DNA from: Acinetobacter sp. C26M
Lineage (GTDB): Bacteria; Pseudomonadota; Gammaproteobacteria; Pseudomonadales; Moraxellaceae
DNA: 64,000 bases
Assembly: GCF_023702675.1 (NCBI RefSeq)
Contig: NZ_CP098478.1
Coordinates: 2,480,001-2,544,000, forward strand
Direction: 5' to 3'
The notes beneath the pieces were generated by a model that saw nothing but the letters and a program-made list of their open reading frames with translations, had not been told where the DNA came from and made no database searches. Shown in pieces: positions 1 to 64,000 of the stretch. Position numbers and translations under genes: made by a program. Within the stretch, counting starts at the first letter, position 1. Each line of letters begins with the position of its first letter.

Positions 1-11
1 GCTGCGTTCAT
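1..11 (-). CDS. Start of a truncated gene, possibly an aromatic-ring oxygenase subunit
   Basis: Only the first codons (M-N-A-A) are in the window; the gene runs off the left edge. An AGGAAG ribosome-binding site (complement of 19-24) sits at good distance before the ATG. Position directly after the small helix-turn-helix gene and the Rieske ferredoxin, on the same strand, suggests the next gene of a ring-hydroxylating oxygenase operon. That identity is inference from context only. Confidence 0.45.
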
Positions 12-28
12 CACTATTCTTCCTTGAA

Positions 29-328
29 TTAATAACCTAAACGTTGCATTTCTTCTGAAAAAGTTTCAGAAGTCCAAAGCTCACCAGATTCACAACGGAA
101 GCCTTGTTGATTTAAAGACTGCACTAAATCACCAAGTTCTGTTACACCTGCTGCAAAGGCTTTAATTAAGTACTGAACAAAATCTTGCTCATAGACCGTT
201 GGCGCTTTATACCGTGTCTGCCAAACCAGAAGCTCAGCTTGACCTGGTATCTGAATATTGTTAATCCCTGCTTCAGTCGCTGGCGTGGCATGAATCCAGT
301 TCGCTAGCTTCTTATTAAATGTTTCCAT
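29..328 (-). CDS. Small recombinase-like helix-turn-helix protein of an oxygenase operon
   Basis: A 99-residue protein of the kind annotated as recombinase-like helix-turn-helix protein, often found beside Rieske-type aromatic oxygenase genes. The C-terminal half (ending in LGY) reads as a short HTH fold; no catalytic recombinase residues are present, so it is not an active recombinase. The start is supported by an AGGATGG ribosome-binding site. It lies 25 bases downstream of the ferredoxin gene and just before another gene start at the window edge, so the three are probably one transcript. Its molecular role is unknown. Confidence 0.6.
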   Translation of the reverse strand: METFNKKLANWIHATPATEAGINNIQIPGQAELLVWQTRYKAPTVYEQDFVQYLIKAFAAGVTELGDLVQSLNQQGFRCESGELWTSETFSEEMQRLGY

Positions 329-353
329 GAGATTCCATCCTTATAAATAAGAC

Positions 354-659
354 TTATAGTTGAATTTGAACGTCCTGCCCTTCAACACGTACTGGATAGG
401 TACATAGGTCACGACATCCTGGTCCACTTTTCAACTCACCTGTTTGAATATCAAAAATGGCCTCATGTAACGGACATTCCACGGTTTGATCTTCAATAAA
501 GCCTTCTGTTAATAAGGCAAAGGCATGTGGGCAAACATTCTCGATGGCAAAGTAATTATCATCGATGAAAAATACGCCAATTTTCTTACCATCGACTTCT
601 ATGGCTTTCGGCTCGTCTTCGGTAACGTCGTCTTGCTGACAAACTGAGATCCAACTCAT
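354..659 (-). CDS. Rieske [2Fe-2S] ferredoxin of an oxygenase system
   Basis: A 101-residue soluble electron carrier. The Rieske cluster ligands are visible as C43-P-H45 and C62-P-L-H65, the normal spacing for a small ferredoxin that passes electrons from a reductase to a ring-hydroxylating oxygenase. The frame stays open upstream, but the ATG at 659 has a GAGGATG ribosome-binding site and the extra residues are AT-rich spacer translation, so the shorter start is chosen. It is divergent from the IclR regulator, with a perfect 16-bp palindrome 17 bases before its start, which suggests control by that regulator. Confidence 0.85.
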   Translation of the reverse strand: MSWISVCQQDDVTEDEPKAIEVDGKKIGVFFIDDNYFAIENVCPHAFALLTEGFIEDQTVECPLHEAIFDIQTGELKSGPGCRDLCTYPVRVEGQDVQIQL

Positions 660-675
660 CCTTGCATCCTCATTT

Positions 676-691
676 GTTTTATATATAAAAC
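676..691. promoter_or_regulatory. Palindrome copy 1, candidate IclR operator
   Basis: The perfect palindrome GTTTTATATATAAAAC lies 17 bases before the Rieske ferredoxin start and recurs identically at 822-837. Two exact copies in one divergent promoter region suggest paired operator sites for the neighbouring IclR regulator. Binding is inferred. Confidence 0.5.
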
Positions 692-821
692 AATATTTGA
701 TATAACAAACTTTAATAAAGAATACTCCTATGCTGTTTTTTATGTCAAACACTATATTTTGTTTAAATTCATATATTTGATATTTATTACACATTCTTTT
801 ACGTTTTACTTGGGAAATTTT

Positions 822-837
822 GTTTTATATATAAAAC
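822..837. promoter_or_regulatory. Palindrome copy 2, candidate IclR operator
   Basis: Second exact copy of GTTTTATATATAAAAC, 88 bases before the chosen IclR start. The copies are 146 bases apart, close to 14 helical turns, which would allow a DNA loop between two bound dimers. Confidence 0.5.
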
Positions 838-925
838 TATCTTTTCATTATGCTTTACAGTTAGAATAGAATCCTAAGAAAATTAAATTTTTATGATTTG
901 CGTTTTTTGTAGGAAAATTAAACTG

Positions 926-1738
926 ATGAATTCAAGCATTGAAACAGACTCTCAAGAATCTGAACTCACAAAAAATGATGATCGCTATTTAGTCCCTGGC
1001 TTAGTGCGTGGCTTGGCAATTTTGCAAGCCTTTAATCAACAAACCCAAGAAATGACCATTACCGAGATTGCCGAAGTTCTCGATGTCAACCGGTCTAGTG
1101 CATTTCGACTTATCTATACTTTGGAGTCTTGTGGTTTTCTACGTAAAGCTTCACAAAAGACCTATGCACTCGATTCAAAAGTGATGGAACTTGGCTTTAA
1201 TAGTTTGTCGAAACAGTCCTTATTAGATTTAGCCACACCATTGATGAAAGAACTGCGTGATCAAACCCAACTGGCGGTGCATTTATCCATCTTGGAAGGC
1301 ACGTATATTGTCTTTATCAACAACATTCAATCGAATGGCACATTTACCAGCAATATTGGTTTAGGCACACGTTGGCCTGCACACGCCACCGTGATTGGAC
1401 AAATGATGTTGGCCGATCTCAGCGAAACTGAAATTCGTGACCGTTATAAAAACTTTAATCAATGGGATACATTCTCAGAACTTACACCTAAAAACCTCAA
1501 GGAGCTGTTACAACGCCTCAGTTTTGTCAAAACACAACGCTCTATGGTCAGTTGGGGGCATTACAATCATGATATGGCGGCATGTGCTGCACCAATTTTT
1601 AAACAATCTACTCATAAAATGGCAGCTGTGTTATCTGTGAGTTGTCCTTTAGGCAGTTATGATGAACATTATTTTAGAAATGAAATTGCAGATACAGTGA
1701 TTCAAAGTGCAGATAAGATTTCTCAATTTATCTATTAA
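926..1738 (+). CDS. IclR-family transcriptional regulator
   Basis: A 270-residue regulator with an N-terminal winged helix (about residues 44-74, ITEIAEVLDVNRSSAFRLI) and a C-terminal IclR effector domain. IclR proteins often control aromatic and short-chain acid catabolism. The frame opens at 893, but the ATG at 926 has AGGAAAAT upstream and is preferred. It is divergent from the Rieske ferredoxin operon and probably controls it and itself through the two palindromes in between. A strong terminator follows. The ligand cannot be told from sequence. Confidence 0.85.
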   Translation: MNSSIETDSQESELTKNDDRYLVPGLVRGLAILQAFNQQTQEMTITEIAEVLDVNRSSAFRLIYTLESCGFLRKASQKTYALDSKVMELGFNSLSKQSLLDLATPLMKELRDQTQLAVHLSILEGTYIVFINNIQSNGTFTSNIGLGTRWPAHATVIGQMMLADLSETEIRDRYKNFNQWDTFSELTPKNLKELLQRLSFVKTQRSMVSWGHYNHDMAACAAPIFKQSTHKMAAVLSVSCPLGSYDEHYFRNEIADTVIQSADKISQFIY

Positions 1739-1746
1739 GGGATAAC

Positions 1747-1772
1747 AAAAAAGCAGCTTTTGCTGCTTTTTT
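1747..1772. terminator. Bidirectional rho-independent terminator
   Basis: A GCAGC/GCTGC stem with a four-base loop is flanked by six A on the left and six T on the right, so it works on both strands between the convergent IclR and SDR genes. Confidence 0.85.
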
Positions 1773-1792
1773 AGATTTTCAGACTTCAATCA

Positions 1793-2602
1793 TCAGGCTT
1801 GATCTGTCTTTAATTTATTTTTTAAACGTTTATCCATCGCATCAAACAAAGGACGTGACAAATTCATCATCCATGTGGGTACGGTATTCAATACAGCATT
1901 GGCAACCAAACCTGTTTTACTGCTGACACGATAGGATTTTTCTTGAATCGCTTTTACAATCCAACCTGCAGCAGCAGGTGTATCCAACATTTTCATGTGT
2001 TTGTAGATTGCGGTCTTGGATGACATTGGTGTTCTGACCATTGGAAAATACACAATACTGACGTCAATGCCTTTGCCTTTGAGTTCCATGGATAATGAAC
2101 GGGAAAAGGACTCGAGTGCAGATTTACTGGCCAGATAAGCCGAGAACAACGGAATTGGCACTTGAGTAGACATGGTCGAGATATTGACAATATGCCCTGC
2201 ACCATTGGCTAAGAAATGTGGCAATAAACCCAGCGTCAAATTCACTGCTGCAAAATAATTAATCTGCATGGTACGCGTATAGTCATGCAGACGATCAATC
2301 GATTCAAGAATCGGACGGCGAATGGAACGGGCTGCATTATTGACTAAAACATCCACTCGCTTATGATCTGATAAAATCTGAGTGATACAGCTTTGCGCTT
2401 GATCTAGCTGGGTCAAATCAGCTGGATAAATAGAAACTCGCCCACCTTGTGCCTGAATGCTACTTTGAATGCGTTGCAGCTCATCTAGCCGACGTGCAAT
2501 GAGGCAAACTATAGCACCTGCTTGCGCCAGTTGTATGGCAGCTTGTTCTCCGATCCCACTTGAAGCACCTGTAATAATGATGGTTTTATCCTTTAAATCC
2601 AT
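1793..2602 (-). CDS. Short-chain dehydrogenase/reductase, Acr1-like
   Basis: A 269-residue SDR with cofactor motif TGASSGIG (residues 11-18), NNA at 88-90 and active-site YxxxK (Y156, K160). The stretch NNAARSIRR followed by RTMQINYF and VRTPM is very like Acinetobacter Acr1, the fatty acyl-CoA reductase that makes aldehydes for wax esters, so an acyl-CoA or long-chain substrate is plausible. The usual catalytic Ser, 13 residues before the Tyr, is Thr143 here. The start at 2602 has AGGAAG upstream; the frame is open 11 codons further. Single gene with its own spacer. Confidence 0.75.
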   Translation of the reverse strand: MDLKDKTIIITGASSGIGEQAAIQLAQAGAIVCLIARRLDELQRIQSSIQAQGGRVSIYPADLTQLDQAQSCITQILSDHKRVDVLVNNAARSIRRPILESIDRLHDYTRTMQINYFAAVNLTLGLLPHFLANGAGHIVNISTMSTQVPIPLFSAYLASKSALESFSRSLSMELKGKGIDVSIVYFPMVRTPMSSKTAIYKHMKMLDTPAAAGWIVKAIQEKSYRVSSKTGLVANAVLNTVPTWMMNLSRPLFDAMDKRLKNKLKTDQA

Positions 2603-2726
2603 TGTTTTCTTCCTAAAATATTCTGTTTTGATCATCTAACCATTTTTAGACAACACAGTGGCTTAGTACCTTTTTTACGATTTTTTGAATAGCCAAATGA
2701 CCTTGAATGCCCCTATTTGGCAGGCT

Positions 2727-2888
2727 TCAATCTGAACTTGATTCATAACTGTTGTAATAATCAGCCCACATTTTACTAGCATATGGAACTGTATGAATGT
2801 TATTTCTGTAAGCTTGGCTATTGAGCATTACAGTCAAAGGTGTACGGTAAATGTCTACGAGTATCAATTTTTCTGAGTGAAGCCTTCC
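2727..2888 (-). pseudogene. Short coding-like open frame, probable 3' remnant of an unknown gene
   Basis: An open frame of 53 codons ending in TGA, with balanced composition (for example LTVMLNSQAYRNN and VPYASKMWADYY) that stands out from the AT-rich spacer. No family is recognised. The first ATG is at 2828, leaving only 33 codons, and another frame upstream also looks coding, so it is more likely a truncated or frameshifted gene end than a complete small gene. The rest of 2603-3205 shows only AT-rich DNA without a clear element. Confidence 0.3.
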
Positions 2889-3205
2889 TCAATAGTAACA
2901 GTGAGTAAGATTTTGAGAATTTTATATGCGACACCCTCTATCAAATAGATTTTATTTTTCTATTGAATATAGCTTAAACGAAAAAACTTAAATATTAATT
3001 AAATTAAAGATCATAATTTTCCAACTATGATTACAACCACTTTAAAGTGCACCATTACTTATTAAGATAAATATTATTAGTTTTTATTTTTATAAAATAA
3101 TGAATTAATCTCAAAACAAATATAGACCACCAACAATATTTTTTATTTTAATTTTTATAAATTTTCACAATTACAACCCAACCAAAACTCCATTACATTA
3201 AACAA

Positions 3206-3481
3206 TTAGCACTCACAAACCCCAAACATATTATACACAAAATACACTGGCGCATCTTCCGGATAAACATCAGTATCTTTAACTGTAAATAAAAGACCAT
3301 TACTTAGTATCATCAGGACATCATCATTTCGGCTTACAACTGAACCCTTATATATTATTTCAGTTACTTTACCCATATTATCAGCTTCCTTTTGTATAAA
3401 GAAAACTTTCCGACCTAATTTAATATTGCTTGGAACAATTCGCTTATACAAACCACATTTCTTGCAAACCCACTTCTTCAC
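3206..3481 (-). CDS. Hypothetical small protein with zinc-ribbon-like start
   Basis: About 91 residues, no family recognised. It opens with WVCKKCG, a CxxC pair like a zinc ribbon, and ends with C-E-C, so four cysteines could hold one metal ion. The middle is a beta-rich stretch resembling small KOW/SH3-like folds. The frame can start at a TTG (3487), but the GTG at 3481 has GAGAG at better distance. It is alone in a very AT-rich island flanked by gene relics, suggesting acquired DNA. The stretches 2889-3205 and 3488-3840 hold nothing else recognisable. Confidence 0.5.
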   Translation of the reverse strand: MKKWVCKKCGLYKRIVPSNIKLGRKVFFIQKEADNMGKVTEIIYKGSVVSRNDDVLMILSNGLLFTVKDTDVYPEDAPVYFVYNMFGVCEC

Positions 3482-3845
3482 TATCAACTCTCAAAACAAA
3501 AGAGTTATTATATTAAAAACTCAACCAACTGAGTGAACACAAAAAACCTAATAAATTAACAATATAGTCTTTATTCATATATCAAAAACGCTCCAAACTC
3601 CAAACCAAAATTAAGATGTGAACACACAAAGACAATCCATCAAATATAAAAATATCATATAGATTAAAATTTAATTATAAAAAATTAGTAGACATAATCA
3701 GGCCTAAATAAAAACCTCATAAACTATAATAATATCCCACCCATAACATCCTCAAGAATTTCAATAAAAACAATGTAAGTACTAAATTAAAAAAGCATCC
3801 GCACTATTTACTCCATTTTGCCGTTATATCCGAGATCTGTTTTTA

Positions 3846-4092
3846 TATGAGTTTAATCATGATACTGGGCTGCATCTGGTGCTTAAATTAGCTGATCATG
3901 CCAATAGTGTTGCAATCTCTGCACTCGCACTTTCTCGCAGGGATCAATGTTCACCCATTGTCACAATATTATTCAGGTGTCGATACCCCCATTCAATCGG
4001 GTATATTGCTAGGATTTGCCTGTGTTCAAGAACAGGACATGACTTTTGCTTTTAGTATTTTAGGTCAATGCTCGATTGAAAATGATGTTTAG
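3846..4092 (+). pseudogene. Remnant of a MocR/PdxR-type regulator (aminotransferase-like C-terminus)
   Basis: Two adjoining frames give the C-terminal end of a GntR-type regulator with an aminotransferase-like domain: TGLHLVLKLAD in one frame, then AGINVHPLSQYYSG and QSGILLGFA in the next. The reading is continuous if one extra C at 3936 is removed, so this is a frameshift. Everything N-terminal (DNA-binding domain and most of the PLP domain) is missing. A dead relic beside a functional Lrp/exporter pair. The following 4093-4211 has further short coding-like pieces of unknown origin. Confidence 0.65.
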
Positions 4093-4211
4093 CTTTTCCC
4101 CAGAGCCGTTGATTGCAGTAGAACAGCACTTGGTTTAGAAGGTCTAGGCAACACCCCTTGTATGGATTCACACCTCAACCAAGTGAAACTGAATCAGCAG
4201 TTCAATCCGAA

Positions 4212-4679
4212 TTAAAAACAAAGATCTAAACTGACTTTGACCCGATCTAAAACAATTAAAGTCCGATAGGTTTTTACATCCTGATTATCTGCAAAATGCT
4301 TTCTTACTGAAGCTTCAAAGTGAGATAAGTTATTGGAGATCATAATCATGATAAAAGACACACCACCATTGACGAAATAGCATTGCTGGATTTCTTCAAC
4401 TGCCGCAAAGTATTGCTTTGCTCGATCCATTACGATTGAGCGATCTTCACTTAAACGGACCTCAATAATTGATGTCACTTTTTCCCCAAAACGCTTTGGA
4501 TTCAGTACCGCACAATTTTTTTCAATGATCGACTCCTGTTCCATTCGAACAATACGCCGTTGTACCGATGCCTGAGACAATCCAATTTGTTCAGAAATCT
4601 GACGATGTGAGGTCTTATTGTCCTGCTGCAATATTCTTAAAATTGCATAGTCAAAATGATCGAGTGAAATTTCTGCCAT
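4212..4679 (-). CDS. Lrp/AsnC-family transcriptional regulator
   Basis: A 155-residue protein with an N-terminal helix-turn-helix (about residues 7-50, RQISEQIGLSQASVQRRI) and a C-terminal RAM-type ligand domain with VNGGVSFIM where Lrp proteins usually have a G-D/Y motif. Lrp proteins commonly sense an amino acid and control a nearby transporter. It is divergent from an RhtA-type exporter, so control of that exporter in response to amino acids is the likely role. Confidence 0.88.
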   Translation of the reverse strand: MAEISLDHFDYAILRILQQDNKTSHRQISEQIGLSQASVQRRIVRMEQESIIEKNCAVLNPKRFGEKVTSIIEVRLSEDRSIVMDRAKQYFAAVEEIQQCYFVNGGVSFIMIMISNNLSHFEASVRKHFADNQDVKTYRTLIVLDRVKVSLDLCF

Positions 4680-4775
4680 GAATTAATTCCTCATCTTTCT
4701 TCGATAATAGAGTGAATTACTCATCCACTTCAATCAATAAGCACTATTTAATCATCATTCTAGAACTAAAATCTC

Positions 4776-5660
4776 ATGATCAATCCATTGGTCACCAACA
4801 TGATTCATTCTGTACACAATAAGCAAGAATTTGCCTTAGCCGCAGCATGCCTATCGCTTGCCTCGGTACAAATTGGGGCAGCGATTGCCAAAACTCTATT
4901 TCCGATCTTTGGTGCCGAAGGGGTTGCATTGATTCGTTTAAGTTTCTCAGCCTTATTGTTATGGATGATTTTCAAACCTTGGCGCAACGTCAACAGCCAG
5001 ATGGATTGGAAAAATCTGATCATTTATGGACTGATTCTGAGTTTAATGAATCTTTTGATCTATAAGGCTTTTTCCCATTTATCGATTGGTATTGCTATTT
5101 CAATTGAAGTCTTGGGTCCACTCACCGTTGCCATTTTGATGTCAAAGCAGAGGCAGGATTTACTATGGGGTGCTTTGTCGTTTGTGGGGCTAATGCTGTT
5201 ACCGCTAGGCAATGCCAATCAGAATTTTAGTTATATCGGCATGTTTTATGCGCTTGCCGCAGCATTCTGTTGGGGCATGTATATCATTTACGGTACGAAA
5301 GTCGCAAAAGGCGGCAGCAATACAGTGGCAATTGGCATGTTGGTCGCAACTTTATTTGCGCTGCCCTTTGGCATTTCTGATCTGAATCAGCTATTTCATT
5401 CTTATTGGATTTTACTGCTCTGTGTTTTAGTGTCGCTACTTTCCAGTACCATTCCATTCTTGTTAGATATTTTTGCAATGAAAAAACTAGAACCCAAAGT
5501 GTTTGGAATTTTACTAAGTGCCTCTCCTGCCGTCAGTGCCCTTGCAGGTTGGCTGATCTTGAATGAGCATCTTAATCCTTATCAAATTCTGGGTATTGCC
5601 ATCATTATGCTCTCGTGTGCAGGTTGCTCCTATTTCTCTTATAAAAACAATAAGGACTAA
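4776..5660 (+). CDS. rhtA: RhtA-like amino-acid exporter of the EamA/DMT family
   Basis: A 294-residue inner-membrane protein with about ten hydrophobic segments in two EamA repeats. Its beginning (SVQIGAAIAKTLFPIFGAEG, then FKPWR) closely follows the threonine/homoserine exporter RhtA. It probably exports threonine, homoserine or related amino acids. The ATG at 4776 gives a 24-base longer start than the one at 4800; neither has a strong ribosome-binding site. Divergent from the Lrp regulator. A terminator hairpin follows at 5799. Confidence 0.78.
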   Translation: MINPLVTNMIHSVHNKQEFALAAACLSLASVQIGAAIAKTLFPIFGAEGVALIRLSFSALLLWMIFKPWRNVNSQMDWKNLIIYGLILSLMNLLIYKAFSHLSIGIAISIEVLGPLTVAILMSKQRQDLLWGALSFVGLMLLPLGNANQNFSYIGMFYALAAAFCWGMYIIYGTKVAKGGSNTVAIGMLVATLFALPFGISDLNQLFHSYWILLLCVLVSLLSSTIPFLLDIFAMKKLEPKVFGILLSASPAVSALAGWLILNEHLNPYQILGIAIIMLSCAGCSYFSYKNNKD

Positions 5661-5798
5661 CCGTCAAAGCATAGCTCTTATCATGATATTGGATAAGTTT
5701 AGATGGAGCATTACTGCTCGATTACTTTTCTTGTTTCGGGTGACGATCAGTCCACAAAGCATCACCGTGAAGGTTGTACTCGAAGATAAAGTGGTTTC

Positions 5799-5831
5799 AA
5801 AGTCGATGAACTAGGCCCATCGACTTTGTTT
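5799..5831 (+). terminator. Terminator hairpin after the RhtA-like gene
   Basis: A perfect ten-base stem AAAGTCGATG/CATCGACTTT with a nine-base loop, followed by GTTTT. It lies between the exporter and the convergent MFS gene. Confidence 0.7.
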
Positions 5832-5850
5832 TATAATTAATGATGTATTG

Positions 5851-7218
5851 CTATGCTTCGCCTGTTTCAGCGATATCTGTTGCTGGATTGACCGTACTCC
5901 TACTGCCACTATCCGACTCATGCCGTTTCAGCACCAACACCGCAAAAATCGCAATAATCGCTGGGATGGCAATCATGACAAAGTTCAACTTATGCGGTAA
6001 GCCTAAGGTCAGTAGCATCCCTGTTAAAATCGGTCCAACGATGGCACCAATTCTTCCAACCGCAGACGCACAACCAATGCCTGTCGAGCGCACACTCAAT
6101 GGATAGTATTGCGCCACATAACTATAAAGTAAGATAGATGTACCAATGGTTGCAGCCCCTGCAATCGTCACCAAACCATATAAAATATAGGCTGGGGAGT
6201 TATAGCCTAGCCCGACCAAGGCAAATACCCCTGCTACAAACATAGTTAAAATCACAGGCTTTAAGTGGAATTTATCTGAAAGTATGCCACCAAAAATTGC
6301 CCCAATCATGGCCCCAACATTCAGTGCCAGCAAGAATAAAATACTTTTACCCAATGAATAGCCTGCTGCCAGCATCAATTTTGGCAACCAACTACTCAAT
6401 GCATAGACCATCAACAAACACATAAAGAATAATAGCCAGAACATCAAGGTACTTAATGCACGACCGTGTTGAAATAAGGCTTTGGCAGAACTGCCTGTAT
6501 CCAGATGATCCTCATTCAAGCATAAACGCGTCTCACTGCTGAATACCTGTTCTGGTGCAATTTTCTGAATAATGGCATGGGCTTGCTCGGTCTTGCCGCT
6601 TTTCACCAAAAAGGTCAATGACTCAGGTAAGAACTTCCATAAAATCGGTAGCAACAACAATGGAATACCGGCAATCAAGAACATGATTTGCCAACCTTGG
6701 CTTTCGACTAAATAACTGCCCAACAATGCCGAAATAATTCCACCAATGGCATAGCCACTAAACATACTGCCAACTAAAGTGCTGCGTATCCGTTTCGGTG
6801 CATATTCAGAGGTCAAAGCTACCAGATTCGGCATCACCCCACCAATGCCTAAACCCGCTAAAAACCGTAAAATACCAAACTCAAAAGGCGTCGATGCAAA
6901 AGCGCCCCAGAAAGTAAAACCGCTAAAAAAAGTCACGCAGATCAAGATCACTTTTTTGCGACCAATTTTATCTGCCAAAGCCCCGAATAGCATGGCACCA
7001 AACATCATGCCACATAAGGCAGTACTGGCCAGCATACCTGCCTGCACCGCAGTGAGTGACCACTCCTGCATCAATACAGGTAAAACCACACCATAAATAA
7101 CTAGGTCATAACCGTCAAAAATAATAATCAGTAAGCACCAAAGCAAAATGCTCCAGTGAAAAGGGGTAAATTTTGCTTGGTCAATAATTGCATTGACATT
7201 CAACGTCGATGTTGCCAT
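5851..7218 (-). CDS. Aromatic acid:proton symporter of the MFS (AAHS) family
   Basis: A 455-residue, 12-segment inner-membrane transporter. FDGYDLVIYG in the first segment and GALADKIGRKK in the first cytoplasmic loop are the AAHS signature shared with BenK, PcaK and MucK; it is closest in look to BenK, but the substrate cannot be fixed. A GAGGAG ribosome-binding site supports the start. The DcaP-type porin is encoded 90 bases upstream on the same strand, so the pair probably moves one substrate across both membranes. Confidence 0.85.
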   Translation of the reverse strand: MATSTLNVNAIIDQAKFTPFHWSILLWCLLIIIFDGYDLVIYGVVLPVLMQEWSLTAVQAGMLASTALCGMMFGAMLFGALADKIGRKKVILICVTFFSGFTFWGAFASTPFEFGILRFLAGLGIGGVMPNLVALTSEYAPKRIRSTLVGSMFSGYAIGGIISALLGSYLVESQGWQIMFLIAGIPLLLLPILWKFLPESLTFLVKSGKTEQAHAIIQKIAPEQVFSSETRLCLNEDHLDTGSSAKALFQHGRALSTLMFWLLFFMCLLMVYALSSWLPKLMLAAGYSLGKSILFLLALNVGAMIGAIFGGILSDKFHLKPVILTMFVAGVFALVGLGYNSPAYILYGLVTIAGAATIGTSILLYSYVAQYYPLSVRSTGIGCASAVGRIGAIVGPILTGMLLTLGLPHKLNFVMIAIPAIIAIFAVLVLKRHESDSGSRSTVNPATDIAETGEA

Positions 7219-7308
7219 TTAATCATCTCCTCTATGAGATAAATTCTTGTTCATTTTTAAAACGACATACTGCACCCTAAAGAAAAAACAGATTATTCAA
7301 GGTCTTGA

Positions 7309-8595
7309 TTAAAAATCGTAACTCGCCATCATATTGAAGCGGTTATCAATCCCGTTACGTCCATCAAAGGTTTCGCGCTCGCCATAGACATATTCCACCC
7401 CCAAGGTAATTGGTTTATACGGGTTGTACATGGCATTGATCCAGCCCTGCCAAAGCTCCTTGTTTTGAGTCGCATTATTTTTTTGAATTTCAGCGAAAGT
7501 ATTTTCATCCTTGGCTTTCATATAACCATAACCCAAGGTGGAACGAAGCTTCGAATTAAACTGATGGGTCAAGCCTGCGGAAATGGTATCGAACTCATTG
7601 CTCTGAATATGATTTTTATCATCAATTACATAGCTATTATTGGTCCAAAGCAGGAAGCGACCATCACCTTTGACATGGTAATAGTCAGCTTTTAAGAAGG
7701 TTTGTGGCGTTAACTGATATTTACCACCGAATCCTACACCCCATGCCCATTCTTCGTCATTGCTGGTCTTTTTCTCGGCCATAAAAGTACGACCTGATAA
7801 CAGTGAACCATTGGCAAATTTATGGTTCAATCTCCCAACTAAAGCAGGCAAACGCATTTCATTATCAGGGTCAGAGGTTGCGGTATATTTAGGGTCTTCA
7901 ATCGCGACAGCAAAACTGGTGTTGGCTGATAAATTATCGCTATATCGAACCAGCGGAGAGCGTTGTAATGCACCACCCACATAGGTTCCAGCATCAATGG
8001 TTTCTGGATAATATTCAGGCGCAATAAAAGTGGACCAAGTCTGACCAATCAACCATTTATCAAAGGTTAAATAGGCATGACGAATACGGAATTGATCGCG
8101 TGTACTGCCACCAAAGAAATCCATTTCTAGCTTGCCGCCAACATCGCCTGCTGCCGTCGGTGTTTTAAAATTCAAACCTAAACGGGTGACGTTGACGGTT
8201 GAATGCAAGCGGTCTTTTTGCTGAGCTTCCTCGGCAGTATGTTCTAGTGGTACGCCACTGATATTGTTATACATGGTCGATGCACCTTTGGCCTGATACG
8301 AGGCATCAGCACGGATATAACCATATAAATTCACTTCAGCCCCACCTTTGCTGATGTTCAATTTTGGGGCTTGTGTTTCAGTTACTTGTGGCGAAGCAGC
8401 AACCGCGACTTGAGCCGTCGATTGAGAAGAAACAGGTTGCTTTACATATTGTTGCAGCATGGCGCGCAATTCTTGTACTTCTTGTCTAAGCTGTGCAATT
8501 TCAGCACTCTCAGTTCCCGAATAAGCAGAGGACATAGCCGTTAAAACTGCCGCAGCCAGCATGCTTTTTTGTACCGTTAAAATAAGCTTTTTCAT
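7309..8595 (-). CDS. DcaP-family trimeric outer-membrane porin
   Basis: A 428-residue porin with signal peptide (residues 1 to about 25), a short coiled coil (about 30-50, AEIAQLRQEVQELRAML) and a beta-barrel that begins near YGYIRADASYQ and ends in the terminal aromatic F of the barrel. This is the layout of DcaP, the Acinetobacter porin for dicarboxylic and other organic acids. The ATG at 8595 is nine bases from AGGAAA and is preferred to an upstream TTG. It is followed by the aromatic-acid symporter gene, suggesting joint uptake of an organic acid. Confidence 0.88.
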   Translation of the reverse strand: MKKLILTVQKSMLAAAVLTAMSSAYSGTESAEIAQLRQEVQELRAMLQQYVKQPVSSQSTAQVAVAASPQVTETQAPKLNISKGGAEVNLYGYIRADASYQAKGASTMYNNISGVPLEHTAEEAQQKDRLHSTVNVTRLGLNFKTPTAAGDVGGKLEMDFFGGSTRDQFRIRHAYLTFDKWLIGQTWSTFIAPEYYPETIDAGTYVGGALQRSPLVRYSDNLSANTSFAVAIEDPKYTATSDPDNEMRLPALVGRLNHKFANGSLLSGRTFMAEKKTSNDEEWAWGVGFGGKYQLTPQTFLKADYYHVKGDGRFLLWTNNSYVIDDKNHIQSNEFDTISAGLTHQFNSKLRSTLGYGYMKAKDENTFAEIQKNNATQNKELWQGWINAMYNPYKPITLGVEYVYGERETFDGRNGIDNRFNMMASYDF

Positions 8596-8845
8596 TAGAA
8601 TCAATTTCCTTTTCGACTGATCTTAAAACCCGTTTTAAGATCATTCTTTGTTTGTGTTGTTCCTTTGTCGTACCGATGTACCACATCACATTTTTTATTC
8701 TAAAAACTTCAAAGCATTGATTTATTTACTTTTCACCTCCTATTTAAATCACTAGCCACTATTTTTAAAGACAGCAGAAGCTAGCAGCGGCAATTTCAAC
8801 CACTGTTAAAGACTTCCGTTAAAAGCTAAAAATTAAGTTGCAGTT

Positions 8846-9586
8846 TTAATGTTGAATTCCTTGTTGAGTGAAAACTGCCTTACCAGAATGTTCCGAGGTC
8901 AAGATATCCTCTTGTTTTTTCTGAGCAATCAGTCCTTGATAAGTTAAAACTTGGCTAAAGCAACGCGCCTGTTCAAAACCTGTGCACTGAAGTAGTTGCT
9001 GATAAGCGTCAAAAGAGAGCGTGAAAAAATCTTGCTCTAAACGTTCCATCATGGCTTGGCTCTGCTCGACACTCAGGCCATTGTTCTGACACAGCAGTGG
9101 CAAAGCTTTGAATTGTTGAGGAGCTTCACAGGCCATCAGGTCGTAGGTCATGAGCAATCCATCCACTTTTAATCGCTGCGATATTTCAGCAAAGAAACTC
9201 GGTTTAAGCGCATGCGGCACAAAATGCGCAACTAAAATTGACAAGGCCGCATCAAATTTTGGCTGTGTAGGTAATGCTGCTGTTTCGCCATGAACAAATT
9301 GCACCCGCTCGGACTGACCCAGTCCCTGAATCAAGGCTTGTGCTTTCTGCAACATACTCAAAGAAGGATCAACAGCCGTAAAGCACCAAGTTGGATGTCT
9401 GTTCAGTAGATATTCAAGCTCATAGCCTGTGCCACAACCGACAATTAAAATCTCTGCGTCTGCACTTAAAGCTGACTGTAAAATCGCATCGACTTGTTGA
9501 TGCATCAGCTCATAACCTGGAATCAGACGACGAATATGATCGTCATAGCGTTCCACCACTTTTTGACTGTTAAAATCTTTCGCCAT
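8846..9586 (-). CDS. Class I SAM-dependent methyltransferase
   Basis: A 246-residue enzyme with SAM-binding motif ILIVGCGTG (residues 46-54) and the acidic end of strand 2 in AVDPS. The opening YDDHIRRLIPGYE resembles CmoA-like methyltransferases, not BioC. It starts 22 bases after bioB on the same strand, probably co-transcribed, but no biotin-specific feature is visible. The substrate is unknown. Nothing is recognised in the 250-base gap to the porin gene other than its promoter region. Confidence 0.7.
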   Translation of the reverse strand: MAKDFNSQKVVERYDDHIRRLIPGYELMHQQVDAILQSALSADAEILIVGCGTGYELEYLLNRHPTWCFTAVDPSLSMLQKAQALIQGLGQSERVQFVHGETAALPTQPKFDAALSILVAHFVPHALKPSFFAEISQRLKVDGLLMTYDLMACEAPQQFKALPLLCQNNGLSVEQSQAMMERLEQDFFTLSFDAYQQLLQCTGFEQARCFSQVLTYQGLIAQKKQEDILTSEHSGKAVFTQQGIQH

Positions 9587-9607
9587 TTGATCCTCTACTT
9601 TTAAGTC

Positions 9608-10600
9608 TTAAACAGTCAGCATTGCATCAACAGATAACTGCTTTATAGAAGGTTTACTCGCTTCAATACTCAAACCCAATTTTTGAAATAAAGCGTGATC
9701 ACGATTTTCGCCCGCATTGGCAGTGGTCAACAGTTTTTCACCCGAAAAAATAGAATTGGCACCTGCCATAAATGCTAGAGCTTGATCTGAATCGGTTAAT
9801 GCTTCACGGCCTGCGGAGAGTCGAATATAACTTTTGGGCATAATTAATCGTGCCACAGCAATAGTCCGAATCCACTCAACAACATCCAGTTTTTCGACTT
9901 GAGCCAACGGTGTTCCTTCAATCGGTACCAGCATATTGATCGGTACAGACTCAGGATGTAGTGGCAACGTCGCTAACTCGTGTAAAAGACCAATCCGATC
10001 CTCGCGACTTTCACCTAAACCGACAATCCCACCACTACAGACTTTCAAGCCTGCCTGACGAACATGGTCTAAGGTATCCAGTCGATCATCAAAGGTTCGG
10101 GTACTAATAATGTGGGAATAATATTCCCGCGAGGTATCCAGATTATGGTTGTAATAATCCAGACCAGCATCTTTTAAACGCTCAGCCTGAGAAGCATTCA
10201 GCATGCCCAAAGTCATACAAGTTTCCAGTCCTAAAGCTTTAACCTCACGTACCATGTCCAGTACATAAGGCATATCGCGTTCATGTGGATTGCGCCATGC
10301 GGCACCCATACAAAAACGAGATGCACCTGAGGCTTTAGACTTTTGTGCCTCTTGAATGACTTTCTCGACGGCAATGCGTTTTTCTGCTTCCAGTTTTGAA
10401 TCATAACGTGCCGATTGCGAACAATACTTACAATCTTCTGGGCATTTCCCAGTCTTAATAGAGAGCAAAGTACTAACCTGAATCGTATTCGCAGCAAAAT
10501 ACTGTCGGTGTAACTGTTGTGCCTGAAACAGCAAATCTAATAAAGGCTGCTCATATAAAGCCTGTATTTCTGCACGTGACCAATCATTTCTAATCTTCAT
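9608..10600 (-). CDS. bioB: Biotin synthase
   Basis: A 330-residue radical-SAM enzyme that inserts sulfur into dethiobiotin in the last step of biotin synthesis. The radical-SAM cluster is C53-x3-C57-x2-C60 (CPEDCKYC). Downstream motifs ([18 protein letters not shown] and IRLSAGRE) are those of BioB. Length is normal. Other bio genes are not in the window; the neighbour is a methyltransferase of unknown role. Biotin is also the cofactor of the LiuD carboxylase subunit encoded 6 kb away. Confidence 0.95.
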
Positions 10601-10684
10601 TTATTGATCCTGACATCCTATATTTAGACAACCACGACATCAAAGCTCCTCCTCAGTCTCAATACACTGAGGAGGAATACAGTT

Positions 10685-12379
10685 TTAATCAAAAATTTCA
10701 GTAGTCAAATTCAGTTCTACCCGCATGATTTCCTGCAATTTAAATTTCTGTGCTTTGCCTGATGCGGTCATTGGGAACTCATCAAAAAACTTAACGTAAC
10801 GTGGCACTTTATTATGTGAAATATGCTCTTTGCAGAAGCTGCGGATAGTGTCTTCATTGCTTTGATGATGTTCATGCAAAATAATGCAGGCGCAGAGTTC
10901 CTCACCATAACGCATGTCGGGTAGACCAATCACTTGCACATCACAGACATCGGGATGGGTATATAAAAAGTCTTCGATTTCTTTAGGAAACAGGTTTTCA
11001 CCGCCGCGAATGACGACATCTTTAATCCGACCTTTGATTTTGACAAAGCCTTCACTGTCCATTTCAGCGATATCCCCAGTATGCATCCAGCCTGCTGTGT
11101 CGATGACTTCTTTGGTTTTTTCAGGCTCATCCCAATACCCCGCCATTACGGAATAACCACGTACACAAAGTTCACCCAGTGTTCCTTGTGGCACAATTTC
11201 GCCTTCTAAATCGACAATTTTAACTTCTAAATGTGGATGAACATGTCCCACTGTGCTAACGCGTTTATCAATTGAATCATCAATATAACTCTGCACACTG
11301 ACTGGAGAGGTTTCGGTCATACCATAACAGATGGTGATTTCTGACATATGCATACGGTCAATCACACGCTGCATGATTTCTCTCGGACATGGACTACCTG
11401 CCATAATGCCCGTACGTAAACTGCTCAAATCAAATTCAGCAAATTGCTCATGTTCCAAAATGGCAATAAACATGGTCGGCACACCATAAGCTGCCGTACA
11501 TTTTTCCTGCTCAATGGTTTTTAAGGTTTCCAATGGATTAAATACAGAAGCAGGATAAACCATGGTTGTACCATGCGTGATACAAGCCAGATTGCCCATC
11601 ACCATGCCAAAACAATGGAATAAAGGGACTGAGATACAGACTCGATCTTGGGGGGTTAATCCAATCCCTTCACCGACAAAATAACCATTATTCAAAATAT
11701 TATGATGCGTCAACATGGTCCCTTTCGGATTGCCTGTTGTGCCTGAGGTAAATTGGATGTTAATGGTTTCATCAAACTGCAACTGCTTGGCTAAGCGTTG
11801 TAACTCATCAAGCTGAGATTGATTCGGGGTTTCAAGTAAATCGCTAAAACGATGAATGCCTGTATGCTGCTGCTCATCAATTTTAATGACATATTTTAAA
11901 TGCGGTAACCGAGCTGCGTTCAATACTTTATCAGGACTAGATGCCAGCTCTGGCGCAATCTTGCTCAGTAATTCTTGATAATCTGTGGTCTTGAATTGTG
12001 AGGCGATAACCAAGCCTTTGCAGGAGACTTTATTTAACACATATTCCAGTTCATGACTTTTATAGGCGGTATTTAAGTTCACCAAAATGATGCCTGCTTT
12101 AAATGCGGCAAATTGGGTCACGGTCCATTCCACGCAGTTGGGCGACCAGATCGCCAATCGATCCCCTTTTTTCAAACCCAGCTTGAGCAGACTACAGGCA
12201 AATGCATTCACTTCATGCTGTAGCGCTTTATAGCTTAAGCGTCGGTTCTGATGTGAACTGACAATCGCCTCTTGCTCAGCATATTGCTGGCAGACTTGAT
12301 CAAATTTATCTCCAATCGTCATCCCCAACAGGGGCTGCGAACTGGTTCCAGAGGCATAGCTTAACCGTACATATTGCAT
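10685..12379 (-). CDS. Acyl-CoA synthetase (AMP-forming)
   Basis: A 564-residue ligase that activates a carboxylic acid with ATP and CoA. The phosphate-binding loop FTSGTTGNPKGT lies near residue 210, CYGMTETSP near 350, HTGDIAE near 440, and the catalytic lysine region SGKAQKFKL near the C-terminus. An AGGAGA site supports the start. It sits beside the TetR regulator and opposite the liu operon, so activation of isovalerate or a related branched or medium-chain acid for that pathway is likely. Substrate assignment is inference. Confidence 0.85.
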   Translation of the reverse strand: MQYVRLSYASGTSSQPLLGMTIGDKFDQVCQQYAEQEAIVSSHQNRRLSYKALQHEVNAFACSLLKLGLKKGDRLAIWSPNCVEWTVTQFAAFKAGIILVNLNTAYKSHELEYVLNKVSCKGLVIASQFKTTDYQELLSKIAPELASSPDKVLNAARLPHLKYVIKIDEQQHTGIHRFSDLLETPNQSQLDELQRLAKQLQFDETINIQFTSGTTGNPKGTMLTHHNILNNGYFVGEGIGLTPQDRVCISVPLFHCFGMVMGNLACITHGTTMVYPASVFNPLETLKTIEQEKCTAAYGVPTMFIAILEHEQFAEFDLSSLRTGIMAGSPCPREIMQRVIDRMHMSEITICYGMTETSPVSVQSYIDDSIDKRVSTVGHVHPHLEVKIVDLEGEIVPQGTLGELCVRGYSVMAGYWDEPEKTKEVIDTAGWMHTGDIAEMDSEGFVKIKGRIKDVVIRGGENLFPKEIEDFLYTHPDVCDVQVIGLPDMRYGEELCACIILHEHHQSNEDTIRSFCKEHISHNKVPRYVKFFDEFPMTASGKAQKFKLQEIMRVELNLTTEIFD

Positions 12380-12492
12380 TGAATCATTCTCCTTGATTCT
12401 TTTTTAATTCTGTTCTTACCTGATCTAATTGTTGTAACTGCAACTACTTTTCAAACTGCCTGTTATTGTGATGTTAAACCGTTTCGTCTGCC

Positions 12493-13110
12493 CTACTTTT
12501 TCTGTACTGCATCCACACAAAAGTCAGCAATCTGTTTGGAAAAATAGTCTTTATGCGCATGATCAAACTTGGTATTTTGCGCTGGATCCAACGGTTCGAC
12601 CACCACATAGGTCATCGCCCCAACCACACACATGGCTGCTGTGTTTAAGTCATCCAAAACAAATTCACCACTTGCATTTCCATCCGCAAGGATTTTTTTA
12701 ATACTTTGTTTAATCAACTGCTTTACCCGAAAACGCTCATGTTCAACAGTTGAATCCACTGGTTCAAACATAAGTGCATATGCCAGCTGCGGACTATTCA
12801 AGGCCCGTTTTACAAAGGTCGCGACTGCCTTATGCAATTTTTGTTGTGCTGTCAGATCACTTTCTGTGATGGCATCAATCACCAACAGCTCGGTATTGAT
12901 GGCTTCTGACAAGACTTCAATTAACACCTGACTTTTATTGTCAAAGTAGCGATAAACCAGACCACTTGAGACCCCTGCTTGCTCAGCAATGGTTTGTATC
13001 TGTGCGTCTTTGAACCCTCCCTCTGAAATTAATTTTCTGGCTGAACTCAAAATCGATTTACGATTTTGCTCCATCCGCTCCTGCATTAAAGTTGATCGTT
13101 TATAGCTCAT
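12493..13110 (-). CDS. TetR-family regulator of the liu region
   Basis: A 205-residue protein with an N-terminal TetR helix-turn-helix (about residues 28-60, IAEQAGVSSGLVYRYFDNKSQ) and an all-helical ligand domain. It lies between the acyl-CoA ligase and liuA and faces the liu operon, so it probably represses both in the absence of an acyl-CoA. In Proteobacteria liu genes are controlled either by MerR-type LiuR or by TetR-type LiuQ; this fits the second type. An inverted repeat lies in the shared promoter. Confidence 0.8.
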   Translation of the reverse strand: MSYKRSTLMQERMEQNRKSILSSARKLISEGGFKDAQIQTIAEQAGVSSGLVYRYFDNKSQVLIEVLSEAINTELLVIDAITESDLTAQQKLHKAVATFVKRALNSPQLAYALMFEPVDSTVEHERFRVKQLIKQSIKKILADGNASGEFVLDDLNTAAMCVVGAMTYVVVEPLDPAQNTKFDHAHKDYFSKQIADFCVDAVQKK

Positions 13111-13131
13111 AAATTTTATTCTCTAACAAAT

Positions 13132-13172
13132 AAAGTGAATTGTAAATCATTTTATGAATCACTATTCACTTT
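13132..13172. promoter_or_regulatory. Inverted repeat, candidate TetR operator for liu
   Basis: AAAGTGAAT (13132-13140) and its exact complement ATTCACTTT (13164-13172) are 23 bases apart in the tetR-liuA spacer. The wide spacing could mean two half-sites for separate dimers or a hairpin. It covers the likely promoter of one or both divergent genes. Confidence 0.45.
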
Positions 13173-13258
13173 TTTAAAAATTCATTGTAAGGTAGTTCCT
13201 AAGCACACACAACAACGCTTAATGGAACAACAAATATAATCACTGGGATGACAACATA

Positions 13259-14431
13259 ATGAACCTACGTAGCTTGAACTTTGGTCTGGATGAAACGTTA
13301 ATTGCTCTACAAGATTCAGTTGCTGCATTTTGTGCAAAGGAAATTGCACCAATCGCTCAACAAGTCGATCAGGACAATGTCTTCCCTGCTCATCTTTGGA
13401 AAAAATTTGGTGACATGGGGCTGATGGGCTTAACCGTTTCTGAGGAATATGGTGGCACCAATCTAGGCTATCTGGCACATATCATCGTGTTGCAAGAAAT
13501 TTCGCGCGCATCCGCATCTATTGGTCTTTCCTACGGTGCACATTCTAACTTGTGTATTAACCAGATCAACCGTAACGGCAGTGAGCAACAAAAGCAGAAA
13601 TATTTACCCAAGCTGATTTCAGGTGACTTTGTCGGTGCCTTAGCGATGTCTGAACCCAATGCTGGTTCGGATGTGGTCAGTATGAAACTCCGTGCTGAAC
13701 AAAAAGGCGATCATTTTGTTCTCAATGGTTCAAAAATGTGGATCACCAATGGCGGTGATGCTGATGTACTGGTTGTTTATGCCAAAACTGATCCACATGC
13801 GGGTGCCAAAGGCATGACTGCCTTCCTGATTGAAAAAGACATGCCCGGCTTTAGTCATGGTAAGCATTTAGACAAACTCGGGATGCGTGGCTCTAATACC
13901 TATCCGCTATTTTTTGACAATGTTGAAGTGCCTGCTGAAAACGTACTCGGTGGTGTTGGCAACGGTGCCAAAGTACTAATGAGTGGTCTGGACTATGAAC
14001 GTGCGGTTTTAAGTGCTGGCCCTTTAGGCATTATGGATGCTTGTCTGGATGTGGTGATTCCCTACCTGCATGAACGTGAACAATTCGGTCAGGCCTTGGG
14101 TGAATTTCAATTGATGCAAGGCAAACTGGCGGATATGTATTCCACTTGGCTGGCTTGTAAAGCCTTGGTTTATGCGGTTGGTGCAGCCTGTGACAAAGCC
14201 GACCATGACCGTAGCTTACGTAAAGATGCAGCCAGTGCAATTTTATATGCAGCAGAAAAAGCCACTTGGATGGCAGGTGAAACCATTCAAACGCTCGGTG
14301 GTAATGGTTATATCAATGAATTTTCAGCTGGTCGTTTATGGCGTGACGCCAAACTTTATGAAATTGGTGCAGGAACTTCGGAAATTCGCCGCATGCTGAT
14401 TGGCCGCGAACTGTTTAATGAAACCAAATAA
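13259..14431 (+). CDS. liuA: Isovaleryl-CoA dehydrogenase
   Basis: A 390-residue FAD-dependent acyl-CoA dehydrogenase that oxidises isovaleryl-CoA to 3-methylcrotonyl-CoA. Family marks include [39 protein letters not shown] and GTSEIRR at the C-terminus. First gene of a five-gene operon whose other members carry out the next steps of leucine breakdown, which makes the substrate assignment firm. Electrons go to electron-transfer flavoprotein encoded elsewhere. Confidence 0.93.
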
Positions 14432-14455
14432 TAACCATAATTCAGGATGCAGCTT

Positions 14456-16057
14456 ATGAACCAATTACACAGCAAAATTAATGTTCGAAGTGAAGACTTC
14501 AAAACCAATCAACACGCCATGCAAACATTGGTCAGCGATCTGAAACAAGTGGCACAAAAAGTCGCACTTGGTGGTGGTGAAAATGCGCGCCAAAAACATT
14601 TGGCCAGAGGCAAACTTTTACCACGCGACCGTATTGATCAACTGATTGACGTCGGCACTGCTTTTTTAGAAATTGGTCAATTGGCTGCTTACAAGGTGTA
14701 TGAAGATGACATTCCTGCTGCGGGAGTGATTGCAGGGATTGGCCAAGTCAATGGTGTAACCTGCATGATCGTCGCCAATGATGCAACCGTCAAAGGTGGC
14801 ACCTATTATCCATTGACAGTGAAAAAGCATTTACGTGCGCAGGAAATTGCTGAGCAAAATCACTTGCCGTGTATTTATCTCGTCGATTCAGGCGGTGCAT
14901 TCTTGCCGATGCAAGATGAGGTGTTTCCTGATCGAGATCATTTCGGTCGTATTTTCTATAATCAGGCACGTATGTCGAGCCAAGGTATCGCCCAAATTGC
15001 GGTAGTGATGGGCAGCTGTACCGCTGGTGGTGCTTATGTCCCTGCCATGTCAGATGAAACGATTATTGTACGCAACCAAGGTACGATTTTCCTCGGTGGC
15101 CCGCCACTGGTCAAAGCCGCGACAGGCGAAGTGGTCAGCAGTGAAGATTTGGGTGGTGGTGATGTACATACCCGCCTGTCAGGGGTTGCCGATCATTTGG
15201 CGGAAAATGATGAACACGCGCTTGCGATTGCCCGTAACATTGTTGCCAATTTGAATAAGAAGCCCAACGAATTAAACAAACAGATTGATGAACCCCTGTT
15301 TGATGCCAACGAACTTTATGGGGTTGTGCCCAGTGATGCGCGTAAACCTTTCGATGTCCGTGAAGTGATTGCACGTATTGTCGATGGTTCACGTTTTGAT
15401 GAGTTTAAAGCACGTTTTGGTTCAACCCTCATTACAGGTTTTGCATCACTTTACGGCATGCCTGTTGGCATCATAGCCAATAATGGGATTCTATTTTCCG
15501 AGTCAGCACAAAAAGGTGCACATTTTATCGAGCTGTGCACTCAGCGCAATATCCCATTGCTATTTATCCAAAACATCACTGGCTTTATGGTCGGTCGCCA
15601 ATATGAAAATGAAGGCATTGCCAAAAATGGTGCCAAGTTGGTGATGGCAGTTGCCACAGCCAATGTACCGAAACTGACCCTGATTATTGGGGGTTCTTTT
15701 GGTGCTGGCAACTATGGTATGTGTGGCCGTGCTTACTCACCACGCTTTTTATGGACATGGCCGAACTCACGTATTTCTGTAATGGGTGGTGAACAGGCTG
15801 CCAGCGTATTATCAACCTTGAAGCGTGATCAGATTGAGCAAAAAGGTGCGCAGTGGACAGCACAAGAGGAAGATCAATTTAAACAACCGATTCGTGAACA
15901 ATATGAGCACCAAGGGCATCCTTATTATGCTTCTGCCCGCCTCTGGGATGACGGTGTGATTGACCCTGCTCAAACCCGTCATGTGCTGGGGCTGAGTCTT
16001 GCTGCTGCGCTGAATGCACCAATTCAACCGACCAAGTTCGGCGTGTTCCGCATGTAA
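14456..16057 (+). CDS. liuB: 3-Methylcrotonyl-CoA carboxylase, carboxyltransferase (beta) subunit
   Basis: A 533-residue carboxyltransferase that moves CO2 from biotin on LiuD to 3-methylcrotonyl-CoA. Motifs include [30 protein letters not shown] and [17 protein letters not shown]. The frame opens at 14447, but the ATG at 14456 is correctly placed after AGGATG, so it is chosen. It follows liuA by 24 bases and lies nine bases before liuC. Confidence 0.93.
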
Positions 16058-16066
16058 GAGGTGTCT

Positions 16067-16861
16067 ATGAGCTATCAATTTTTACAACTGGAGCAACACG
16101 GTCAAGTGGCTTATGTATGGCTAAACCGACCTGAACTGCACAATGCCTTTAATACTACGGTGATTGAAGAATTACATGCCTGCTTTAACAGCTTAAATCA
16201 GCGTGATGATGTGCGTGTAGTGGTCTTGGCAGGACGTGGCAAAAGCTTCTCAGCAGGTGCCGACCTGAACTGGATGAAACAAGCTGGTCAAGCCTCTTCA
16301 ACTGAAAACGAAGCCGATGCTTTAAAACTGGCACAGATGCTCAATGCACTCGCGACATTAAAGCAACCAACACTTGCGCGTGTGCATGGTATTGCCTTTG
16401 GTGGTGGCATGGGTTTGGCATCTGCCTGTGATATTTGTATTGCCAGTACTGACGCCAAATTTGCCACTTCGGAAGTTCGACTCGGTCTTGCGCCATCCAC
16501 CATCAGTCCCTATGTAATTCGTGCCATTGGTGCTCGGCAGGCTTCTCGTTACTTCTTAACAGCTGAACGCATTTCAGCACCGAAAGCCAAACAGATTGGC
16601 TTGGCTCATGAAGTCGCAGATGCAGAAGACTTAGACCAAAAAGTTCAAGAGATTATCGATGCACTGTTACTCGGTGGACCACAGGCACAGGCTGCATCGA
16701 AACAGTTGATTCAGATGGTCAGCCACCAAACGATGAGTGATGATTTGCTCAAGCAAACAGCACAACATATTGCTCAAGTTCGTCAAGGCAGCGAAGCCAA
16801 AAAAGGACTGAATGCCTTTTTAAATAAACAACAACCTGCGTGGACTTCCACCTCCCAATAA
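16067..16861 (+). CDS. liuC: Methylglutaconyl-CoA hydratase
   Basis: A 264-residue crotonase-fold enzyme that hydrates 3-methylglutaconyl-CoA to HMG-CoA. The oxyanion-hole regions are SAGADLNWM (about residues 64-72) and AFGGGMGLASACD (about 108-120). The ATG at 16067 is preceded by GAGGTG; a GTG two codons earlier is in frame but less well placed. Its place between the two carboxylase subunit genes is the usual liu order. Confidence 0.9.
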   Translation: MSYQFLQLEQHGQVAYVWLNRPELHNAFNTTVIEELHACFNSLNQRDDVRVVVLAGRGKSFSAGADLNWMKQAGQASSTENEADALKLAQMLNALATLKQPTLARVHGIAFGGGMGLASACDICIASTDAKFATSEVRLGLAPSTISPYVIRAIGARQASRYFLTAERISAPKAKQIGLAHEVADAEDLDQKVQEIIDALLLGGPQAQAASKQLIQMVSHQTMSDDLLKQTAQHIAQVRQGSEAKKGLNAFLNKQQPAWTSTSQ

Positions 16862-16882
16862 CAACAATTCAGGACGATCACA

Positions 16883-18874
16883 ATGTTTGAAAAGATTTTA
16901 ATTGCGAACCGTGGCGAGATTGCCTGCCGTGTGATTCGCACTGCAAAAAAACTCGGTATCGCAACGGTTGCGGTGTATTCAGATGCAGATGCCAATGCAC
17001 AGCACGTTAAATTGGCGGATGAAGCGATTTATATTGGGCAATCCCCTGCCACACAAAGTTATTTACAGGTGGATCGTATTATTCAAGCAGCGATTGATAC
17101 TGGCAGCCAAGCGATTCACCCTGGTTATGGTTTCTTGTCCGAAAATGATCAATTTGCCCTAGCTTGCCAGCAACACAATATTTGCTTTATTGGGCCACCT
17201 GTCGATGCGATTTTAGCCATGGGTCTCAAAGCCACCTCTAAAGCACTGATGGAAAAAGCAGGTGTGCCATTAACACCGGGTTATCACGGCACCAATCAAG
17301 AGGCTGAGTTTTTAAAACAGCAAGCCGATGCAATTGGCTATCCAGTACTGATCAAAGCCAGTGCTGGCGGTGGTGGTAAAGGCATGAGCTTGGTCGAACG
17401 TAGCGAGGATTTCTTGCAATCCTTAGCCTCATGTAAACGTGAAGCTAAATCCAGCTTTGGCAATGATGATGTCCTGATTGAACGTTATGTGATTCAACCG
17501 CGTCATATTGAAGTGCAAGTCTTTGGTGATACGCATGGCAATTATGTACACCTTTTTGAACGGGACTGTTCAGTACAACGTCGTCATCAAAAAGTACTGG
17601 AAGAAGCCCCTGCACCACAGATGCCAGCTGAGAAACTCGAAGCCATGCGTCAAGCGGCAATTGATGCTGCCCGTGCTGTGGATTATGTCGGTGCGGGTAC
17701 AGTGGAGTTTATTGTAGAACAGGATGGTACAGCCTACTTCATGGAAATGAATACCCGTCTGCAAGTTGAACATCCAGTTACGGAAATGATTACCGGTGAA
17801 GATCTGGTGGAGTGGCAATTGCGTGTTGCAGATGGTGAGCCATTACCAAAGCTACAACATCAATTGCAGATTCAAGGTCATGCCCTTGAAGCACGAATTT
17901 ATGCAGAAGAACCCGAAAAAGGCTTCTTACCTGCGATTGGCAAAATCGACTATCTACACTACCCAACGCAAAACCAATCTGTTCGTGTTGATAGTGGCAT
18001 TGTTGAAGGTGATGAAATCACCACCTATTATGACCCAATGATTGCCAAATTGATCGTATGGGGCAAAAACCGTGAAGCGGCTTTGATTCAAATGCAACAT
18101 GCACTCAGTCAATTCCATGTCGATGGCTTAGGGAACAACATTGCCTTTCTTGAAAAAATTGTACGCTGTGATTCATTTAAACAGGCCAAACTGGATACCA
18201 ACCTAATTCAGCGTGAACATGATTTTTTGTTCTCTCCTGAACAGATTAAGCCTGAGTTGGTGGTCACGACTGCCTTTATCGAGTTTTTAAGCAAACTCGG
18301 CAATAATCACTCTAGCCAAAAACTGTTATGGCAAGCACAACCACTATGGCGTTTAAATATTGCCTTTAAACAAACCATCAAACTGAACTATCTAGATCAG
18401 AATATTCAAATCAAGATCAGTTCGGCAGAACACGGTTTTAATGCGGAATATAACGGCGGAAGTTATCAGATTTCTGGACAATTATTGGATGCACACACAG
18501 CGGTGATTCATCTCAATGGTACCCAGCAAAAACTGTCTTTCAACCAGAGTCCGCAAGGCATTACCCTGTTCCATACGGGACAAAGCCATAAATTTGCCTA
18601 TATTCGCCAAGATTATCATCAAGACGATAGCCAAGCAGATCAAGGCCACCTCAAAGCACCCATGCCGGGTGTGGTAACACAGGTTCTGGTCGGTGCTAAT
18701 CATAGTGTCAAAAAAGACGATATCCTGATGACACTTGAAGCCATGAAAATGGAATACACTATCCGTGCACCACAAGATGGCGTGATTGTTGATGCCTATT
18801 TCCAAGTCGGTGATCAGGTGAAAGCTGGCGATGAACTGGTGGAATTTCAGCCTTTACAGGAGGAAGTTGCATGA
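16883..18874 (+). CDS. liuD: 3-Methylcrotonyl-CoA carboxylase, biotin-carrying (alpha) subunit
   Basis: A 663-residue subunit with biotin carboxylase domain (N-terminal about 450 residues, starting FEKILIANRGEIACR, with the ATP-grasp loop ASAGGGGKGM near 160) and a C-terminal biotinyl domain with EAMKMEYT near 618, whose lysine carries biotin. Acts with LiuB on 3-methylcrotonyl-CoA. Its stop overlaps the liuE start (ATGA), indicating coupled translation. Confidence 0.94.
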   Translation: MFEKILIANRGEIACRVIRTAKKLGIATVAVYSDADANAQHVKLADEAIYIGQSPATQSYLQVDRIIQAAIDTGSQAIHPGYGFLSENDQFALACQQHNICFIGPPVDAILAMGLKATSKALMEKAGVPLTPGYHGTNQEAEFLKQQADAIGYPVLIKASAGGGGKGMSLVERSEDFLQSLASCKREAKSSFGNDDVLIERYVIQPRHIEVQVFGDTHGNYVHLFERDCSVQRRHQKVLEEAPAPQMPAEKLEAMRQAAIDAARAVDYVGAGTVEFIVEQDGTAYFMEMNTRLQVEHPVTEMITGEDLVEWQLRVADGEPLPKLQHQLQIQGHALEARIYAEEPEKGFLPAIGKIDYLHYPTQNQSVRVDSGIVEGDEITTYYDPMIAKLIVWGKNREAALIQMQHALSQFHVDGLGNNIAFLEKIVRCDSFKQAKLDTNLIQREHDFLFSPEQIKPELVVTTAFIEFLSKLGNNHSSQKLLWQAQPLWRLNIAFKQTIKLNYLDQNIQIKISSAEHGFNAEYNGGSYQISGQLLDAHTAVIHLNGTQQKLSFNQSPQGITLFHTGQSHKFAYIRQDYHQDDSQADQGHLKAPMPGVVTQVLVGANHSVKKDDILMTLEAMKMEYTIRAPQDGVIVDAYFQVGDQVKAGDELVEFQPLQEEVA

Positions 18875-19773
18875 GTGAGTTTGTCAAAATCGTGGAAGTT
18901 GGACCCCGAGATGGTCTGCAAAACGAAAAACAGGCGTTGACCGTCGAACAACGGCTAAACTTCATTCATGATCTGATAAATGCAGGACTAAAATCAATTG
19001 AAGTCGGTTCCTGTGTCTCTGCTAAATGGGTACCGCAAATGGCACAAAGCGATGAGCTGTTTAAGCAGCTGCCACAAGGTACTGATCTGAATTTAAGCCT
19101 GCTCACCCCCAATATCAAAGGTTTTGAGGCTGCGCAAGCGGTAGGATGCAAGGAGGTTGCGGTATTTACCGCAGCTTCTGAAAGCTTTACCCGTAAAAAT
19201 ATTAACTGTTCAATTGATGAAAGCTTTGAAAAATTCGCTGATGTGCTACGTGCAGCCAAAGCGCAGCATATACGTGTCCGTGGTTATGTCTCTTGTATCG
19301 TGGATTGTCCTTATGAAGGTGCGATTGCACCTGAGCAAGTGCTAAAGGTGGTTAAACGACTCTATGACATGGGTTGCTATGAAGTCTCTTTGGGTGAGAC
19401 CATCGGTACCGCCACACCTGATCGGGTTAAAAAAGTTTGGCAAGCCTGTCTGGCAGAAATTGATAGCAAGGTTTTGGCAGGTCATTTCCACAATACCTAC
19501 GGCATGGCGATTGCCAATATTTATCAGTCCTTACAACAAGGCATTCGTGTGTTTGATTCATCACTTGCTGGACTGGGTGGCTGCCCTTATGCCAAAGGCG
19601 CTTCAGGCAATGTCTCGACCGAAGATCTGTTCTATTTGCTATCGCATATGGGCTTTGAAACAGGCATTAATTTAGAAAAACTGATGCAGGCCAGCCAAAA
19701 TATTAGCCATGTCTTAAACCGAAAAAGCTTATCCAATTACAGCAATGCCTACTGGCAAACAAAGTGTGCTTAG
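18871..19773 (+). CDS. liuE: Hydroxymethylglutaryl-CoA lyase
   Basis: A 300-residue TIM-barrel lyase that splits HMG-CoA to acetoacetate and acetyl-CoA, the last step of leucine breakdown. EVGPRDGLQNE (residues 9-19) and the signature GLGGCPYAKGASGN with the catalytic cysteine are present. A strong AGGAGG site precedes the ATG that overlaps the liuD stop. It ends the operon; no clear T-tailed terminator follows, only a CAAGCTT/AAGCTTG hairpin at 19810-19831. Confidence 0.94.
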   Translation: MSEFVKIVEVGPRDGLQNEKQALTVEQRLNFIHDLINAGLKSIEVGSCVSAKWVPQMAQSDELFKQLPQGTDLNLSLLTPNIKGFEAAQAVGCKEVAVFTAASESFTRKNINCSIDESFEKFADVLRAAKAQHIRVRGYVSCIVDCPYEGAIAPEQVLKVVKRLYDMGCYEVSLGETIGTATPDRVKKVWQACLAEIDSKVLAGHFHNTYGMAIANIYQSLQQGIRVFDSSLAGLGGCPYAKGASGNVSTEDLFYLLSHMGFETGINLEKLMQASQNISHVLNRKSLSNYSNAYWQTKCA

Positions 19774-19955
19774 TGATATCTAGATTCCGATTCACTTATC
19801 ATTTGGCAACAAGCTTAATCAATGAAGCTTGCTCAGCTGATTAGGTCTCACCTTTTTCTCGTTCCATGTAGATATTGGGACGAGACTCGTCTATGCGATT
19901 TATTTCAATATGATAGAGCTCTTTCAATAGTCAAAAATAATCAATAATTGGTGTT

Positions 19956-20071
19956 GAAAGTCCCTTCTCCATTGGTGTTGGTGATGAGGACTATAAGTCC
20001 GCAAGAGGATGAGGGGGATTCTTATAAACCCTCTCCCTAGCCCTCTCCTTTAAAAAGGAGAGGGAACTTTC
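19956..20071. repeat. Small element with imperfect terminal inverted repeats
   Basis: About 116 bases bounded by GAAAGTCCCTTCTCC (19956-19970) and the imperfect complement GGAGAGGGAACTTTC (20057-20071). The right end itself forms a perfect hairpin CCCTCTCCTT/AAGGAGAGGG at 20041-20064. It has no coding capacity. The form resembles a REP- or MITE-like intergenic repeat in the 430-base gap between liuE and the lysR gene, which holds no gene. Confidence 0.5.
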
Positions 20072-20203
20072 ATTGCGAATTCAATACAGCTCAAAAATGA
20101 CTTATACAAGAACTCTAATAATTATCTCTGTACAAAATGCCTCCTTTTAAAGAAGCATTTTTTATTTTAATCCTTGTTATTCTTTTTCTAACGCTCTCTC
20201 AGA

Positions 20204-21145
20204 TTAGTTATAAAAATAATCCGTATCTTGCTGTATTTTTGGCGAAATATGCTGCTCGACCCACTCCAGCCATGCCCGTGTTTTTGCATCCACAAAATGA
20301 CGCGATGGCAATAAGGTATAGACCCCGATATCAGGTGATCGCCAAGCAGGTAAAATACGACGCAGTCGCCCTGCCCGAATCGCATCAATCGATGAGAAGG
20401 TCGGTAATAAGGCAATGCCCATATCCTGCTGTACCACATCCAGCAACAATTCAGGGGTATCAGCAATCAACGGTCCATTAATATCAATCTGATAAGAGCA
20501 GCTGTTTTCACTGACCAAATGCCATTGTGGGGTAATTGAGGGATTGACCAAGCGTAAGCAGGCATGCTTTTGCAAATCATCCAAGGATTGAGGTTCCCCA
20601 TATTTTTCTAAATATGCAGGTGATGCACATAGCACCGAAAAGATGGTACCAATTCGACGTGCCACAAACCGTGAATCTGCCAATGACTCGGTGAGATATA
20701 GACTGACATCAATGCCCTTACCTAACAAATCAGGCACATTTTGCGAAGTCCGATATTCAACCGTCAGGTCGGGATAGGTTTGACAGAAATCTGCCATCAT
20801 TGGCGCCAGATAATGATGGCCAAAACTGGCCATACTCAACACCCGCAATCGCCCTTGTGGTCTAGCGGCCATGCCCATGGCTTGTGCTTCAGATTCCTCC
20901 ACCATCGCCAGTACTTGGCGACACTGCTCGGCATAGGTTTCACCGATCTCGGTCAAGGCATGCTGGCGGGTTGATCGTTGTAGTAGTTTTGTACCTAAAC
21001 GCCCTTCTAATTCGCTAATTAATCGCGAAACTTGCGCAGTTGTCAGTTCCATCTGTTCAGCGGCAGCCGTGAAACTCCCGCTATCAATCACTTTCAGGAA
21101 GGCATGCATTGCATGTAACAGTCCACCATCAAGATTTTTGCGCAT
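20204..21145 (-). CDS. LysR-family transcriptional regulator
   Basis: About 313 residues: an N-terminal LysR helix-turn-helix (SFTAAAEQMELTTAQVSRLI) and a substrate-binding effector domain. The frame opens at 21208 with further ATGs at 21175 and 21145; the last gives a normal LysR length, but no start has a clear ribosome-binding site. Divergent from the indolepyruvate ferredoxin oxidoreductase gene, which is its probable target. Confidence 0.85.
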   Translation of the reverse strand: MRKNLDGGLLHAMHAFLKVIDSGSFTAAAEQMELTTAQVSRLISELEGRLGTKLLQRSTRQHALTEIGETYAEQCRQVLAMVEESEAQAMGMAARPQGRLRVLSMASFGHHYLAPMMADFCQTYPDLTVEYRTSQNVPDLLGKGIDVSLYLTESLADSRFVARRIGTIFSVLCASPAYLEKYGEPQSLDDLQKHACLRLVNPSITPQWHLVSENSCSYQIDINGPLIADTPELLLDVVQQDMGIALLPTFSSIDAIRAGRLRRILPAWRSPDIGVYTLLPSRHFVDAKTRAWLEWVEQHISPKIQQDTDYFYN

Positions 21146-21207
21146 AACGTAAATATCTTTTTCTAAATTACGCATTGTTGCACCAGTCTGGATCAACCAC
21201 AATGACA

Positions 21208-21274
21208 AATATGTACATTGATTGAGCAGTTTTTTTTAGCGAACGCCGCTGATCAATCTTTTTAAAATATGTAC
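21208..21274. promoter_or_regulatory. Direct repeat in the lysR-ior promoter region
   Basis: AAATATGTAC occurs at 21208-21217 and again at 21265-21274, 57 bases apart, in the divergent spacer. A candidate regulator-binding region; binding by the LysR protein is inference from position. Confidence 0.3.
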
Positions 21275-21347
21275 TTACTCCAAATATTCAACCGGATGTT
21301 GAAAAAAGAAAGTAGTCAAAACTACACACAATTCTAAGGAGACATAA

Positions 21348-24300
21348 ATGAATATAGCGACAAGAGTTACTCCAAAAATGATCGCTACTAAAGATGTATC
21401 ACTGGACGATAAATATATCAGTGATCACGGTTCGGCCTATATGACAGGCATTCAGGCACTGGTTCGGTTACCTCTAGCACAGACTCGCCGTGATGAATTG
21501 AACGGGTTGCATACTGCCGGCTTCATTTCAGGTTATCGCGGTTCCCCTGTCGGGAATTATGATAATTTCCTTTGGCAAATTGGAGGCATACTTAAAGATC
21601 ACCATGTCGTCTTTCAACCTGGTATCAATGAAGATCTTGCAGCGACTGCCATTTGGGGCACGCAACAAGCCAACCTTGCAGGTCAGGGTAAATATGATGG
21701 TGTGAGCGCATGGTGGTATGGTAAAGGCCCAGGTGTAGACCGCTCAGGCGATGTGCTCCGCCATGCCAACCTTGCAGGAACGGCCAAACACAGTGGCGTG
21801 GTTGCCCTGTTTGGTGATGACCATTCCTGTAAATCATCCACCGTTCCCCACCAATCCGAACATGTGATGATGGGTTGTGGTATTCCAATTTTCTATCCAA
21901 CTTCGGTGCAACATATTCTCGATTTGGGCGTCCATGCGATTGCCATGTCACGTTTTGCTGGGGTTTGGACCTCAATGAAACTGGTCAGTGAAATTGTTGA
22001 AACCTCGGCTTCAGTCATTGTCGACCTAGATCGTGTCACACCTGTTTTACCTGAAATCGAGTTGCCTACCGACGGCATCCATATCCGCTGGCCAGATCAT
22101 GGCATCCAACAAGAACAACGACTCTATCAATATCGCTTACCCGCGGTATTGGCCTATGCGCGTGCCAATCAACTGAATCAAATCACATGGCCATGTGAGC
22201 ATGCCCGTATTGGCATTGCAGCCAGTGGTAAAGGCTATCTGGATACCATTGAAGCCTTGCGCATTCTCGGAATTGAAAATGAAACAGCGCAACAACTTGG
22301 TCTGCGGGTCTATCAAGTCGGTTTAATCTGGCCTTTGGAACCACAAGGTCTGCGTGAATTTGCTAATGGTTTACAAGAGCTGATTGTGGTTGAGGAAAAA
22401 CGTCCAATTCTAGAAGCACAAATTAAAGATGAATTGTATTCCTTGCCTGATGAGCAACGTCCACATGTGATCGGCAAAGCGATCCATGGTAAAGGTGAAT
22501 GGAGTACCTCATTTGAAGAAGCACCATTGATTGGGCATTACGAGTTCCAACCAGAACCGATTGCCAAAATGCTGGCAGCACGATTTTTACAGTTGGATTT
22601 GCCTGAAAGCTTAAGACAGCAAATCCAGAGTCGTGTCGATTTACTGCATAAAGCTGAGCAAGAATCACGCCGCGTACTGGATTTGGCCGAGCGTAAACCG
22701 TATTTCTGTAGCGGTTGTCCACACAATACCTCAACCGTCGTGCCAGAAGGCAGTCGTGCACTGGGCGGCATCGGTTGTCACTATATTGCAGTGTCACTGG
22801 ATCGCGGCACCGAAACCTTCTCACAAATGGGCGGTGAAGGTGTGAGTTGGGCGGGTGCCTCGCACTTTACCAATGAAAAGCATATTTTTGCCAATCTTGG
22901 TGATGGTACCTATTTCCACTCAGGCTATTTGGCGATTCGACAAGCCATTGCTGCCAATATCAATATCACCTATAAAATCCTCTATAACGATGCGGTTGCC
23001 ATGACCGGTGGTCAGCATGTCGATGGACATTTGAGTGTCGCACAACTTACCCGCCAGCTGGATGCAGAAGGCATTCAAAAACAGGTCATCGTAACGGATG
23101 AGCCAGAGTTGATTCATGCAGAAGAGCATCTTGCACCGCATGTCGAAATCCGTCATCGCAATGACCTCGATGCCGTGCAACGTGAGTTACGTGATATTTC
23201 TGGTGTGACCGCTTTAATCTATGTGCAAACCTGCGCCAGCGAAAAACGTCGTCGCCGTAAACGTGATGCTTACCCAGATCCTGCTGAACGCCTCTATATC
23301 AATAGTGATATCTGTGAAAGTTGTGGTGATTGTTCTAAAAAATCAAATTGCCTGTCGATTGAGCCTGTAGAAACCGCTTTGGGCACCAAACGTCAGATTA
23401 ACCAAAGCAGCTGTAATAAAGATTTCACCTGTGTTGAAGGTTTCTGCCCAAGCTTTGTAACGGTACATACCCGTGATATGAAACGTCCCGCAAAATTTGA
23501 AGGTTTTGCGACAGGTTGGCCTGAACGTCCTTTGATTCCTCAACTGATTGATACACCAAATCGTATTATGGTCGGTGGCGTTGGCGGTACAGGTGTGGTC
23601 ACCGTTGGGGCTTTACTGGGGATGGCTGCACATCTGGAAGGTAAAGCAACCCGTGTGATGGACATGGCTGGACTGGCGCAAAAAGGCGGTACGGTTTATT
23701 CCTATATTCAAATTGCCGCAGACGATGCACAAATTTCATCGACCAAAATCCCTGAACATCAATGTGACCTATTAATTGGTGCCGATGCAATTGTCGCGGG
23801 TAGCAACGCTGCGCTATCACGCTTAAAACAAGATGCGATGGTCATTGTCAATGAAGATGGTTCACCCACCTCTGACTTTATTAACAAACGTGACTGGTAT
23901 GCACCGATTCATGATTTAATTGGTCGTCTGCGTGGTCGTGTTCACAAAGAAAATCTGCTCTCCTTACCTGCTGCTCGAATCGCAACACAGGTTTTAGGCG
24001 ATGCCATCTATGCCAATCAATTGCTCTTAGGAATGGCATGGCAATCAGGACAAATTCCTCTATTACGTGAAAGTATTGAAAAAGCGATTCAACTGAATGG
24101 TACGGCAATTGATAAAAACCTTGAAGCCTTCCGTATTGGATGTCACCTTGCCAGTGATCCGAGCCTAATTACCCGTTTACTCGACAGCTTGCCAAAAAGT
24201 AATGCACCGCAAACACTGGCTGAACTGATCCATGATCGCACGATACGTTTGCAAGACTATTGGAATGAAGCCTATGCCAATCAATATCGTATGTTGTTGG

Positions 24301-24815
24301 AACAGGTTGCTAAATTACTACCTGAAGCACTGGCAAAAACCATAGCCACTCAACTGTATCGTGTTATGGCATATAAAGATGAATATGAAGTTGCACGTTT
24401 ACTGACAGGCGCAAACTTTAAGAAGTCCATTGAATCGCAATTTGGTCGTGGTGTACGTTTATCCTATCATCTCGCTCCACCGACACTGGGGACCAATGTA
24501 CGTAAACGTATCTTCGGTTATTGGATGCGTTTTCCGATGATGTTACTTGCTCGTTTACAATGGCTGCGCGAAAGTTTCTTTGATCCATTTGCACGTCAAC
24601 AAGAACGTCAACATGAGCATGCATGGCGTGATCGCTACATCGCCTTTGTTGAAACCCTGATCTCATCACCGAACAGCTATAATCTGGCTGTTGCTGAACA
24701 GATAGCTGAACTACCTGCTGAAGTCCGTGGCTTTGGGCATATCAAAATGCAAGCCATGCAAGGCGCAAACCAACGCTGGGATGAACTTTCAAGCAAGCTT
24801 ATCAATAAACCTTAA
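21348..24815 (+). CDS. Indolepyruvate ferredoxin oxidoreductase, fused single-chain type
   Basis: An 1155-residue enzyme in which the alpha and gamma parts of 2-oxoacid:ferredoxin oxidoreductases are fused. It oxidatively decarboxylates indolepyruvate or other aryl or branched 2-oxoacids to acyl-CoA. The thiamine-diphosphate domain includes FANLGDGTYFHSG; a cysteine-rich cluster region CESCGDCSKKSNC lies near residue 655; the C-terminal gamma-type domain starts with MVGGVGGTGVVT. A strong AAGGAGA site precedes the ATG. The substrate is uncertain. Confidence 0.88.
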   Translation: MNIATRVTPKMIATKDVSLDDKYISDHGSAYMTGIQALVRLPLAQTRRDELNGLHTAGFISGYRGSPVGNYDNFLWQIGGILKDHHVVFQPGINEDLAATAIWGTQQANLAGQGKYDGVSAWWYGKGPGVDRSGDVLRHANLAGTAKHSGVVALFGDDHSCKSSTVPHQSEHVMMGCGIPIFYPTSVQHILDLGVHAIAMSRFAGVWTSMKLVSEIVETSASVIVDLDRVTPVLPEIELPTDGIHIRWPDHGIQQEQRLYQYRLPAVLAYARANQLNQITWPCEHARIGIAASGKGYLDTIEALRILGIENETAQQLGLRVYQVGLIWPLEPQGLREFANGLQELIVVEEKRPILEAQIKDELYSLPDEQRPHVIGKAIHGKGEWSTSFEEAPLIGHYEFQPEPIAKMLAARFLQLDLPESLRQQIQSRVDLLHKAEQESRRVLDLAERKPYFCSGCPHNTSTVVPEGSRALGGIGCHYIAVSLDRGTETFSQMGGEGVSWAGASHFTNEKHIFANLGDGTYFHSGYLAIRQAIAANINITYKILYNDAVAMTGGQHVDGHLSVAQLTRQLDAEGIQKQVIVTDEPELIHAEEHLAPHVEIRHRNDLDAVQRELRDISGVTALIYVQTCASEKRRRRKRDAYPDPAERLYINSDICESCGDCSKKSNCLSIEPVETALGTKRQINQSSCNKDFTCVEGFCPSFVTVHTRDMKRPAKFEGFATGWPERPLIPQLIDTPNRIMVGGVGGTGVVTVGALLGMAAHLEGKATRVMDMAGLAQKGGTVYSYIQIAADDAQISSTKIPEHQCDLLIGADAIVAGSNAALSRLKQDAMVIVNEDGSPTSDFINKRDWYAPIHDLIGRLRGRVHKENLLSLPAARIATQVLGDAIYANQLLLGMAWQSGQIPLLRESIEKAIQLNGTAIDKNLEAFRIGCHLASDPSLITRLLDSLPKSNAPQTLAELIHDRTIRLQDYWNEAYANQYRMLLEQVAKLLPEALAKTIATQLYRVMAYKDEYEVARLLTGANFKKSIESQFGRGVRLSYHLAPPTLGTNVRKRIFGYWMRFPMMLLARLQWLRESFFDPFARQQERQHEHAWRDRYIAFVETLISSPNSYNLAVAEQIAELPAEVRGFGHIKMQAMQGANQRWDELSSKLINKP

Positions 24816-24872
24816 TGATTCATTCAACCGCTGACTGAGCCGATCCAATACAAACGATCGCTCAGTCAGAGC

Positions 24873-26021
24873 TCATCCCAATTTGTTTCTATCCCAATCG
24901 AGTACCGTGCTTTGATTAAATTGAGCGAAACGATGCAATTCAAGCTCTAATGCCTGCAAAAATTCATCGCGATCCTGCATATTGGGATCTTCTAAATGCA
25001 AACTGATCACTTCTAATCTTTTTTCGCTGCGATGCACTTTACAATCGATGCGGCCCACCAAACGATCAGCATAAAGCAGTGGTAAGCAAAAATAACCATA
25101 TTGCCGTTTCGCGGCTGGTACATAACATTCAATGCGGTAATCAAATCCAAACAAGCTACTTAAGCGCTCTCGGTGAATGACCAAATTATCGAATGGAGAC
25201 AATATTTTTACCTCAGCAGCAATCGCTGGTTCATCCTCCAACACCGCACTGGCAACATAAACAGTTTGTCCATTCTCAAGTTTGAAAACTTGGAGCACAC
25301 CAGCATCAATCTGCTCATCGAGTAATTTACGCATGATTTCACGTAAATCCTTATTGGTTTTCAAATGCAGCAGTTGCTTCCAGGTAAATACACCGTGCGC
25401 GCGTATAGTGGTCTTTAATAAATACTGCGCATATTCCTGTAATGTTGGCGTGCTTAAATCAATGCCCTGCGGTATGCAACGTTCAGTTAGATCATAAACT
25501 TTTTCCATACCATTACGTTCACAGATCATTAAATCGCCTTGCATAAACAACTGCTCAAGCGCCTTGCGACTTGGTCCAGCGTTCCACCAACCTGCTGATC
25601 CTTCCCGCTTACCTTTCTCCATATGTCTGAGCCGTATGCTGCCCTCTGCTTTCACCTGCACCAGAATCTCATCCATCAGTTTCTGATCACCCCTGAAATA
25701 ACGGCTTTCTCCATTACGAATTGCATTCATTAATGGCATGGCATAGCGATAATCTTGCATTGGTAAATAAGAGGCTGCATGTGCCCAGTGTTCAAAAATC
25801 TGTTTCTCTTTTACCAGTTGATTTAGATGAGACAATTGATAATCCGGTACCCGACTCCACAGCACATGATGATGGGCACGCTCCACAACGGAAATGGTAT
25901 CAATTTGCACATAACCGAGATGCTCAATGGCCTTCTGGGTTCCAGATATACCCCCACCAAAGCTATTATTTTTTTCTAAACCTTGCTGCGATAAAGCTAA
26001 GCGTTTTAATAATGAAATCAT
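24873..26021 (-). CDS. YcaQ-like winged-helix protein (crosslink DNA glycosylase family)
   Basis: About 382 residues of the winged-helix family that includes E. coli YcaQ, which unhooks DNA interstrand crosslinks. The stretches YVQIDTISVVERAHHHVLWSR (shortened here to its start and end) and LSPFDNLVIHRERL are typical of the family. The frame opens at 26051; the ATG at 26021 (MISLLKRLALSQQG) is chosen because family members begin at this helix. Single gene; DNA repair role is by family. Confidence 0.75.
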   Translation of the reverse strand: MISLLKRLALSQQGLEKNNSFGGGISGTQKAIEHLGYVQIDTISVVERAHHHVLWSRVPDYQLSHLNQLVKEKQIFEHWAHAASYLPMQDYRYAMPLMNAIRNGESRYFRGDQKLMDEILVQVKAEGSIRLRHMEKGKREGSAGWWNAGPSRKALEQLFMQGDLMICERNGMEKVYDLTERCIPQGIDLSTPTLQEYAQYLLKTTIRAHGVFTWKQLLHLKTNKDLREIMRKLLDEQIDAGVLQVFKLENGQTVYVASAVLEDEPAIAAEVKILSPFDNLVIHRERLSSLFGFDYRIECYVPAAKRQYGYFCLPLLYADRLVGRIDCKVHRSEKRLEVISLHLEDPNMQDRDEFLQALELELHRFAQFNQSTVLDWDRNKLG

Positions 26022-26120
26022 AATCTTATCATGTCTATTGTTTGCAGCCATCGAGATAAATCGATGCAGAATAAAAATTGTTAATACAGCTAAATTAGCA
26101 CAGGAGTGTGGGTTTCTTAA

Positions 26121-26897
26121 TTATTTTCCTTGTAAATAAAAACGTGGCGCAGCGCCCAAAGAACGTCTAAAAGCAGCAGTAAAAGCACTACTGCTGCTAT
26201 AACCCAGTTCCATCGCTACACTGGTAATAGATTGCCCCAATTCCATTCGAGTCAACGCATTGAGTAAGCAGGCCTGTTGTCGCCAATTGCTAAAACTCAT
26301 CCCCGTTTGTTGCCTAAAAATTCGGGTGAAATTACGACGACTCATCCCGACCTGTGCTGCAATTTTATCCAGATCAAAATCTAAGCTCGGTGCTTTTAAT
26401 AATTGCAGGCATAGCGCAGCTAAACGAGGCTCTTGAGGTAAGGGGGCATTTAATGGCAGCTCTGGCATGAGTGCAATTTCTTCAATGATTAATCGCATTA
26501 AATAATCATCTCTTCCTCCAAAGTCATATTCAACGGGGAGATCAACTGCTGTCGACAATAGTTCATGTAATAAGGGTGAGACATTGATCACTGCGCAGTG
26601 CATCGGTAAATCTGCCTGCATTGCCGCTTCTGGAAGAATATAGGCACTGCGTGTTTTAGTGATTCCACCCATATGCACTTCATGGTCAATCCCAGCTGGA
26701 ATCCAAAGCGCGCGTTTCGGTGGAACCACCCAGCTTCCCGTATGGGTGATCACCGTAAGTACGCCTGTAATGGCATATAGACATTGACCTCTGTTATGGC
26801 GATGACTCGGCAACAGATGACCATCTGGATAGTCATTGCCTGTTGCCATCACATTACGCGGTACATCCTGAAAATCATTGACCTGAATATTGCGCAT
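26121..26897 (-). CDS. AraC-family transcriptional regulator
   Basis: About 258 residues: an N-terminal cupin domain (HRHNRGQCLYAITG and WIPAGIDHEV) and a C-terminal AraC double helix-turn-helix (VGMSRRNFTRIFRQQTG, then SVAMELGYSSSSAFTAAFRR). It is divergent from an Fsr-type exporter gene and probably controls it. An ATG three codons upstream is also possible. Confidence 0.85.
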   Translation of the reverse strand: MRNIQVNDFQDVPRNVMATGNDYPDGHLLPSHRHNRGQCLYAITGVLTVITHTGSWVVPPKRALWIPAGIDHEVHMGGITKTRSAYILPEAAMQADLPMHCAVINVSPLLHELLSTAVDLPVEYDFGGRDDYLMRLIIEEIALMPELPLNAPLPQEPRLAALCLQLLKAPSLDFDLDKIAAQVGMSRRNFTRIFRQQTGMSFSNWRQQACLLNALTRMELGQSITSVAMELGYSSSSAFTAAFRRSLGAAPRFYLQGK

Positions 26898-27047
26898 TGC
26901 CCTCATCCCTGAAAATGGCCTGAACTCGATACTATCTGTCCCAAATATGATTGTGGGCCGATTTCTGTTCAGTTTAGGATAAACGCACTGAAAAACAAAC
27001 CTCTTTCAGCATCACCATTTAAGCTGATACAACGTGTTGGAGCAATC

Positions 27048-28271
27048 ATGGCAAGCAATACAGGCACTCTTGAAAATGCATTTCCACAAGCGCAATTCCC
27101 ACCAAATGATCAACCCCAAAAGTTCGTATTACGCGTTGTCGGCGCAGTTGCGTTTGCCCATCTGCTAAATGATTCGATTCAAGCTGTGGTGACTGCAAGT
27201 TATCCAATGCTAAAAGCCGAGTTTTCATTAAGTTTTGCTGAAATTGGCTGGATTGCCTTGGTTTATCAGATTACGGCATCCTTGTTACAACCATGGATTG
27301 GTCTCTATACCGATAAACATCCAAAGCCCTATTTGCTGCCCGCAGGCATGGTTGCGACACTCATCGGTATAGGATTAATGGCACTTGCAGGTAGTTTTCA
27401 AAGTTTACTCTTTGCTGCCGCGTTGATTGGGGTTGGCTCATCGACCTTCCATCCTGAAGCCTCTCGTATCGCTCGTACAGCCTCAGGTGGGCGTTTTGGT
27501 ACAGCCCAATCCATGTTTCAGGTTGGTGGTAATACGGGTTCTGCGATCGGTCCATTAATGGCTGCGGCTGTCATTATTCCCAATGGACAAGGGGCAATAG
27601 GCTTATTTGTTTTGGTTGCTGCCTTAGCCATATTTGTTTTATTACGTGTCACCAAATGGTTAGTCAAACAAGCACCTGTACAACGCGCTGCCAGTCAAAA
27701 GGCGATATCGAGCTTGACCCGTAAACAAGTGATTCAGGCCATGGCCGTGATCTGTGTTTTAATGTTTGCCAAATTTATCTATATCGCTGCCATTACCAAT
27801 TATTTTACTTTCTATCTAATCGAACGCTTTAATGTTTCCATTCAAACCTCTCAGCTGTATCTATTTATATTTTTAGGTGCAGTAGCACTGGGTACTTTTG
27901 CTGGAGGTCCAGTTGGAGACCGGATTGGACGTAAAGCAGTTATTTGGGTGTCATTCTTGGGCATTGCCCCATTTGCGCTGATGTTGCCTTATGTCGGCTT
28001 AACTGGCACAGCAATATTGGTCATTATTATTGGTTTAGTGATGTCTTCAGCATTTTCTGCCTTGGTGGTCTATGCACAAGAAGCAGTACCTGGCCGTGTC
28101 GGAATGGTTGCTGGTCTGATGTTTGGTCTGATGTTTGGTATTGGTGGAATTGGCGCAGCAGGTCTTGGTCATTTAGCCGATACGCATGGGATTGTCTGGG
28201 TATATAAACTCTGCTCTTTCCTACCATTATTAGGTTTTATGACTGCATTTTTACCAAATACCAAAAAATAA
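27048..28271 (+). CDS. MFS exporter, fosmidomycin-resistance (Fsr) type
   Basis: A 407-residue, 12-segment inner-membrane protein. HLLNDSIQAVVTASYPMLK in the first segment and GVGSSTFHPEASRIAR are hallmarks of the Fsr group, of which E. coli Fsr exports fosmidomycin. The natural substrate is unknown. It is divergent from an AraC regulator. An AGCAGATA/TATCTGCT hairpin at 28282-28320 follows but lacks a T run. The remaining spacer to 28584 holds no gene. Confidence 0.82.
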   Translation: MASNTGTLENAFPQAQFPPNDQPQKFVLRVVGAVAFAHLLNDSIQAVVTASYPMLKAEFSLSFAEIGWIALVYQITASLLQPWIGLYTDKHPKPYLLPAGMVATLIGIGLMALAGSFQSLLFAAALIGVGSSTFHPEASRIARTASGGRFGTAQSMFQVGGNTGSAIGPLMAAAVIIPNGQGAIGLFVLVAALAIFVLLRVTKWLVKQAPVQRAASQKAISSLTRKQVIQAMAVICVLMFAKFIYIAAITNYFTFYLIERFNVSIQTSQLYLFIFLGAVALGTFAGGPVGDRIGRKAVIWVSFLGIAPFALMLPYVGLTGTAILVIIIGLVMSSAFSALVVYAQEAVPGRVGMVAGLMFGLMFGIGGIGAAGLGHLADTHGIVWVYKLCSFLPLLGFMTAFLPNTKK

Positions 28272-28584
28272 TTATTTCCTCAGCAGATATGCGATGTACA
28301 ACTGCCAAAGCGTATCTGCTCAATATTTACACGATCTTGTACCCTTGCTATTTTTAGTGCTAAAATTTTCAACAAATGAGTGGATTGTTAAATCCATTCA
28401 TTTCCATTGTTACGATAAAAAAACCGCGAAAAATTGATGTCTTTTTTGATTTATAAAAGAATGCATCAACACATATCCCTATCTTTAAGATTCGGTCAGC
28501 GTTCATCAGGGCTTGAGTTGTTATCAGGCATCGTTAACAGGTTCTCACAGTATTTCTGTGCCTGCTTTTTCGATAGGACGCTTT

Positions 28585-29772
28585 ATGAATCGCTCTCTAT
28601 TTATTATTTTTTCGACCATTGCTTTAGACGCAATCGGAATCGGGCTTATTTTTCCAATTTTACCCGCCTTACTTCAAGATATTACCCATAATCACCAAAC
28701 TGCGCTGTACATCGGTCTGCTCGGTAGTCTCTATGCCGCTATGCAATTTATCTTTTCCCCCATTCTCGGTGCATTAAGTGATAAGTTTGGACGGCGCCCA
28801 ATTCTGCTGCTATCACTGGCAGGTTCAGCCGTGAATTATCTGTTATTGACCTTTTCACATAGCATCATACTGCTATTGATCGGGCGAATCATTGCTGGCA
28901 TGAGCAGTGCCAATATGTCTGTTGCTTCTGCTTATCTGGTAGATATCTCAAAACCTGAGCAACGCGCAAAATACTTTGGCTTAATCAGTGCGATGTTCGG
29001 TGCTGGTTTTATCATTGGGCCAGTCCTAGGTGGTTTGCTTGGTGAATATTGGCTCAGACTTCCCTTCCTCGTTGCAGCCATACTGACAGCACTTAATTTT
29101 TTAGTGGCTTACTGGGTCTTAGTTGAATCGAAAACAGCAGATCTCTCTAAAAAGTCTGTAGCAACACTCAATCCATTTAAAATCTTTGCTTCGCTTCGGT
29201 CGATCCCAAATGTGCTGCCCTTAATTGCCACCTTTTTTATCTTCAGTGCCACAGGTGAAGCATATTCAGTTTGCTGGGCTTTATGGGGACATGCCGCCTT
29301 TCAATGGAATGGCGTTTGGATTGGCCTTTCTTTGGGAATGTTTGGTTTATGCCAAATGTTGGTTCAGGCTTTTATTCCTCAACATGCCTCAAAATACTTC
29401 GGTAATCGAAATACGATCTTGATTGGTATCAGCTGTAGTTGTATCGCATTAGGGGTTATGGCCTTTGCTCAACAAGCTTGGATGATTTTTGCCATCATGC
29501 CAATTTTTGCCCTCGGCAGTATTGGTACACCCTCTTTACAAGCCTTAGCTTCACAAAAAGTATCGCCTGAACAGCAAGGCCAATTTCAAGGCATTATTAC
29601 ATCGACTATTAGTTTAGCTTCAATGTTTGCACCGTTATTGTTCTCAACCTTGTATTTACAATTCCAGTCCGACTGGCCAGGTGCAATCTGGTTAAGCGTG
29701 GTTATGATTTACATCGTATCCCTACCTATCGTGCTTCGTAGCATAAAGCTAAGTCTTTCAGCATCTAAATGA
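28585..29772 (+). CDS. Tet-type MFS drug exporter
   Basis: A 395-residue transporter like TetA proteins: MNRSLFIIF at the start, GIGLIFPILPALL in segment 1, GALSDKFGRRP in the first loop and SAYLVDISKPEQRAKYFG in the middle. The ATG at 28585 has AGGA eight bases upstream; the frame is open 24 codons earlier, but that part is not protein-like. No TetR-type regulator adjoins it, so it is unlikely to be an acquired tetracycline determinant; a chromosomal exporter of unknown substrate is more likely. Confidence 0.78.
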   Translation: MNRSLFIIFSTIALDAIGIGLIFPILPALLQDITHNHQTALYIGLLGSLYAAMQFIFSPILGALSDKFGRRPILLLSLAGSAVNYLLLTFSHSIILLLIGRIIAGMSSANMSVASAYLVDISKPEQRAKYFGLISAMFGAGFIIGPVLGGLLGEYWLRLPFLVAAILTALNFLVAYWVLVESKTADLSKKSVATLNPFKIFASLRSIPNVLPLIATFFIFSATGEAYSVCWALWGHAAFQWNGVWIGLSLGMFGLCQMLVQAFIPQHASKYFGNRNTILIGISCSCIALGVMAFAQQAWMIFAIMPIFALGSIGTPSLQALASQKVSPEQQGQFQGIITSTISLASMFAPLLFSTLYLQFQSDWPGAIWLSVVMIYIVSLPIVLRSIKLSLSASK

Positions 29773-29890
29773 CAAAAACGTAATTTGGTTGTCGCTCAGA
29801 TGTCTCGATATATCTTTGATAATAAACGATGAAACCTGATGCTGCCTTGCACATCATCTCTAATACATCATGCTTCAAAGAGGACAAGAA

Positions 29891-30265
29891 ATGCGTTTTT
29901 TCCAAGACAGTAAAACTGCTCTACGCAATATTCTAATCGGCACGACGATGGTAATTGCGACAACCACCACAGCCTTTGCTCACGTTAGTTTAATTAGTGC
30001 TACACCCGCAGCAAATACGACTGTTTCAACACAACCCAAAAAACTAAGTCTTAATTTTGGTGAAGAGGTCATGTTAATGAAAATTCAAGTTTTAGATGAA
30101 CAGCGTCGAGAACTTCCATTGAATTACAAGGTTAGTCATGACCTGAAGAAAACATTTGATGTTGCTCTACCGACATTGAAACAAGGCAAATATAGCGTGT
30201 TATGGAGCACCATGGGTAAAGATGGACATAACATGAATGGTGAATATAGCTTCACCATGAAATAA
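29891..30265 (+). CDS. copC: CopC-type periplasmic copper-binding protein
   Basis: A 124-residue protein with a signal peptide ending in TTTTAFA, so the mature protein starts with His31, the usual N-terminal copper ligand of CopC. A second ligand region D-G-H-N-M-N-G lies at residues 111-117. The fold is a small beta-sandwich in the periplasm. GAGGAC precedes the ATG at 29891. copD follows after a hairpin, so the two act together in copper uptake or handling. Confidence 0.87.
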   Translation: MRFFQDSKTALRNILIGTTMVIATTTTAFAHVSLISATPAANTTVSTQPKKLSLNFGEEVMLMKIQVLDEQRRELPLNYKVSHDLKKTFDVALPTLKQGKYSVLWSTMGKDGHNMNGEYSFTMK

Positions 30266-30291
30266 ACCTCAACTCATTAAAATAGATGAAT

Positions 30292-30320
30292 AAATTGCCA
30301 ACATAATCCGTTGGCAATTT
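30292..30320 (+). terminator. Hairpin between copC and copD
   Basis: A perfect 11-base stem AAATTGCCAAC/GTTGGCAATTT with a seven-base loop. The T-rich end is part of the stem, so it may be a partial terminator or an mRNA-stabilising stem that leaves more copC than copD message. Confidence 0.5.
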
Positions 30321-30342
30321 ATTTAGATAAGGAATAAAAATA

Positions 30343-31221
30343 ATGTCTGAATATTGGATGTTTGCCGCTTGGTTCAACAAAATCAGTCTCTATCTAGGTA
30401 CTGCCATGGTCATTGGCGGAGCCTTCTGTCACTTCCTATTAGCCCGTTATAACGCACTCAAAAGCAGCTTAATCCAATATATGACATTGGGTGCAGTTTT
30501 AGGATTGCTTTCAAGCGTATTGGCCTTTTTACTTTTAATTGGTAGCTTTTCTAATACAGGTCTACTGGGCATGTTTAATTGGACCTATATCAATATTATA
30601 ATTAATACTGCTACAGGGCATACTCACTTCATTCGAATCTTCAGCTTTGCACTGATTCTGTTATTACTCATTTTTAAGCTCAATCAAAAAAACATTCGAG
30701 TTAATATCTTTGAAAAGATCTTTTGGGTGATTTCTATATTCCTAATCACTTATAGTTTTTCTCAATTGGGTCATGTCACGAACCTGACCTTTTTTGCTCA
30801 GATTTTATTGACAGTGCATGTCCTGTTAATGTCTGTTTGGATGGGATCTTTGTACCCATTATGGAGAACTAGCCACAGCATAAGTGGACTACCGTTAAAA
30901 GAGTCTATGCATTTATTTGGACGCATTGCGGCCTTTGTTGTGGCGATTTTAATTGCATGTGGTGTAAGCATTGCCTTACTCCTGTTTAAGGATATCAATG
31001 TTTTAATCGCTACACCCTACGGACAAGGTTTTATCATTAAACTTTTATTCGTTGTCAGTATTTTACTACTGGCTGCATTCAATAAATGGTACTTTACCCC
31101 TCGCTTGCAACAACCTAAATTTTCGAAACAGTTAGGTTATGCCATCCTGTTTGAAATGACACTCGGCTTGATGATTTTAATAACAACTGCCTACATTACG
31201 ACAGTCGTTGGAATCGAGTAA
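30343..31221 (+). CDS. copD: CopD-type copper-transport membrane protein
   Basis: A 292-residue inner-membrane protein with about eight hydrophobic segments. TGHTHFIRIFSFA, HVLLMSVWMGSLYP and TPYGQGFIIKLLFV are typical of the CopD domain, with conserved histidines in membrane segments. Encoded after copC in the same direction; together they are thought to move copper across the inner membrane. An AAGGAAT site precedes the ATG. Confidence 0.85.
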   Translation: MSEYWMFAAWFNKISLYLGTAMVIGGAFCHFLLARYNALKSSLIQYMTLGAVLGLLSSVLAFLLLIGSFSNTGLLGMFNWTYINIIINTATGHTHFIRIFSFALILLLLIFKLNQKNIRVNIFEKIFWVISIFLITYSFSQLGHVTNLTFFAQILLTVHVLLMSVWMGSLYPLWRTSHSISGLPLKESMHLFGRIAAFVVAILIACGVSIALLLFKDINVLIATPYGQGFIIKLLFVVSILLLAAFNKWYFTPRLQQPKFSKQLGYAILFEMTLGLMILITTAYITTVVGIE

Positions 31222-31233
31222 GGGACAAAATAT

Positions 31234-31515
31234 ATGAAATATCATTTAGTATTTTGGTTCTTTGCTAGTCCACTACTTTGGGCCGTTGAACCCAATAATT
31301 ACCAAAAAATGCATCGTTTAAATGAGCTAGAACTACGTAACATCACAGACCATCAACACGATCAAAAAGGGACTGCTAACCTTGCAAATCATCATGCCAA
31401 AACCAAACAACAGACCAAAGCGGACAGCACACAAAATAAAGCTTTAGCTCAACTGATCTTGCCCAGTCATCCACAATACAAATCTTCATTGATCCAACAA
31501 AATCGTTTTAAATAA
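31234..31515 (+). CDS. Small exported His-containing protein of the copCD operon
   Basis: A 93-residue protein of no recognised family. A signal peptide (about residues 1-17, ending LLWA) leads to a short, charged and probably disordered mature chain with the histidine clusters HQHD and NHHAK. It starts 12 bases after copD, so it is probably co-transcribed. The histidines suggest periplasmic copper binding, but this is inference from composition and context. Confidence 0.6.
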   Translation: MKYHLVFWFFASPLLWAVEPNNYQKMHRLNELELRNITDHQHDQKGTANLANHHAKTKQQTKADSTQNKALAQLILPSHPQYKSSLIQQNRFK

Positions 31516-31564
31516 TCACCAAACACCATCAGTAAGAATAGATTGTGCCGAGTCACACTCTATT

Positions 31565-32788
31565 CTATTTAAGATTTCTCGTTCGCCACCAAAACAAGAA
31601 TGCGATGAGACTTCCACAGGCACCCAGCAGGCAAACGCCATACCATCCTGCTTTGGCATAAACCATAGTGGTACTGATCGCCCCCAATCCACTGCCTGCG
31701 GCATAGAACAACATATACAGTCCAATTAAGCGGCTTTGATTGTCATGTCCAGTTTGTAAGATCATACTTTGATTGGTGACGTGTAATGCTTGTCCACCTA
31801 GATCAAGTAATAAAATACCGATGATTAATGCCACAATTGAATATTCAATTTGAGTGAATGCCAACCAAGATAACAAGATGACAACCAGCGCAAAAGCACT
31901 GGTTCTTTGCGCAAAGCCTTGATCTGCCCATTGACCAGCTTTTGTAGCCATTAATGCACCCAGTACACCAACCAAACCAAATGCACCAATCGCTGTATGG
32001 GAATATTGATAAGGAGGTGAACTCAACAATAATGCCAATGCACTCCAAAAAATATTAAATACTGCAAACATTAGCAATGCCAATATTCCGCGTATTTGTA
32101 ATAGCTTATTTTGATAAAGCAAAGTCAACATCGACAAAATTAAGTGAGGATAACCCAGCGTATTTAGTGTATTGGATCGTACTGGTAGGGATTTCCAAAG
32201 TGGTAATGCAATCATTAACATCAGTGCTGCAGCACAAAAATATACACTCCTCCATCCCGCTAAATCGCTTATGCCCCCCGCAAAAACACGTGCTAACAGC
32301 AATCCAATAAACACGCCGCTTTGTGCAGTACCTACCACATAACCTCGTTCATGGGATTCAGCAACACTTGCAGCATAAGCAATCAATCCCTGCGTCATGG
32401 CAGTCCCTAACATACCAACAGCAAACATACTTGCAAATAATCCCAGAGTAGTTTGAGTGATACTCACAGCAGTTAATGCAAGCGCCAGTCCAAATAGCTG
32501 TAATAGCATTAAACCTCTGCGATCGACTCGATCCCCCAATGGAACTAACAACAATAAAGCGATCGCACAGCCAATTTGAGTTATGAGAATGACACTGCCA
32601 ACAGCGGCATAACTGATTGCCAAATCCGTTGCAATAGCATCAAGCAATGGTTGTGCATAATAAACATTGGCGACACTAAGCCCACTCGCAATTGCAAACA
32701 ACCACACCAAACTGATCGGTAATTTTTTTGACTGCATTAAAAGATGCTTTTCATTTTTGGATAAAGAGGACGCACAGGGAATATTCAT
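31565..32788 (-). CDS. MFS transporter controlled by the HxlR regulator
   Basis: About 407 residues with 12 hydrophobic segments; SGLSVANVYYAQPLLDAIA in the first segment and PLGDRVDRRGLM in the first loop are typical of a group of proton-driven exporters. The ATG at 32788 is preferred to a TTG at 32800; one at 32737 (MQSKK) is also possible. It is divergent from an HxlR regulator with four matching operator-like sites between them. Substrate unknown. Confidence 0.75.
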   Translation of the reverse strand: MNIPCASSLSKNEKHLLMQSKKLPISLVWLFAIASGLSVANVYYAQPLLDAIATDLAISYAAVGSVILITQIGCAIALLLLVPLGDRVDRRGLMLLQLFGLALALTAVSITQTTLGLFASMFAVGMLGTAMTQGLIAYAASVAESHERGYVVGTAQSGVFIGLLLARVFAGGISDLAGWRSVYFCAAALMLMIALPLWKSLPVRSNTLNTLGYPHLILSMLTLLYQNKLLQIRGILALLMFAVFNIFWSALALLLSSPPYQYSHTAIGAFGLVGVLGALMATKAGQWADQGFAQRTSAFALVVILLSWLAFTQIEYSIVALIIGILLLDLGGQALHVTNQSMILQTGHDNQSRLIGLYMLFYAAGSGLGAISTTMVYAKAGWYGVCLLGACGSLIAFLFWWRTRNLK

Positions 32789-32798
32789 ATACGAATCC

Positions 32799-32860
32799 AA
32801 ACTAGTTTCAAATTAAAACTAGTTGAACCATAAGCGATCTAGTTTTAAAATGCAACTAGT
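32799..32860. promoter_or_regulatory. Cluster of four AACTAG/CTAGTT sites, candidate HxlR operators
   Basis: The spacer holds AAACTAGTTT (perfect palindrome, 32799-32808), AACTAGTT (32817-32824), CTAGTTTT (32839-32846) and AACTAGT (32854-32860). Such repeated short palindromes fit binding of HxlR dimers, covering both divergent promoters. Confidence 0.6.
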
Positions 32861-32885
32861 CTGATCTACCTGTTCCGAGAATGCG

Positions 32886-33335
32886 ATGCCACAAGATAAA
32901 ATTTCCCATTATGAGCCTTGCCCTGTTGCACGTTGTGTAGATGTAATCGGAGATCGTTGGTCACTACTGATTGTGAGAGATATTATGGATGGGAAACATC
33001 GCTTTGGTGATCTGCAACGTAGCCTAAACGTTGCGCGTAATATTTTGTCCAACAGACTACATAAATTAATTGATGCTGAAATTCTGGAATTGCAAGGTGC
33101 TTCAGATGGCACGGCCTATCAAGAATATATTTTGACAGATCAAGGTAAACAGTTGTTCCCTGTGATAGTTGCACTACGCCAATGGGGTGAACAACATCTA
33201 TTTGGGAAACAAGAACCGCATTCAATTCTGATTGAAAAATCTACTCAAAAACCTGTGCCATTAATGAGACTCACCTCAAGCGAAGGAGATAGCTTAGACG
33301 CTGATACAACAGAAGTATTAAAAGTGAATCTATAG
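32886..33335 (+). CDS. HxlR-family transcriptional regulator
   Basis: A 149-residue winged-helix protein with the family opening CPVARCVDVIGDRWSLLIVR and RFGDLQRSL in the next helix. Cys12 and Cys17 could sense thiol-reactive compounds as in other HxlR proteins, but only the first is commonly conserved. Divergent from the MFS exporter, whose promoter carries four operator-like sites, so it likely represses the exporter and itself. Confidence 0.85.
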   Translation: MPQDKISHYEPCPVARCVDVIGDRWSLLIVRDIMDGKHRFGDLQRSLNVARNILSNRLHKLIDAEILELQGASDGTAYQEYILTDQGKQLFPVIVALRQWGEQHLFGKQEPHSILIEKSTQKPVPLMRLTSSEGDSLDADTTEVLKVNL

Positions 33336-33461
33336 CGGCTATAAAATATGTGTTAAAAATTTATGCTTTGTTTACGCATAATTTACGATATTTTTATTAT
33401 TTATCAATAAATTAAACCTAATATACATCACATCAAATTTAACTCATATGCTGAGGATGTT

Positions 33462-34241
33462 ATGAAAGGTTTGCATCGATTATTGGTTTTGATTACAGCG
33501 TGCTCGTCAAATTATGCATTGGCATCAGATCAACCCACTACACCAAATTTCAATCTTAGTGTAAATGTCGCTTTGGCCAGTGAGTACCGCTGGCGTGGGC
33601 AAACCCAAACCAAAAACGATGCAGCGTTCCAAGGAAACTTTCTTTTAAACCATTCCTCTGGATTTTATGTCGCGGCTTTTGCATCAAATGTTGATTTTGG
33701 CGATGCAGCACACTTAGAACTCGATCCTTTTATTGGCTATACGACTCCGATTAGCTTAGGGAACTTCCGACCTACACTTGATATCGGTATGCTGCGTTAT
33801 AATTATGTCGGCAAAAGTGACCTAAATTATAACGAATACTATCTCAAAATGATCATAAACAATATTTTAAGTGATAGTGATATCTTTAGCCCAAGTATTA
33901 GCTATACCGATCAATATGGCGGAAAAGCAACACGCCAGAACATCGGTCAAGATGTCAATAATTGGTATTTTAATCTTTTATACACCACACCGATTGCTCA
34001 AACTCACTTTGGGGCAGTTGCAAGCTTAGGCTACTCAAAAGCAAGCCAAGCAATATATGGTGGAGAGGTCAAAGATCATTTTATCGACTGGAAAATCGGA
34101 GCGAATTATAATTACAAACCGATGAACTTAGTTGCTGAGTTAGCTGCAATCGGAACAGATCTTGGTACTACAGGTTATTCGGAGACAAATAAAAAAGGCG
34201 TTAAAACAGCAGCCGTATTAAGCCTGACCAAGTCTTTTTAG
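33462..34241 (+). CDS. TorF-family putative outer-membrane porin
   Basis: A 259-residue protein with signal peptide (about residues 1-21, ending ALA) and a beta-barrel that starts NLSVNVALASEYRWRGQTQT (the family's typical opening) and ends with a terminal F. These proteins are predicted outer-membrane channels of unknown substrate. A GAGGATG site precedes the ATG. Single gene followed by a terminator hairpin. Confidence 0.8.
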   Translation: MKGLHRLLVLITACSSNYALASDQPTTPNFNLSVNVALASEYRWRGQTQTKNDAAFQGNFLLNHSSGFYVAAFASNVDFGDAAHLELDPFIGYTTPISLGNFRPTLDIGMLRYNYVGKSDLNYNEYYLKMIINNILSDSDIFSPSISYTDQYGGKATRQNIGQDVNNWYFNLLYTTPIAQTHFGAVASLGYSKASQAIYGGEVKDHFIDWKIGANYNYKPMNLVAELAAIGTDLGTTGYSETNKKGVKTAAVLSLTKSF

Positions 34242-34267
34242 AGTGAAAAATTTTTAGATGAAAAAAT

Positions 34268-34305
34268 AGACAGTAAGCATCAATAAATATTGCGGCTTGC
34301 TGTCT
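34268..34305 (+). terminator. Terminator-like hairpin after the TorF porin gene
   Basis: AGACAG(T)AAGC pairs with GCTT(G)CTGTCT across an 18-base loop, followed by AAGATTTT. The weak T run makes it a likely but not strong terminator. Confidence 0.5.
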
Positions 34306-34337
34306 AAGATTTTGGTTCTATTTTTGGCTCATTTATT

Positions 34338-34784
34338 CTAATTAGATTTACGCTGAAAGCCTTGTTGCTCCAATAATTGAGCCCGTGTTTCATAATCTAC
34401 GACTTCAACGACTTGATGCAATAACCACATGTATCCAAACGGATCTTTAAACATGGCATTTTTAATGCCCATTTTAGGCATATCTTGCACCGCTTGAATC
34501 ACCGCAGCACCTGCATCAACTGCTTGCGCTAAGGTTTGCTCGATATCAGTGACCGTAATATTAAACCAAATCGGAATATAGCTTTCTTGGGTAGGTGCAA
34601 GTAATTGGAAATCTGGGTTTTCATCCAGCATATGAAAATGAACGCCATGAATACTCATAATCACACTATTTTGTCCAAGCACAAAATCACCGACTTCAAT
34701 TCTTTCGACCTCAAAAACCCGCTCATAAAACGCCAATGCAGTCATGGTGTCTTTCACAATAAAATCTATTTCTGTACTTTGCAT
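34338..34784 (-). CDS. VOC-family (glyoxalase-like) protein
   Basis: A 148-residue protein with the paired beta-alpha-beta-beta-beta fold of glyoxalase/PhnB-like proteins: TEIDFIVKDTMTALAFYERVFE in the first half and KNAMFKDPFGYMWLLHQ in the second. PhnB-like members have varied or unknown functions; metal ligands cannot be placed with certainty. A GAGAAAAAGC site precedes the start. Single gene. Confidence 0.75.
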   Translation of the reverse strand: MQSTEIDFIVKDTMTALAFYERVFEVERIEVGDFVLGQNSVIMSIHGVHFHMLDENPDFQLLAPTQESYIPIWFNITVTDIEQTLAQAVDAGAAVIQAVQDMPKMGIKNAMFKDPFGYMWLLHQVVEVVDYETRAQLLEQQGFQRKSN

Positions 34785-34871
34785 CTGCTTTTTCTCTGTG
34801 TTTTTTTCATTCTAATCGGCAGTTTTTTTGACCACTGTCTATACTTTGTAATACACATCGGTTTATAGCTA

Positions 34872-34906
34872 TAAAAAAGCCAAGCAAGATTCAACCTCGC
34901 TTGGCT
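34872..34906 (-). terminator. Terminator of the amino-acid ABC operon
   Basis: On the minus strand AGCCAAGC/GCTTGGCT forms a stem with a 13-base loop followed by six T, 20 bases after the last gene of the ABC operon. Confidence 0.85.
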
Positions 34907-34925
34907 CTTAGATCATAGAAAATGA

Positions 34926-35792
34926 TTATTCAATAATTAAATCTTTAGCAGGAATACCATCACCATAAACAGGTTTTAAAGTCTTTTCATAAGCCTGATG
35001 GATCACGCCTTGTTTGGCTAATTTCTCTAGATCTTGATTTAACCAATCCAATAATTCTTTATTGCCCTTCTGTACCGCTGGTGCAATTAAATCCTGCTCG
35101 CCAAGATTGGTAATGCCAACGGTATAGTTTGGATTCTCTTTTGCCCAAGCTAAGACTAGAAGATTATCATGTGCCAACGCTACACCACGACCATCTTTTA
35201 AGGCATCAAACGTTTCAGTATTTTGCTCATACTTTTGCAGTTTAATTTCTGGATGTTGCTTACTAAAGAATGAGTCGGCTGTCGTACCCTTATTCACCAA
35301 TAGAATTTGATCCTTTAATTGGGCAATATCAGTAATCGGCTTGTCTTTAGGAGACACCACACCCAACGCGACTTTTAAATACGGTTTAGCAAAATCCACC
35401 ACTTGTTCACGTTCAGGTGTCACCGTGAAATTGGCAAAAATAATATCGACTTTATTGGCTTTGAGATATTCAACTCGATTGGCAGCTTCAGTCAGTACGA
35501 ACTGAACTTTGTTTTCATCGCCCAATAAATCTTTGGCCACATGTTTGGCAATCTCAACATCAAAGCCCTGATTTTTACCTTGTGCATCCAGATAACCAAA
35601 CGGTGGCTTGTCACTAAATACACCAATACGTACCACACCGTTTTTCTTGATCTGCTCAATACTGGAAACTTGCGTTGAGGGCTCAGCCGATTTCTCTGCT
35701 GACTGTGGATTTTTATTACACGCTGTCAGCCCTAAACTGATTATAGAAGCCAGCAGTAATTTTTGAATATTTGACAATGTTATTGTTTGCAT
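34926..35792 (-). CDS. Amino-acid ABC transporter substrate-binding lipoprotein 1
   Basis: A 288-residue solute-binding protein (family 3). The lipobox LTAC at residues 22-25 marks a lipoprotein held on the outer face of the inner membrane. GVFSDKPPFGYLDAQGKNQG is the family motif for polar amino acids. It is a paralogue of the next gene upstream in the operon (34 bases away), with near-identical motifs. Glutamate, aspartate or glutamine are likely ligands. Last gene of the operon. Confidence 0.85.
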   Translation of the reverse strand: MQTITLSNIQKLLLASIISLGLTACNKNPQSAEKSAEPSTQVSSIEQIKKNGVVRIGVFSDKPPFGYLDAQGKNQGFDVEIAKHVAKDLLGDENKVQFVLTEAANRVEYLKANKVDIIFANFTVTPEREQVVDFAKPYLKVALGVVSPKDKPITDIAQLKDQILLVNKGTTADSFFSKQHPEIKLQKYEQNTETFDALKDGRGVALAHDNLLVLAWAKENPNYTVGITNLGEQDLIAPAVQKGNKELLDWLNQDLEKLAKQGVIHQAYEKTLKPVYGDGIPAKDLIIE

Positions 35793-35824
35793 ACGTTCAC
35801 CTTTTTTAGTGTTTTAAAAATCTG

Positions 35825-36727
35825 TTATTGCTTGGTGCTATCAACATCCAAAAAGATATTGGGATTCACTTTTTCACCATAAATCGGCTTCAAAGTTTGG
35901 TCATAAATATTCTGAACTTCACCTGTCGCCCTAAGCTGTTTGATTTCATCATTGAGCCAGTGCAGTAATTGGGTATTGCCCTTCTTCACGCCCGCTGCAA
36001 TAAAATCTTGATTACCAATTTGTGGAATCCCCGCCACATAATTCGGATTCTTGGCTGCCCATGCCAGTGCGTAAGTGCTGTCTTGCGAAATGGCATCACC
36101 CCGACCATCGATCAATGCATTGAAAGCATCGGTATTTTGTCCAAATTTCAATAAATTAATTTTCGGATAGTTTTTACTGAAATAGATCTCCGAGCTTGAG
36201 CCCTTATTCACAATTAAAGTTTTGCCTTCGAGACTTTTAACATCGGTAATGGCTTTGGCTTTCGGTGAGACAATCCCTAAGGAGGCTTTTAAATAAGGCT
36301 CTGAAAAATCGACCACCTGTTGCCGTTCTGGCGTCACCGAAAAGCTGGCAAAAACCACATCAACTTTATCTGACTTTAAAAACTCAACCCGATTGGCAGC
36401 TTCTGCCACCACAAACTGAATTTTATTTTCATCACCCAGTAAATCTTGAGTGACACGCTTTGCCAAGGCCACATCAAAGCCCTGATTTTTGCCTGCGCTA
36501 TCGACATAACCAAATGGTGGATTGTCTGCAAATACGCCAACCCGCAATACACCATTTTTCCGAATTTGTTCCAATGAAGTATCTTGTGCCGTAGCTTTGG
36601 CTTCAGTGGAAGCTGGTTGATTACAGCCCGTCAACACGCCTGCCATCAGTACACAGGTGATGCCCAGACCAAACATTTTTGTTTTTGAAGAATCGTGATG
36701 TTGCCTAATTGCTAAATTCAATTTCAT
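35825..36727 (-). CDS. Amino-acid ABC transporter substrate-binding lipoprotein 2
   Basis: A 300-residue paralogue of the following gene, with lipobox LTGC and the motif GVFADNPPFGYVDSAGKNQG. It lies 18 bases after the ATPase gene, with a clear AGGAG site. Having two binding proteins for one set of permeases usually widens the range of amino acids imported. Confidence 0.85.
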   Translation of the reverse strand: MKLNLAIRQHHDSSKTKMFGLGITCVLMAGVLTGCNQPASTEAKATAQDTSLEQIRKNGVLRVGVFADNPPFGYVDSAGKNQGFDVALAKRVTQDLLGDENKIQFVVAEAANRVEFLKSDKVDVVFASFSVTPERQQVVDFSEPYLKASLGIVSPKAKAITDVKSLEGKTLIVNKGSSSEIYFSKNYPKINLLKFGQNTDAFNALIDGRGDAISQDSTYALAWAAKNPNYVAGIPQIGNQDFIAAGVKKGNTQLLHWLNDEIKQLRATGEVQNIYDQTLKPIYGEKVNPNIFLDVDSTKQ

Positions 36728-36745
36728 AAACTCCTCATTTTCATT

Positions 36746-37477
36746 TTAATAATTCAAAATATTTAAAAAAGTTCTCGCACGTTCAGTCTGTGGATGCTGA
36801 AAAAATGCTTCAGGTGAGCTTTGTTCAATGATCTTGCCTTTATCCATAAAGATAATGCGATCCGCCACTTTGCGCGCGAAGCCCATTTCATGGGTCACAA
36901 TCAGCATGGTCATGCCTTCCTGCGCCAGTTTCAGCACCACATCTAGGACTTCTCTTACCATTTCAGGGTCAAGGGCCGCAGTAATTTCATCCAGTAAAAT
37001 CACTTTTGGTTGCATCACCAAAGCACGGACGATGGCAATCCGCTGCTTCTGACCGCCTGATAAATTGGAGGGATAGTCATATTTACGATCAAGTAAACCC
37101 ACGCGCTGCAACAACTGATCTGCCAGTTGTTCCACTTCTGTGCGTTGGCGTTTTTGTGCTTTTAGAGGACCTAGCAAGATGTTATCAATCACATTCATAT
37201 GCTTGAATAACTCATAGTTCTGGAACACCATCCCGATCTGTTGACGTACGCTATCCCATGACAAATCCTGCCCCAATACACCAACATCTTTCAGGTGAAT
37301 CTCCCCCTCTTGGATGGGTTCTAACCCATTAATACAGCGCAACAAGGTACTTTTCCCACAACCTGATGGCCCTAAAATCACCACAACTTCGCCTTGTTGT
37401 ACGTCCAAATCAATGCCATGCAAAATATGACTTTGTTTATAAAACTTATGTAAATGCTGTATCGATAACAAAGTCAT
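36746..37477 (-). CDS. Amino-acid ABC transporter ATPase
   Basis: A 243-residue ATPase with Walker A GPSGCGKST, signature LSGGQKQR, Walker B VILLDE and the switch histidine in IVTHE, all typical of polar amino-acid importers (GltL/GlnQ type). The frame is open further upstream inside the permease gene, but the ATG at 37477 overlaps the permease stop (ATGA) and follows GGGAGA, so it is chosen. Confidence 0.92.
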   Translation of the reverse strand: MTLLSIQHLHKFYKQSHILHGIDLDVQQGEVVVILGPSGCGKSTLLRCINGLEPIQEGEIHLKDVGVLGQDLSWDSVRQQIGMVFQNYELFKHMNVIDNILLGPLKAQKRQRTEVEQLADQLLQRVGLLDRKYDYPSNLSGGQKQRIAIVRALVMQPKVILLDEITAALDPEMVREVLDVVLKLAQEGMTMLIVTHEMGFARKVADRIIFMDKGKIIEQSSPEAFFQHPQTERARTFLNILNY

Positions 37478-38145
37478 GCGTTCTCCCACACTTTTTCTAA
37501 ATGCGCTGCTAAAAGCGATAATGGATAACAAATCAGGAAATAAAGAATAAAGATGAAACCGTAAATCCACAGCGATGCGCTGGGTACAGTCAATAATGAG
37601 TTTTCAATAATCTGCTGCCCCACTTTCAGAACTTCTACCATCCCGATCAGTACGGCTAATGAACTGGTTTTAATCATGCGGGTAAACAGATTCAATGCAC
37701 CGGGGGTCACTCGTTTTAAGCTTTGTGGGAAAATCACATAAGTTAAAGCTTGTAGATGATTCAAGCCCACTGCATAAGCTGAATCTCGTTGGTGCTGATC
37801 AATTGAGGTGATCGAAGCACGTACCAGATCACCCATTTCCGCAGTTCCCCATAAGGTAAATACAAAAATACAGACCCAAAATGATGACAACTGCCAGTTA
37901 AACCACGTTGCGAAACCAAAATAGAAAACAAACAATAAGACGAGGATTGGCACAATGCGTATAGTTTCCAAATAGAAACGGCACAGGATTTTAATCAGCA
38001 TATTTTTTGAGGTCATGATCACCCCAAAAATTGTCCCCAAAATGGCGGATAAAAATACGGACAAAAATGCAATTTCGATGGTTTGCAACAAGCCATACAG
38101 TAAACGTTCGATATGGCTCGGTTGAAATAAATATTCAAGTCCCAT
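37474..38145 (-). CDS. Amino-acid ABC transporter permease (second)
   Basis: A 223-residue inner-membrane permease of the HisM/GltJK type with about five segments and the cytoplasmic EAA-like loop around YAVGLNHLQALTYVIFPQSLKRV that contacts the ATPase. Overlaps the preceding permease gene by 11 bases and the ATPase start by four. Confidence 0.88.
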   Translation of the reverse strand: MGLEYLFQPSHIERLLYGLLQTIEIAFLSVFLSAILGTIFGVIMTSKNMLIKILCRFYLETIRIVPILVLLFVFYFGFATWFNWQLSSFWVCIFVFTLWGTAEMGDLVRASITSIDQHQRDSAYAVGLNHLQALTYVIFPQSLKRVTPGALNLFTRMIKTSSLAVLIGMVEVLKVGQQIIENSLLTVPSASLWIYGFIFILYFLICYPLSLLAAHLEKVWENA

Positions 38146-38803
38146 GGCTCACCTTCCGACTGCGGTATTCCAAATAACTCGTTAAAGCTGATACAGGTAA
38201 CAAGATAATCAGATAGGCCATGATTAATAGAAATAAAGCCTCTGTGGTTTTGTAATCCATCCCAATCAGGTCTTTGGTCACAAACAGGAGTTCCACCACT
38301 GCAATAGCACTCAAGATGGAGCTTTCTTTAATCAGAAATAAGCAGTTCGCACCAATGGCTGGGATAGACAGCGACAATGCCTGTGGAAATACCACATATT
38401 GAAAGACTTGCACGGCGTTTAAACCCACACTTCGAGCGGAATCAATCTGCCCTTGAGCAACTGACTGCAAGCCTGCACGAAAGGCTTCTGCCATATAGCT
38501 GCCACCTAAAAAAGTCAGACCAATCACGCCACAAGTAAATCCATCGAGTTTGATCCCGATCTTGGGCAAGCCGTAGTAGAGAAAGAATAGCTGAATGAGC
38601 AAGGGTGTATTGCGTGAAACCTCGATATAGACTTTGACAATTTTATTGAGTACTCGAACCTGATAAGTGCTAATCACACTACAGAGCAACCCTAATAAAA
38701 TAGATAACACGATACCGATAGAGGAGATTTTTAAGGTCATGAGGGTTGCCGCATAGAACTGCGGCAGCACACTCTGTATATACTGCCAATCCAAAGAAAA
38801 CAT
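38135..38803 (-). CDS. Amino-acid ABC transporter permease (first)
   Basis: A 222-residue permease, partner of the next gene. The EAA-type loop is seen in EAFRAGLQSVAQGQIDSARS and the following VVFPQALS. First gene of the operon permease-permease-ATPase-binding protein-binding protein. The 195-base spacer upstream holds its promoter region; no specific operator was recognised. Confidence 0.88.
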   Translation of the reverse strand: MFSLDWQYIQSVLPQFYAATLMTLKISSIGIVLSILLGLLCSVISTYQVRVLNKIVKVYIEVSRNTPLLIQLFFLYYGLPKIGIKLDGFTCGVIGLTFLGGSYMAEAFRAGLQSVAQGQIDSARSVGLNAVQVFQYVVFPQALSLSIPAIGANCLFLIKESSILSAIAVVELLFVTKDLIGMDYKTTEALFLLIMAYLIILLPVSALTSYLEYRSRKVSHGT

Positions 38804-38950
38804 CCAAATGTAAAATTGATTCTTTTGATAAATACGTTGTTGTTATTTATCTTTGGATGAGTCTATGCTGATTGAAATTTCACATGAAATATTATTATTT
38901 GCTAAGCTTTGCTGAAATTTGGATGACGGGTTTTATCGCAACTCAGTTTA

Positions 38951-38979
38951 TAAAAAATTCTGGGAATTTTCCCAGAATT
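38951..38979 (-). terminator. Terminator of the unknown membrane-protein gene
   Basis: A perfect 11-base stem AATTCTGGGAA/TTCCCAGAATT with a two-base centre; on the minus strand it is followed by six T, 20 bases after the gene end. Confidence 0.85.
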
Positions 38980-38998
38980 AACAGATTTAACCATTAAA

Positions 38999-39721
38999 TT
39001 AAAAACACAAATAGAACAAAAACATAAATAGACCACCTAATACCATTGCAATCCAAGATAACATCCTAGAGATAATCCTCTCTTGTTTTAAAAAAAATGG
39101 AGCCACCCATTTATCAACATCTATTTTTTGTAACCATGTGATATATCGGGGAAAAGTTAGCGTAAATATAAGTGAACTAATCACCACAATAACGAAATTT
39201 GGCCTTTTATAGAAATCAGAAATATTTACCTTAAAAAATAAAATCCAAAATATAATTTCCACTATGCAAAGCACGACACATAAATACACATTAAACTTAA
39301 CTTTTGAATTAGACAAAAATAATGGTGTTAGTATCCAAAAAGGATATATAAAGCCCAGCATAAGTCTAAAACCATATAAGCCATGCTCAATATCAAAAAA
39401 ATAATATCGAAAAAATATTAAAAAATAATAAGCAGCCAACAAAAAGTAAATTAAAACTCTAACTTTATCAAAATAAATATTATCTTTATTACGGATATAC
39501 ACTTGCTTCAATATACAAAAACCAAGTAAATATGCGATATAAAAATATGTTATATACCAAACAGCTAGAGCAACATTATCTATATTAAGCCCAGTATAGC
39601 TATATAATTCAATAGAAAGTCCTAAATAAAAACCAGAAAAAACAAAGATTAGCCCAAAAGTTGAAAAACCTTTTAAAATAATAGTGAAAGGAGAATGTTT
39701 TTCATTTAAATTCAAGTTCAC
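38999..39721 (-). CDS. Hypothetical multi-pass membrane protein
   Basis: A 240-residue protein with about seven hydrophobic segments, rich in F, Y and I; no family recognised. Codon use is strongly AT-biased compared with the ABC operon beside it, so it may be acquired. A well-formed terminator follows. The upstream spacer 39722-39894 is AT-rich without features. Confidence 0.5.
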   Translation of the reverse strand: MNLNLNEKHSPFTIILKGFSTFGLIFVFSGFYLGLSIELYSYTGLNIDNVALAVWYITYFYIAYLLGFCILKQVYIRNKDNIYFDKVRVLIYFLLAAYYFLIFFRYYFFDIEHGLYGFRLMLGFIYPFWILTPLFLSNSKVKFNVYLCVVLCIVEIIFWILFFKVNISDFYKRPNFVIVVISSLIFTLTFPRYITWLQKIDVDKWVAPFFLKQERIISRMLSWIAMVLGGLFMFLFYLCF

Positions 39722-39894
39722 AACAAAATCTCCTCACCATTAAATAAAACATAATTTCACAAGCATATTATATTATTTTTCTACAAATTATTTCCCAAAT
39801 TACCAACCTAAAACTCCTTACCAATAAAAATTAAAATAAATATAACTTAATCAAGTCATAAATAATGCAGATTCAATTTCTCAGTCTCATCGAC

Positions 39895-40190
39895 TTACCA
39901 CCATACTGCTTTCTCTTTAACCATCATTTCTTCATCCACAGCACAGCTTTCTCCCCCTTCAGGAGAAGCATTATGTTCAGTGCTTAATTCATCACACTGA
40001 TTTGGGCAACTATATGTTGCCATACTAACGTCACCTGCTACATATTTCACACTGCATTGCTGATCACCTTTAGATTTTCCCAGTATCCCAAACCAAGCTC
40101 AGTTACTTGATCAACCTCAGCATACGCAGCAGTGCGAATAAATAATAGGAATAAGCTGATTGCTATTAGCCTTTTTAATCCTGACCTCAC
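39895..40190 (-). pseudogene. Frameshifted gene for a small exported cysteine-containing protein
   Basis: From a GTG at 40190 one frame encodes a signal-peptide-like start (KRLIAISLFLLFIRTAAYA) and then TELGLGYW before a stop; the neighbouring frame continues with KGDQQCSVKYVAGDV and TYSCPNQCDEL to a TAA at 39895. A single frameshift near the GGTTTGGGATACTGGG stretch joins them. It lies just after the DUF192 and TadC remnants on the same strand, so it may be a decayed small gene of that locus. Confidence 0.4.
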
Positions 40191-40291
40191 ATCAAATTGA
40201 ACTGAATATCTATTTTTAAACTAGTGTTATCTAGTTTTATTACACTTTCACAATACAAAAAAATATAAAATATTTTATTTTAATCAGTTTA

Positions 40292-40636
40292 TTAAAATCT
40301 GAATAATGACCTATTTCCATCAAGATCAAACTGACCTAAAGTTCCACCTAAAAATTCAACCACAGAACAAGCTTTTGCTGAGGCTGAAACCACTTTAAAC
40401 GGTTTAACATCATAGTAAATATCAGTAATATAACCAAAGGCATCTATAAATATAATATCAATACTATAACGCATACCAATTGTATGAATTGATCGACAAG
40501 GTGTTATTAATAAACATTGTCTAGACATCAATTTTTTTCTAAATAAAAGACCACCAGCTCTAGCAAGAAAACTTTTAGCAACTAGAATTTCAAATTTTTC
40601 ACTGCTCTGATTTAAATACATATTAGCCAAACGCAT
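40292..40636 (-). CDS. DUF192-domain protein linked to a Tad remnant
   Basis: A 114-residue protein of the DUF192 family (typical LITPCRSIHTIGMRYSIDIIF, then VKPFKVVSASAKACSVVEFLGGT). Function unknown. Its start overlaps the end of the TadC-like gene by 14 bases. DUF192 genes are found near Tad pilus genes, so this is probably part of what remains of such a locus. Confidence 0.7.
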   Translation of the reverse strand: MRLANMYLNQSSEKFEILVAKSFLARAGGLLFRKKLMSRQCLLITPCRSIHTIGMRYSIDIIFIDAFGYITDIYYDVKPFKVVSASAKACSVVEFLGGTLGQFDLDGNRSLFRF

Positions 40637-41360
40637 CCTTCATCATGATATAAAGTGGGAAACCAATAACAATAAATGTACATGGGAAAATAAAAGCGAC
40701 TAACGGAAAAAGCATTTTTACAGGAGCTTCTAATGCCAATTTCTCGGCACGTAGGAAACGTTCAATTCGCCTCTGCTCTGCTTGACTGCGTAGGATTGGT
40801 CCAAGATTCATCCCCATATTTTCGGCTTGAATAATAGCCGATACCAAGTTTTGTATAGAGGGTTGATCTACACGCTGTGTCATATTTCGTAGAGCATCAT
40901 TTTTTGGAATACCCTTACGTATATCAGCAAGTACTCTTGAAAATTCATTACGTGTTGGACTTTTAACTGCCTTAGTAACAGCTTGATCCAAAGCATTAAC
41001 GAGAGTAAGCCCAGCTTCTACACATAAAACAATAAGATCTAAAAAAAATGGTATTTCTTTAAGAATAAGATTTTCTCTTTTTTTCTTTTGGCTTTTTAAC
41101 CAAAGTACAGGATAAATCAATCCATAAAGTCCAAATGCAGCACTATATATGAGTTCTACACCAGAAAAATATAATATAACTAATGAGAGTAGTGTAAATA
41201 CAAAACTAAAAACAATCTGTGAAGCTATAATTTCACTTGGTTTAAAGACATAATCATAACCAGCATAAATAATTTTTTTGCTCAGACTGTCTTCCATTTT
41301 TTTTGATATAAATGGCTTAATATAGAATGAGACGGCTTTTATCCCCCCCCATAGAATATA
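40623..41360 (-). pseudogene. tadC: 5'-truncated TadC (type II secretion F domain) gene
   Basis: The C-terminal about 220 residues are a TadC inner-membrane platform protein of the Tad/Flp pilus: EIPFFLDLIVLCVEAGLTL, IRKGIPKNDALRNM and RRIERFLRAEKLALEAPVKM. The open frame runs on to 41501, but that part is antisense to a coding-like beta-helix fragment on the other strand, so the true 5' end is lost near 41350, beside a run of eight C. The first internal ATG is at 41297. No other Tad pilus gene is in the window, so the protein is unlikely to work. Confidence 0.55.
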
Positions 41361-41729
41361 AAAAAGAAATGGAGGCTTATCCAAATATTCCCAGATCAGT
41401 GGGATGATAAGACAACCATACCAAACGTCCTCTACGTCAAATTCTCCCCAGATACAGTCATTGATGGAAACACCTTTACCCTTACTCATAAAAATGACCA
41501 AGCCTATGCCATCGTTTTAGACCACTCCCCACGAGTACGGATTACCAACAATACATTTAATGGTTTTAAAGTCCCAATTCTGATGGATCAATGGAGTTCA
41601 ATCGTTGATGAAAAAGGTAATGAAATTAAACCTCAACAATTCACTGGTTATGGAAACGTTATCAACCCAAATAAATATGCTGGTGAAGTAACCATGAATC
41701 GAAAAGGTGAAATTATCATGGCAAAATGA
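41355..41729 (+). pseudogene. 3' fragment of a right-handed beta-helix protein gene
   Basis: An open frame of 124 codons without a plausible start, ending in TGA at 41727-41729. It has beta-helix rungs such as VIDGNTFTLTH and VRITNNTFNGFKVPILMDQ, as in pectate-lyase-like or epimerase-like surface enzymes. It begins at a junction with the TadC remnant on the other strand. The sense reading is clearly protein-like, so the overlapping antisense part of the TadC frame is spurious. The stretch 41730-41914 holds no feature other than the permease promoter region. Confidence 0.5.
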
Positions 41730-41914
41730 ATAAGATTTATGTTTGTCTATAACAAAAAAGCTATCTTAAAAACAACGCTTATCGCGATAAGGAAACAGTT
41801 AATGATTAGAGTAAATTCTGTACTTCATAAATCATACCCTAATCCTCTTTCCAAACTAGTCGATCTCCTCGCGATCCATTACAATCACTTCTTTTTTGTT
41901 CAGCGCAGCGTATT

Positions 41915-43273
41915 TTGAGTAATTCCTCTCCCCAATTAAAACGTGGACTAAAAAACCGCCATATCCAATTGATTGCGATGGGTGGTGCTGTGGGTACAGG
42001 TCTGTTTTTAGGCTCAGCTCAGGCAATCCAGTCCGCAGGCCCTTCGATTATTTTAGGCTATGCCATTGTCGGTTTGATCGCATTCCTTATCATGCGACAA
42101 ATGGGTGAAATGATTGTAGAAGAACCTGTCGCGGGTTCGTTCAGCTATTTCTCACAAAAGTATTGGGGAAACTTTGCTGGCTTCTTATCGGGTTGGAATT
42201 ACTGGGTGGTTTATATTTTAGTGGCAATGACTGAGCTGACAGCGATTGCCAAATATATCCACTATTGGTGGCCACATATACCTGCATGGATCTCGACTTT
42301 GTTCTTCTTCATTGTCGTCACCTGCTTAAATCTGGGTAATGTGAAGTTTTATGGTGAATCCGAATTCTGGTTAGCCATTATCAAAGTGGTTGCCGTTATT
42401 TCCATGATTGCCTTCGGTTTGTACCTATTACTGACTGCTGGTACTGATTCAACCGCAAGCTTTACCAATTTATGGCTACACGGCGGATTTTTTCCGCATG
42501 GCTTCTCAGGCTTATTTTATATGTTAGCCTTTTTAATGTTTGCCTTTGGCGGCATTGAATTGATTGGGATGACTGCCGCTGAAGCAGAGAATCCAGAAAA
42601 AAGTATTCCACAAGCCATTAATCAGGTGATTTTCCGAATTTTGGTTTTTTATGTGGCATCACTGGCGATCATCATGTCATTGATTCCTTGGAATCAACTT
42701 GATCTGGGTGGTTTGGACAAAAGCCCTTTCGTCATGATTTTCAGTCAATTGGGTATAAATTGGGCTGCACATTTACTTAATTTTATTATTTTGACCGCTG
42801 CACTCTCTGTTTATAACAGCGGAATGTATGCCAATAGTCGTATGCTGTTTGGACTTGCAGTACAAGGTAATGCACCTAAAATTTTTGCAAAAGTCACAAA
42901 ACAAGGCGTACCTATGCCCGCAGTGATTTTTTCTTCAGTTTTGATTTTTGGCTGTGTATTACTGAACTATTTTGTTCCAGAACAAGCATTAAGCCACCTC
43001 ATGTATATGGCTGTAGCAGCATTGGTTTTAAACTGGGCGATCATTAGTTTTACTCATTTAAAATTTAAACGCGCTGTTCTGCAAGAAGGCAAAACAGTCA
43101 AATTCCCAGCAATGTTTTCACCCTTCAGTAACTATTTGGTTCTCGCATTTATCGTGATGATTTTATATATCATGTGGACACAAGGCTTTAAGGAATCTGT
43201 GATTCTGATTCCTGTCTGGATCATGTTTATGTTCGGACTATTTAAAGTTTTGAAATGGAATAAATCACTTTAA
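41915..43273 (+). CDS. Amino-acid permease (APC family, AroP/PheP-like)
   Basis: A 452-residue, 12-segment inner-membrane permease. RGLKNRHIQLIAMGGAVGTG and LFLGSAQAIQSAGP open the protein as in AroP, PheP and related permeases. The only start in frame is TTG at 41915, without a strong ribosome-binding site; the length matches the family. Substrate probably an aromatic or neutral amino acid. Single gene. Confidence 0.85.
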   Translation: MSNSSPQLKRGLKNRHIQLIAMGGAVGTGLFLGSAQAIQSAGPSIILGYAIVGLIAFLIMRQMGEMIVEEPVAGSFSYFSQKYWGNFAGFLSGWNYWVVYILVAMTELTAIAKYIHYWWPHIPAWISTLFFFIVVTCLNLGNVKFYGESEFWLAIIKVVAVISMIAFGLYLLLTAGTDSTASFTNLWLHGGFFPHGFSGLFYMLAFLMFAFGGIELIGMTAAEAENPEKSIPQAINQVIFRILVFYVASLAIIMSLIPWNQLDLGGLDKSPFVMIFSQLGINWAAHLLNFIILTAALSVYNSGMYANSRMLFGLAVQGNAPKIFAKVTKQGVPMPAVIFSSVLIFGCVLLNYFVPEQALSHLMYMAVAALVLNWAIISFTHLKFKRAVLQEGKTVKFPAMFSPFSNYLVLAFIVMILYIMWTQGFKESVILIPVWIMFMFGLFKVLKWNKSL

Positions 43274-43428
43274 TATCTGAACCACTACACGCATCTACAG
43301 TAATCTGTAAAAATAAACTGTGGATGCGTATCACTCAGCACAAAATAAATAAAAACAATATAGGCCTGATTTGTTATCAGGTTGATCCATTTGCTACTAT
43401 AGCAAGATCACTTTCATCATCTGATCCA

Positions 43429-44688
43429 ATGTCTGAATCTCAACTTTCTCTAAGCGACTACCTCGCAACAGTACAGGAAATCATTCGCCTGACGTTTGAT
43501 GAACCTGTATGGGTGAAAGCTGAGATTCGAAACCTCAATATCAAAGGTGGGCATTACTATCTAGAACTTGCTGAAAAAGAACAAGATACCGATAAAGTGA
43601 TCGCAAGCTGTAAAGCCACAATTTGGAAATTCACTGCGGCTAAAATGGTGCTTAAATTTGAGCGCGAAAGTGGTATTGAACTATCAAAAGATTTAAATGT
43701 ACTGATTAAAATCAGGGCGCGCTTTGACCCTCAATATGGTTTTTCGGTCAATATTGAAGATATAGATTCAAGCTTTACCTTGGGCGATATTGCGAAGCGC
43801 TATCAACAGATTCTTGCTCGATTAAGCAGTGAAGGATTGGTTCAGCTTAATAAACAACTCCCCACACCATTTGATATTGAAAATGTGTTGGTGATTGCAC
43901 CAGAAAATGCAGCAGGTTTAGGTGATTTCAAAAAAGATGCCGATGCCTTACATCAAGCAGGCGTCTGCCATTTTGTTTATCACACCGCGACTTTCCAAGG
44001 TAATACCGCTGCACATAGTATTATGGAGTCTTTAAGCTCAGGTCTACGCCAATGGGCAAAAGATTATACGCGACCACCAGATCTAATTGTGATTATTCGC
44101 GGCGGTGGTGCAGTCAATGATTTAGCTTATTTAAATGATTATGATCTGGCTACCCTGCTATGTAAACGTAAAGTCCCGATTTGGGTCGGTATTGGTCATG
44201 AAAAAGACCGAACTATTTTGGATGAGATTGCACATCGTTCCTTTGATACACCCAGTAAAGTCATTGCAGGAATTCGGAATCTGATTGCAGAACGCTCGCA
44301 AGATGTTATAAGTCATCTTCAAACCATCAAACTATTATCCCAACATCAGATTACGGCCTATCAAAGTCAAAATGATCAGTTGATAAATATCATCAAAACA
44401 CTGGCACAAAATCAAATCATGACCAGTCACATGCATCTTGATACCGTTAAATCAACGCTACAATATTTTGCAAAACAGCAGCTTAAAACGGCCTCGACCC
44501 AAATCGAAGCCTTACTGCGGGAAACATTACTGCAAAATCCAAAGCATGTTTTAGCCAAAGGCTATGCCATTGTGCGTAGTGAAAATAAAGCGATTCGTTC
44601 AGTCCAGCAAGTGGCAGCGACGGTCTCAATCGAAATGCAAGATGGTTATATCCATGCCAATGTAAGTGAGGTTACACATCATGAGTAA
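43429..44688 (+). CDS. xseA: Exodeoxyribonuclease VII large subunit
   Basis: A 419-residue nuclease subunit with an N-terminal OB-fold (about residues 8-105, VWVKAEIRNLNIKGGHYYLEL), the catalytic domain with RGGGAVNDLAYLND and GIGHEKDRTILDEIAHRS, and a C-terminal coiled region for the small subunits. It degrades single-stranded DNA from both ends. The frame opens 35 codons earlier, but the ATG at 43429 (MSESQLSLSDYL) matches the family start. It overlaps xseB. Confidence 0.92.
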   Translation: MSESQLSLSDYLATVQEIIRLTFDEPVWVKAEIRNLNIKGGHYYLELAEKEQDTDKVIASCKATIWKFTAAKMVLKFERESGIELSKDLNVLIKIRARFDPQYGFSVNIEDIDSSFTLGDIAKRYQQILARLSSEGLVQLNKQLPTPFDIENVLVIAPENAAGLGDFKKDADALHQAGVCHFVYHTATFQGNTAAHSIMESLSSGLRQWAKDYTRPPDLIVIIRGGGAVNDLAYLNDYDLATLLCKRKVPIWVGIGHEKDRTILDEIAHRSFDTPSKVIAGIRNLIAERSQDVISHLQTIKLLSQHQITAYQSQNDQLINIIKTLAQNQIMTSHMHLDTVKSTLQYFAKQQLKTASTQIEALLRETLLQNPKHVLAKGYAIVRSENKAIRSVQQVAATVSIEMQDGYIHANVSEVTHHE

Positions 44689-44878
44689 AAAAGAGTTAAG
44701 CTTTCAGGAAGGTTATCAACTGTTAAAAAAGAATGCGGAACTGTTAGAAGCACAAGACGAGCCTGATATTGATAATCTTATGAAGATTGTTGAAGAATCA
44801 ATGAATGCATACAAAGCATGTAAATCACGTGTAGATGCCGTGCAACAAGCATTGAATGAAACCTTTAAAGAGAGTTAA
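44681..44878 (+). CDS. xseB: Exodeoxyribonuclease VII small subunit
   Basis: A 65-residue helical protein with the family look SFQEGYQLLKKNAELLE and the C-terminal KSRVDAVQQAL. Several copies bind the coiled region of XseA. The ATG at 44681 lies inside the last codons of xseA, preceded by GTGAGG, so the two are translationally coupled. Confidence 0.88.
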   Translation: MSKKELSFQEGYQLLKKNAELLEAQDEPDIDNLMKIVEESMNAYKACKSRVDAVQQALNETFKES

Positions 44879-45090
44879 TTTTTAGTATAAAGAAGTCAGT
44901 TTGATCATGAATCGTATAAAACCATGACAAGACCGAAAAACGATGCTGCGCTGACTCAGCCTCTTTATTTTAATTTTTGAACAATCTCATTAACGAACAA
45001 GTGCTGTAGCAACAATACTGACAGCACCTTCATATGTTCTTGATTTATGAAACAGACTTTAAAGGTCTGCCATAGGTTTAAATACCAAAA

Positions 45091-45711
45091 TCACTGCGCT
45101 TTACGTTCTTTATTCACCAAATATTCAACAACTTGAACAACTTTATTGTCTCCACCTTGAACAATATACTTGCCATTTACTACAACTGCTGGAACACCCG
45201 TAAGTTGATATTTTTGCGCCAATTGGTTTGATTCTGCAATTTTTGCTGTGATCGGAAAAGAATCATACGTGCTGTTAAATTTTGCCTCAGAAACGCCATA
45301 TTGCGTAAAAAACTTGGCAAAGGCCTCTTTTTGTAAAACCTTTTCCTTGCCTGAGAAATTGATATGGAATAACGGTAGATGGGTACGTTTACGTACACCT
45401 AAAGCCTCACTCACATAATATGCACGCGCACCTTGTTCCCACATCGGGTTCATTGCCGCTGGCGTACGCAGAAAATAAACATCTTTAGGGATACTTTTCA
45501 ACCAAGTTTGCATATGGGGTTCTAATTTAAAACAATAAGAGCATCCATACCAAAAAAACTCTCTCACTTCGATTGTATTGGCAGGTGCCGATGTTTTTAC
45601 TGGATTTTGAACCACGGTATAATCTTTACCAGCAACAAAATCTGCAGCCATACTATGTGTTGAACATACAGCAAAAATTGCAGCCGCACCGGTTAAAATA
45701 AAAATTTTCAT
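45091..45711 (-). CDS. dsbA: DsbA-like thiol:disulfide oxidoreductase
   Basis: A 206-residue periplasmic enzyme: signal peptide (about residues 1-22, ending SMA), thioredoxin fold with active site C-S-Y-C in FFWYGCSYC, and the cis-proline loop in TGVPAVVV. It introduces disulfides into exported proteins. The start at 45711 gives a clean signal peptide; a longer frame opens at 45735. Single gene. Many bacteria have several DsbA paralogues, so the exact copy is uncertain. Confidence 0.87.
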   Translation of the reverse strand: MKIFILTGAAAIFAVCSTHSMAADFVAGKDYTVVQNPVKTSAPANTIEVREFFWYGCSYCFKLEPHMQTWLKSIPKDVYFLRTPAAMNPMWEQGARAYYVSEALGVRKRTHLPLFHINFSGKEKVLQKEAFAKFFTQYGVSEAKFNSTYDSFPITAKIAESNQLAQKYQLTGVPAVVVNGKYIVQGGDNKVVQVVEYLVNKERKAQ

Positions 45712-45815
45712 TAAATTTATAGCTCTTACAGTCACTTATAATCCAGTTAATATACGCATCAAAACAAATATTTTAATCAGAAATTAACCCGGATTTAATA
45801 ATTACTCATTTAAAA

Positions 45816-45846
45816 AATCCCAAACACTTTTCAAAGTGAATGGGAT
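45816..45846 (-). terminator. Terminator after the EptA-like gene
   Basis: On the minus strand ATCCCA and GGGAT arms around CACTTT/AAAGTG form a nearly symmetric hairpin followed by TTTTTT, 110 bases after the eptA-like stop. Confidence 0.75.
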
Positions 45847-45956
45847 AACGATATAAATATTTCACTGGAGGAATGTATATCGTGAAGCTGATATTTTTAT
45901 CATAAAATCCATATCAAAATAAATACTACATCACAAAAATATACATATTCACCAGT

Positions 45957-47618
45957 TTAATTAACCTTACTCACAATATTCGAACAAGTCGCCAGCATAT
46001 CCGTTTCAACATCAATAACTTTTGTTTTTATATCTAACAAACTCAACATGGTTGGAAATAAATTATCCTGACTCAATTCATTATTATTTTGTTTCGACAA
46101 ACATTTTATCTGCTCAGGATTGGACTGTTTCCAGCGTGCAGAAAACCACATGATCATCGGAATATGCGTCTGCTGTTGAGGTGCTATCAGATAAGGTGCG
46201 CCATGTAAATACATACCACTTTCACCTGTGGACTCCCCATGATCAGACAAATACCATAAGCCAGTTTCATACTGTGTATTCTGTTTTAGCGTTTCAACCA
46301 GTTGGCTCAAGATATAATCGGTATATAACAAAGTATTGTCATAGGTATTTTGCAAAGCTTCACGGCTACATCCTTGAATGGCATTGGTATCACATGTGGG
46401 TCTAAAGACTTTAAATTGGGCTGGTACTCGCTTGTAATAGGCTGGGCCATGACTCCCTAATTGATGTAATACAAGCAAACGAGGTTGTGTATCCCCTTGA
46501 GGAATAGATTGTAGATAGGATTTCAAACTATCAATTAGGATCTCATCAAAACATTCCCCGCCTTTACACCACTTTTTCTGAATCGGTTCTGCAATCTTAT
46601 ACGTCTCAACCCGATCACAAACGCCCTTACAACCAGAATTATTTTCAATCCAAGTGACCTGATAACCAGCACGTTGCGCAATATCAAGCAAGCCCTCTCT
46701 ACGGATGGCTAAGCGCTCATCATAGGATTTACGTGGCATTCCCGAAAACATACATGGAACAGAAACAGCCGTTGCCGTTCCGCACGAACTCACTTTAGAA
46801 AAATTCAATATGTCCTGTTGAGCCATTTCAGGATTGGTGAGTTTGTTGTATCCATTTAAAGAGAAATTTTCCGCTCTGGCTGTTTCACCCACAACAAGTA
46901 CCATTAGCTTGGGTAATGCATTTTCACGCTGTAAAATCCTCGCATCTTCACCATAACTGATCAAAGCTTGATTCTTTTTGGGTGCCTTCTTTTTGTAATA
47001 TGAAATAAAAGAGCTAATCATGTTTTGTGGCGAAATCATTCCTTTTAAACTACGATTTTCACGGAAAATTGCTGCAAAATCGACATAGAAAATAAACAGC
47101 ATAACGATGACAATGGATAAAGAAACAACAGCAGTTAGAATTTTTTTGGTAAATTGAAATATAAATTGCTTAGTTTCAGGTCTAATCTTAACCATCGCAA
47201 CAACAAAAATGGGGAGAATAATCAACCCAAATATCCAGACCAAAAGATACCAAGACCAAAGGTCTCGTGCTTCTGTAAAGTTAGTTTGCATCAAATTTTG
47301 GATTTGATCAGAGGTAATCCACACACCAAGTGAAGTCACGGTATAAGATGAAAATCCACCAATTAAAATAAGACAAATCGCAATGGGTTTTGCTGTCCAA
47401 CGCCAATTAAAAATTTGAAATACAAAATTATATGTAAAAATCACCACCAATATAGAAGCAATTAGAAATAAAAAGCGTTCAAAACCTGAATAAGGGGTTA
47501 GGTCTTGAATTTTCATAAAGAATGAAAAATTTAAAAAAAGACCTAACCAGATTGCCAGTATAAAATTAAACCTTAATAGTGAAATATCTCTTCCAAATAT
47601 TTTTTTAAGCCAAAGCAT
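45957..47618 (-). CDS. eptA: Lipid A phosphoethanolamine transferase (EptA/PmrC type)
   Basis: A 553-residue inner-membrane enzyme with five N-terminal membrane segments (to about residue 190) and a periplasmic sulfatase-like domain. The nucleophile is Thr246 in GETARAENF; SCGTATAVSVPC, HQLGSHGP and SDHGESTGE supply metal and substrate residues. It adds phosphoethanolamine to lipid A, which lowers binding of polymyxins. Unlike the pmrCAB operon of A. baumannii, no response regulator or sensor kinase gene adjoins it. Confidence 0.9.
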   Translation of the reverse strand: MLWLKKIFGRDISLLRFNFILAIWLGLFLNFSFFMKIQDLTPYSGFERFLFLIASILVVIFTYNFVFQIFNWRWTAKPIAICLILIGGFSSYTVTSLGVWITSDQIQNLMQTNFTEARDLWSWYLLVWIFGLIILPIFVVAMVKIRPETKQFIFQFTKKILTAVVSLSIVIVMLFIFYVDFAAIFRENRSLKGMISPQNMISSFISYYKKKAPKKNQALISYGEDARILQRENALPKLMVLVVGETARAENFSLNGYNKLTNPEMAQQDILNFSKVSSCGTATAVSVPCMFSGMPRKSYDERLAIRREGLLDIAQRAGYQVTWIENNSGCKGVCDRVETYKIAEPIQKKWCKGGECFDEILIDSLKSYLQSIPQGDTQPRLLVLHQLGSHGPAYYKRVPAQFKVFRPTCDTNAIQGCSREALQNTYDNTLLYTDYILSQLVETLKQNTQYETGLWYLSDHGESTGESGMYLHGAPYLIAPQQQTHIPMIMWFSARWKQSNPEQIKCLSKQNNNELSQDNLFPTMLSLLDIKTKVIDVETDMLATCSNIVSKVN

Positions 47619-47884
47619 TTTAAAATCCCAAAAATAAGACCCCCACCCTTTAAAAAAACGAATAAGAATTAAAAACTAAAAACACATTAATCTACTTAAA
47701 AAATTATATCTCAAATTCAATCTATTTTTAGAATATGACAAAAATGTAATTTACGCGTCATAATAAGTTTAATTCAAACTTAACTTTTTAGAATGAATAA
47801 AAATTTTTATATCTCAATCAAGTTAACCATGATGAATAAATGTATGCAGAGCTGTATAAAAAGTCTAGACAGCAAAAATTGGCA

Positions 47885-47911
47885 TAAAAAAACCACATCT
47901 GAGGATGTGGT
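47885..47911 (-). terminator. Minus-strand terminator without an obvious gene
   Basis: ACCACATC/GATGTGGT with a four-base loop, followed on the minus strand by seven T. It lies downstream of the kup terminator at 48079, so kup transcription should already have ended. It may end a small RNA. Confidence 0.6.
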
Positions 47912-48070
47912 AAAAGGTGTAGCTATGCTTGTACGGCTTTACTGTTCTTTTAGAGTAGAACGGTTTGCTTAAATGAAACTGAAATGAAAGCATCATTCTT
48001 GGACATTCTCATATTGAATATCATGCTATTCCGTTAGACCAGTTTTAGCCCCCATGATGATTGGAAAACG
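47885..48070 (-). ncRNA. Candidate small RNA between kup and eptA terminators
   Basis: About 165-185 bases on the minus strand are bounded by the kup terminator (48079-48108) and a second strong terminator (47892-47911), with no open frame of note. The segment holds further pairing potential (ACTGTTCT/AGAACGGT at 47940-47965). A free-standing terminator is best explained by a small transcript, but no RNA family was recognised and no promoter could be fixed. The rest of 47619-47884 is AT-rich promoter DNA of eptA. Confidence 0.3.
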
Positions 48071-48078
48071 CAAGCAAG

Positions 48079-48108
48079 AAAAAGCCCTTGTCATCACAAG
48101 GGCTTTTT
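48079..48108. terminator. Terminator of kup
   Basis: A perfect 12-base stem AAAAAGCCCTTG/CAAGGGCTTTTT with a six-base loop, T-tailed on both strands; on the minus strand it lies 52 bases after the kup stop. Confidence 0.9.
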
Positions 48109-48159
48109 CCGTTTGGTTAAATTAATCACAATTAAACTAGAAGCTGAGAATACAATTTT

Positions 48160-50037
48160 TTAGATTTCGATCTGGCTACCCAGTTCCACCACTCGATTGG
48201 TCGGGATTTGATAAAAATCACTGACTGGGCTGGTATTACGTTGCATTGAAATAAATAAATGCTCCCGCCAAGGGGCCATGCCATCCCCCACACTATGCAT
48301 AATACGTTCACGTGAGATAAAGAAGCTAATCTGCATCAAATCATATTCAAACTCAAGTTGCTCATAGGCTTGAGCCAATGCACGAGGTACATTCGGCTCA
48401 TCTTTAAAACCATAGAAAATTTTAATACGATAAAACTGCTGATCTAGAGTTTCAACATGAATGCGTTCTTCTTGCGGGACAAAAGGAACATCTTCAATCA
48501 CCACAGTCACCAAAATATTACGCTCATGTAAAACTTTATTGTGCTTAATATTGTGCAACATGGCATGTGGAACCACATTTGGCGTACCTGTCAGGAATAT
48601 GGCATCTCCTGGTACACGATATACACTATCACCGATACTTTTTAAGAATAAATCAAGTGATAATGTGTCATGTTCAAGCTTAGCGAATGTGAGCTCACGA
48701 CCCCGCTTCCAAGTCATGAGGATAACGATTGCAACAGCACCAATTAATAATGGCACCCAACCACCTGCGAATATTTTTAAAGATGCAGCAGCAACTAAAA
48801 CAGACTCGAGAATGAAAAATGGAATGATGAGTAAAAATACCTTTGGTAAGCTCCATTTCCAAGCATAGTAAATAAAGACAGCAACCAAAATCGTATCGCA
48901 CAGCATGGTTAATGTCACAGCTAGACCATAAGCACTGGCAAGGTTTGAACTGGTTTGAAAAATTAAAATCAGAATTAAAATTGCAATCAGCAACAACCAG
49001 TTTAAAAAAGGTACATAAATCTGACCTTCTTCTGAGTCAGAGGTATGTTTAATACTTAATCGTGGTAAATAGCCCAATTGAATTGCTTGGCGTGCCAAGG
49101 AAAACACCCCAGAAATAACCGCTTGTGAAGCAATCACCGCTGCCATCGTTGCCAAGATAATCATCGGGTATAACGCCCAACTTGGCACCAATAAATAAAA
49201 TGGATTTTCAATCGCTGCTGGATTTCGCAGTAATAAAGCCCCTTGGCCTGCATAGTTTAAAACCAAGCAAGGTAACACCACACTAAACCATCCAAACCGA
49301 ATTGGACGTGGGCCAAAGTGCCCCATGTCTGCATACAGTGCTTCTCCCCCAGTAACCGTTAACACCACGGCACCCATAATAAAGAAAGACTGAACTGGAT
49401 GAGTAAAAATAAACTGTATTGCCCAATGTGGACTCACCATCCCCAGTACAACAGGTGTCTGTATCACACTGGCAATACCTAAAATGCCGAGTGACAAAAA
49501 CCAGACTAAAGTTATTGGTCCAAAAAACTTACCAACAAAGGCTGTACCATGTTTCTGCATCAAAAACAGCGTGATCACAATCACGATCGCAATTGGCACA
49601 ATGAAGGGATCAAGCACATTGGTGGCAATGGATAAGCCTTCAACTGCGGAAAGAACAGATATGGCTGGGGTGATAATGCCATCTCCAAAGAATAAAGATG
49701 CCCCGATAAAACCAATCGCAATGAGATAGATCTTTTTTGTATCTGATAATTTCGCTTTACGTAGGTTCAAGGCCAATAAAGCCATGATCCCACCTTCACC
49801 ATTATTGTCTGCACGCATAACGATCGCGATGTATTTAATACTGATGATCAGCATTAAGCACCAGAAGATAATCGACAAAATGCCTAATACATTTTCAGGT
49901 TGAATTCCTAAACCATGAGCGGCATGGAAGGATTCCTTTAACGCATAGAGAGGACTTGTTCCGATATCTCCAAAGACCACCCCAAGCGCTGCCAACGCTG
50001 TGGCAGGCAATGCTGCTTTTTTTGTAGTATTTTGCAT
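48160..50037 (-). CDS. kup: Kup-type potassium transporter
   Basis: A 625-residue KUP/HAK transporter with 12 membrane segments and a cytoplasmic C-terminal domain. The opening [19 protein letters not shown] and [15 protein letters not shown] are family hallmarks. It takes up potassium with protons. Length equals the family norm. Preceded by a small gene of unknown function and followed by a strong terminator. Confidence 0.95.
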
Positions 50038-50075
50038 AATGAGCTTTCTTTAACTGTTATAGGGCAAGACTTTGG

Positions 50076-50297
50076 TCATTTATTTTCTTTAAGCATATGC
50101 TCTATTTCTCGCGAAGAATACCCTCTCTCTTTAAGAATCTGAACAATAATCTGCTGTATTTCTTTCGATGCACCGACATATTTCTCAACCAGCACATCTA
50201 CGCTATATCCCATCAGTATGTCTTTTTTATTAAGCAGCAGGTTATGAACATGATTGTCTTGATCAGATGTATTAAAGAAACCCATTAACCTATCCAT
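50076..50297 (-). CDS. Hypothetical 73-residue protein upstream of kup
   Basis: No family recognised. A soluble, mostly helical small protein; the C-terminal half (VEKYVGASKEIQQIIVQILKERG) looks like a short helical repeat. A second ATG at 50285 is also possible, and neither start has a strong ribosome-binding site. It ends 38 bases before kup on the same strand and could be co-transcribed, but a link to potassium uptake is only positional. Confidence 0.5.
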   Translation of the reverse strand: MDRLMGFFNTSDQDNHVHNLLLNKKDILMGYSVDVLVEKYVGASKEIQQIIVQILKERGYSSREIEHMLKENK

Positions 50298-50444
50298 AAG
50301 AATGATTGCAAAGTGTATTTTAATAAACTAAAAAAAATGGCCGCGTAAAATTTGCGTAAATTTTTAAGCTATGTCATCTCAATTCAAAATGGTTCAGCTC
50401 TGATCAAAGTCAACTATAAAGAGATCAATCAGGCTCTATAAAAT

Positions 50445-50999
50445 TCAAATTAAAATTTTACAGATCAATGAAAGCGGTCCTTTGATATCGTCTATCAATA
50501 AAGGCTGTTTTGATTGATTACATTTCATTGCCAAAGCAAATCCATGCAAATAGTCAACCAGTAAATTCAAACTTTGCACCTTGGCCTCGTCATCTAAATT
50601 TAGGCCCGAAATAATTTTTAAGTAGCGATTTTGAAAAACGATAGCAGGACCAGTGCTTGTCATTCCTAATAGCGTTTCTAATAGACCTGAATATTGTTTT
50701 AATAAATTTAGGTAACTCAAACAGAGTTGCTCTAGTTCGCCTTGCCAGCAACTGCTATTTGACGGACGATAAATGTCACTGATTAAAGATATTGTTACAG
50801 CTTCAAGTAAATCCTCTTTATTTTTAAAATAATGATACATTGCCATGGCATCGACCTTGAGAAGCGATGCCAATTGCCGAATAGTGGGTATTTTACCTGT
50901 ATCCAGCATCAATACTTTGGCTGTGTTTATAATCACCTCTTTATCCAAGCCCCCTTGATCTCTGGTTGGCCGACCTCTTTTTTTATCCTTGACATCCAT
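50445..50999 (-). CDS. TetR-family regulator (TetR_C type)
   Basis: A 184-residue regulator with N-terminal helix-turn-helix (about residues 38-65, TIRQLASLLKVDAMAMYHYFKN), in which the first turn has the DAMAMYHYFKN form of tetracycline-repressor-like proteins. Divergent from a RibD-type reductase gene, with a perfect 19-bp palindrome between them, which is probably its operator. Confidence 0.82.
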   Translation of the reverse strand: MDVKDKKRGRPTRDQGGLDKEVIINTAKVLMLDTGKIPTIRQLASLLKVDAMAMYHYFKNKEDLLEAVTISLISDIYRPSNSSCWQGELEQLCLSYLNLLKQYSGLLETLLGMTSTGPAIVFQNRYLKIISGLNLDDEAKVQSLNLLVDYLHGFALAMKCNQSKQPLLIDDIKGPLSLICKILI

Positions 51000-51027
51000 T
51001 CTAAATCCTCAATAAACTAGATAGATA

Positions 51028-51046
51028 AATTCTACAATGTAGAATT
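51028..51046. promoter_or_regulatory. Palindromic operator of the TetR regulator
   Basis: AATTCTACA-A-TGTAGAATT is a perfect inverted repeat with a one-base centre, 29 bases before the tetR start and 55 before the reductase start. Its size and place match a TetR-type operator controlling both genes. Confidence 0.65.
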
Positions 51047-51100
51047 ATTCTATTCGTTTTCAGCTACTTTGGCAATAGACGATGCAATAAGGAAAAAATT

Positions 51101-51631
51101 ATGAGTAATATCGTATATATAGCAACAAGCTTAGATGGCTATATTGCTGATAAGAATCATCAACTTGATTGGTTGCATGAGGCCGCAGCAGCAGATCAAT
51201 CAGATTTTGGTTTTTCAGAATTTTTACAAAGAATTGATGCAATGATTATGGGTAGGAAGACATTAGAGACTATTTTAGGTTTTAATTGTAAATGGCCTTA
51301 TCAAAAACCCGTCTTTGTTTTAAGTCACACCTTAACAAATGTTCCCCCTACCCTACAGGACAAAGTTTTTCTTGAAAAAGGTAAGCCCCAAGACATTGTC
51401 GATCGCTTAAATAAAAATGGATATCACAATCTCTATATTGATGGAGGCATCACAATTCAAAACTTTCTGAAAGAGGACATGATCGATGAACTGATCATTT
51501 CAACAATACCCACTTTACTTGGCGGTGGCACTCCACTGTTCTGTGATTTAATAACTCCGTTAAAATTCAAATATTTAAAAACAGAAGTTTACCTTGATGC
51601 TATCGTTAAAAATTATTATGTACGCAACTAG
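51101..51631 (+). CDS. Dihydrofolate reductase-like (RibD C-terminal domain) protein
   Basis: A 176-residue protein of the RibD_C/dihydrofolate reductase fold: YIATSLDGYIADKNHQLDW at the start, MGRKTLETI in the middle, LYIDGGITIQNFL and STIPTLLGGGTPLF at the end. Members are NADPH-binding proteins of mostly unknown substrate, often under a TetR regulator. AGGAAAAAATT precedes the ATG. A strong terminator follows. Confidence 0.8.
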   Translation: MSNIVYIATSLDGYIADKNHQLDWLHEAAAADQSDFGFSEFLQRIDAMIMGRKTLETILGFNCKWPYQKPVFVLSHTLTNVPPTLQDKVFLEKGKPQDIVDRLNKNGYHNLYIDGGITIQNFLKEDMIDELIISTIPTLLGGGTPLFCDLITPLKFKYLKTEVYLDAIVKNYYVRN

Positions 51632-51768
51632 ATAACACAAATTCAATCTATGTTGAGCCTCAGACTTTGTCATCATGTGCTAATGCTCAAGAAGCATTAC
51701 TCGGAGTGAATTAAATCATTTAGGAATAAATCACTAAAATTCAGAATAGAGCCAAAGTTATGACAAAG

Positions 51769-51803
51769 AAAAAGGGAATCAGACTATGCATCTGATTCCC
51801 TTT
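51769..51803. terminator. Bidirectional terminator between the reductase gene and the flagellar operon
   Basis: A perfect 13-base stem AAAGGGAATCAGA/TCTGATTCCCTTT with a seven-base loop, with A before and T after on both strands. It ends transcription of the reductase (plus) and of the flagellar operon (minus), 90 bases beyond the fliP stop, so no more flagellar genes follow in this operon. Confidence 0.85.
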
Positions 51804-51891
51804 AAGATATTTAGCAGAAGCGGTGATACTCTAATAATATTCACATTTGCATCATAAAAAAATTATAATCAGTAATTAAGGGTTTGTAAAA

Positions 51892-52623
51892 TCAGTTAGC
51901 ACTTCTTATTAATACCTCAAACAATAAGCTCCATCCATCAATTAAAAGGAATAGTAATAATTTTATTGGTAAGGATATCGTTATTGGTGGAACCATGATC
52001 ATGCCTAAAGACATCAAAATAGAAGCAACAATAATATCGATTACTAAAAAAGGAAGTAAGATAACGAAACCAATTTGAAAAGCTATTTTTAATTCACTTA
52101 ACATGAAAGCTGGTATTAATTTAATTGGTGTAATACTAGCACTATCAACAGGCAAAGATGTCTTTGATAACTCATAAATCAACTTGATATCAGATTGATG
52201 TGTCTGAGTAATCATAAAATTTTTCAGAGGTTCCCAAGCCTTAATAAAAAAATCTTGTATTGTAATTTTATTCTCTAAATATGGCTGAAATGCAACCTGA
52301 TTAATGACTTCAAATGTGGGCCCCATAACAATCATTACTAAAAAAAAAGAAAGTAAAATAAGTACAATATTTGGTGGAGTCTGTTGTAGGCCTAATGCTT
52401 GTCGCATAATTGACAAGACTATTACATTTCTAACAAATGTCGTCGTTGCTATCAAAATTAACGGTATTAGACTTAATACCGTTAAAGAAACAAATGTTGA
52501 CGTTGGATTCAACATACTCATGATATTGCTTTGTTGTGGCTGCTCTATTGCTGCAAAGCAATTAAAGCTAATACTTACGCTAAACAAAGCGATCAAGATT
52601 TTAATGAATGTTTTATGGCTCAT
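51892..52623 (-). CDS. fliP: Flagellar type III export gate protein FliP
   Basis: A 243-residue membrane protein: cleavable signal peptide (about residues 1-25, ending CFA), four membrane segments, and family motifs RNVIVLSIMRQALGLQQTPP, VMGPTF and PFLVIDIIVAS with SLGMIMVPP. FliP forms the core of the export channel with FliQ and FliR. The start at 52623 overlaps fliO by 11 bases; the upstream frame is fliO in another phase. It is the last gene of the operon: fliQ, fliR and flhB do not follow. Confidence 0.93.
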   Translation of the reverse strand: MSHKTFIKILIALFSVSISFNCFAAIEQPQQSNIMSMLNPTSTFVSLTVLSLIPLILIATTTFVRNVIVLSIMRQALGLQQTPPNIVLILLSFFLVMIVMGPTFEVINQVAFQPYLENKITIQDFFIKAWEPLKNFMITQTHQSDIKLIYELSKTSLPVDSASITPIKLIPAFMLSELKIAFQIGFVILLPFLVIDIIVASILMSLGMIMVPPITISLPIKLLLFLLIDGWSLLFEVLIRSAN

Positions 52624-52933
52624 TACAACTTTGCCTATCACTAGATAGTTCACTACCATTACACTTCGGTATATGTGTAACGGAAACATTCTGACTTGAC
52701 TCAACTACAACTAGGTCATAATCATTTTTATCAATAATATATAAAGTAACTTTAGAGGACAGCCTAATTATTTTATATTCCTCAACATTTTTTAGTTGTC
52801 GAGAAAATTTAGAAATAAGATTCTTTTTAAAAAAAAATAATATAAAATAAGCCGCTATCAATAAAACTACAGTGATACCTAAAGTATAAAAAATATACCC
52901 AGAAGAAATTAACTCATCTTGCTTAAAATTCAT
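52613..52933 (-). CDS. fliO: FliO-like flagellar membrane protein
   Basis: A 106-residue protein with one membrane segment (about residues 12-35, YTLGITVVLLIAAYFILFFF) and a small cytoplasmic beta-domain, the layout of FliO, which helps assemble FliP. Sequence conservation is low in this family, so the call rests on topology and its place between fliN and fliP. Confidence 0.8.
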   Translation of the reverse strand: MNFKQDELISSGYIFYTLGITVVLLIAAYFILFFFKKNLISKFSRQLKNVEEYKIIRLSSKVTLYIIDKNDYDLVVVESSQNVSVTHIPKCNGSELSSDRQSCNEP

Positions 52934-52936
52934 TTT

Positions 52937-53251
52937 TTAAGCACTATGTTGATTTAATTGTGTAATTTGGAATCCAAGTACATCATCCACAGCGACTAAT
53001 TTACCATATCCAACTAAATGATCTTTTAAGTACAATTTTAAAGGTTCATCAATAGATTGATCCAACTTAACTAGACTACCTTGTTTTAAACTTAATAACT
53101 CACCAATTGTTAGTTTTGCTGAACCGACCTCCACTATAAGCTCAACTTCAACTTGTTCTACAACTGCTAGCTTATCAATTAAATTGGGAGAATTGCTATC
53201 AATAGCTTCCCGCAAACTTGGTAAATTAATTTCATTGATTTGAGTAGTCAC
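52937..53251 (-). CDS. fliN: Flagellar C-ring protein FliN
   Basis: A 104-residue SpoA-domain protein: VEVELIVEVGSAKLTIGELL, GSLVKLDQSIDEPLKLY and LVGYGKLVAVDDVLGFQI follow FliN closely. It forms the lower C-ring and docks the FliH/FliI export complex. It overlaps the end of fliM by four bases. Confidence 0.9.
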   Translation of the reverse strand: MTTQINEINLPSLREAIDSNSPNLIDKLAVVEQVEVELIVEVGSAKLTIGELLSLKQGSLVKLDQSIDEPLKLYLKDHLVGYGKLVAVDDVLGFQITQLNQHSA

Positions 53252-53994
53252 TTTTTAATCTCATGATTCGATGTTAATAGAATTGCTCGGTGATTTTCTG
53301 TTTGACCCAAAGCGGCTAAAGCAATTTGATTATCCCTACAAAATACGCTAAAAGGTTGAGCAATACGATGATTTGATTTAATAACGTCACCAACTTGTAT
53401 ATCAACAAAATCTGAAACAGATAATTTATCTAATATAAATTTAGTTTGTATGACTACAACTTCACTATCAAAAGATTTTTGAGATAAAGAAGTTTTGGAT
53501 AAGCTTATTTCATCCTTATTATTCAGAAACCCAGAATCCAATAATAATTTAAAGCTTTTTGTACCTAATCGAACATAAGCAATAATTGGAGTACCGCAAA
53601 AGACAACATCATTCATCGCAACTAGATTACTACCAAATTCTTTTAAACCACTATTAGTATAAAACTTAGCAAGTAAATCTCTTTTAGCCCTCTCGATTAA
53701 GAATGCAGTTACACTATCATTAGGAACTATATTCTTAATATTTTCAAACAATATATTAATCCAGATATCATTATCATTTTTTAGAAAACCGACAATAGGT
53801 TTATTATCATCTAAACAATAAAAATCAAAATTTAATAACTCATGAGAAGCATCAGAGCATTCCTCAAGCTGTATATCTGGTACAATATCTGAACTTATCC
53901 ATTCCTCATACCACTTAATCATTGATCGACTAATAATTGCTATTAGTTGGCTTTTTTCTTTTTTCGTAAGAAAACCTAAACCATATTTCATCAA
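53248..53994 (-). CDS. fliM: Short, divergent FliM (C-ring) protein
   Basis: A 248-residue protein; FliM is usually about 330. The C-terminal SpoA domain is clear (SVSDFVDIQVGDVIKSNHR, then NQIALAALGQTENHRAILL). The N-terminus (MMKYGLGFLTKKEKSQ) lacks the SQDEIDALL CheY-binding motif, and the middle CheC-like domain is poorly conserved. In these respects it is nearer to SctQ of non-flagellar type III systems, but it sits directly after flgE and before fliN. It would hold FliN without classical switching. Confidence 0.7.
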   Translation of the reverse strand: MMKYGLGFLTKKEKSQLIAIISRSMIKWYEEWISSDIVPDIQLEECSDASHELLNFDFYCLDDNKPIVGFLKNDNDIWINILFENIKNIVPNDSVTAFLIERAKRDLLAKFYTNSGLKEFGSNLVAMNDVVFCGTPIIAYVRLGTKSFKLLLDSGFLNNKDEISLSKTSLSQKSFDSEVVVIQTKFILDKLSVSDFVDIQVGDVIKSNHRIAQPFSVFCRDNQIALAALGQTENHRAILLTSNHEIKK

Positions 53995-55149
53995 CTATCC
54001 ACCGCGAGAAGAATTATAAAGTTGTTCTAACATTTCATTCGCAACATTCATAACCCGTGAACTCGCTTGGTAGCCCCTTTGAATGATCAGAATATTACCA
54101 AATTCTTGGGCTAAGTCGATATTCGCAAGCTCAATATACCCACCTTGTATTTTTCCAAAATATCCAGAATCAGGCTTACTATAACTAACTTTGACACTTT
54201 CTGGTTTATGTAATAAGGCATTTTGATCTTGACTGAGTTTTGTCTCATCAGAAAAACTTGCTAAACCAACAGCCTGAGTTGTTTTTTTCTTTTGACCATT
54301 GTTATAACTTATTTCTAAAATACCGTCTTCGCCAAAACTATAACCGACAATCCCCGCTCTTGGACCACCATCAGTTGCATTGGCTTGTATGCTACTACTT
54401 CCTGCGGAAACAACACTAATTCCCCCTATATCAAGCTTTAAATTTTGCTTACCTTCATCAAAATTTAATTCGATATCGAGGAACTGGTCGAGTACCGTAC
54501 CCGCTAAAGTAAAATTAATTACGCCAGTATTTAGTGTTTTATTTTTTTCATCAATAATTGTATAAGACCATTTACTGCCTACCGCTGAATTATTTGATTG
54601 TTTTTCAAAATTGATCGATAACTTACGCAATGTTCCTGTAGCATCATAAATATTTACATTACTTAACTTATAAGGTGCTGTTTCAGCTGAACTCAGAGTA
54701 CCGTTTATGTCTAGTGTAGTTGTTTGTGTAGGCGGCAAAGACTGATAATTCTTTATGTTTATCACTTCCAGTTTGTTACCATTAAACCCCATAACATTAT
54801 ACATACCAGATTGATCGACTAAATCACCTTTCTCATCAAATTTAAATTGGCCAGCACGCGTATAGAAAATTTCTTGTTTAGAATCCTTTAATATAAAATA
54901 GCCTTTACCATTAATATATAAGTCAGTTTGATTACCGGTTTGTTTTGAATCACCATTTTTTGTACGTGTTCCAGTACCTTGATAACTGACTCCAAGACCA
55001 TTACCATTATTACTTTCAACATCTTTTAAAAAACTATCTTTCCCCTTATAGCCTGGGGTGTTCATATTACTAATATTTTGCGAAACATTATTCAGCTGAG
55101 TAGAAAATGCAATTAAACCACTTACACCATTAAAATGTGCCTGTGTCAT
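53995..55149 (-). CDS. flgE: Flagellar hook protein FlgE
   Basis: A 384-residue hook subunit. The N-terminal rod-like helix (GVSGLIAFSTQLNNVSQNISN and TPGYK) and the C-terminal helix (IDLAQEFGNILIIQRGYQAS, then VMNVANEMLEQLYN) are the D0 parts conserved in all hook and rod proteins; a central TLDINGTLSS segment is the usual hook domain. It lies five bases after flgD, its cap, and the stop abuts fliM. A hook gene means the operon encodes more than an export pore. Confidence 0.92.
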   Translation of the reverse strand: MTQAHFNGVSGLIAFSTQLNNVSQNISNMNTPGYKGKDSFLKDVESNNGNGLGVSYQGTGTRTKNGDSKQTGNQTDLYINGKGYFILKDSKQEIFYTRAGQFKFDEKGDLVDQSGMYNVMGFNGNKLEVINIKNYQSLPPTQTTTLDINGTLSSAETAPYKLSNVNIYDATGTLRKLSINFEKQSNNSAVGSKWSYTIIDEKNKTLNTGVINFTLAGTVLDQFLDIELNFDEGKQNLKLDIGGISVVSAGSSSIQANATDGGPRAGIVGYSFGEDGILEISYNNGQKKKTTQAVGLASFSDETKLSQDQNALLHKPESVKVSYSKPDSGYFGKIQGGYIELANIDLAQEFGNILIIQRGYQASSRVMNVANEMLEQLYNSSRGG

Positions 55150-55154
55150 TTTTA

Positions 55155-55568
55155 TTACCTTACTGTTTTAATTTGAGATAATTTAATATTAGTCAGAAAG
55201 CTACCATCAGCTTGCTTTATATTTATTAAAGAACCATCTGGAGAAAAATTAACTGCAGACACTGTACCTGTCACATTCGTGCCGCTATCAGTTACAATTT
55301 CTACTTGCTTTCCAATAATTCCCAGTGACTGCAAAGTGGCATTAATAGAAACCAAATTACTAATGTTTTCGTTTGTGAGCCTAGCTTGTTCTAAATTGGT
55401 AAATTGAGCCATTTGAGCAAGGAACTCTCTATTATTGATCGGTTCTAATGGATCCTGAAATGTTAACTCCGTCATAAATAGCTTAATAAAATCATTTTGG
55501 CTTAAATTACTTCTGCTCACTTCACTAGCAGCAGAACCTAAACTATTCCCGAGAGCATCTATAGCCAT
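55155..55568 (-). CDS. flgD: Hook-cap protein FlgD (short form)
   Basis: A 137-residue protein with the core FlgD motif FIKLFMTELTFQDPLEPINN followed by REFLAQMAQFTNLEQ. It is much shorter than the about 230 residues of enterobacterial FlgD: the C-terminal part is a single small beta-domain, as in some other bacteria. The start at 55568 is chosen over one 13 codons earlier that overlaps the previous gene. Confidence 0.88.
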   Translation of the reverse strand: MAIDALGNSLGSAASEVSRSNLSQNDFIKLFMTELTFQDPLEPINNREFLAQMAQFTNLEQARLTNENISNLVSINATLQSLGIIGKQVEIVTDSGTNVTGTVSAVNFSPDGSLINIKQADGSFLTNIKLSQIKTVR

Positions 55569-55578
55569 GTGAATTCCA

Positions 55579-56226
55579 CTAAGTTTTGGACCAGACCATT
55601 TTACCATTCAACCATATTCTATCAATACTATCGGGCAATTGTCTTTTAATATTTTCCAACAAATCATGCTGATTGCCATGAAAATCTCTAACAAATAGTT
55701 CTGATTTAGTAATTAATATATGTTTTTTTAAAACTTCAGATGGAATACATGTGAGCACTCTAGACTCTGTCGGCAAGTCTATTGAAAAATTCTGATCAAT
55801 TTTAGAATTACTTTTAGGAAAAAAGTCAAAATATTGCTTATTGTTTTCTATTTTTCCATCTTTGGTGATCAGTTGTTCTGCTTTGTTTTCTAAAGTTACT
55901 CCATAATTTTTCAGACATTCGATTGTCAATAAGTAATCTGGCACCTCAAACTGAATATTTCTTACATGATCCAAATAGGATAAATGATTTGTAGCAATGC
56001 TTTTCAATTCATACAATTCGACAAAATCATTCATTTTTGAACTCTGATGTTTAAAATCCTTTTTTATCAATACATTTTTTCCATCAATTTCTTTGATATC
56101 TTTTTGTTTTATATCATTTAAAAAACTTCCCCCAGTATTGGACTCTTGCTTTTTAAACTTATTCTCAAGTTCTTCTTTATTATCGTAAACAGTCCTAGCA
56201 AGATGATCTACTTTGATGTTTTCCAT
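55579..56226 (-). CDS. Unknown protein at the hook-length-control (fliK) position
   Basis: A 215-residue protein of no recognised family. It is hydrophilic and lysine-rich for about 75 residues, then more ordered, ending RQLPDSIDRIWLNGKMVW. Its place between fliJ and flgD is the usual place of fliK, and FliK proteins diverge fast, but the conserved FliK C-terminal motif is not evident. A divergent hook-length ruler is the best guess; it could also be a novel factor. Confidence 0.5.
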   Translation of the reverse strand: MENIKVDHLARTVYDNKEELENKFKKQESNTGGSFLNDIKQKDIKEIDGKNVLIKKDFKHQSSKMNDFVELYELKSIATNHLSYLDHVRNIQFEVPDYLLTIECLKNYGVTLENKAEQLITKDGKIENNKQYFDFFPKSNSKIDQNFSIDLPTESRVLTCIPSEVLKKHILITKSELFVRDFHGNQHDLLENIKRQLPDSIDRIWLNGKMVWSKT

Positions 56227-56232
56227 GTCAGT

Positions 56233-56637
56233 TTACTCACCTAAATTATTCTGAAGTTCAAAAAAATGATGCTCCTTGATAATATCATTCAAATGATCAA
56301 TCTTTCTTTTCTGCAATACTAATAGATGCATTTTTTCGTGAAGCTCTTTTTTGAGCTCCTCACTAATATTTTGATTTGATATAAATTCATTATATTTCAC
56401 ATCAATTACAATCAGACCATCATCATATGTTTTGTTCCCTAACGAAAAGCCAAAAGAACTCTGTAGTTCAGAAATATCTTTTACTACGGACAAATATTCT
56501 TTCCTACTTTTTTCGGCCGAATCTTCAGCTTTCTGGCTTTTCACTTTTAAAATATTTACTTCATTCTGTAAAACCATATATTGAAACTTAAAGTAGCTCG
56601 CTACTGATTTTTTTTTCTTTAAAAAATCAATTACCAT
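56233..56637 (-). CDS. fliJ: FliJ-like export chaperone stalk
   Basis: A 134-residue protein made almost wholly of two long helices in a coiled-coil hairpin (KKKSVASYFKFQYMVLQNEV, later LKKELHEKMHLLVLQKRKID). FliJ links the FliI hexamer to FlhA. Sequence is weakly conserved; the call rests on the helical layout and its place directly after fliI. Confidence 0.8.
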   Translation of the reverse strand: MVIDFLKKKKSVASYFKFQYMVLQNEVNILKVKSQKAEDSAEKSRKEYLSVVKDISELQSSFGFSLGNKTYDDGLIVIDVKYNEFISNQNISEELKKELHEKMHLLVLQKRKIDHLNDIIKEHHFFELQNNLGE

Positions 56638-56639
56638 GT

Positions 56640-57986
56640 TTATTCATCCACAGTATCAATTTCACCTATAATATTTTTTGCACTTACCCAAATATTTTCA
56701 CTCATCATAATTTCACTTTCGAATTGAACTAGCATAGCATCGATTTTTGGCTTATTTTTTATAATACTATCTAACAATCTATTTTGCCCAGTTTGATAAG
56801 CTCCAAGCTGAATCATATCAGAGAACTCTTCATATACAGCCAAATACTGTTTAAGTTGGCTAATTACATTTTTCTGTTCCTTGGTGTGTAATACATTTGA
56901 AAGACGACTAATACTTTTTAATACATTTATAGAAGGAAAATGTCCTTTATCCGCTAAAGCACGATCTAGCATAATGTGTCCATCTAATATCGATCGCATA
57001 TGATCTGATATGGGTTCATTATAGTCATCACCTTCAACAAGGATGGTATAAATCGCCGTAATGGCACCTTGCCCTATCAATGCTCCTCCTCTCTCAACTA
57101 ATGGCGGAAGCTGCGAAAAGACTGAAGCAGGATATCCTCTTAAGCCTGTTGGCTCTGAAGCAGCTAAACCAATTTCTCGTTGTGCATAAGCAAATCTTGT
57201 AATCGAATCCATAACCAATAAGACATTAAAGCCTTTAGCTCTATACCAATCAGCCACTGTTGTAGCTGTATATGCGATGAATCTTCGAAAAACAGCTGGC
57301 TGCTCTGCTGTAGCAACATAAACAATGGATCTTTTTAATCCCTTTTCTCCCAAAACATTTGAAAGAAAATCTGTTACTTCACGCCCTCTTTCTCCAATTA
57401 GAGCAACAACAATGACATCAGCAGTGGCATACTTACATAACATACCTAATAAAGTACTTTTACCAACACCACTACCAGCAAAAATTCCAATACGTTGCCC
57501 AATCCCAATCGGCGTAAATAAATCTATTGCTTTTATACCAGTATTTAATTTTTGTGTGATAGGTGTACGTTGCAATGGATTAATTGGTGTTAGGTTTTTT
57601 GACAAATATTCAATAGATTCTGGTAGCTTTTTCCCATCAATAGGTTGACCTAACGCATCAAAAACTCTTCCACGAAGATCTAGACTCACCGGAATTTGAA
57701 TAGATTTAGCAGAAGAGACAACTTTGCAATCTAAGCTAAGTCCATGAATATCACCAAAAGGCATTAATGTAAAGAAGCTATCATTTACAGAAATCACTTC
57801 AGCAAACATCTCAACAGAATTGTCATTACTAATAATAAGAACAACCTCGCCGATACTTACATTTAAACCAGTTGCCTCAATACTTACACCACTAATTTCC
57901 TTAATTCTACCAATAAGCTGGCTAAAGGAAGATACTTCGAGTTTTTTCAAAATTGAACTAACAATATCATCCACATGACTAGTCAT
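56640..57986 (-). CDS. fliI: Flagellar export ATPase FliI
   Basis: A 448-residue ATPase with Walker A in GIFAGSGVGKSTLL near residue 170, Walker B VLLVMDSITRFAYAQRE near 250, and GEPPTxxGYP-type region ASEPTGLRGYPASVFSQLP. It unfolds and delivers export substrates. Its N-terminus overlaps fliH by eight bases; it is followed by fliJ three bases away. Confidence 0.95.
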   Translation of the reverse strand: MTSHVDDIVSSILKKLEVSSFSQLIGRIKEISGVSIEATGLNVSIGEVVLIISNDNSVEMFAEVISVNDSFFTLMPFGDIHGLSLDCKVVSSAKSIQIPVSLDLRGRVFDALGQPIDGKKLPESIEYLSKNLTPINPLQRTPITQKLNTGIKAIDLFTPIGIGQRIGIFAGSGVGKSTLLGMLCKYATADVIVVALIGERGREVTDFLSNVLGEKGLKRSIVYVATAEQPAVFRRFIAYTATTVADWYRAKGFNVLLVMDSITRFAYAQREIGLAASEPTGLRGYPASVFSQLPPLVERGGALIGQGAITAIYTILVEGDDYNEPISDHMRSILDGHIMLDRALADKGHFPSINVLKSISRLSNVLHTKEQKNVISQLKQYLAVYEEFSDMIQLGAYQTGQNRLLDSIIKNKPKIDAMLVQFESEIMMSENIWVSAKNIIGEIDTVDE

Positions 57987-58692
57987 TTAATAATTGCCTA
58001 ACACTATTAATTTGTTGACTAAAGCTAATATCAACAATAGAACTATTTAGCTCAATAAGAACTTGACCTACATTCAAACTGCTATCCTTAGAAACTTGAA
58101 CAGAATAATCATTTAAAACATCATTCTCATCAACAATTCTTTTGATCATGTCAAAATCTGTTAAAGATACTTTTAAAGTAAACCCTTGATCTAAACGATG
58201 CTGATAAATCGCTTTTTTTATAAGTTCAATAATAACCTGCTCATGCCCAGATAAACTAAAAACCATTTTCTCCAGGATACTATCTATAACTTTTATCGAA
58301 ATTTTTTCAATTGAAGTATTTATTTTTTTTAGACTTCGATCAAACTCAGTTATACAATTATTTAAAGTATCTATCTTTTCTTTGAACCGATTTTCTAATA
58401 ATTCTAGTTGTTGATCATGGAGCCTTTTTAACTTCAATTTCTCAACTTCGAGTGATTTTTTATATTCAAGCTCATACTGCTCTCTTAAATAAGCCACATC
58501 CTTTTCAATCAAACTATCTTTTTTACTTTCTTTAGATAAGTTCTCTTGTACATGGTCAGTATTTAGTAAAGTAGAAGACTGCTCTTGTTCAGATAGGATA
58601 TTCTCTGCTGACACATATCCTAACGTAACAGTATCTGCACTCTTATGTATTGCCCTTAATAATCCAGAAGATTCTTTATTTTTCATACTCAT
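57979..58692 (-). CDS. fliH: FliH-like regulator of the export ATPase
   Basis: About 237 residues: a variable N-terminal third, a long coiled coil (YLREQYELEYKKSLEVEKLK onward) and a C-terminal FliH domain (VIDSILEKMVFSLSGHEQVI). It tethers FliI to the C-ring protein FliN. The ATG at 58692 has GAGAGGG six bases upstream and is chosen over 58707; it overlaps the end of the preceding gene by 17 bases. Confidence 0.85.
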   Translation of the reverse strand: MSMKNKESSGLLRAIHKSADTVTLGYVSAENILSEQEQSSTLLNTDHVQENLSKESKKDSLIEKDVAYLREQYELEYKKSLEVEKLKLKRLHDQQLELLENRFKEKIDTLNNCITEFDRSLKKINTSIEKISIKVIDSILEKMVFSLSGHEQVIIELIKKAIYQHRLDQGFTLKVSLTDFDMIKRIVDENDVLNDYSVQVSKDSSLNVGQVLIELNSSIVDISFSQQINSVRQLLND

Positions 58693-59110
58693 GAACAACC
58701 CTCTCATAGAAATACATATCTAAAGTGGCCTGCATTTGGGGTGCCAATACAGCATCTTTGAGATCTTTTCTATAACGGACAAACTCTTCAAAATAAGCAG
58801 GCTTTTTAGCTAAAGAGACATCAGACAATAATTTATTGCTAACTAAAACATACCAGAATGGAGATATATTACCTACTAGTCTATCTAGGAGCTCCAAAGA
58901 TAAATCCTTACTCTTCAAATCATAATCCACTACTTCATCGATAATGACTGAGTTTATCCCAAGACCAAGTGCATCAATCTGGACCAGTAATTCATCCAAT
59001 CTTTGTCTTTCAGACATAGATAAGCTTGTCTTAATTTTTTCCTGTTCGTGCCTACTTAAGCTATAAAACTTTAGTACCCAACTTCGTAAAGTTGATTCAT
59101 TTAAATCCAT
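58676..59110 (-). CDS. Unknown protein occupying the fliG position
   Basis: A 144-residue, mostly helical protein between fliF and fliH, where fliG (about 330 residues) is expected. FliG hallmarks (the EHPQ motif, the charged rotor helix, the armadillo repeats) are not seen. The N-terminal half has a repeated pattern LSRHEQEKIKTSLSMSERQR then LLVQIDALGLGIN. In non-flagellar type III systems this slot holds the SctK protein, also helical and poorly conserved, so an SctK-like link between FliF and the C-ring is possible. It overlaps fliF by 14 bases. Confidence 0.6.
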   Translation of the reverse strand: MDLNESTLRSWVLKFYSLSRHEQEKIKTSLSMSERQRLDELLVQIDALGLGINSVIIDEVVDYDLKSKDLSLELLDRLVGNISPFWYVLVSNKLLSDVSLAKKPAYFEEFVRYRKDLKDAVLAPQMQATLDMYFYERVVHEYEK

Positions 59111-60446
59111 CTTTACCTAACCAATATTTTAAATTTACGATAACCTGCTCGCGTTCTTCTTCAGATAAAGAAATTTGATCAATCTCTGGTCTTAAATTTT
59201 TTTTCCTTCCAATTACTTTAAAGCTTATGAATATAAGGATCAAAAACAAAGAAACGATCAAAGCAATATAAAAAGGACTCAAAAACGAAGAATTAGGCGG
59301 TGCAACAATATTATTTGGAACATCAGTTGGCTGTATCTGCTCAGGTTTAAGCTCTGTAGGTTCAGGTTCAAGCATACTACTTACAAGTACGAGGTTGTCA
59401 CCACGCTTTTTATCAATACCCAACCCAACTTCTAGTACTTGTTGAATATTTTGCAGCTGCACAAAACTTAATGTGCTAGGCACAACAATGCCAACACTTA
59501 TCTTACTAATTTTACCAGCAGCATATTCGATCTCAGAAGTTTCCTTCCCTACAGCATACTCATTATCTTTGCTATTATCTTTCTGCGAAGTACTAACATT
59601 TCCGCCATTTAAAGTAGTAGAAGATGACTCTTTTTTATTTAAAAATAGAATTCCAGCATCAGAAAGTATTGGCTTTTCACTAGTAACTTTTCTCTTATCA
59701 AAATTCACTTGTACATTGGCAGAAACGCTGACTTTACTAATATTAAAAGATTGAAATAATATACTTCTCACTTTAGCTTCAATTTTTGACTCTACATCTT
59801 CAGATCGCTTAAATGCACTAGCGGAATTGTTTAAATTATTACTGACAATTTCTCCACTGCCATTCAATAACACTACGCTTTTAGATTCTAAGCCACTCAC
59901 TGCTGAGGAAACTAAATTTTGAATGCCTTCAACAGTATCTTTATTCAATTGATAGCTATTTTTGGTTTCAATAACAACAGATGCTTTAGCCGTTGCTTTA
60001 TCTACTTCATATATCGTATCTTTTTCAGGCGTGAGATGCACACGTGCATACTTTATACCTTCCATAGACATAATAGATCTAGCTAGCTCTCCTTCCAATG
60101 CGCGCTGAAAATTAATTTTCTGTGCAAAATCTGACATCCCATAATCAGTCTCATTAAAGAGCTCAAATCCAACTGTCTCAGGGTTACTTAAGCCACCTTT
60201 ATCTAGTGCAATCTTTGCATCGCCAACTTTACCTTCCTCGACTTCAACAATATTGTTCTTAATTGAGTAAGGAATATTCGAAGCATCTAATATATTGATT
60301 ACACTTGCTTGAATATCCTTATTTTCCTGTTGTAGCAAAGGTACATAAGTTGGCTTTAAAAACCACCAACATGCGCCAATGAATCCAAGAATTACAATAA
60401 TAATTCCACTTATAAAAAAAGCAGACTTTCTACCCCAAAAATTCAT
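59097..60446 (-). CDS. fliF: Flagellar MS-ring protein FliF
   Basis: A 449-residue membrane protein: N-terminal membrane segment (AFFISGIIIVILGFIGACWW), ring-building domains with GLSNPETVGFELFNETDYG, FQRALEGELARSI and VHLTPEKDTIYE, and a second membrane segment near the C-terminus. It is shorter than enteric FliF (about 550). The cytoplasmic tail, which normally binds FliG, is short but present and ends YWLGKDGFK. The start at 60446 follows GAGAAAG; a TTG frame opens earlier inside fliE. Confidence 0.93.
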   Translation of the reverse strand: MNFWGRKSAFFISGIIIVILGFIGACWWFLKPTYVPLLQQENKDIQASVINILDASNIPYSIKNNIVEVEEGKVGDAKIALDKGGLSNPETVGFELFNETDYGMSDFAQKINFQRALEGELARSIMSMEGIKYARVHLTPEKDTIYEVDKATAKASVVIETKNSYQLNKDTVEGIQNLVSSAVSGLESKSVVLLNGSGEIVSNNLNNSASAFKRSEDVESKIEAKVRSILFQSFNISKVSVSANVQVNFDKRKVTSEKPILSDAGILFLNKKESSSTTLNGGNVSTSQKDNSKDNEYAVGKETSEIEYAAGKISKISVGIVVPSTLSFVQLQNIQQVLEVGLGIDKKRGDNLVLVSSMLEPEPTELKPEQIQPTDVPNNIVAPPNSSFLSPFYIALIVSLFLILIFISFKVIGRKKNLRPEIDQISLSEEEREQVIVNLKYWLGKDGFK

Positions 60447-60471
60447 TCTTTCTCTTACTCTAACTAGCTGC

Positions 60472-60768
60472 TTAGATTTGCATACGTGTAATTTCTTGAT
60501 AACTCTCAACTAGCTTATTTCTAACTTGAACAGCGAATTGAAATGACAACTTTGCATTTTGCATGGATACCATGACATCATGTACAGGTATATTTTCTCC
60601 AGCAGCATACTTCATCGCTTTCTCAGTTGCACTTTTATACAACTCATCATTACGATTAAGCATGTCTAAAAAACTGATGTCTTTTGTTGCTGTTGATAGA
60701 TTTGATTTAGTATCTAACTTTGGCAACTTTATAGTCGGGTCAAAATTTATTGCATCTAGAGTGTGCAT
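60472..60768 (-). CDS. fliE: FliE, MS-ring to rod junction protein
   Basis: A 98-residue protein with the FliE C-terminal signature GENIPVHDVMVSMQNAKLSF, then FAVQVRNKLVESYQEITRMQ. It joins the MS-ring to the rod and is the first substrate of the export gate. It starts four bases after flgC, as is usual. Confidence 0.93.
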   Translation of the reverse strand: MHTLDAINFDPTIKLPKLDTKSNLSTATKDISFLDMLNRNDELYKSATEKAMKYAAGENIPVHDVMVSMQNAKLSFQFAVQVRNKLVESYQEITRMQI

Positions 60769-60772
60769 CTAG

Positions 60773-61174
60773 TTATTTTCCAATTTCATAAGCCTTAGCT
60801 GTCATATCTTTAATACTATTAAAAATACGAATATTGGCATCATATGCTCTGCTCGCAGAAACTAATGTTGCCATCTCTGTTGCTGTATTAATTTCAGGAT
60901 AAAATACCATTCCCTTACTATCTGCTAATGGGTGGTTAGGCTCATAAGCACTTCTCGTTTTAAAATTTGCCACATTATCCAAATACACATTGTTCTTTAT
61001 ATCATTAAGAAAATTGGGATGTGTCTTAACTTGTAGAACAGAGCTCGCATCTTTATGAGGTAAAGCCACATTTGCAATAGCAATATTATAACTTGCTGCT
61101 TCTACTCTAGCCTTTTCATGTTTTAAACCAAAAGCAATTACATCTTGAATCGACATATTCGTTGAAAGTTGCAT
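60773..61174 (-). CDS. flgC: Proximal rod protein FlgC
   Basis: A 133-residue rod subunit: N-terminal helix with RVEAASYNIAIANV and C-terminal helix with EMATLVSASRAYDANIRIFN as in FlgC. Its ATG shares one base with the flgB stop (TAATG), so the two are translationally coupled. Confidence 0.92.
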   Translation of the reverse strand: MQLSTNMSIQDVIAFGLKHEKARVEAASYNIAIANVALPHKDASSVLQVKTHPNFLNDIKNNVYLDNVANFKTRSAYEPNHPLADSKGMVFYPEINTATEMATLVSASRAYDANIRIFNSIKDMTAKAYEIGK

Positions 61175-61518
61175 TAGAACTCTTTCCCCTGTATAGCTAA
61201 TTGCATCAAGCCATAACTCCTGTTGAGCATTTCTGCAATCCCTTGATAACGACCGCTCGCAGTAACTGCTTCAAATGTCTGTTCATCAAGTTTGATTGAA
61301 CTCAGAGGAATATTACTTTGGTATTTGCTCATGCTAATTTGATTATAAGCTAAGTTTTGTAAGGATACATCTTTCATCAAATGCTTATAATCAAAAAACA
61401 CCCCTTTACTGCCAGGTACATTAAGATTTGCTACATTCATAGATGCGACTTTTACACGCATGTCTTGTATATTCATCGCATTTACAAGAGTTTGACTAAT
61501 ACTTACAATATCATTCAT
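61174..61518 (-). CDS. flgB: Proximal rod protein FlgB
   Basis: A 114-residue rod subunit with the N-terminal VASMNVANLNVPG and C-terminal YQGIAEMLNRSYGLMQLAI. Slightly shorter than the enteric protein (138). Located between flgI and flgC. Confidence 0.88.
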   Translation of the reverse strand: MNDIVSISQTLVNAMNIQDMRVKVASMNVANLNVPGSKGVFFDYKHLMKDVSLQNLAYNQISMSKYQSNIPLSSIKLDEQTFEAVTASGRYQGIAEMLNRSYGLMQLAIQGKEF

Positions 61519-61530
61519 GGAACATATTTC

Positions 61531-62634
61531 CTATTGAATTACTAAGTCAGCATTTAAAGCACCTGCATCTTTAATTGCTTGAATAATGGTGATGATATCT
61601 CTTGTACTTAAACGAATTTTTTGTAATGTCTGAACTAAACTTGCAACTGTTGCACCTTTAGGTAGCGATACAAAGTTTGCAGTATTTTCAGTCACTTTCA
61701 AATCAGTTTGAGGAACTACTTCTGTTGAAATATTATTATTGTAATTACGACCAATAAACGTAGGTTGTGAAACTAGATACTCAGTATCCACTTTTACATT
61801 TAAATTTCCTTGTGAAATATTAACTTCACTAATTCGTACATTTGCTCCTGCCACAATCGTCCCGGTTTTTTCATTAATCACAATTTTTGCAATCTGATCA
61901 GGTTCCACCTCGAGACGCTCAATACTTGCAATCAAATTAGGAATTTGTACATATGGACTAACAGAAATCTCTACTTTACCTGCATGTATAACTCGAACAT
62001 TTGCACCTTGTTTAGAAATTACTTGGGCAATCCGATTTGCAGTCGTGTAATCTGGTTGGTTTAAAACAAGTACTAATTTATCTTGTGGAATATTACTCTC
62101 AACAGCTTTTTCCAAATATGCACCTTTAGGAATACGCCCCACTGTAGAATGATTTTTCTGGGCTGCATTTCCGTTTACTTCAAATGAATATCCTCCCACA
62201 ACCAGTGGACCTTGTGCTAAAGCATATAATTTATTATCTGGCCCATAAAGAGGGGTTAAAATTAAAGTTCCACCTAGTAAACTTCTCGCATCACCAATCG
62301 AAGAAACCTCAACGTCAAATTTATCTCCAACCTCACTAAATGGAGGCATTTTTGCAGTGATCATGACTGCTGCTGTATTTCTAGAATTAAGATCTCTCTC
62401 ATTTATATTCACATTGAAATGCTTTAAGGTATTTACTAAAGCTTGTCTCGTCGTACTATTCCGATCTGAATCACCACTGCGAGACAAACCAACAACAAGC
62501 CCATAACCAATTAACGCATGCTCTCGGTCATCTTGAATACGAACTAAGTCTTTCAATCTCACCATATTTCCTGCCGCAATAGCAGATGGATTTAAAAAAA
62601 GTAAACCTATTAATCCAATCAATAGTTTTTTCAT
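61531..62634 (-). CDS. flgI: P-ring protein FlgI
   Basis: A 367-residue periplasmic protein with signal peptide (about residues 1-20, ending AIAA). RLKDLVRIQDDREHALIGYG and GLVVGLSRSGD, ARSLLGGTLILTPLYGPD, and GTIVAGANVRISEV are conserved. It forms the bushing in the peptidoglycan layer. The ATG at 62634 overlaps the flgH stop (ATGA). Confidence 0.95.
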   Translation of the reverse strand: MKKLLIGLIGLLFLNPSAIAAGNMVRLKDLVRIQDDREHALIGYGLVVGLSRSGDSDRNSTTRQALVNTLKHFNVNINERDLNSRNTAAVMITAKMPPFSEVGDKFDVEVSSIGDARSLLGGTLILTPLYGPDNKLYALAQGPLVVGGYSFEVNGNAAQKNHSTVGRIPKGAYLEKAVESNIPQDKLVLVLNQPDYTTANRIAQVISKQGANVRVIHAGKVEISVSPYVQIPNLIASIERLEVEPDQIAKIVINEKTGTIVAGANVRISEVNISQGNLNVKVDTEYLVSQPTFIGRNYNNNISTEVVPQTDLKVTENTANFVSLPKGATVASLVQTLQKIRLSTRDIITIIQAIKDAGALNADLVIQ

Positions 62635-63203
62635 ATTATTCTTAACCAATGAAAAAGCTTATAAAAAATACTAAGTTTTTGAGCGTCATCAGCAACACCT
62701 TTACCATTTATTTTAATCTTTGCATCAGCTAAACGATATGAGTAAACAGTATTATCATAACTAATATCATCTGGTCTAATAAAACCACTTATTTGAATAA
62801 GTTGCTTATCGTTATTAATAATGGCTTCTTGACTCCCCTCAACCCTCAAATACCCGTTAGGAAGCTTTTCTTTGACTTGTACGGAAACAACAGTTTTCAA
62901 TTGACCTTGTCTAGATGTATTACCTTCTCCACTCGCACCACCTTCTAGACCTAAACCAGCATCTGCTTTAGCAGTCAAGGTACTTGCTGAAAAAGATAAA
63001 TTCGTTTTATTCTTTGCATTCGTTCCAACAGATGATTTTGCGGATGTAGACTCCGCCACTAAAATAGTCAAGATATCGCCAATATTTACTGCTCGTCTAT
63101 CACTCGTTAAAGCTTGATAATTATCAGTATTAATCAAACTAGTTTGAGCTAATGTATGACTCGTCAATAAAACGCATACAATTAAAAGAGTTTTATTAAT
63201 CAA
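62631..63203 (-). CDS. flgH: L-ring protein FlgH lacking a lipobox
   Basis: A 190-residue outer-membrane ring protein: DRRAVNIGDILTILVAESTS, then AKSSVGTNAKNKT and GYLRVEGSQEAIINNDKQ, ISGFIRPDDIS, are conserved FlgH motifs. FlgH is normally a lipoprotein, but here the signal sequence ends SHTLAQ with no cysteine near the cleavage site (the only Cys is residue 10, inside the hydrophobic core). It is therefore probably cut by signal peptidase I and not lipid-anchored. Confidence 0.93.
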   Translation of the reverse strand: MINKTLLIVCVLLTSHTLAQTSLINTDNYQALTSDRRAVNIGDILTILVAESTSAKSSVGTNAKNKTNLSFSASTLTAKADAGLGLEGGASGEGNTSRQGQLKTVVSVQVKEKLPNGYLRVEGSQEAIINNDKQLIQISGFIRPDDISYDNTVYSYRLADAKIKINGKGVADDAQKLSIFYKLFHWLRII

Positions 63204-63879
63204 TTCTAACCGTTCCTTTTTTAATAACAGTAGTTCTTACAAGTTGATTATTACTCAGTAAGCGTACATTAACTTTATCTAAATATTGCCCGAATTGTTG
63301 AGCAACCCCAATCGTTTCGATCGTAATTCCATCTGAAACAGCCAAAACCCGAACCTGCTGATCTTTATAGATCCAAGGAGTTTCTTTCAAATGTCGCTTT
63401 AAAACAGGCTCATTTAACTTTACAGATTGGGTTAACCAAAAATTTTCATTAAATGGACCTACGGCAAGCGCAGTATTATTAACTCTTTCTTTGATAACAT
63501 CAATCTCTTGATATTCAACTAAAACACTATCAAGAGACTGATTACGGCTCGCATTTTGTTTAAAAACCCAAGCCATTTTCTTAATTTCAGGTCGAAACCA
63601 CATAACCTTAATTTTATTACCCATTGTTAATGGATCACAATCTAAAACTTCAAAACCAACTCTAGGCTGATAAATAGAAGAGACTAACTTCAATTTCGAA
63701 TACCGATGATCTGAAGCAGCAAATAAAGGAAATAATCTAGAAGTACTTTCTTTTTCAAGCTGCTCCTGTACTAAATTATTTGCCATATCAACAAACTGCT
63801 GGTGAGTCAGGCCTTCACATGCGTTAACTTGTATTTGCACTAATGGCACAATACATATCATCAATACTATTAAACGCAT
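63196..63879 (-). CDS. flgA: P-ring assembly chaperone FlgA
   Basis: A 227-residue periplasmic protein: signal peptide (about residues 1-20, ending VNA), a first domain with a disulfide-like pair (CEG and LDCDP), and a C-terminal SAF-like domain (VLKRHLKETPWIYKDQQVRV and VRLLSNNQLVRTTVIKKGTV). It helps FlgI fold into the P-ring. It overlaps flgH by eight bases. Confidence 0.88.
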   Translation of the reverse strand: MRLIVLMICIVPLVQIQVNACEGLTHQQFVDMANNLVQEQLEKESTSRLFPLFAASDHRYSKLKLVSSIYQPRVGFEVLDCDPLTMGNKIKVMWFRPEIKKMAWVFKQNASRNQSLDSVLVEYQEIDVIKERVNNTALAVGPFNENFWLTQSVKLNEPVLKRHLKETPWIYKDQQVRVLAVSDGITIETIGVAQQFGQYLDKVNVRLLSNNQLVRTTVIKKGTVRID

Positions 63880-63880
63880 A

Positions 63881-64000
63881 TTAGCGTCTTAAGTTATTAA
63901 TCGTTTCCATAATCTGATCTCCAGCTTGCAACACTCTTGCATTTAACTGGTATGCCCTTTGTGCCATGATTAGATTTGATATTTCACTGACCAAATCTAC
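63881..64000 (-). CDS. flgG: C-terminal end of distal rod protein FlgG (partial)
   Basis: The last 39 codons of a rod/hook-family gene that continues past the window. VDLVSEISNLIMAQRAYQLN and VLQAGDQIMETINNLRR is the conserved C-terminal helix. Its position directly before flgA favours FlgG over FlgF. The stop TAA (63881-63883) is one base from the flgA start, so this gene is co-transcribed with it. Confidence 0.8.
   Translation of the reverse strand, partial: VDLVSEISNLIMAQRAYQLNARVLQAGDQIMETINNLRR

Follow-up and report, generated by a model that had tools for sequence, protein, structure and literature searches.

A flagellar-type operon on an Acinetobacter chromosome

The window analysed here, a stretch of 64,000 nucleotides from the complete 3.93-Mb chromosome of Acinetobacter sp. 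C26M, carries at its right-hand end a flagellar-type operon of 18 complete minus-strand ORFs (51892-63879), followed by the end of flgG from 63881 (Table 1). The operon encodes an export gate, ATPase, rings, rod, hook and FliM/FliN. All nineteen contiguous genes stand in the order described in an earlier note on this DNA, and most of their names are upheld by Pfam: gathering scores are reached by FliP, FliN, FliM (FliMN_C), FlgE, FlgD, FliI, FliH, FliF, FliE, FlgC, FlgB, FlgI, FlgH, FlgA and FlgG. No accepted Pfam match was obtained for the fliO, fliJ and fliK-position (Y) genes or for gene X; these four are named from their position.

The operon runs past the window edge to fliQ. The region beyond includes flgF, flhA, flhB, fliR and fliQ, all of which the earlier note had proposed to look for there, and also TPR1, TPR2, a SUKH immunity gene and the gene for a 5193-aa Rhs protein, ending at genome position 2567785. 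Export gate, rod, ring and hook genes are all present, as judged by Pfam and, for fliQ, fliR and flhB, by homology to annotated genes.

The genome is a single contig rated 100% complete and a genus-mate (G110) carries the same block between other flanks, so that there is no sign of an assembly join near the operon, at about 51.8 kb, a reservation expressed in the earlier note. The Acinetobacter setting is also upheld: the contig does not derive from a known flagellated genus and close relatives bear Acinetobacter names. Acinetobacter is known as a genus without flagella. The low G+C content of the operon (33.0% vs 40.5% for window positions 1-51700) fits the expectation for an acquired island.

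Table 1. Genes of the flagellar-type operon within the window
Feature	Position	Strand	Basis
fliP, export gate	51892..52704	-	PF00813 226.9 bits
fliO-position gene, 106 aa	52613..52933	-	position; iterated fliO-seeded profile matches an ORF in 15/17 clusters, own included
fliN, C-ring / sorting platform	52937..53251	-	PF01052 71.6 bits; under NCBIfam FliN and SctQ cut-offs
fliM-like, 248 aa	53248..53994	-	FliMN_C 33.8 bits; NCBIfam FliM 27.2 vs cut-off 219.6
flgE, hook	53995..55149	-	PF22692, PF06429, PF00460, PF07559
flgD, hook cap	55155..55607	-	PF03963 63 bits
fliK-position gene (Y), fast evolving	55579..56226	-	no accepted family match; dN/dS 0.33; profile matches 6/17 clusters
fliJ-position gene, 134 aa	56233..56637	-	position only; profile matches own and G110 alone
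fliI, export ATPase	56640..57986	-	PF00006 272.2 bits, PF18269; passes the fliI_yscN subfamily cut-off but neither the FliI nor the SctN equivalog cut-off
fliH	57979..58707	-	PF02108 44.9 bits
gene X, 144 aa, fliG position	58676..59110	-	no accepted family match, none to FliG; PDB none better than E 0.3; profile in 15/17 clusters, own included
fliF, MS ring	59097..60509	-	PF01514 159.4 bits, PF08345
fliE	60472..60768	-	PF02049 77.6 bits
flgC, rod	60773..61174	-	PF06429 29.9 bits
flgB, rod	61174..61518	-	PF00460 25.5 bits
flgI, P ring	61531..62649	-	PF02119 376.6 bits
flgH, L ring	62631..63203	-	PF02107 153.5 bits
flgA, P-ring chaperone	63196..63879	-	PF13144 53.5 bits
flgG end	63881..64000	-	gene at L002:13882-14637, PF06429 67.2 bits

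Missing swimming components and selective constraint

The complete genome yields no match for flagellin (PF00669, Flagellin_N), the MotB stator (PF13677, MotB_plug) or the FliG torque domain (PF01706, FliG_C), in searches that were each positive in four of 14 control genomes. Since Flg_bbr_C is limited to four of its proteins, FlgC, FlgE, FlgF and FlgG, FlgK is missing as well. Consequently, the operon does not specify a swimming flagellum of known type, and flgK, flagellin and MotB, also on the earlier note's list of genes to look for, are found nowhere in the genome. That note had left the choice between an undescribed flagellum and a secretion apparatus derived from one; given these absences the former is not well supported, whereas the latter is. 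Gene X was considered as a recognisable FliG and rejected, with no Pfam, NCBIfam or PDB support. The C-terminus of FliF may resemble a FliG-binding tail.

NCBIfam equivalog cut-offs were missed on the flagellar side by FlhA (745.5 against 772.1), FliI (510.9 against 619.1), FliM (27.2 against 219.6) and FliN (69.6 against 84.05), and on the injectisome side for SctV (602.1 against 692.25) and SctN (470.6 against 604.75). No outer-membrane secretin was matched by Pfam among the 20 cluster proteins scanned. The gate, ATPase, ring, rod, hook and hook-cap genes are intact and under purifying selection: dN/dS between this genome and G110 is 0.096 over 25 genes (fliO omitted from the count), and the NPTH motif is retained in FlhB.

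Giant Rhs proteins linked to the operon

The linked giant genes, the key feature of the system, lie outside the 64-kb window. Downstream of fliQ are two TPR genes, a SUKH gene with family scores above cut-off, and the gene for the 5193-aa protein, which consists of YD (Rhs) repeats (PF05593, 527.1 bits) with a C-terminal nuclease domain (PF13930, 94.1 bits). A second such protein of 5309 aa, encoded at a site unlinked to the operon, ends in a DUF3990 tip; the two are 78% identical over their first 3286 aa and have tips from different families. YD/RHS repeats, a C-terminal toxin domain, a neighbouring immunity gene and a conserved body with swapped tips are the characteristics of polymorphic toxins. 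No PAAR/VgrG-type N-terminus was seen, the first 4095 aa of the cargo showing no family other than RHS_repeat at E 0.01, and PAAR is missing from the domain list of P0007. The giant proteins of clusters in different taxa have an N-terminal leader in common, which is found both on Rhs bodies and on the very different body of a 'tandem-95 repeat' protein.

The TPR proteins show a weak likeness to SycD/SctY chaperones in NCBIfam. The gene of about 100 aa near TPR2 was considered as FlgM and gave no Pfam match in the two proteins scanned. A candidate FliA (sigma-28) promoter upstream of cargo genes beat shuffled sequences at 0.04 or better in two of 14 stretches (B. ubonensis and G1005). Twelve of the 17 clusters have a sigma-like gene linked to them; none was found in those of C26M, G110, G156, G288 and G1005.

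Distribution of the operon and of the leader

The system is not limited to one genome. The survey of Acinetobacter advised in the earlier note gave an FlhA-family match at E 0.001 in three of 149 species genomes, two of them above the cut-off. Other families of the order, Pseudomonas and three plasmids of Burkholderiales have clusters with the same gene order, and in a matrix of 17 of the 20 fetched clusters (G773, G440 and G312 omitted) the same stripped gene set recurs in many families, arranged in one gene order. In the FlhA tree, 25 cluster sequences lie on one side of a branch with 100/100 support and 18 ordinary FlhA sequences on the other. On the Undibacterium sp. YM2 plasmid copy, flgI is annotated as two pieces, an observation that touches on the question of decay. 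Near copies were sought on plasmids, where the best FlhA is 46.0% identical, and on phages, where identity is 31-38% in the five records listed of ten; neither was found.

Of 18 clusters inspected, 11 have a leader gene inside the flank that was fetched, a count that excludes G440 and G312, whose contigs are too short; the f35 genomes have none inside the fetched stretch. Among 390 genomes from the order, the 13 with a full-length leader are also the 13 with this type of FlhA; five of them supplied leaders to the profile and match by construction, some of the other eight being close relatives of those five. The two also coincide in the same three of 259 Pseudomonas-like genomes, and, with minimum scores of 55 bits for leaders and 575 bits for FlhA, in the same two of 248 genomes. 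Genomes with the system hold further leader genes away from the operon, and in the order and Pseudomonas-like sets full-score leader genes that do not adjoin the apparatus occur only in apparatus-bearing genomes. Giant proteins with a weak likeness to the leader (27-54 bits) are present in five genomes of the class (G877, G885, G959, G790, G809), in which no FlhA passes E 1e-148. A leader gene with 38.7-38.9% identity was seen on three plasmids, one from Undibacterium sp. KW1 and two from Eleftheria terrae; no flagellar operon was seen in the stretches read, and these plasmids are absent from the best 60 of 473 FlhA records. Leader proteins are also listed under the name A. baumannii, and giant ones for Lysobacter capsici, a relative of L. 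enzymogenes.

Proposed function and alternatives

Because the stripped flagellar genes go together with giant-protein genes, a secretion machine for giant toxin-like proteins is the most likely interpretation. As judged from sequence, this conserved and linked gene set probably specifies a filament-less, motor-less type III system of flagellar descent that would export giant leader-bearing polymorphic toxins, presumed to kill other cells. In such a mechanism the export gate and FliHI would engage the leader, some 40-75 residues at the N-terminus of the cargo, perhaps with chaperone help from the two TPR proteins. The polypeptide of about 4,000-13,000 aa would then be threaded unfolded via the rod, the P/L-ring bushing and the open hook to the exterior, where the YD repeats may fold into a shell or stalk presenting the variable C-terminal toxin to neighbouring cells, the producer being shielded by the immunity protein. 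FliM/FliN and X would not work as a rotor but as a static sorting platform. Several points count against the export reading: so long a chain would be an extreme case among type III substrates, weak leader-like proteins occur in the five class genomes without this FlhA, and the three plasmids have leader genes with no operon detected.

The exporter could instead be aimed at a eukaryotic cell (amoeba, insect or plant) and not at rival bacteria, since the injectisomes within this wider family have eukaryotic targets and some of the host bacteria live with plants. However, a nuclease tip next to a SUKH immunity gene is a mark of bacterial competition, as are a second Rhs-like ORF and small ORFs seen by eye downstream in G467, and a eukaryotic target seems rather unlikely. 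Some toxin tips could act on bacteria and eukaryotes alike.

It is also conceivable, if doubtful, that the apparatus serves to assemble a hook-like appendage on the cell surface, or to export other proteins, and that the giant Rhs proteins take a different way out of the cell; the joint travel of the two would then reflect one mobile island or common regulation. The cargo adjoins the apparatus on one AT-rich block with differing flanks in C26M and G110, leader genes occur on the three plasmids without a detected operon, and export of the cargo by the apparatus is itself an inference, all of which suit this explanation. The confinement of unlinked full-score leader genes to apparatus-bearing genomes of the order and Pseudomonas-like sets argues against it, as does the sharing of one leader by Rhs and 'tandem-95 repeat' bodies.

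An ordinary or decaying flagellum was rejected on the missing components and the dN/dS value: a remnant that had lost filament and motor would suit those absences in a genus without flagella, but is very improbable when all genes are open and constrained and the same stripped set recurs in many families in one gene order, with a well-supported FlhA group of its own. The complete hook, rod, rings and gate might speak for a true swimming flagellum whose filament and motor proteins go unrecognised; this is hardly credible in a complete genome with no Flagellin_N, MotB_plug or FliG_C match.

A broader proposal is about as likely as not: that the clusters represent a distinct flagellar type III lineage, present in several families and on plasmids, turned into a dedicated interbacterial contact weapon or surface display. 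Polymorphic toxins and other giant proteins, about 4,000-13,000 residues long, would pass through its filament-less hook under the direction of a new N-terminal signal, and those giant Rhs proteins that have no evident signal peptide or PAAR domain would thereby have a type III exit. No account of such a system came up in searches of open-licence literature. Co-option of the flagellum for secretion is usually argued from injectisomes, which have diverged far. The present system would be a second case and a much closer one, in which the machine remains a hook-basal body, lacks filament and motor and is bound to a new class of cargo. It would offer a testable route for giant Rhs proteins whose export signal is not known, and would illustrate that flagellar genes of non-flagellated bacteria need not be relics.

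Comparison with known systems

With the bacterial flagellum the Acinetobacter operon shares the gate, FliHI, FliF, rod, P/L rings, hook and hook cap. It differs in the lack of flagellin, FlgK, MotB and FliG_C from the genome and in FlhA, FliI, FliM and FliN scores below the equivalog cut-offs. Dedicated secretion, as proposed here, a FliM/FliN-like platform and the SycD/SctY-like TPR proteins recall the non-flagellar type III injectisome, whereas the flagellar rod, hook and P/L rings, the FlhA score below the SctV cut-off and the lack of a secretin among the 20 cluster proteins set it apart.

The cargo resembles Rhs toxins delivered by the T6SS (e.g. PMC8636562) in its YD-repeat body, variable C-terminal toxin and neighbouring immunity. 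However, it begins with a short leader, has no PAAR in its domain lists, and its presence tracks the flagellar apparatus. In Pseudomonas fluorescens F113 an island likewise carries flagellar genes, there a second set, which specifies an Azotobacter-like flagellum with fliC2 and flhDC that is produced as a tuft (PMC5031763, PMC3570484).

The nearest known system is the flagellar secretion system (FT3SS) of the non-flagellated Lysobacter enzymogenes OH11. OH11 is reported to have no flagellin gene and no FliG homologue (PMC7277350, PMC9927559) and to export foreign flagellin in a manner abolished in flhB or fliI mutants; secretion of FlgD is reported in PMC9927559, while PMC7277350 names no native substrate and ties the genes to twitching. 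The OH11 genes are said not to form an operon, whereas those of Acinetobacter form one.

Operon content and neighbourhood

The contiguous minus-strand flagellar genes described in the earlier note are borne out: 18 are complete in the window (G000:C1:2480001-2544000), from fliP (51892) to flgA (63879), followed by the end of flgG. Fourteen of the 18 exceed the Pfam gathering score, while the other four, namely fliO, fliJ, gene X and the fliK-position gene, lack such a family match and take their names from their places in the operon. Gene X occupies the fliG place of flagellar operons. It matched no family and no solved structure; it may represent either a FliG in reduced form or a platform protein of a new kind.

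The genome of Acinetobacter sp. C26M is one contig of 3,933,697 bases, rated 100% complete. Right of position 64000, where the earlier note had advised looking for further flagellar genes, flgF, flhA, flhB, fliR and fliQ indeed follow flgG on the same strand. Past fliQ lie two TPR genes on the opposite strand (TPR1 and TPR2; 395 and 220 aa) and then, on the minus strand again, genes for a 178-aa SUKH immunity protein and a giant YD-repeat (Rhs) protein with a C-terminal DNA/RNA non-specific endonuclease domain (PF13930).

Flagellin_N, MotB_plug and FliG_C each gave no match in the whole C26M genome, with 4 of 14 control genomes positive in each case. All four occurrences of Flg_bbr_C are operon-borne (FlgC, FlgE, FlgF and FlgG), and the genome therefore has no FlgK. 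FlhA, FliI and FliN fall under the flagellar and injectisome equivalog cut-offs of NCBIfam alike; FliM is far under the flagellar one and has no injectisome match.

Distribution and conservation of the apparatus

The genus survey called for in the earlier note shows that the operon is not restricted to C26M: in a sample of 149 Acinetobacter species genomes, an FlhA-family match (E 0.001) was found in 3, two of them above the cut-off (C26M and G110). G110 is a 64%-complete assembly from a metagenome, titled "uncultured Acinetobacter sp.", and carries the entire block from the Rhs and TPR genes to fliP. Its matched flagellar proteins are 63-97% identical to those of C26M, and its flanks differ from the C26M flanks examined. 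Selection is evident between the two copies, with an overall dN/dS of 0.096 across 25 genes (fliO left out); constraint is weakest on FliM (0.37) and on the fliK-position gene (0.33).

A search of 5.8 billion proteins gave 7964 relatives of FlhA at E 1e-100. Of the 120 matches listed, 35 are 76-91% identical, the named ones being Acinetobacter (including A. pittii and A. calcoaceticus) and one "bacterium SPL81"; the other 85 are 58-60% identical, the named ones being Pseudomonas except for one MAG labelled Acinetobacter sp. Within the order, 13 of 390 genomes have an FlhA of at least 575 bits, the next best scoring 487. In genomes G773 and G645, FlhA is identical over its last 600 residues to proteins that bear the names Pseudomonas sp. 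GM48 and P. uvaldensis.

Gene order is the same, as far as contigs extend, in clusters from 11 of these 13 genomes (G440 and G312 being short fragments, and G261 left out), and on three Burkholderiales plasmids: B. ubonensis pMSMB2035 (conjugative by typing), Undibacterium sp. YM2 pUYM01 and a Variovorax sp. PDNC026 plasmid. Profiles of FlhA, FlgF, G, A, H, I, B and C, FliE, F, H and I, FlgD and E, FliM, FliN and FliP match in 17/17 clusters, the matrix being softer for FliM and FliN, which both match one ORF in three rows. FliQ, FliR and FlhB match in 16/17 (the G588 stretch ends there), X, FliO, TPR1 and TPR2 in 15/17 each, a sigma factor in 12/17, the fliK-position gene in 6/17 and FliJ in 2/17, with divergent ORFs in its place elsewhere. 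FliH is displaced in the Undibacterium cluster, and flgI is annotated as two pieces on the YM2 plasmid. In G276, injectisome-like genes (SctU- and SctJ-like by eye) adjoin the operon.

In the FlhA tree, a branch with 100/100 support separates 25 rows of such clusters from 18 ordinary rows (17 of the best-scoring ordinary matches plus G906), long branches being flagged.

Giant candidate cargo proteins and their leader

A giant protein with a common N-terminal leader is encoded in the examined flank of 11 of 18 clusters (Table). G588 and G773 have a leaderless Rhs fragment on the cluster contig and a leader gene elsewhere in the genome; in G299, G219, G301, G276 and G288 the leader gene is absent from the cluster stretch examined and present elsewhere.

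Leader-bearing cargo and other located features (G, genomes compared; L, DNA stretches read)
Genome or plasmid	Feature	Length (aa)	Location
C26M	gene X		window 58676-59110
C26M	cargo, leader gene in cluster flank	5193	
C26M	second leader protein	5309	genome position 1080780 (L112/L113)
G110	cargo, leader gene in cluster flank	5353	
G421	cargo, leader gene in cluster flank	7599	
G214	cargo, leader gene in cluster flank	8836 (ORF)	
G467	cargo, leader gene in cluster flank	6428	
G467	ORFs downstream of cargo		L076:3869-12640
G156, G1005	cargo, leader gene in cluster flank	incomplete at contig ends	
G645	cargo, leader gene in cluster flank	4085	
B. ubonensis plasmid	cargo, leader gene in cluster flank	4897	
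Variovorax plasmid	cargo, leader gene in cluster flank	6200 (ORF)	
Undibacterium sp. YM2 plasmid	cargo annotated tandem-95 repeat, leader gene in cluster flank	12,948	L072:4284-43130 (NZ_AP018442.1)
G276	injectisome-like genes adjoining operon		G276:C1 about 3973800-4004800 (L077, L063)
Undibacterium sp. KW1 plasmid	leader, toxin and SMI1/KNR4 genes		NZ_AP018440.1 58823-86297 (L154, L157)
G877, G885, G959, G790, G809	divergent leader-like giant Rhs proteins		L146-L151

Nine leaders aligned over their first 110 residues share 14 invariant columns, 13 of them inside the first 71 residues. The second half resembles general Rhs openings; the first part is special, because generic Rhs genes of the order and Pseudomonas-like sets match from column 28 on only. 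The second leader protein of C26M, unlinked to the operon, is 78% identical to the first over the first 3286 residues and ends in DUF3990: the pair has a conserved body and an exchanged tip. Two small ORFs lie downstream of its gene, which adjoins a fimbrial-looking cluster (by eye). Downstream of the G467 cargo gene come an Rhs-like ORF of 1220 aa and a number of small ORFs, resembling loci of orphan toxin tips and immunity genes. Since the tandem-95 protein of YM2 has the leader of Rhs cargo, the apparatus may export giant proteins besides Rhs toxins.

Co-occurrence of leader and apparatus

In the order, 25 of 390 genomes match the leader profile. A full-length leader (best 74.6-144.9 bits) is present in 13, precisely those that have the distinctive FlhA; the remaining 12 have partial matches only (22.7-32.1 bits). 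If leader and FlhA were independent, a 13/13 overlap would have a probability of 1.6e-24, which takes no account of relatedness. Five of these genomes match of necessity, since the profile was built with their leaders; the other eight contributed none, some being close kin of the five. In five genera (g1, g13, g39, g58 and g94) some members carry both and others neither, some of the latter being incomplete drafts. In a Pseudomonas-like genus, 3 of 259 genomes have the leader (106-109 bits), and the same three have the FlhA (854-871 bits; matches listed only at E below 1e-150); three further genomes have partial leader matches (22-24 bits). In the class set, 11 of 248 genomes match the leader: C26M and G1005 have at least 97 bits together with FlhA (1477 and 714 bits, respectively). 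A third FlhA, that of G906 (505 bits, 39%), groups with ordinary rows.

Against this co-occurrence stand five class genomes with weak leader-like giants (Table), matching from columns 3-5 at 27-54 bits, with no FlhA at E 1e-148 and no apparatus genes around the giants in the stretches read. These may be a related family using another export route. Upstream of each giant lies an ORF of about 540-1250 aa. The other four class matches begin at column 13 or later.

Among 72,556 plasmid records the leader occurs in six, three of which carry the operon. The others, from Undibacterium sp. KW1 and Eleftheria terrae (two), have no flagellar operon in the stretches read and are not among the best 60 of 473 FlhA records; the KW1 plasmid has one large gene annotated "FliJ family protein". 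An SMI1/KNR4 gene lies near the leader gene on the KW1 and one Eleftheria plasmid. On the former, a 24.7-kb leader gene (LysM annotation) comes first, then a gene for a polymorphic toxin of HINT type, and the SMI1/KNR4 gene.

Proposed working and comparison with known systems

Beyond the observed parts, absences, linkage and selection, we propose that the leader would act as export signal and that the TPR proteins, whose scores against SycD and SctY chaperones are weak and below cut-off, would hold the cargo. The chain would pass through rod, rings and hook, and the Rhs body would fold outside the cell and present the toxin. The NPTH cleavage motif is retained in FlhB, which makes a switch from rod and hook substrates to cargo plausible. 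The linked sigma factor, which in B. ubonensis is FliA/WhiG-like though under the cut-off, may point to a hook-to-cargo timing of gene expression.

Passages of Zhang et al. 2012, on polymorphic toxins, name type III secretion in passing, give T3SS for one toxin class and mention no flagellum-linked Rhs system (PMC3482391). For the P. corrugata subgroup, the additional flagellum mentioned in the relevant passages is the F113 type only (PMC8461476). Of known systems, the FT3SS of the non-flagellated Lysobacter enzymogenes comes closest. In the passages describing it, foreign flagellin is exported and FliG is absent (PMC7277350; PMC9927559), as FliG_C is from the C26M genome, and its native substrates are left unidentified (PMC7277350). 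The two systems are likened by description; the genes of the L. enzymogenes FT3SS reportedly form no operon, a difference from those described here.
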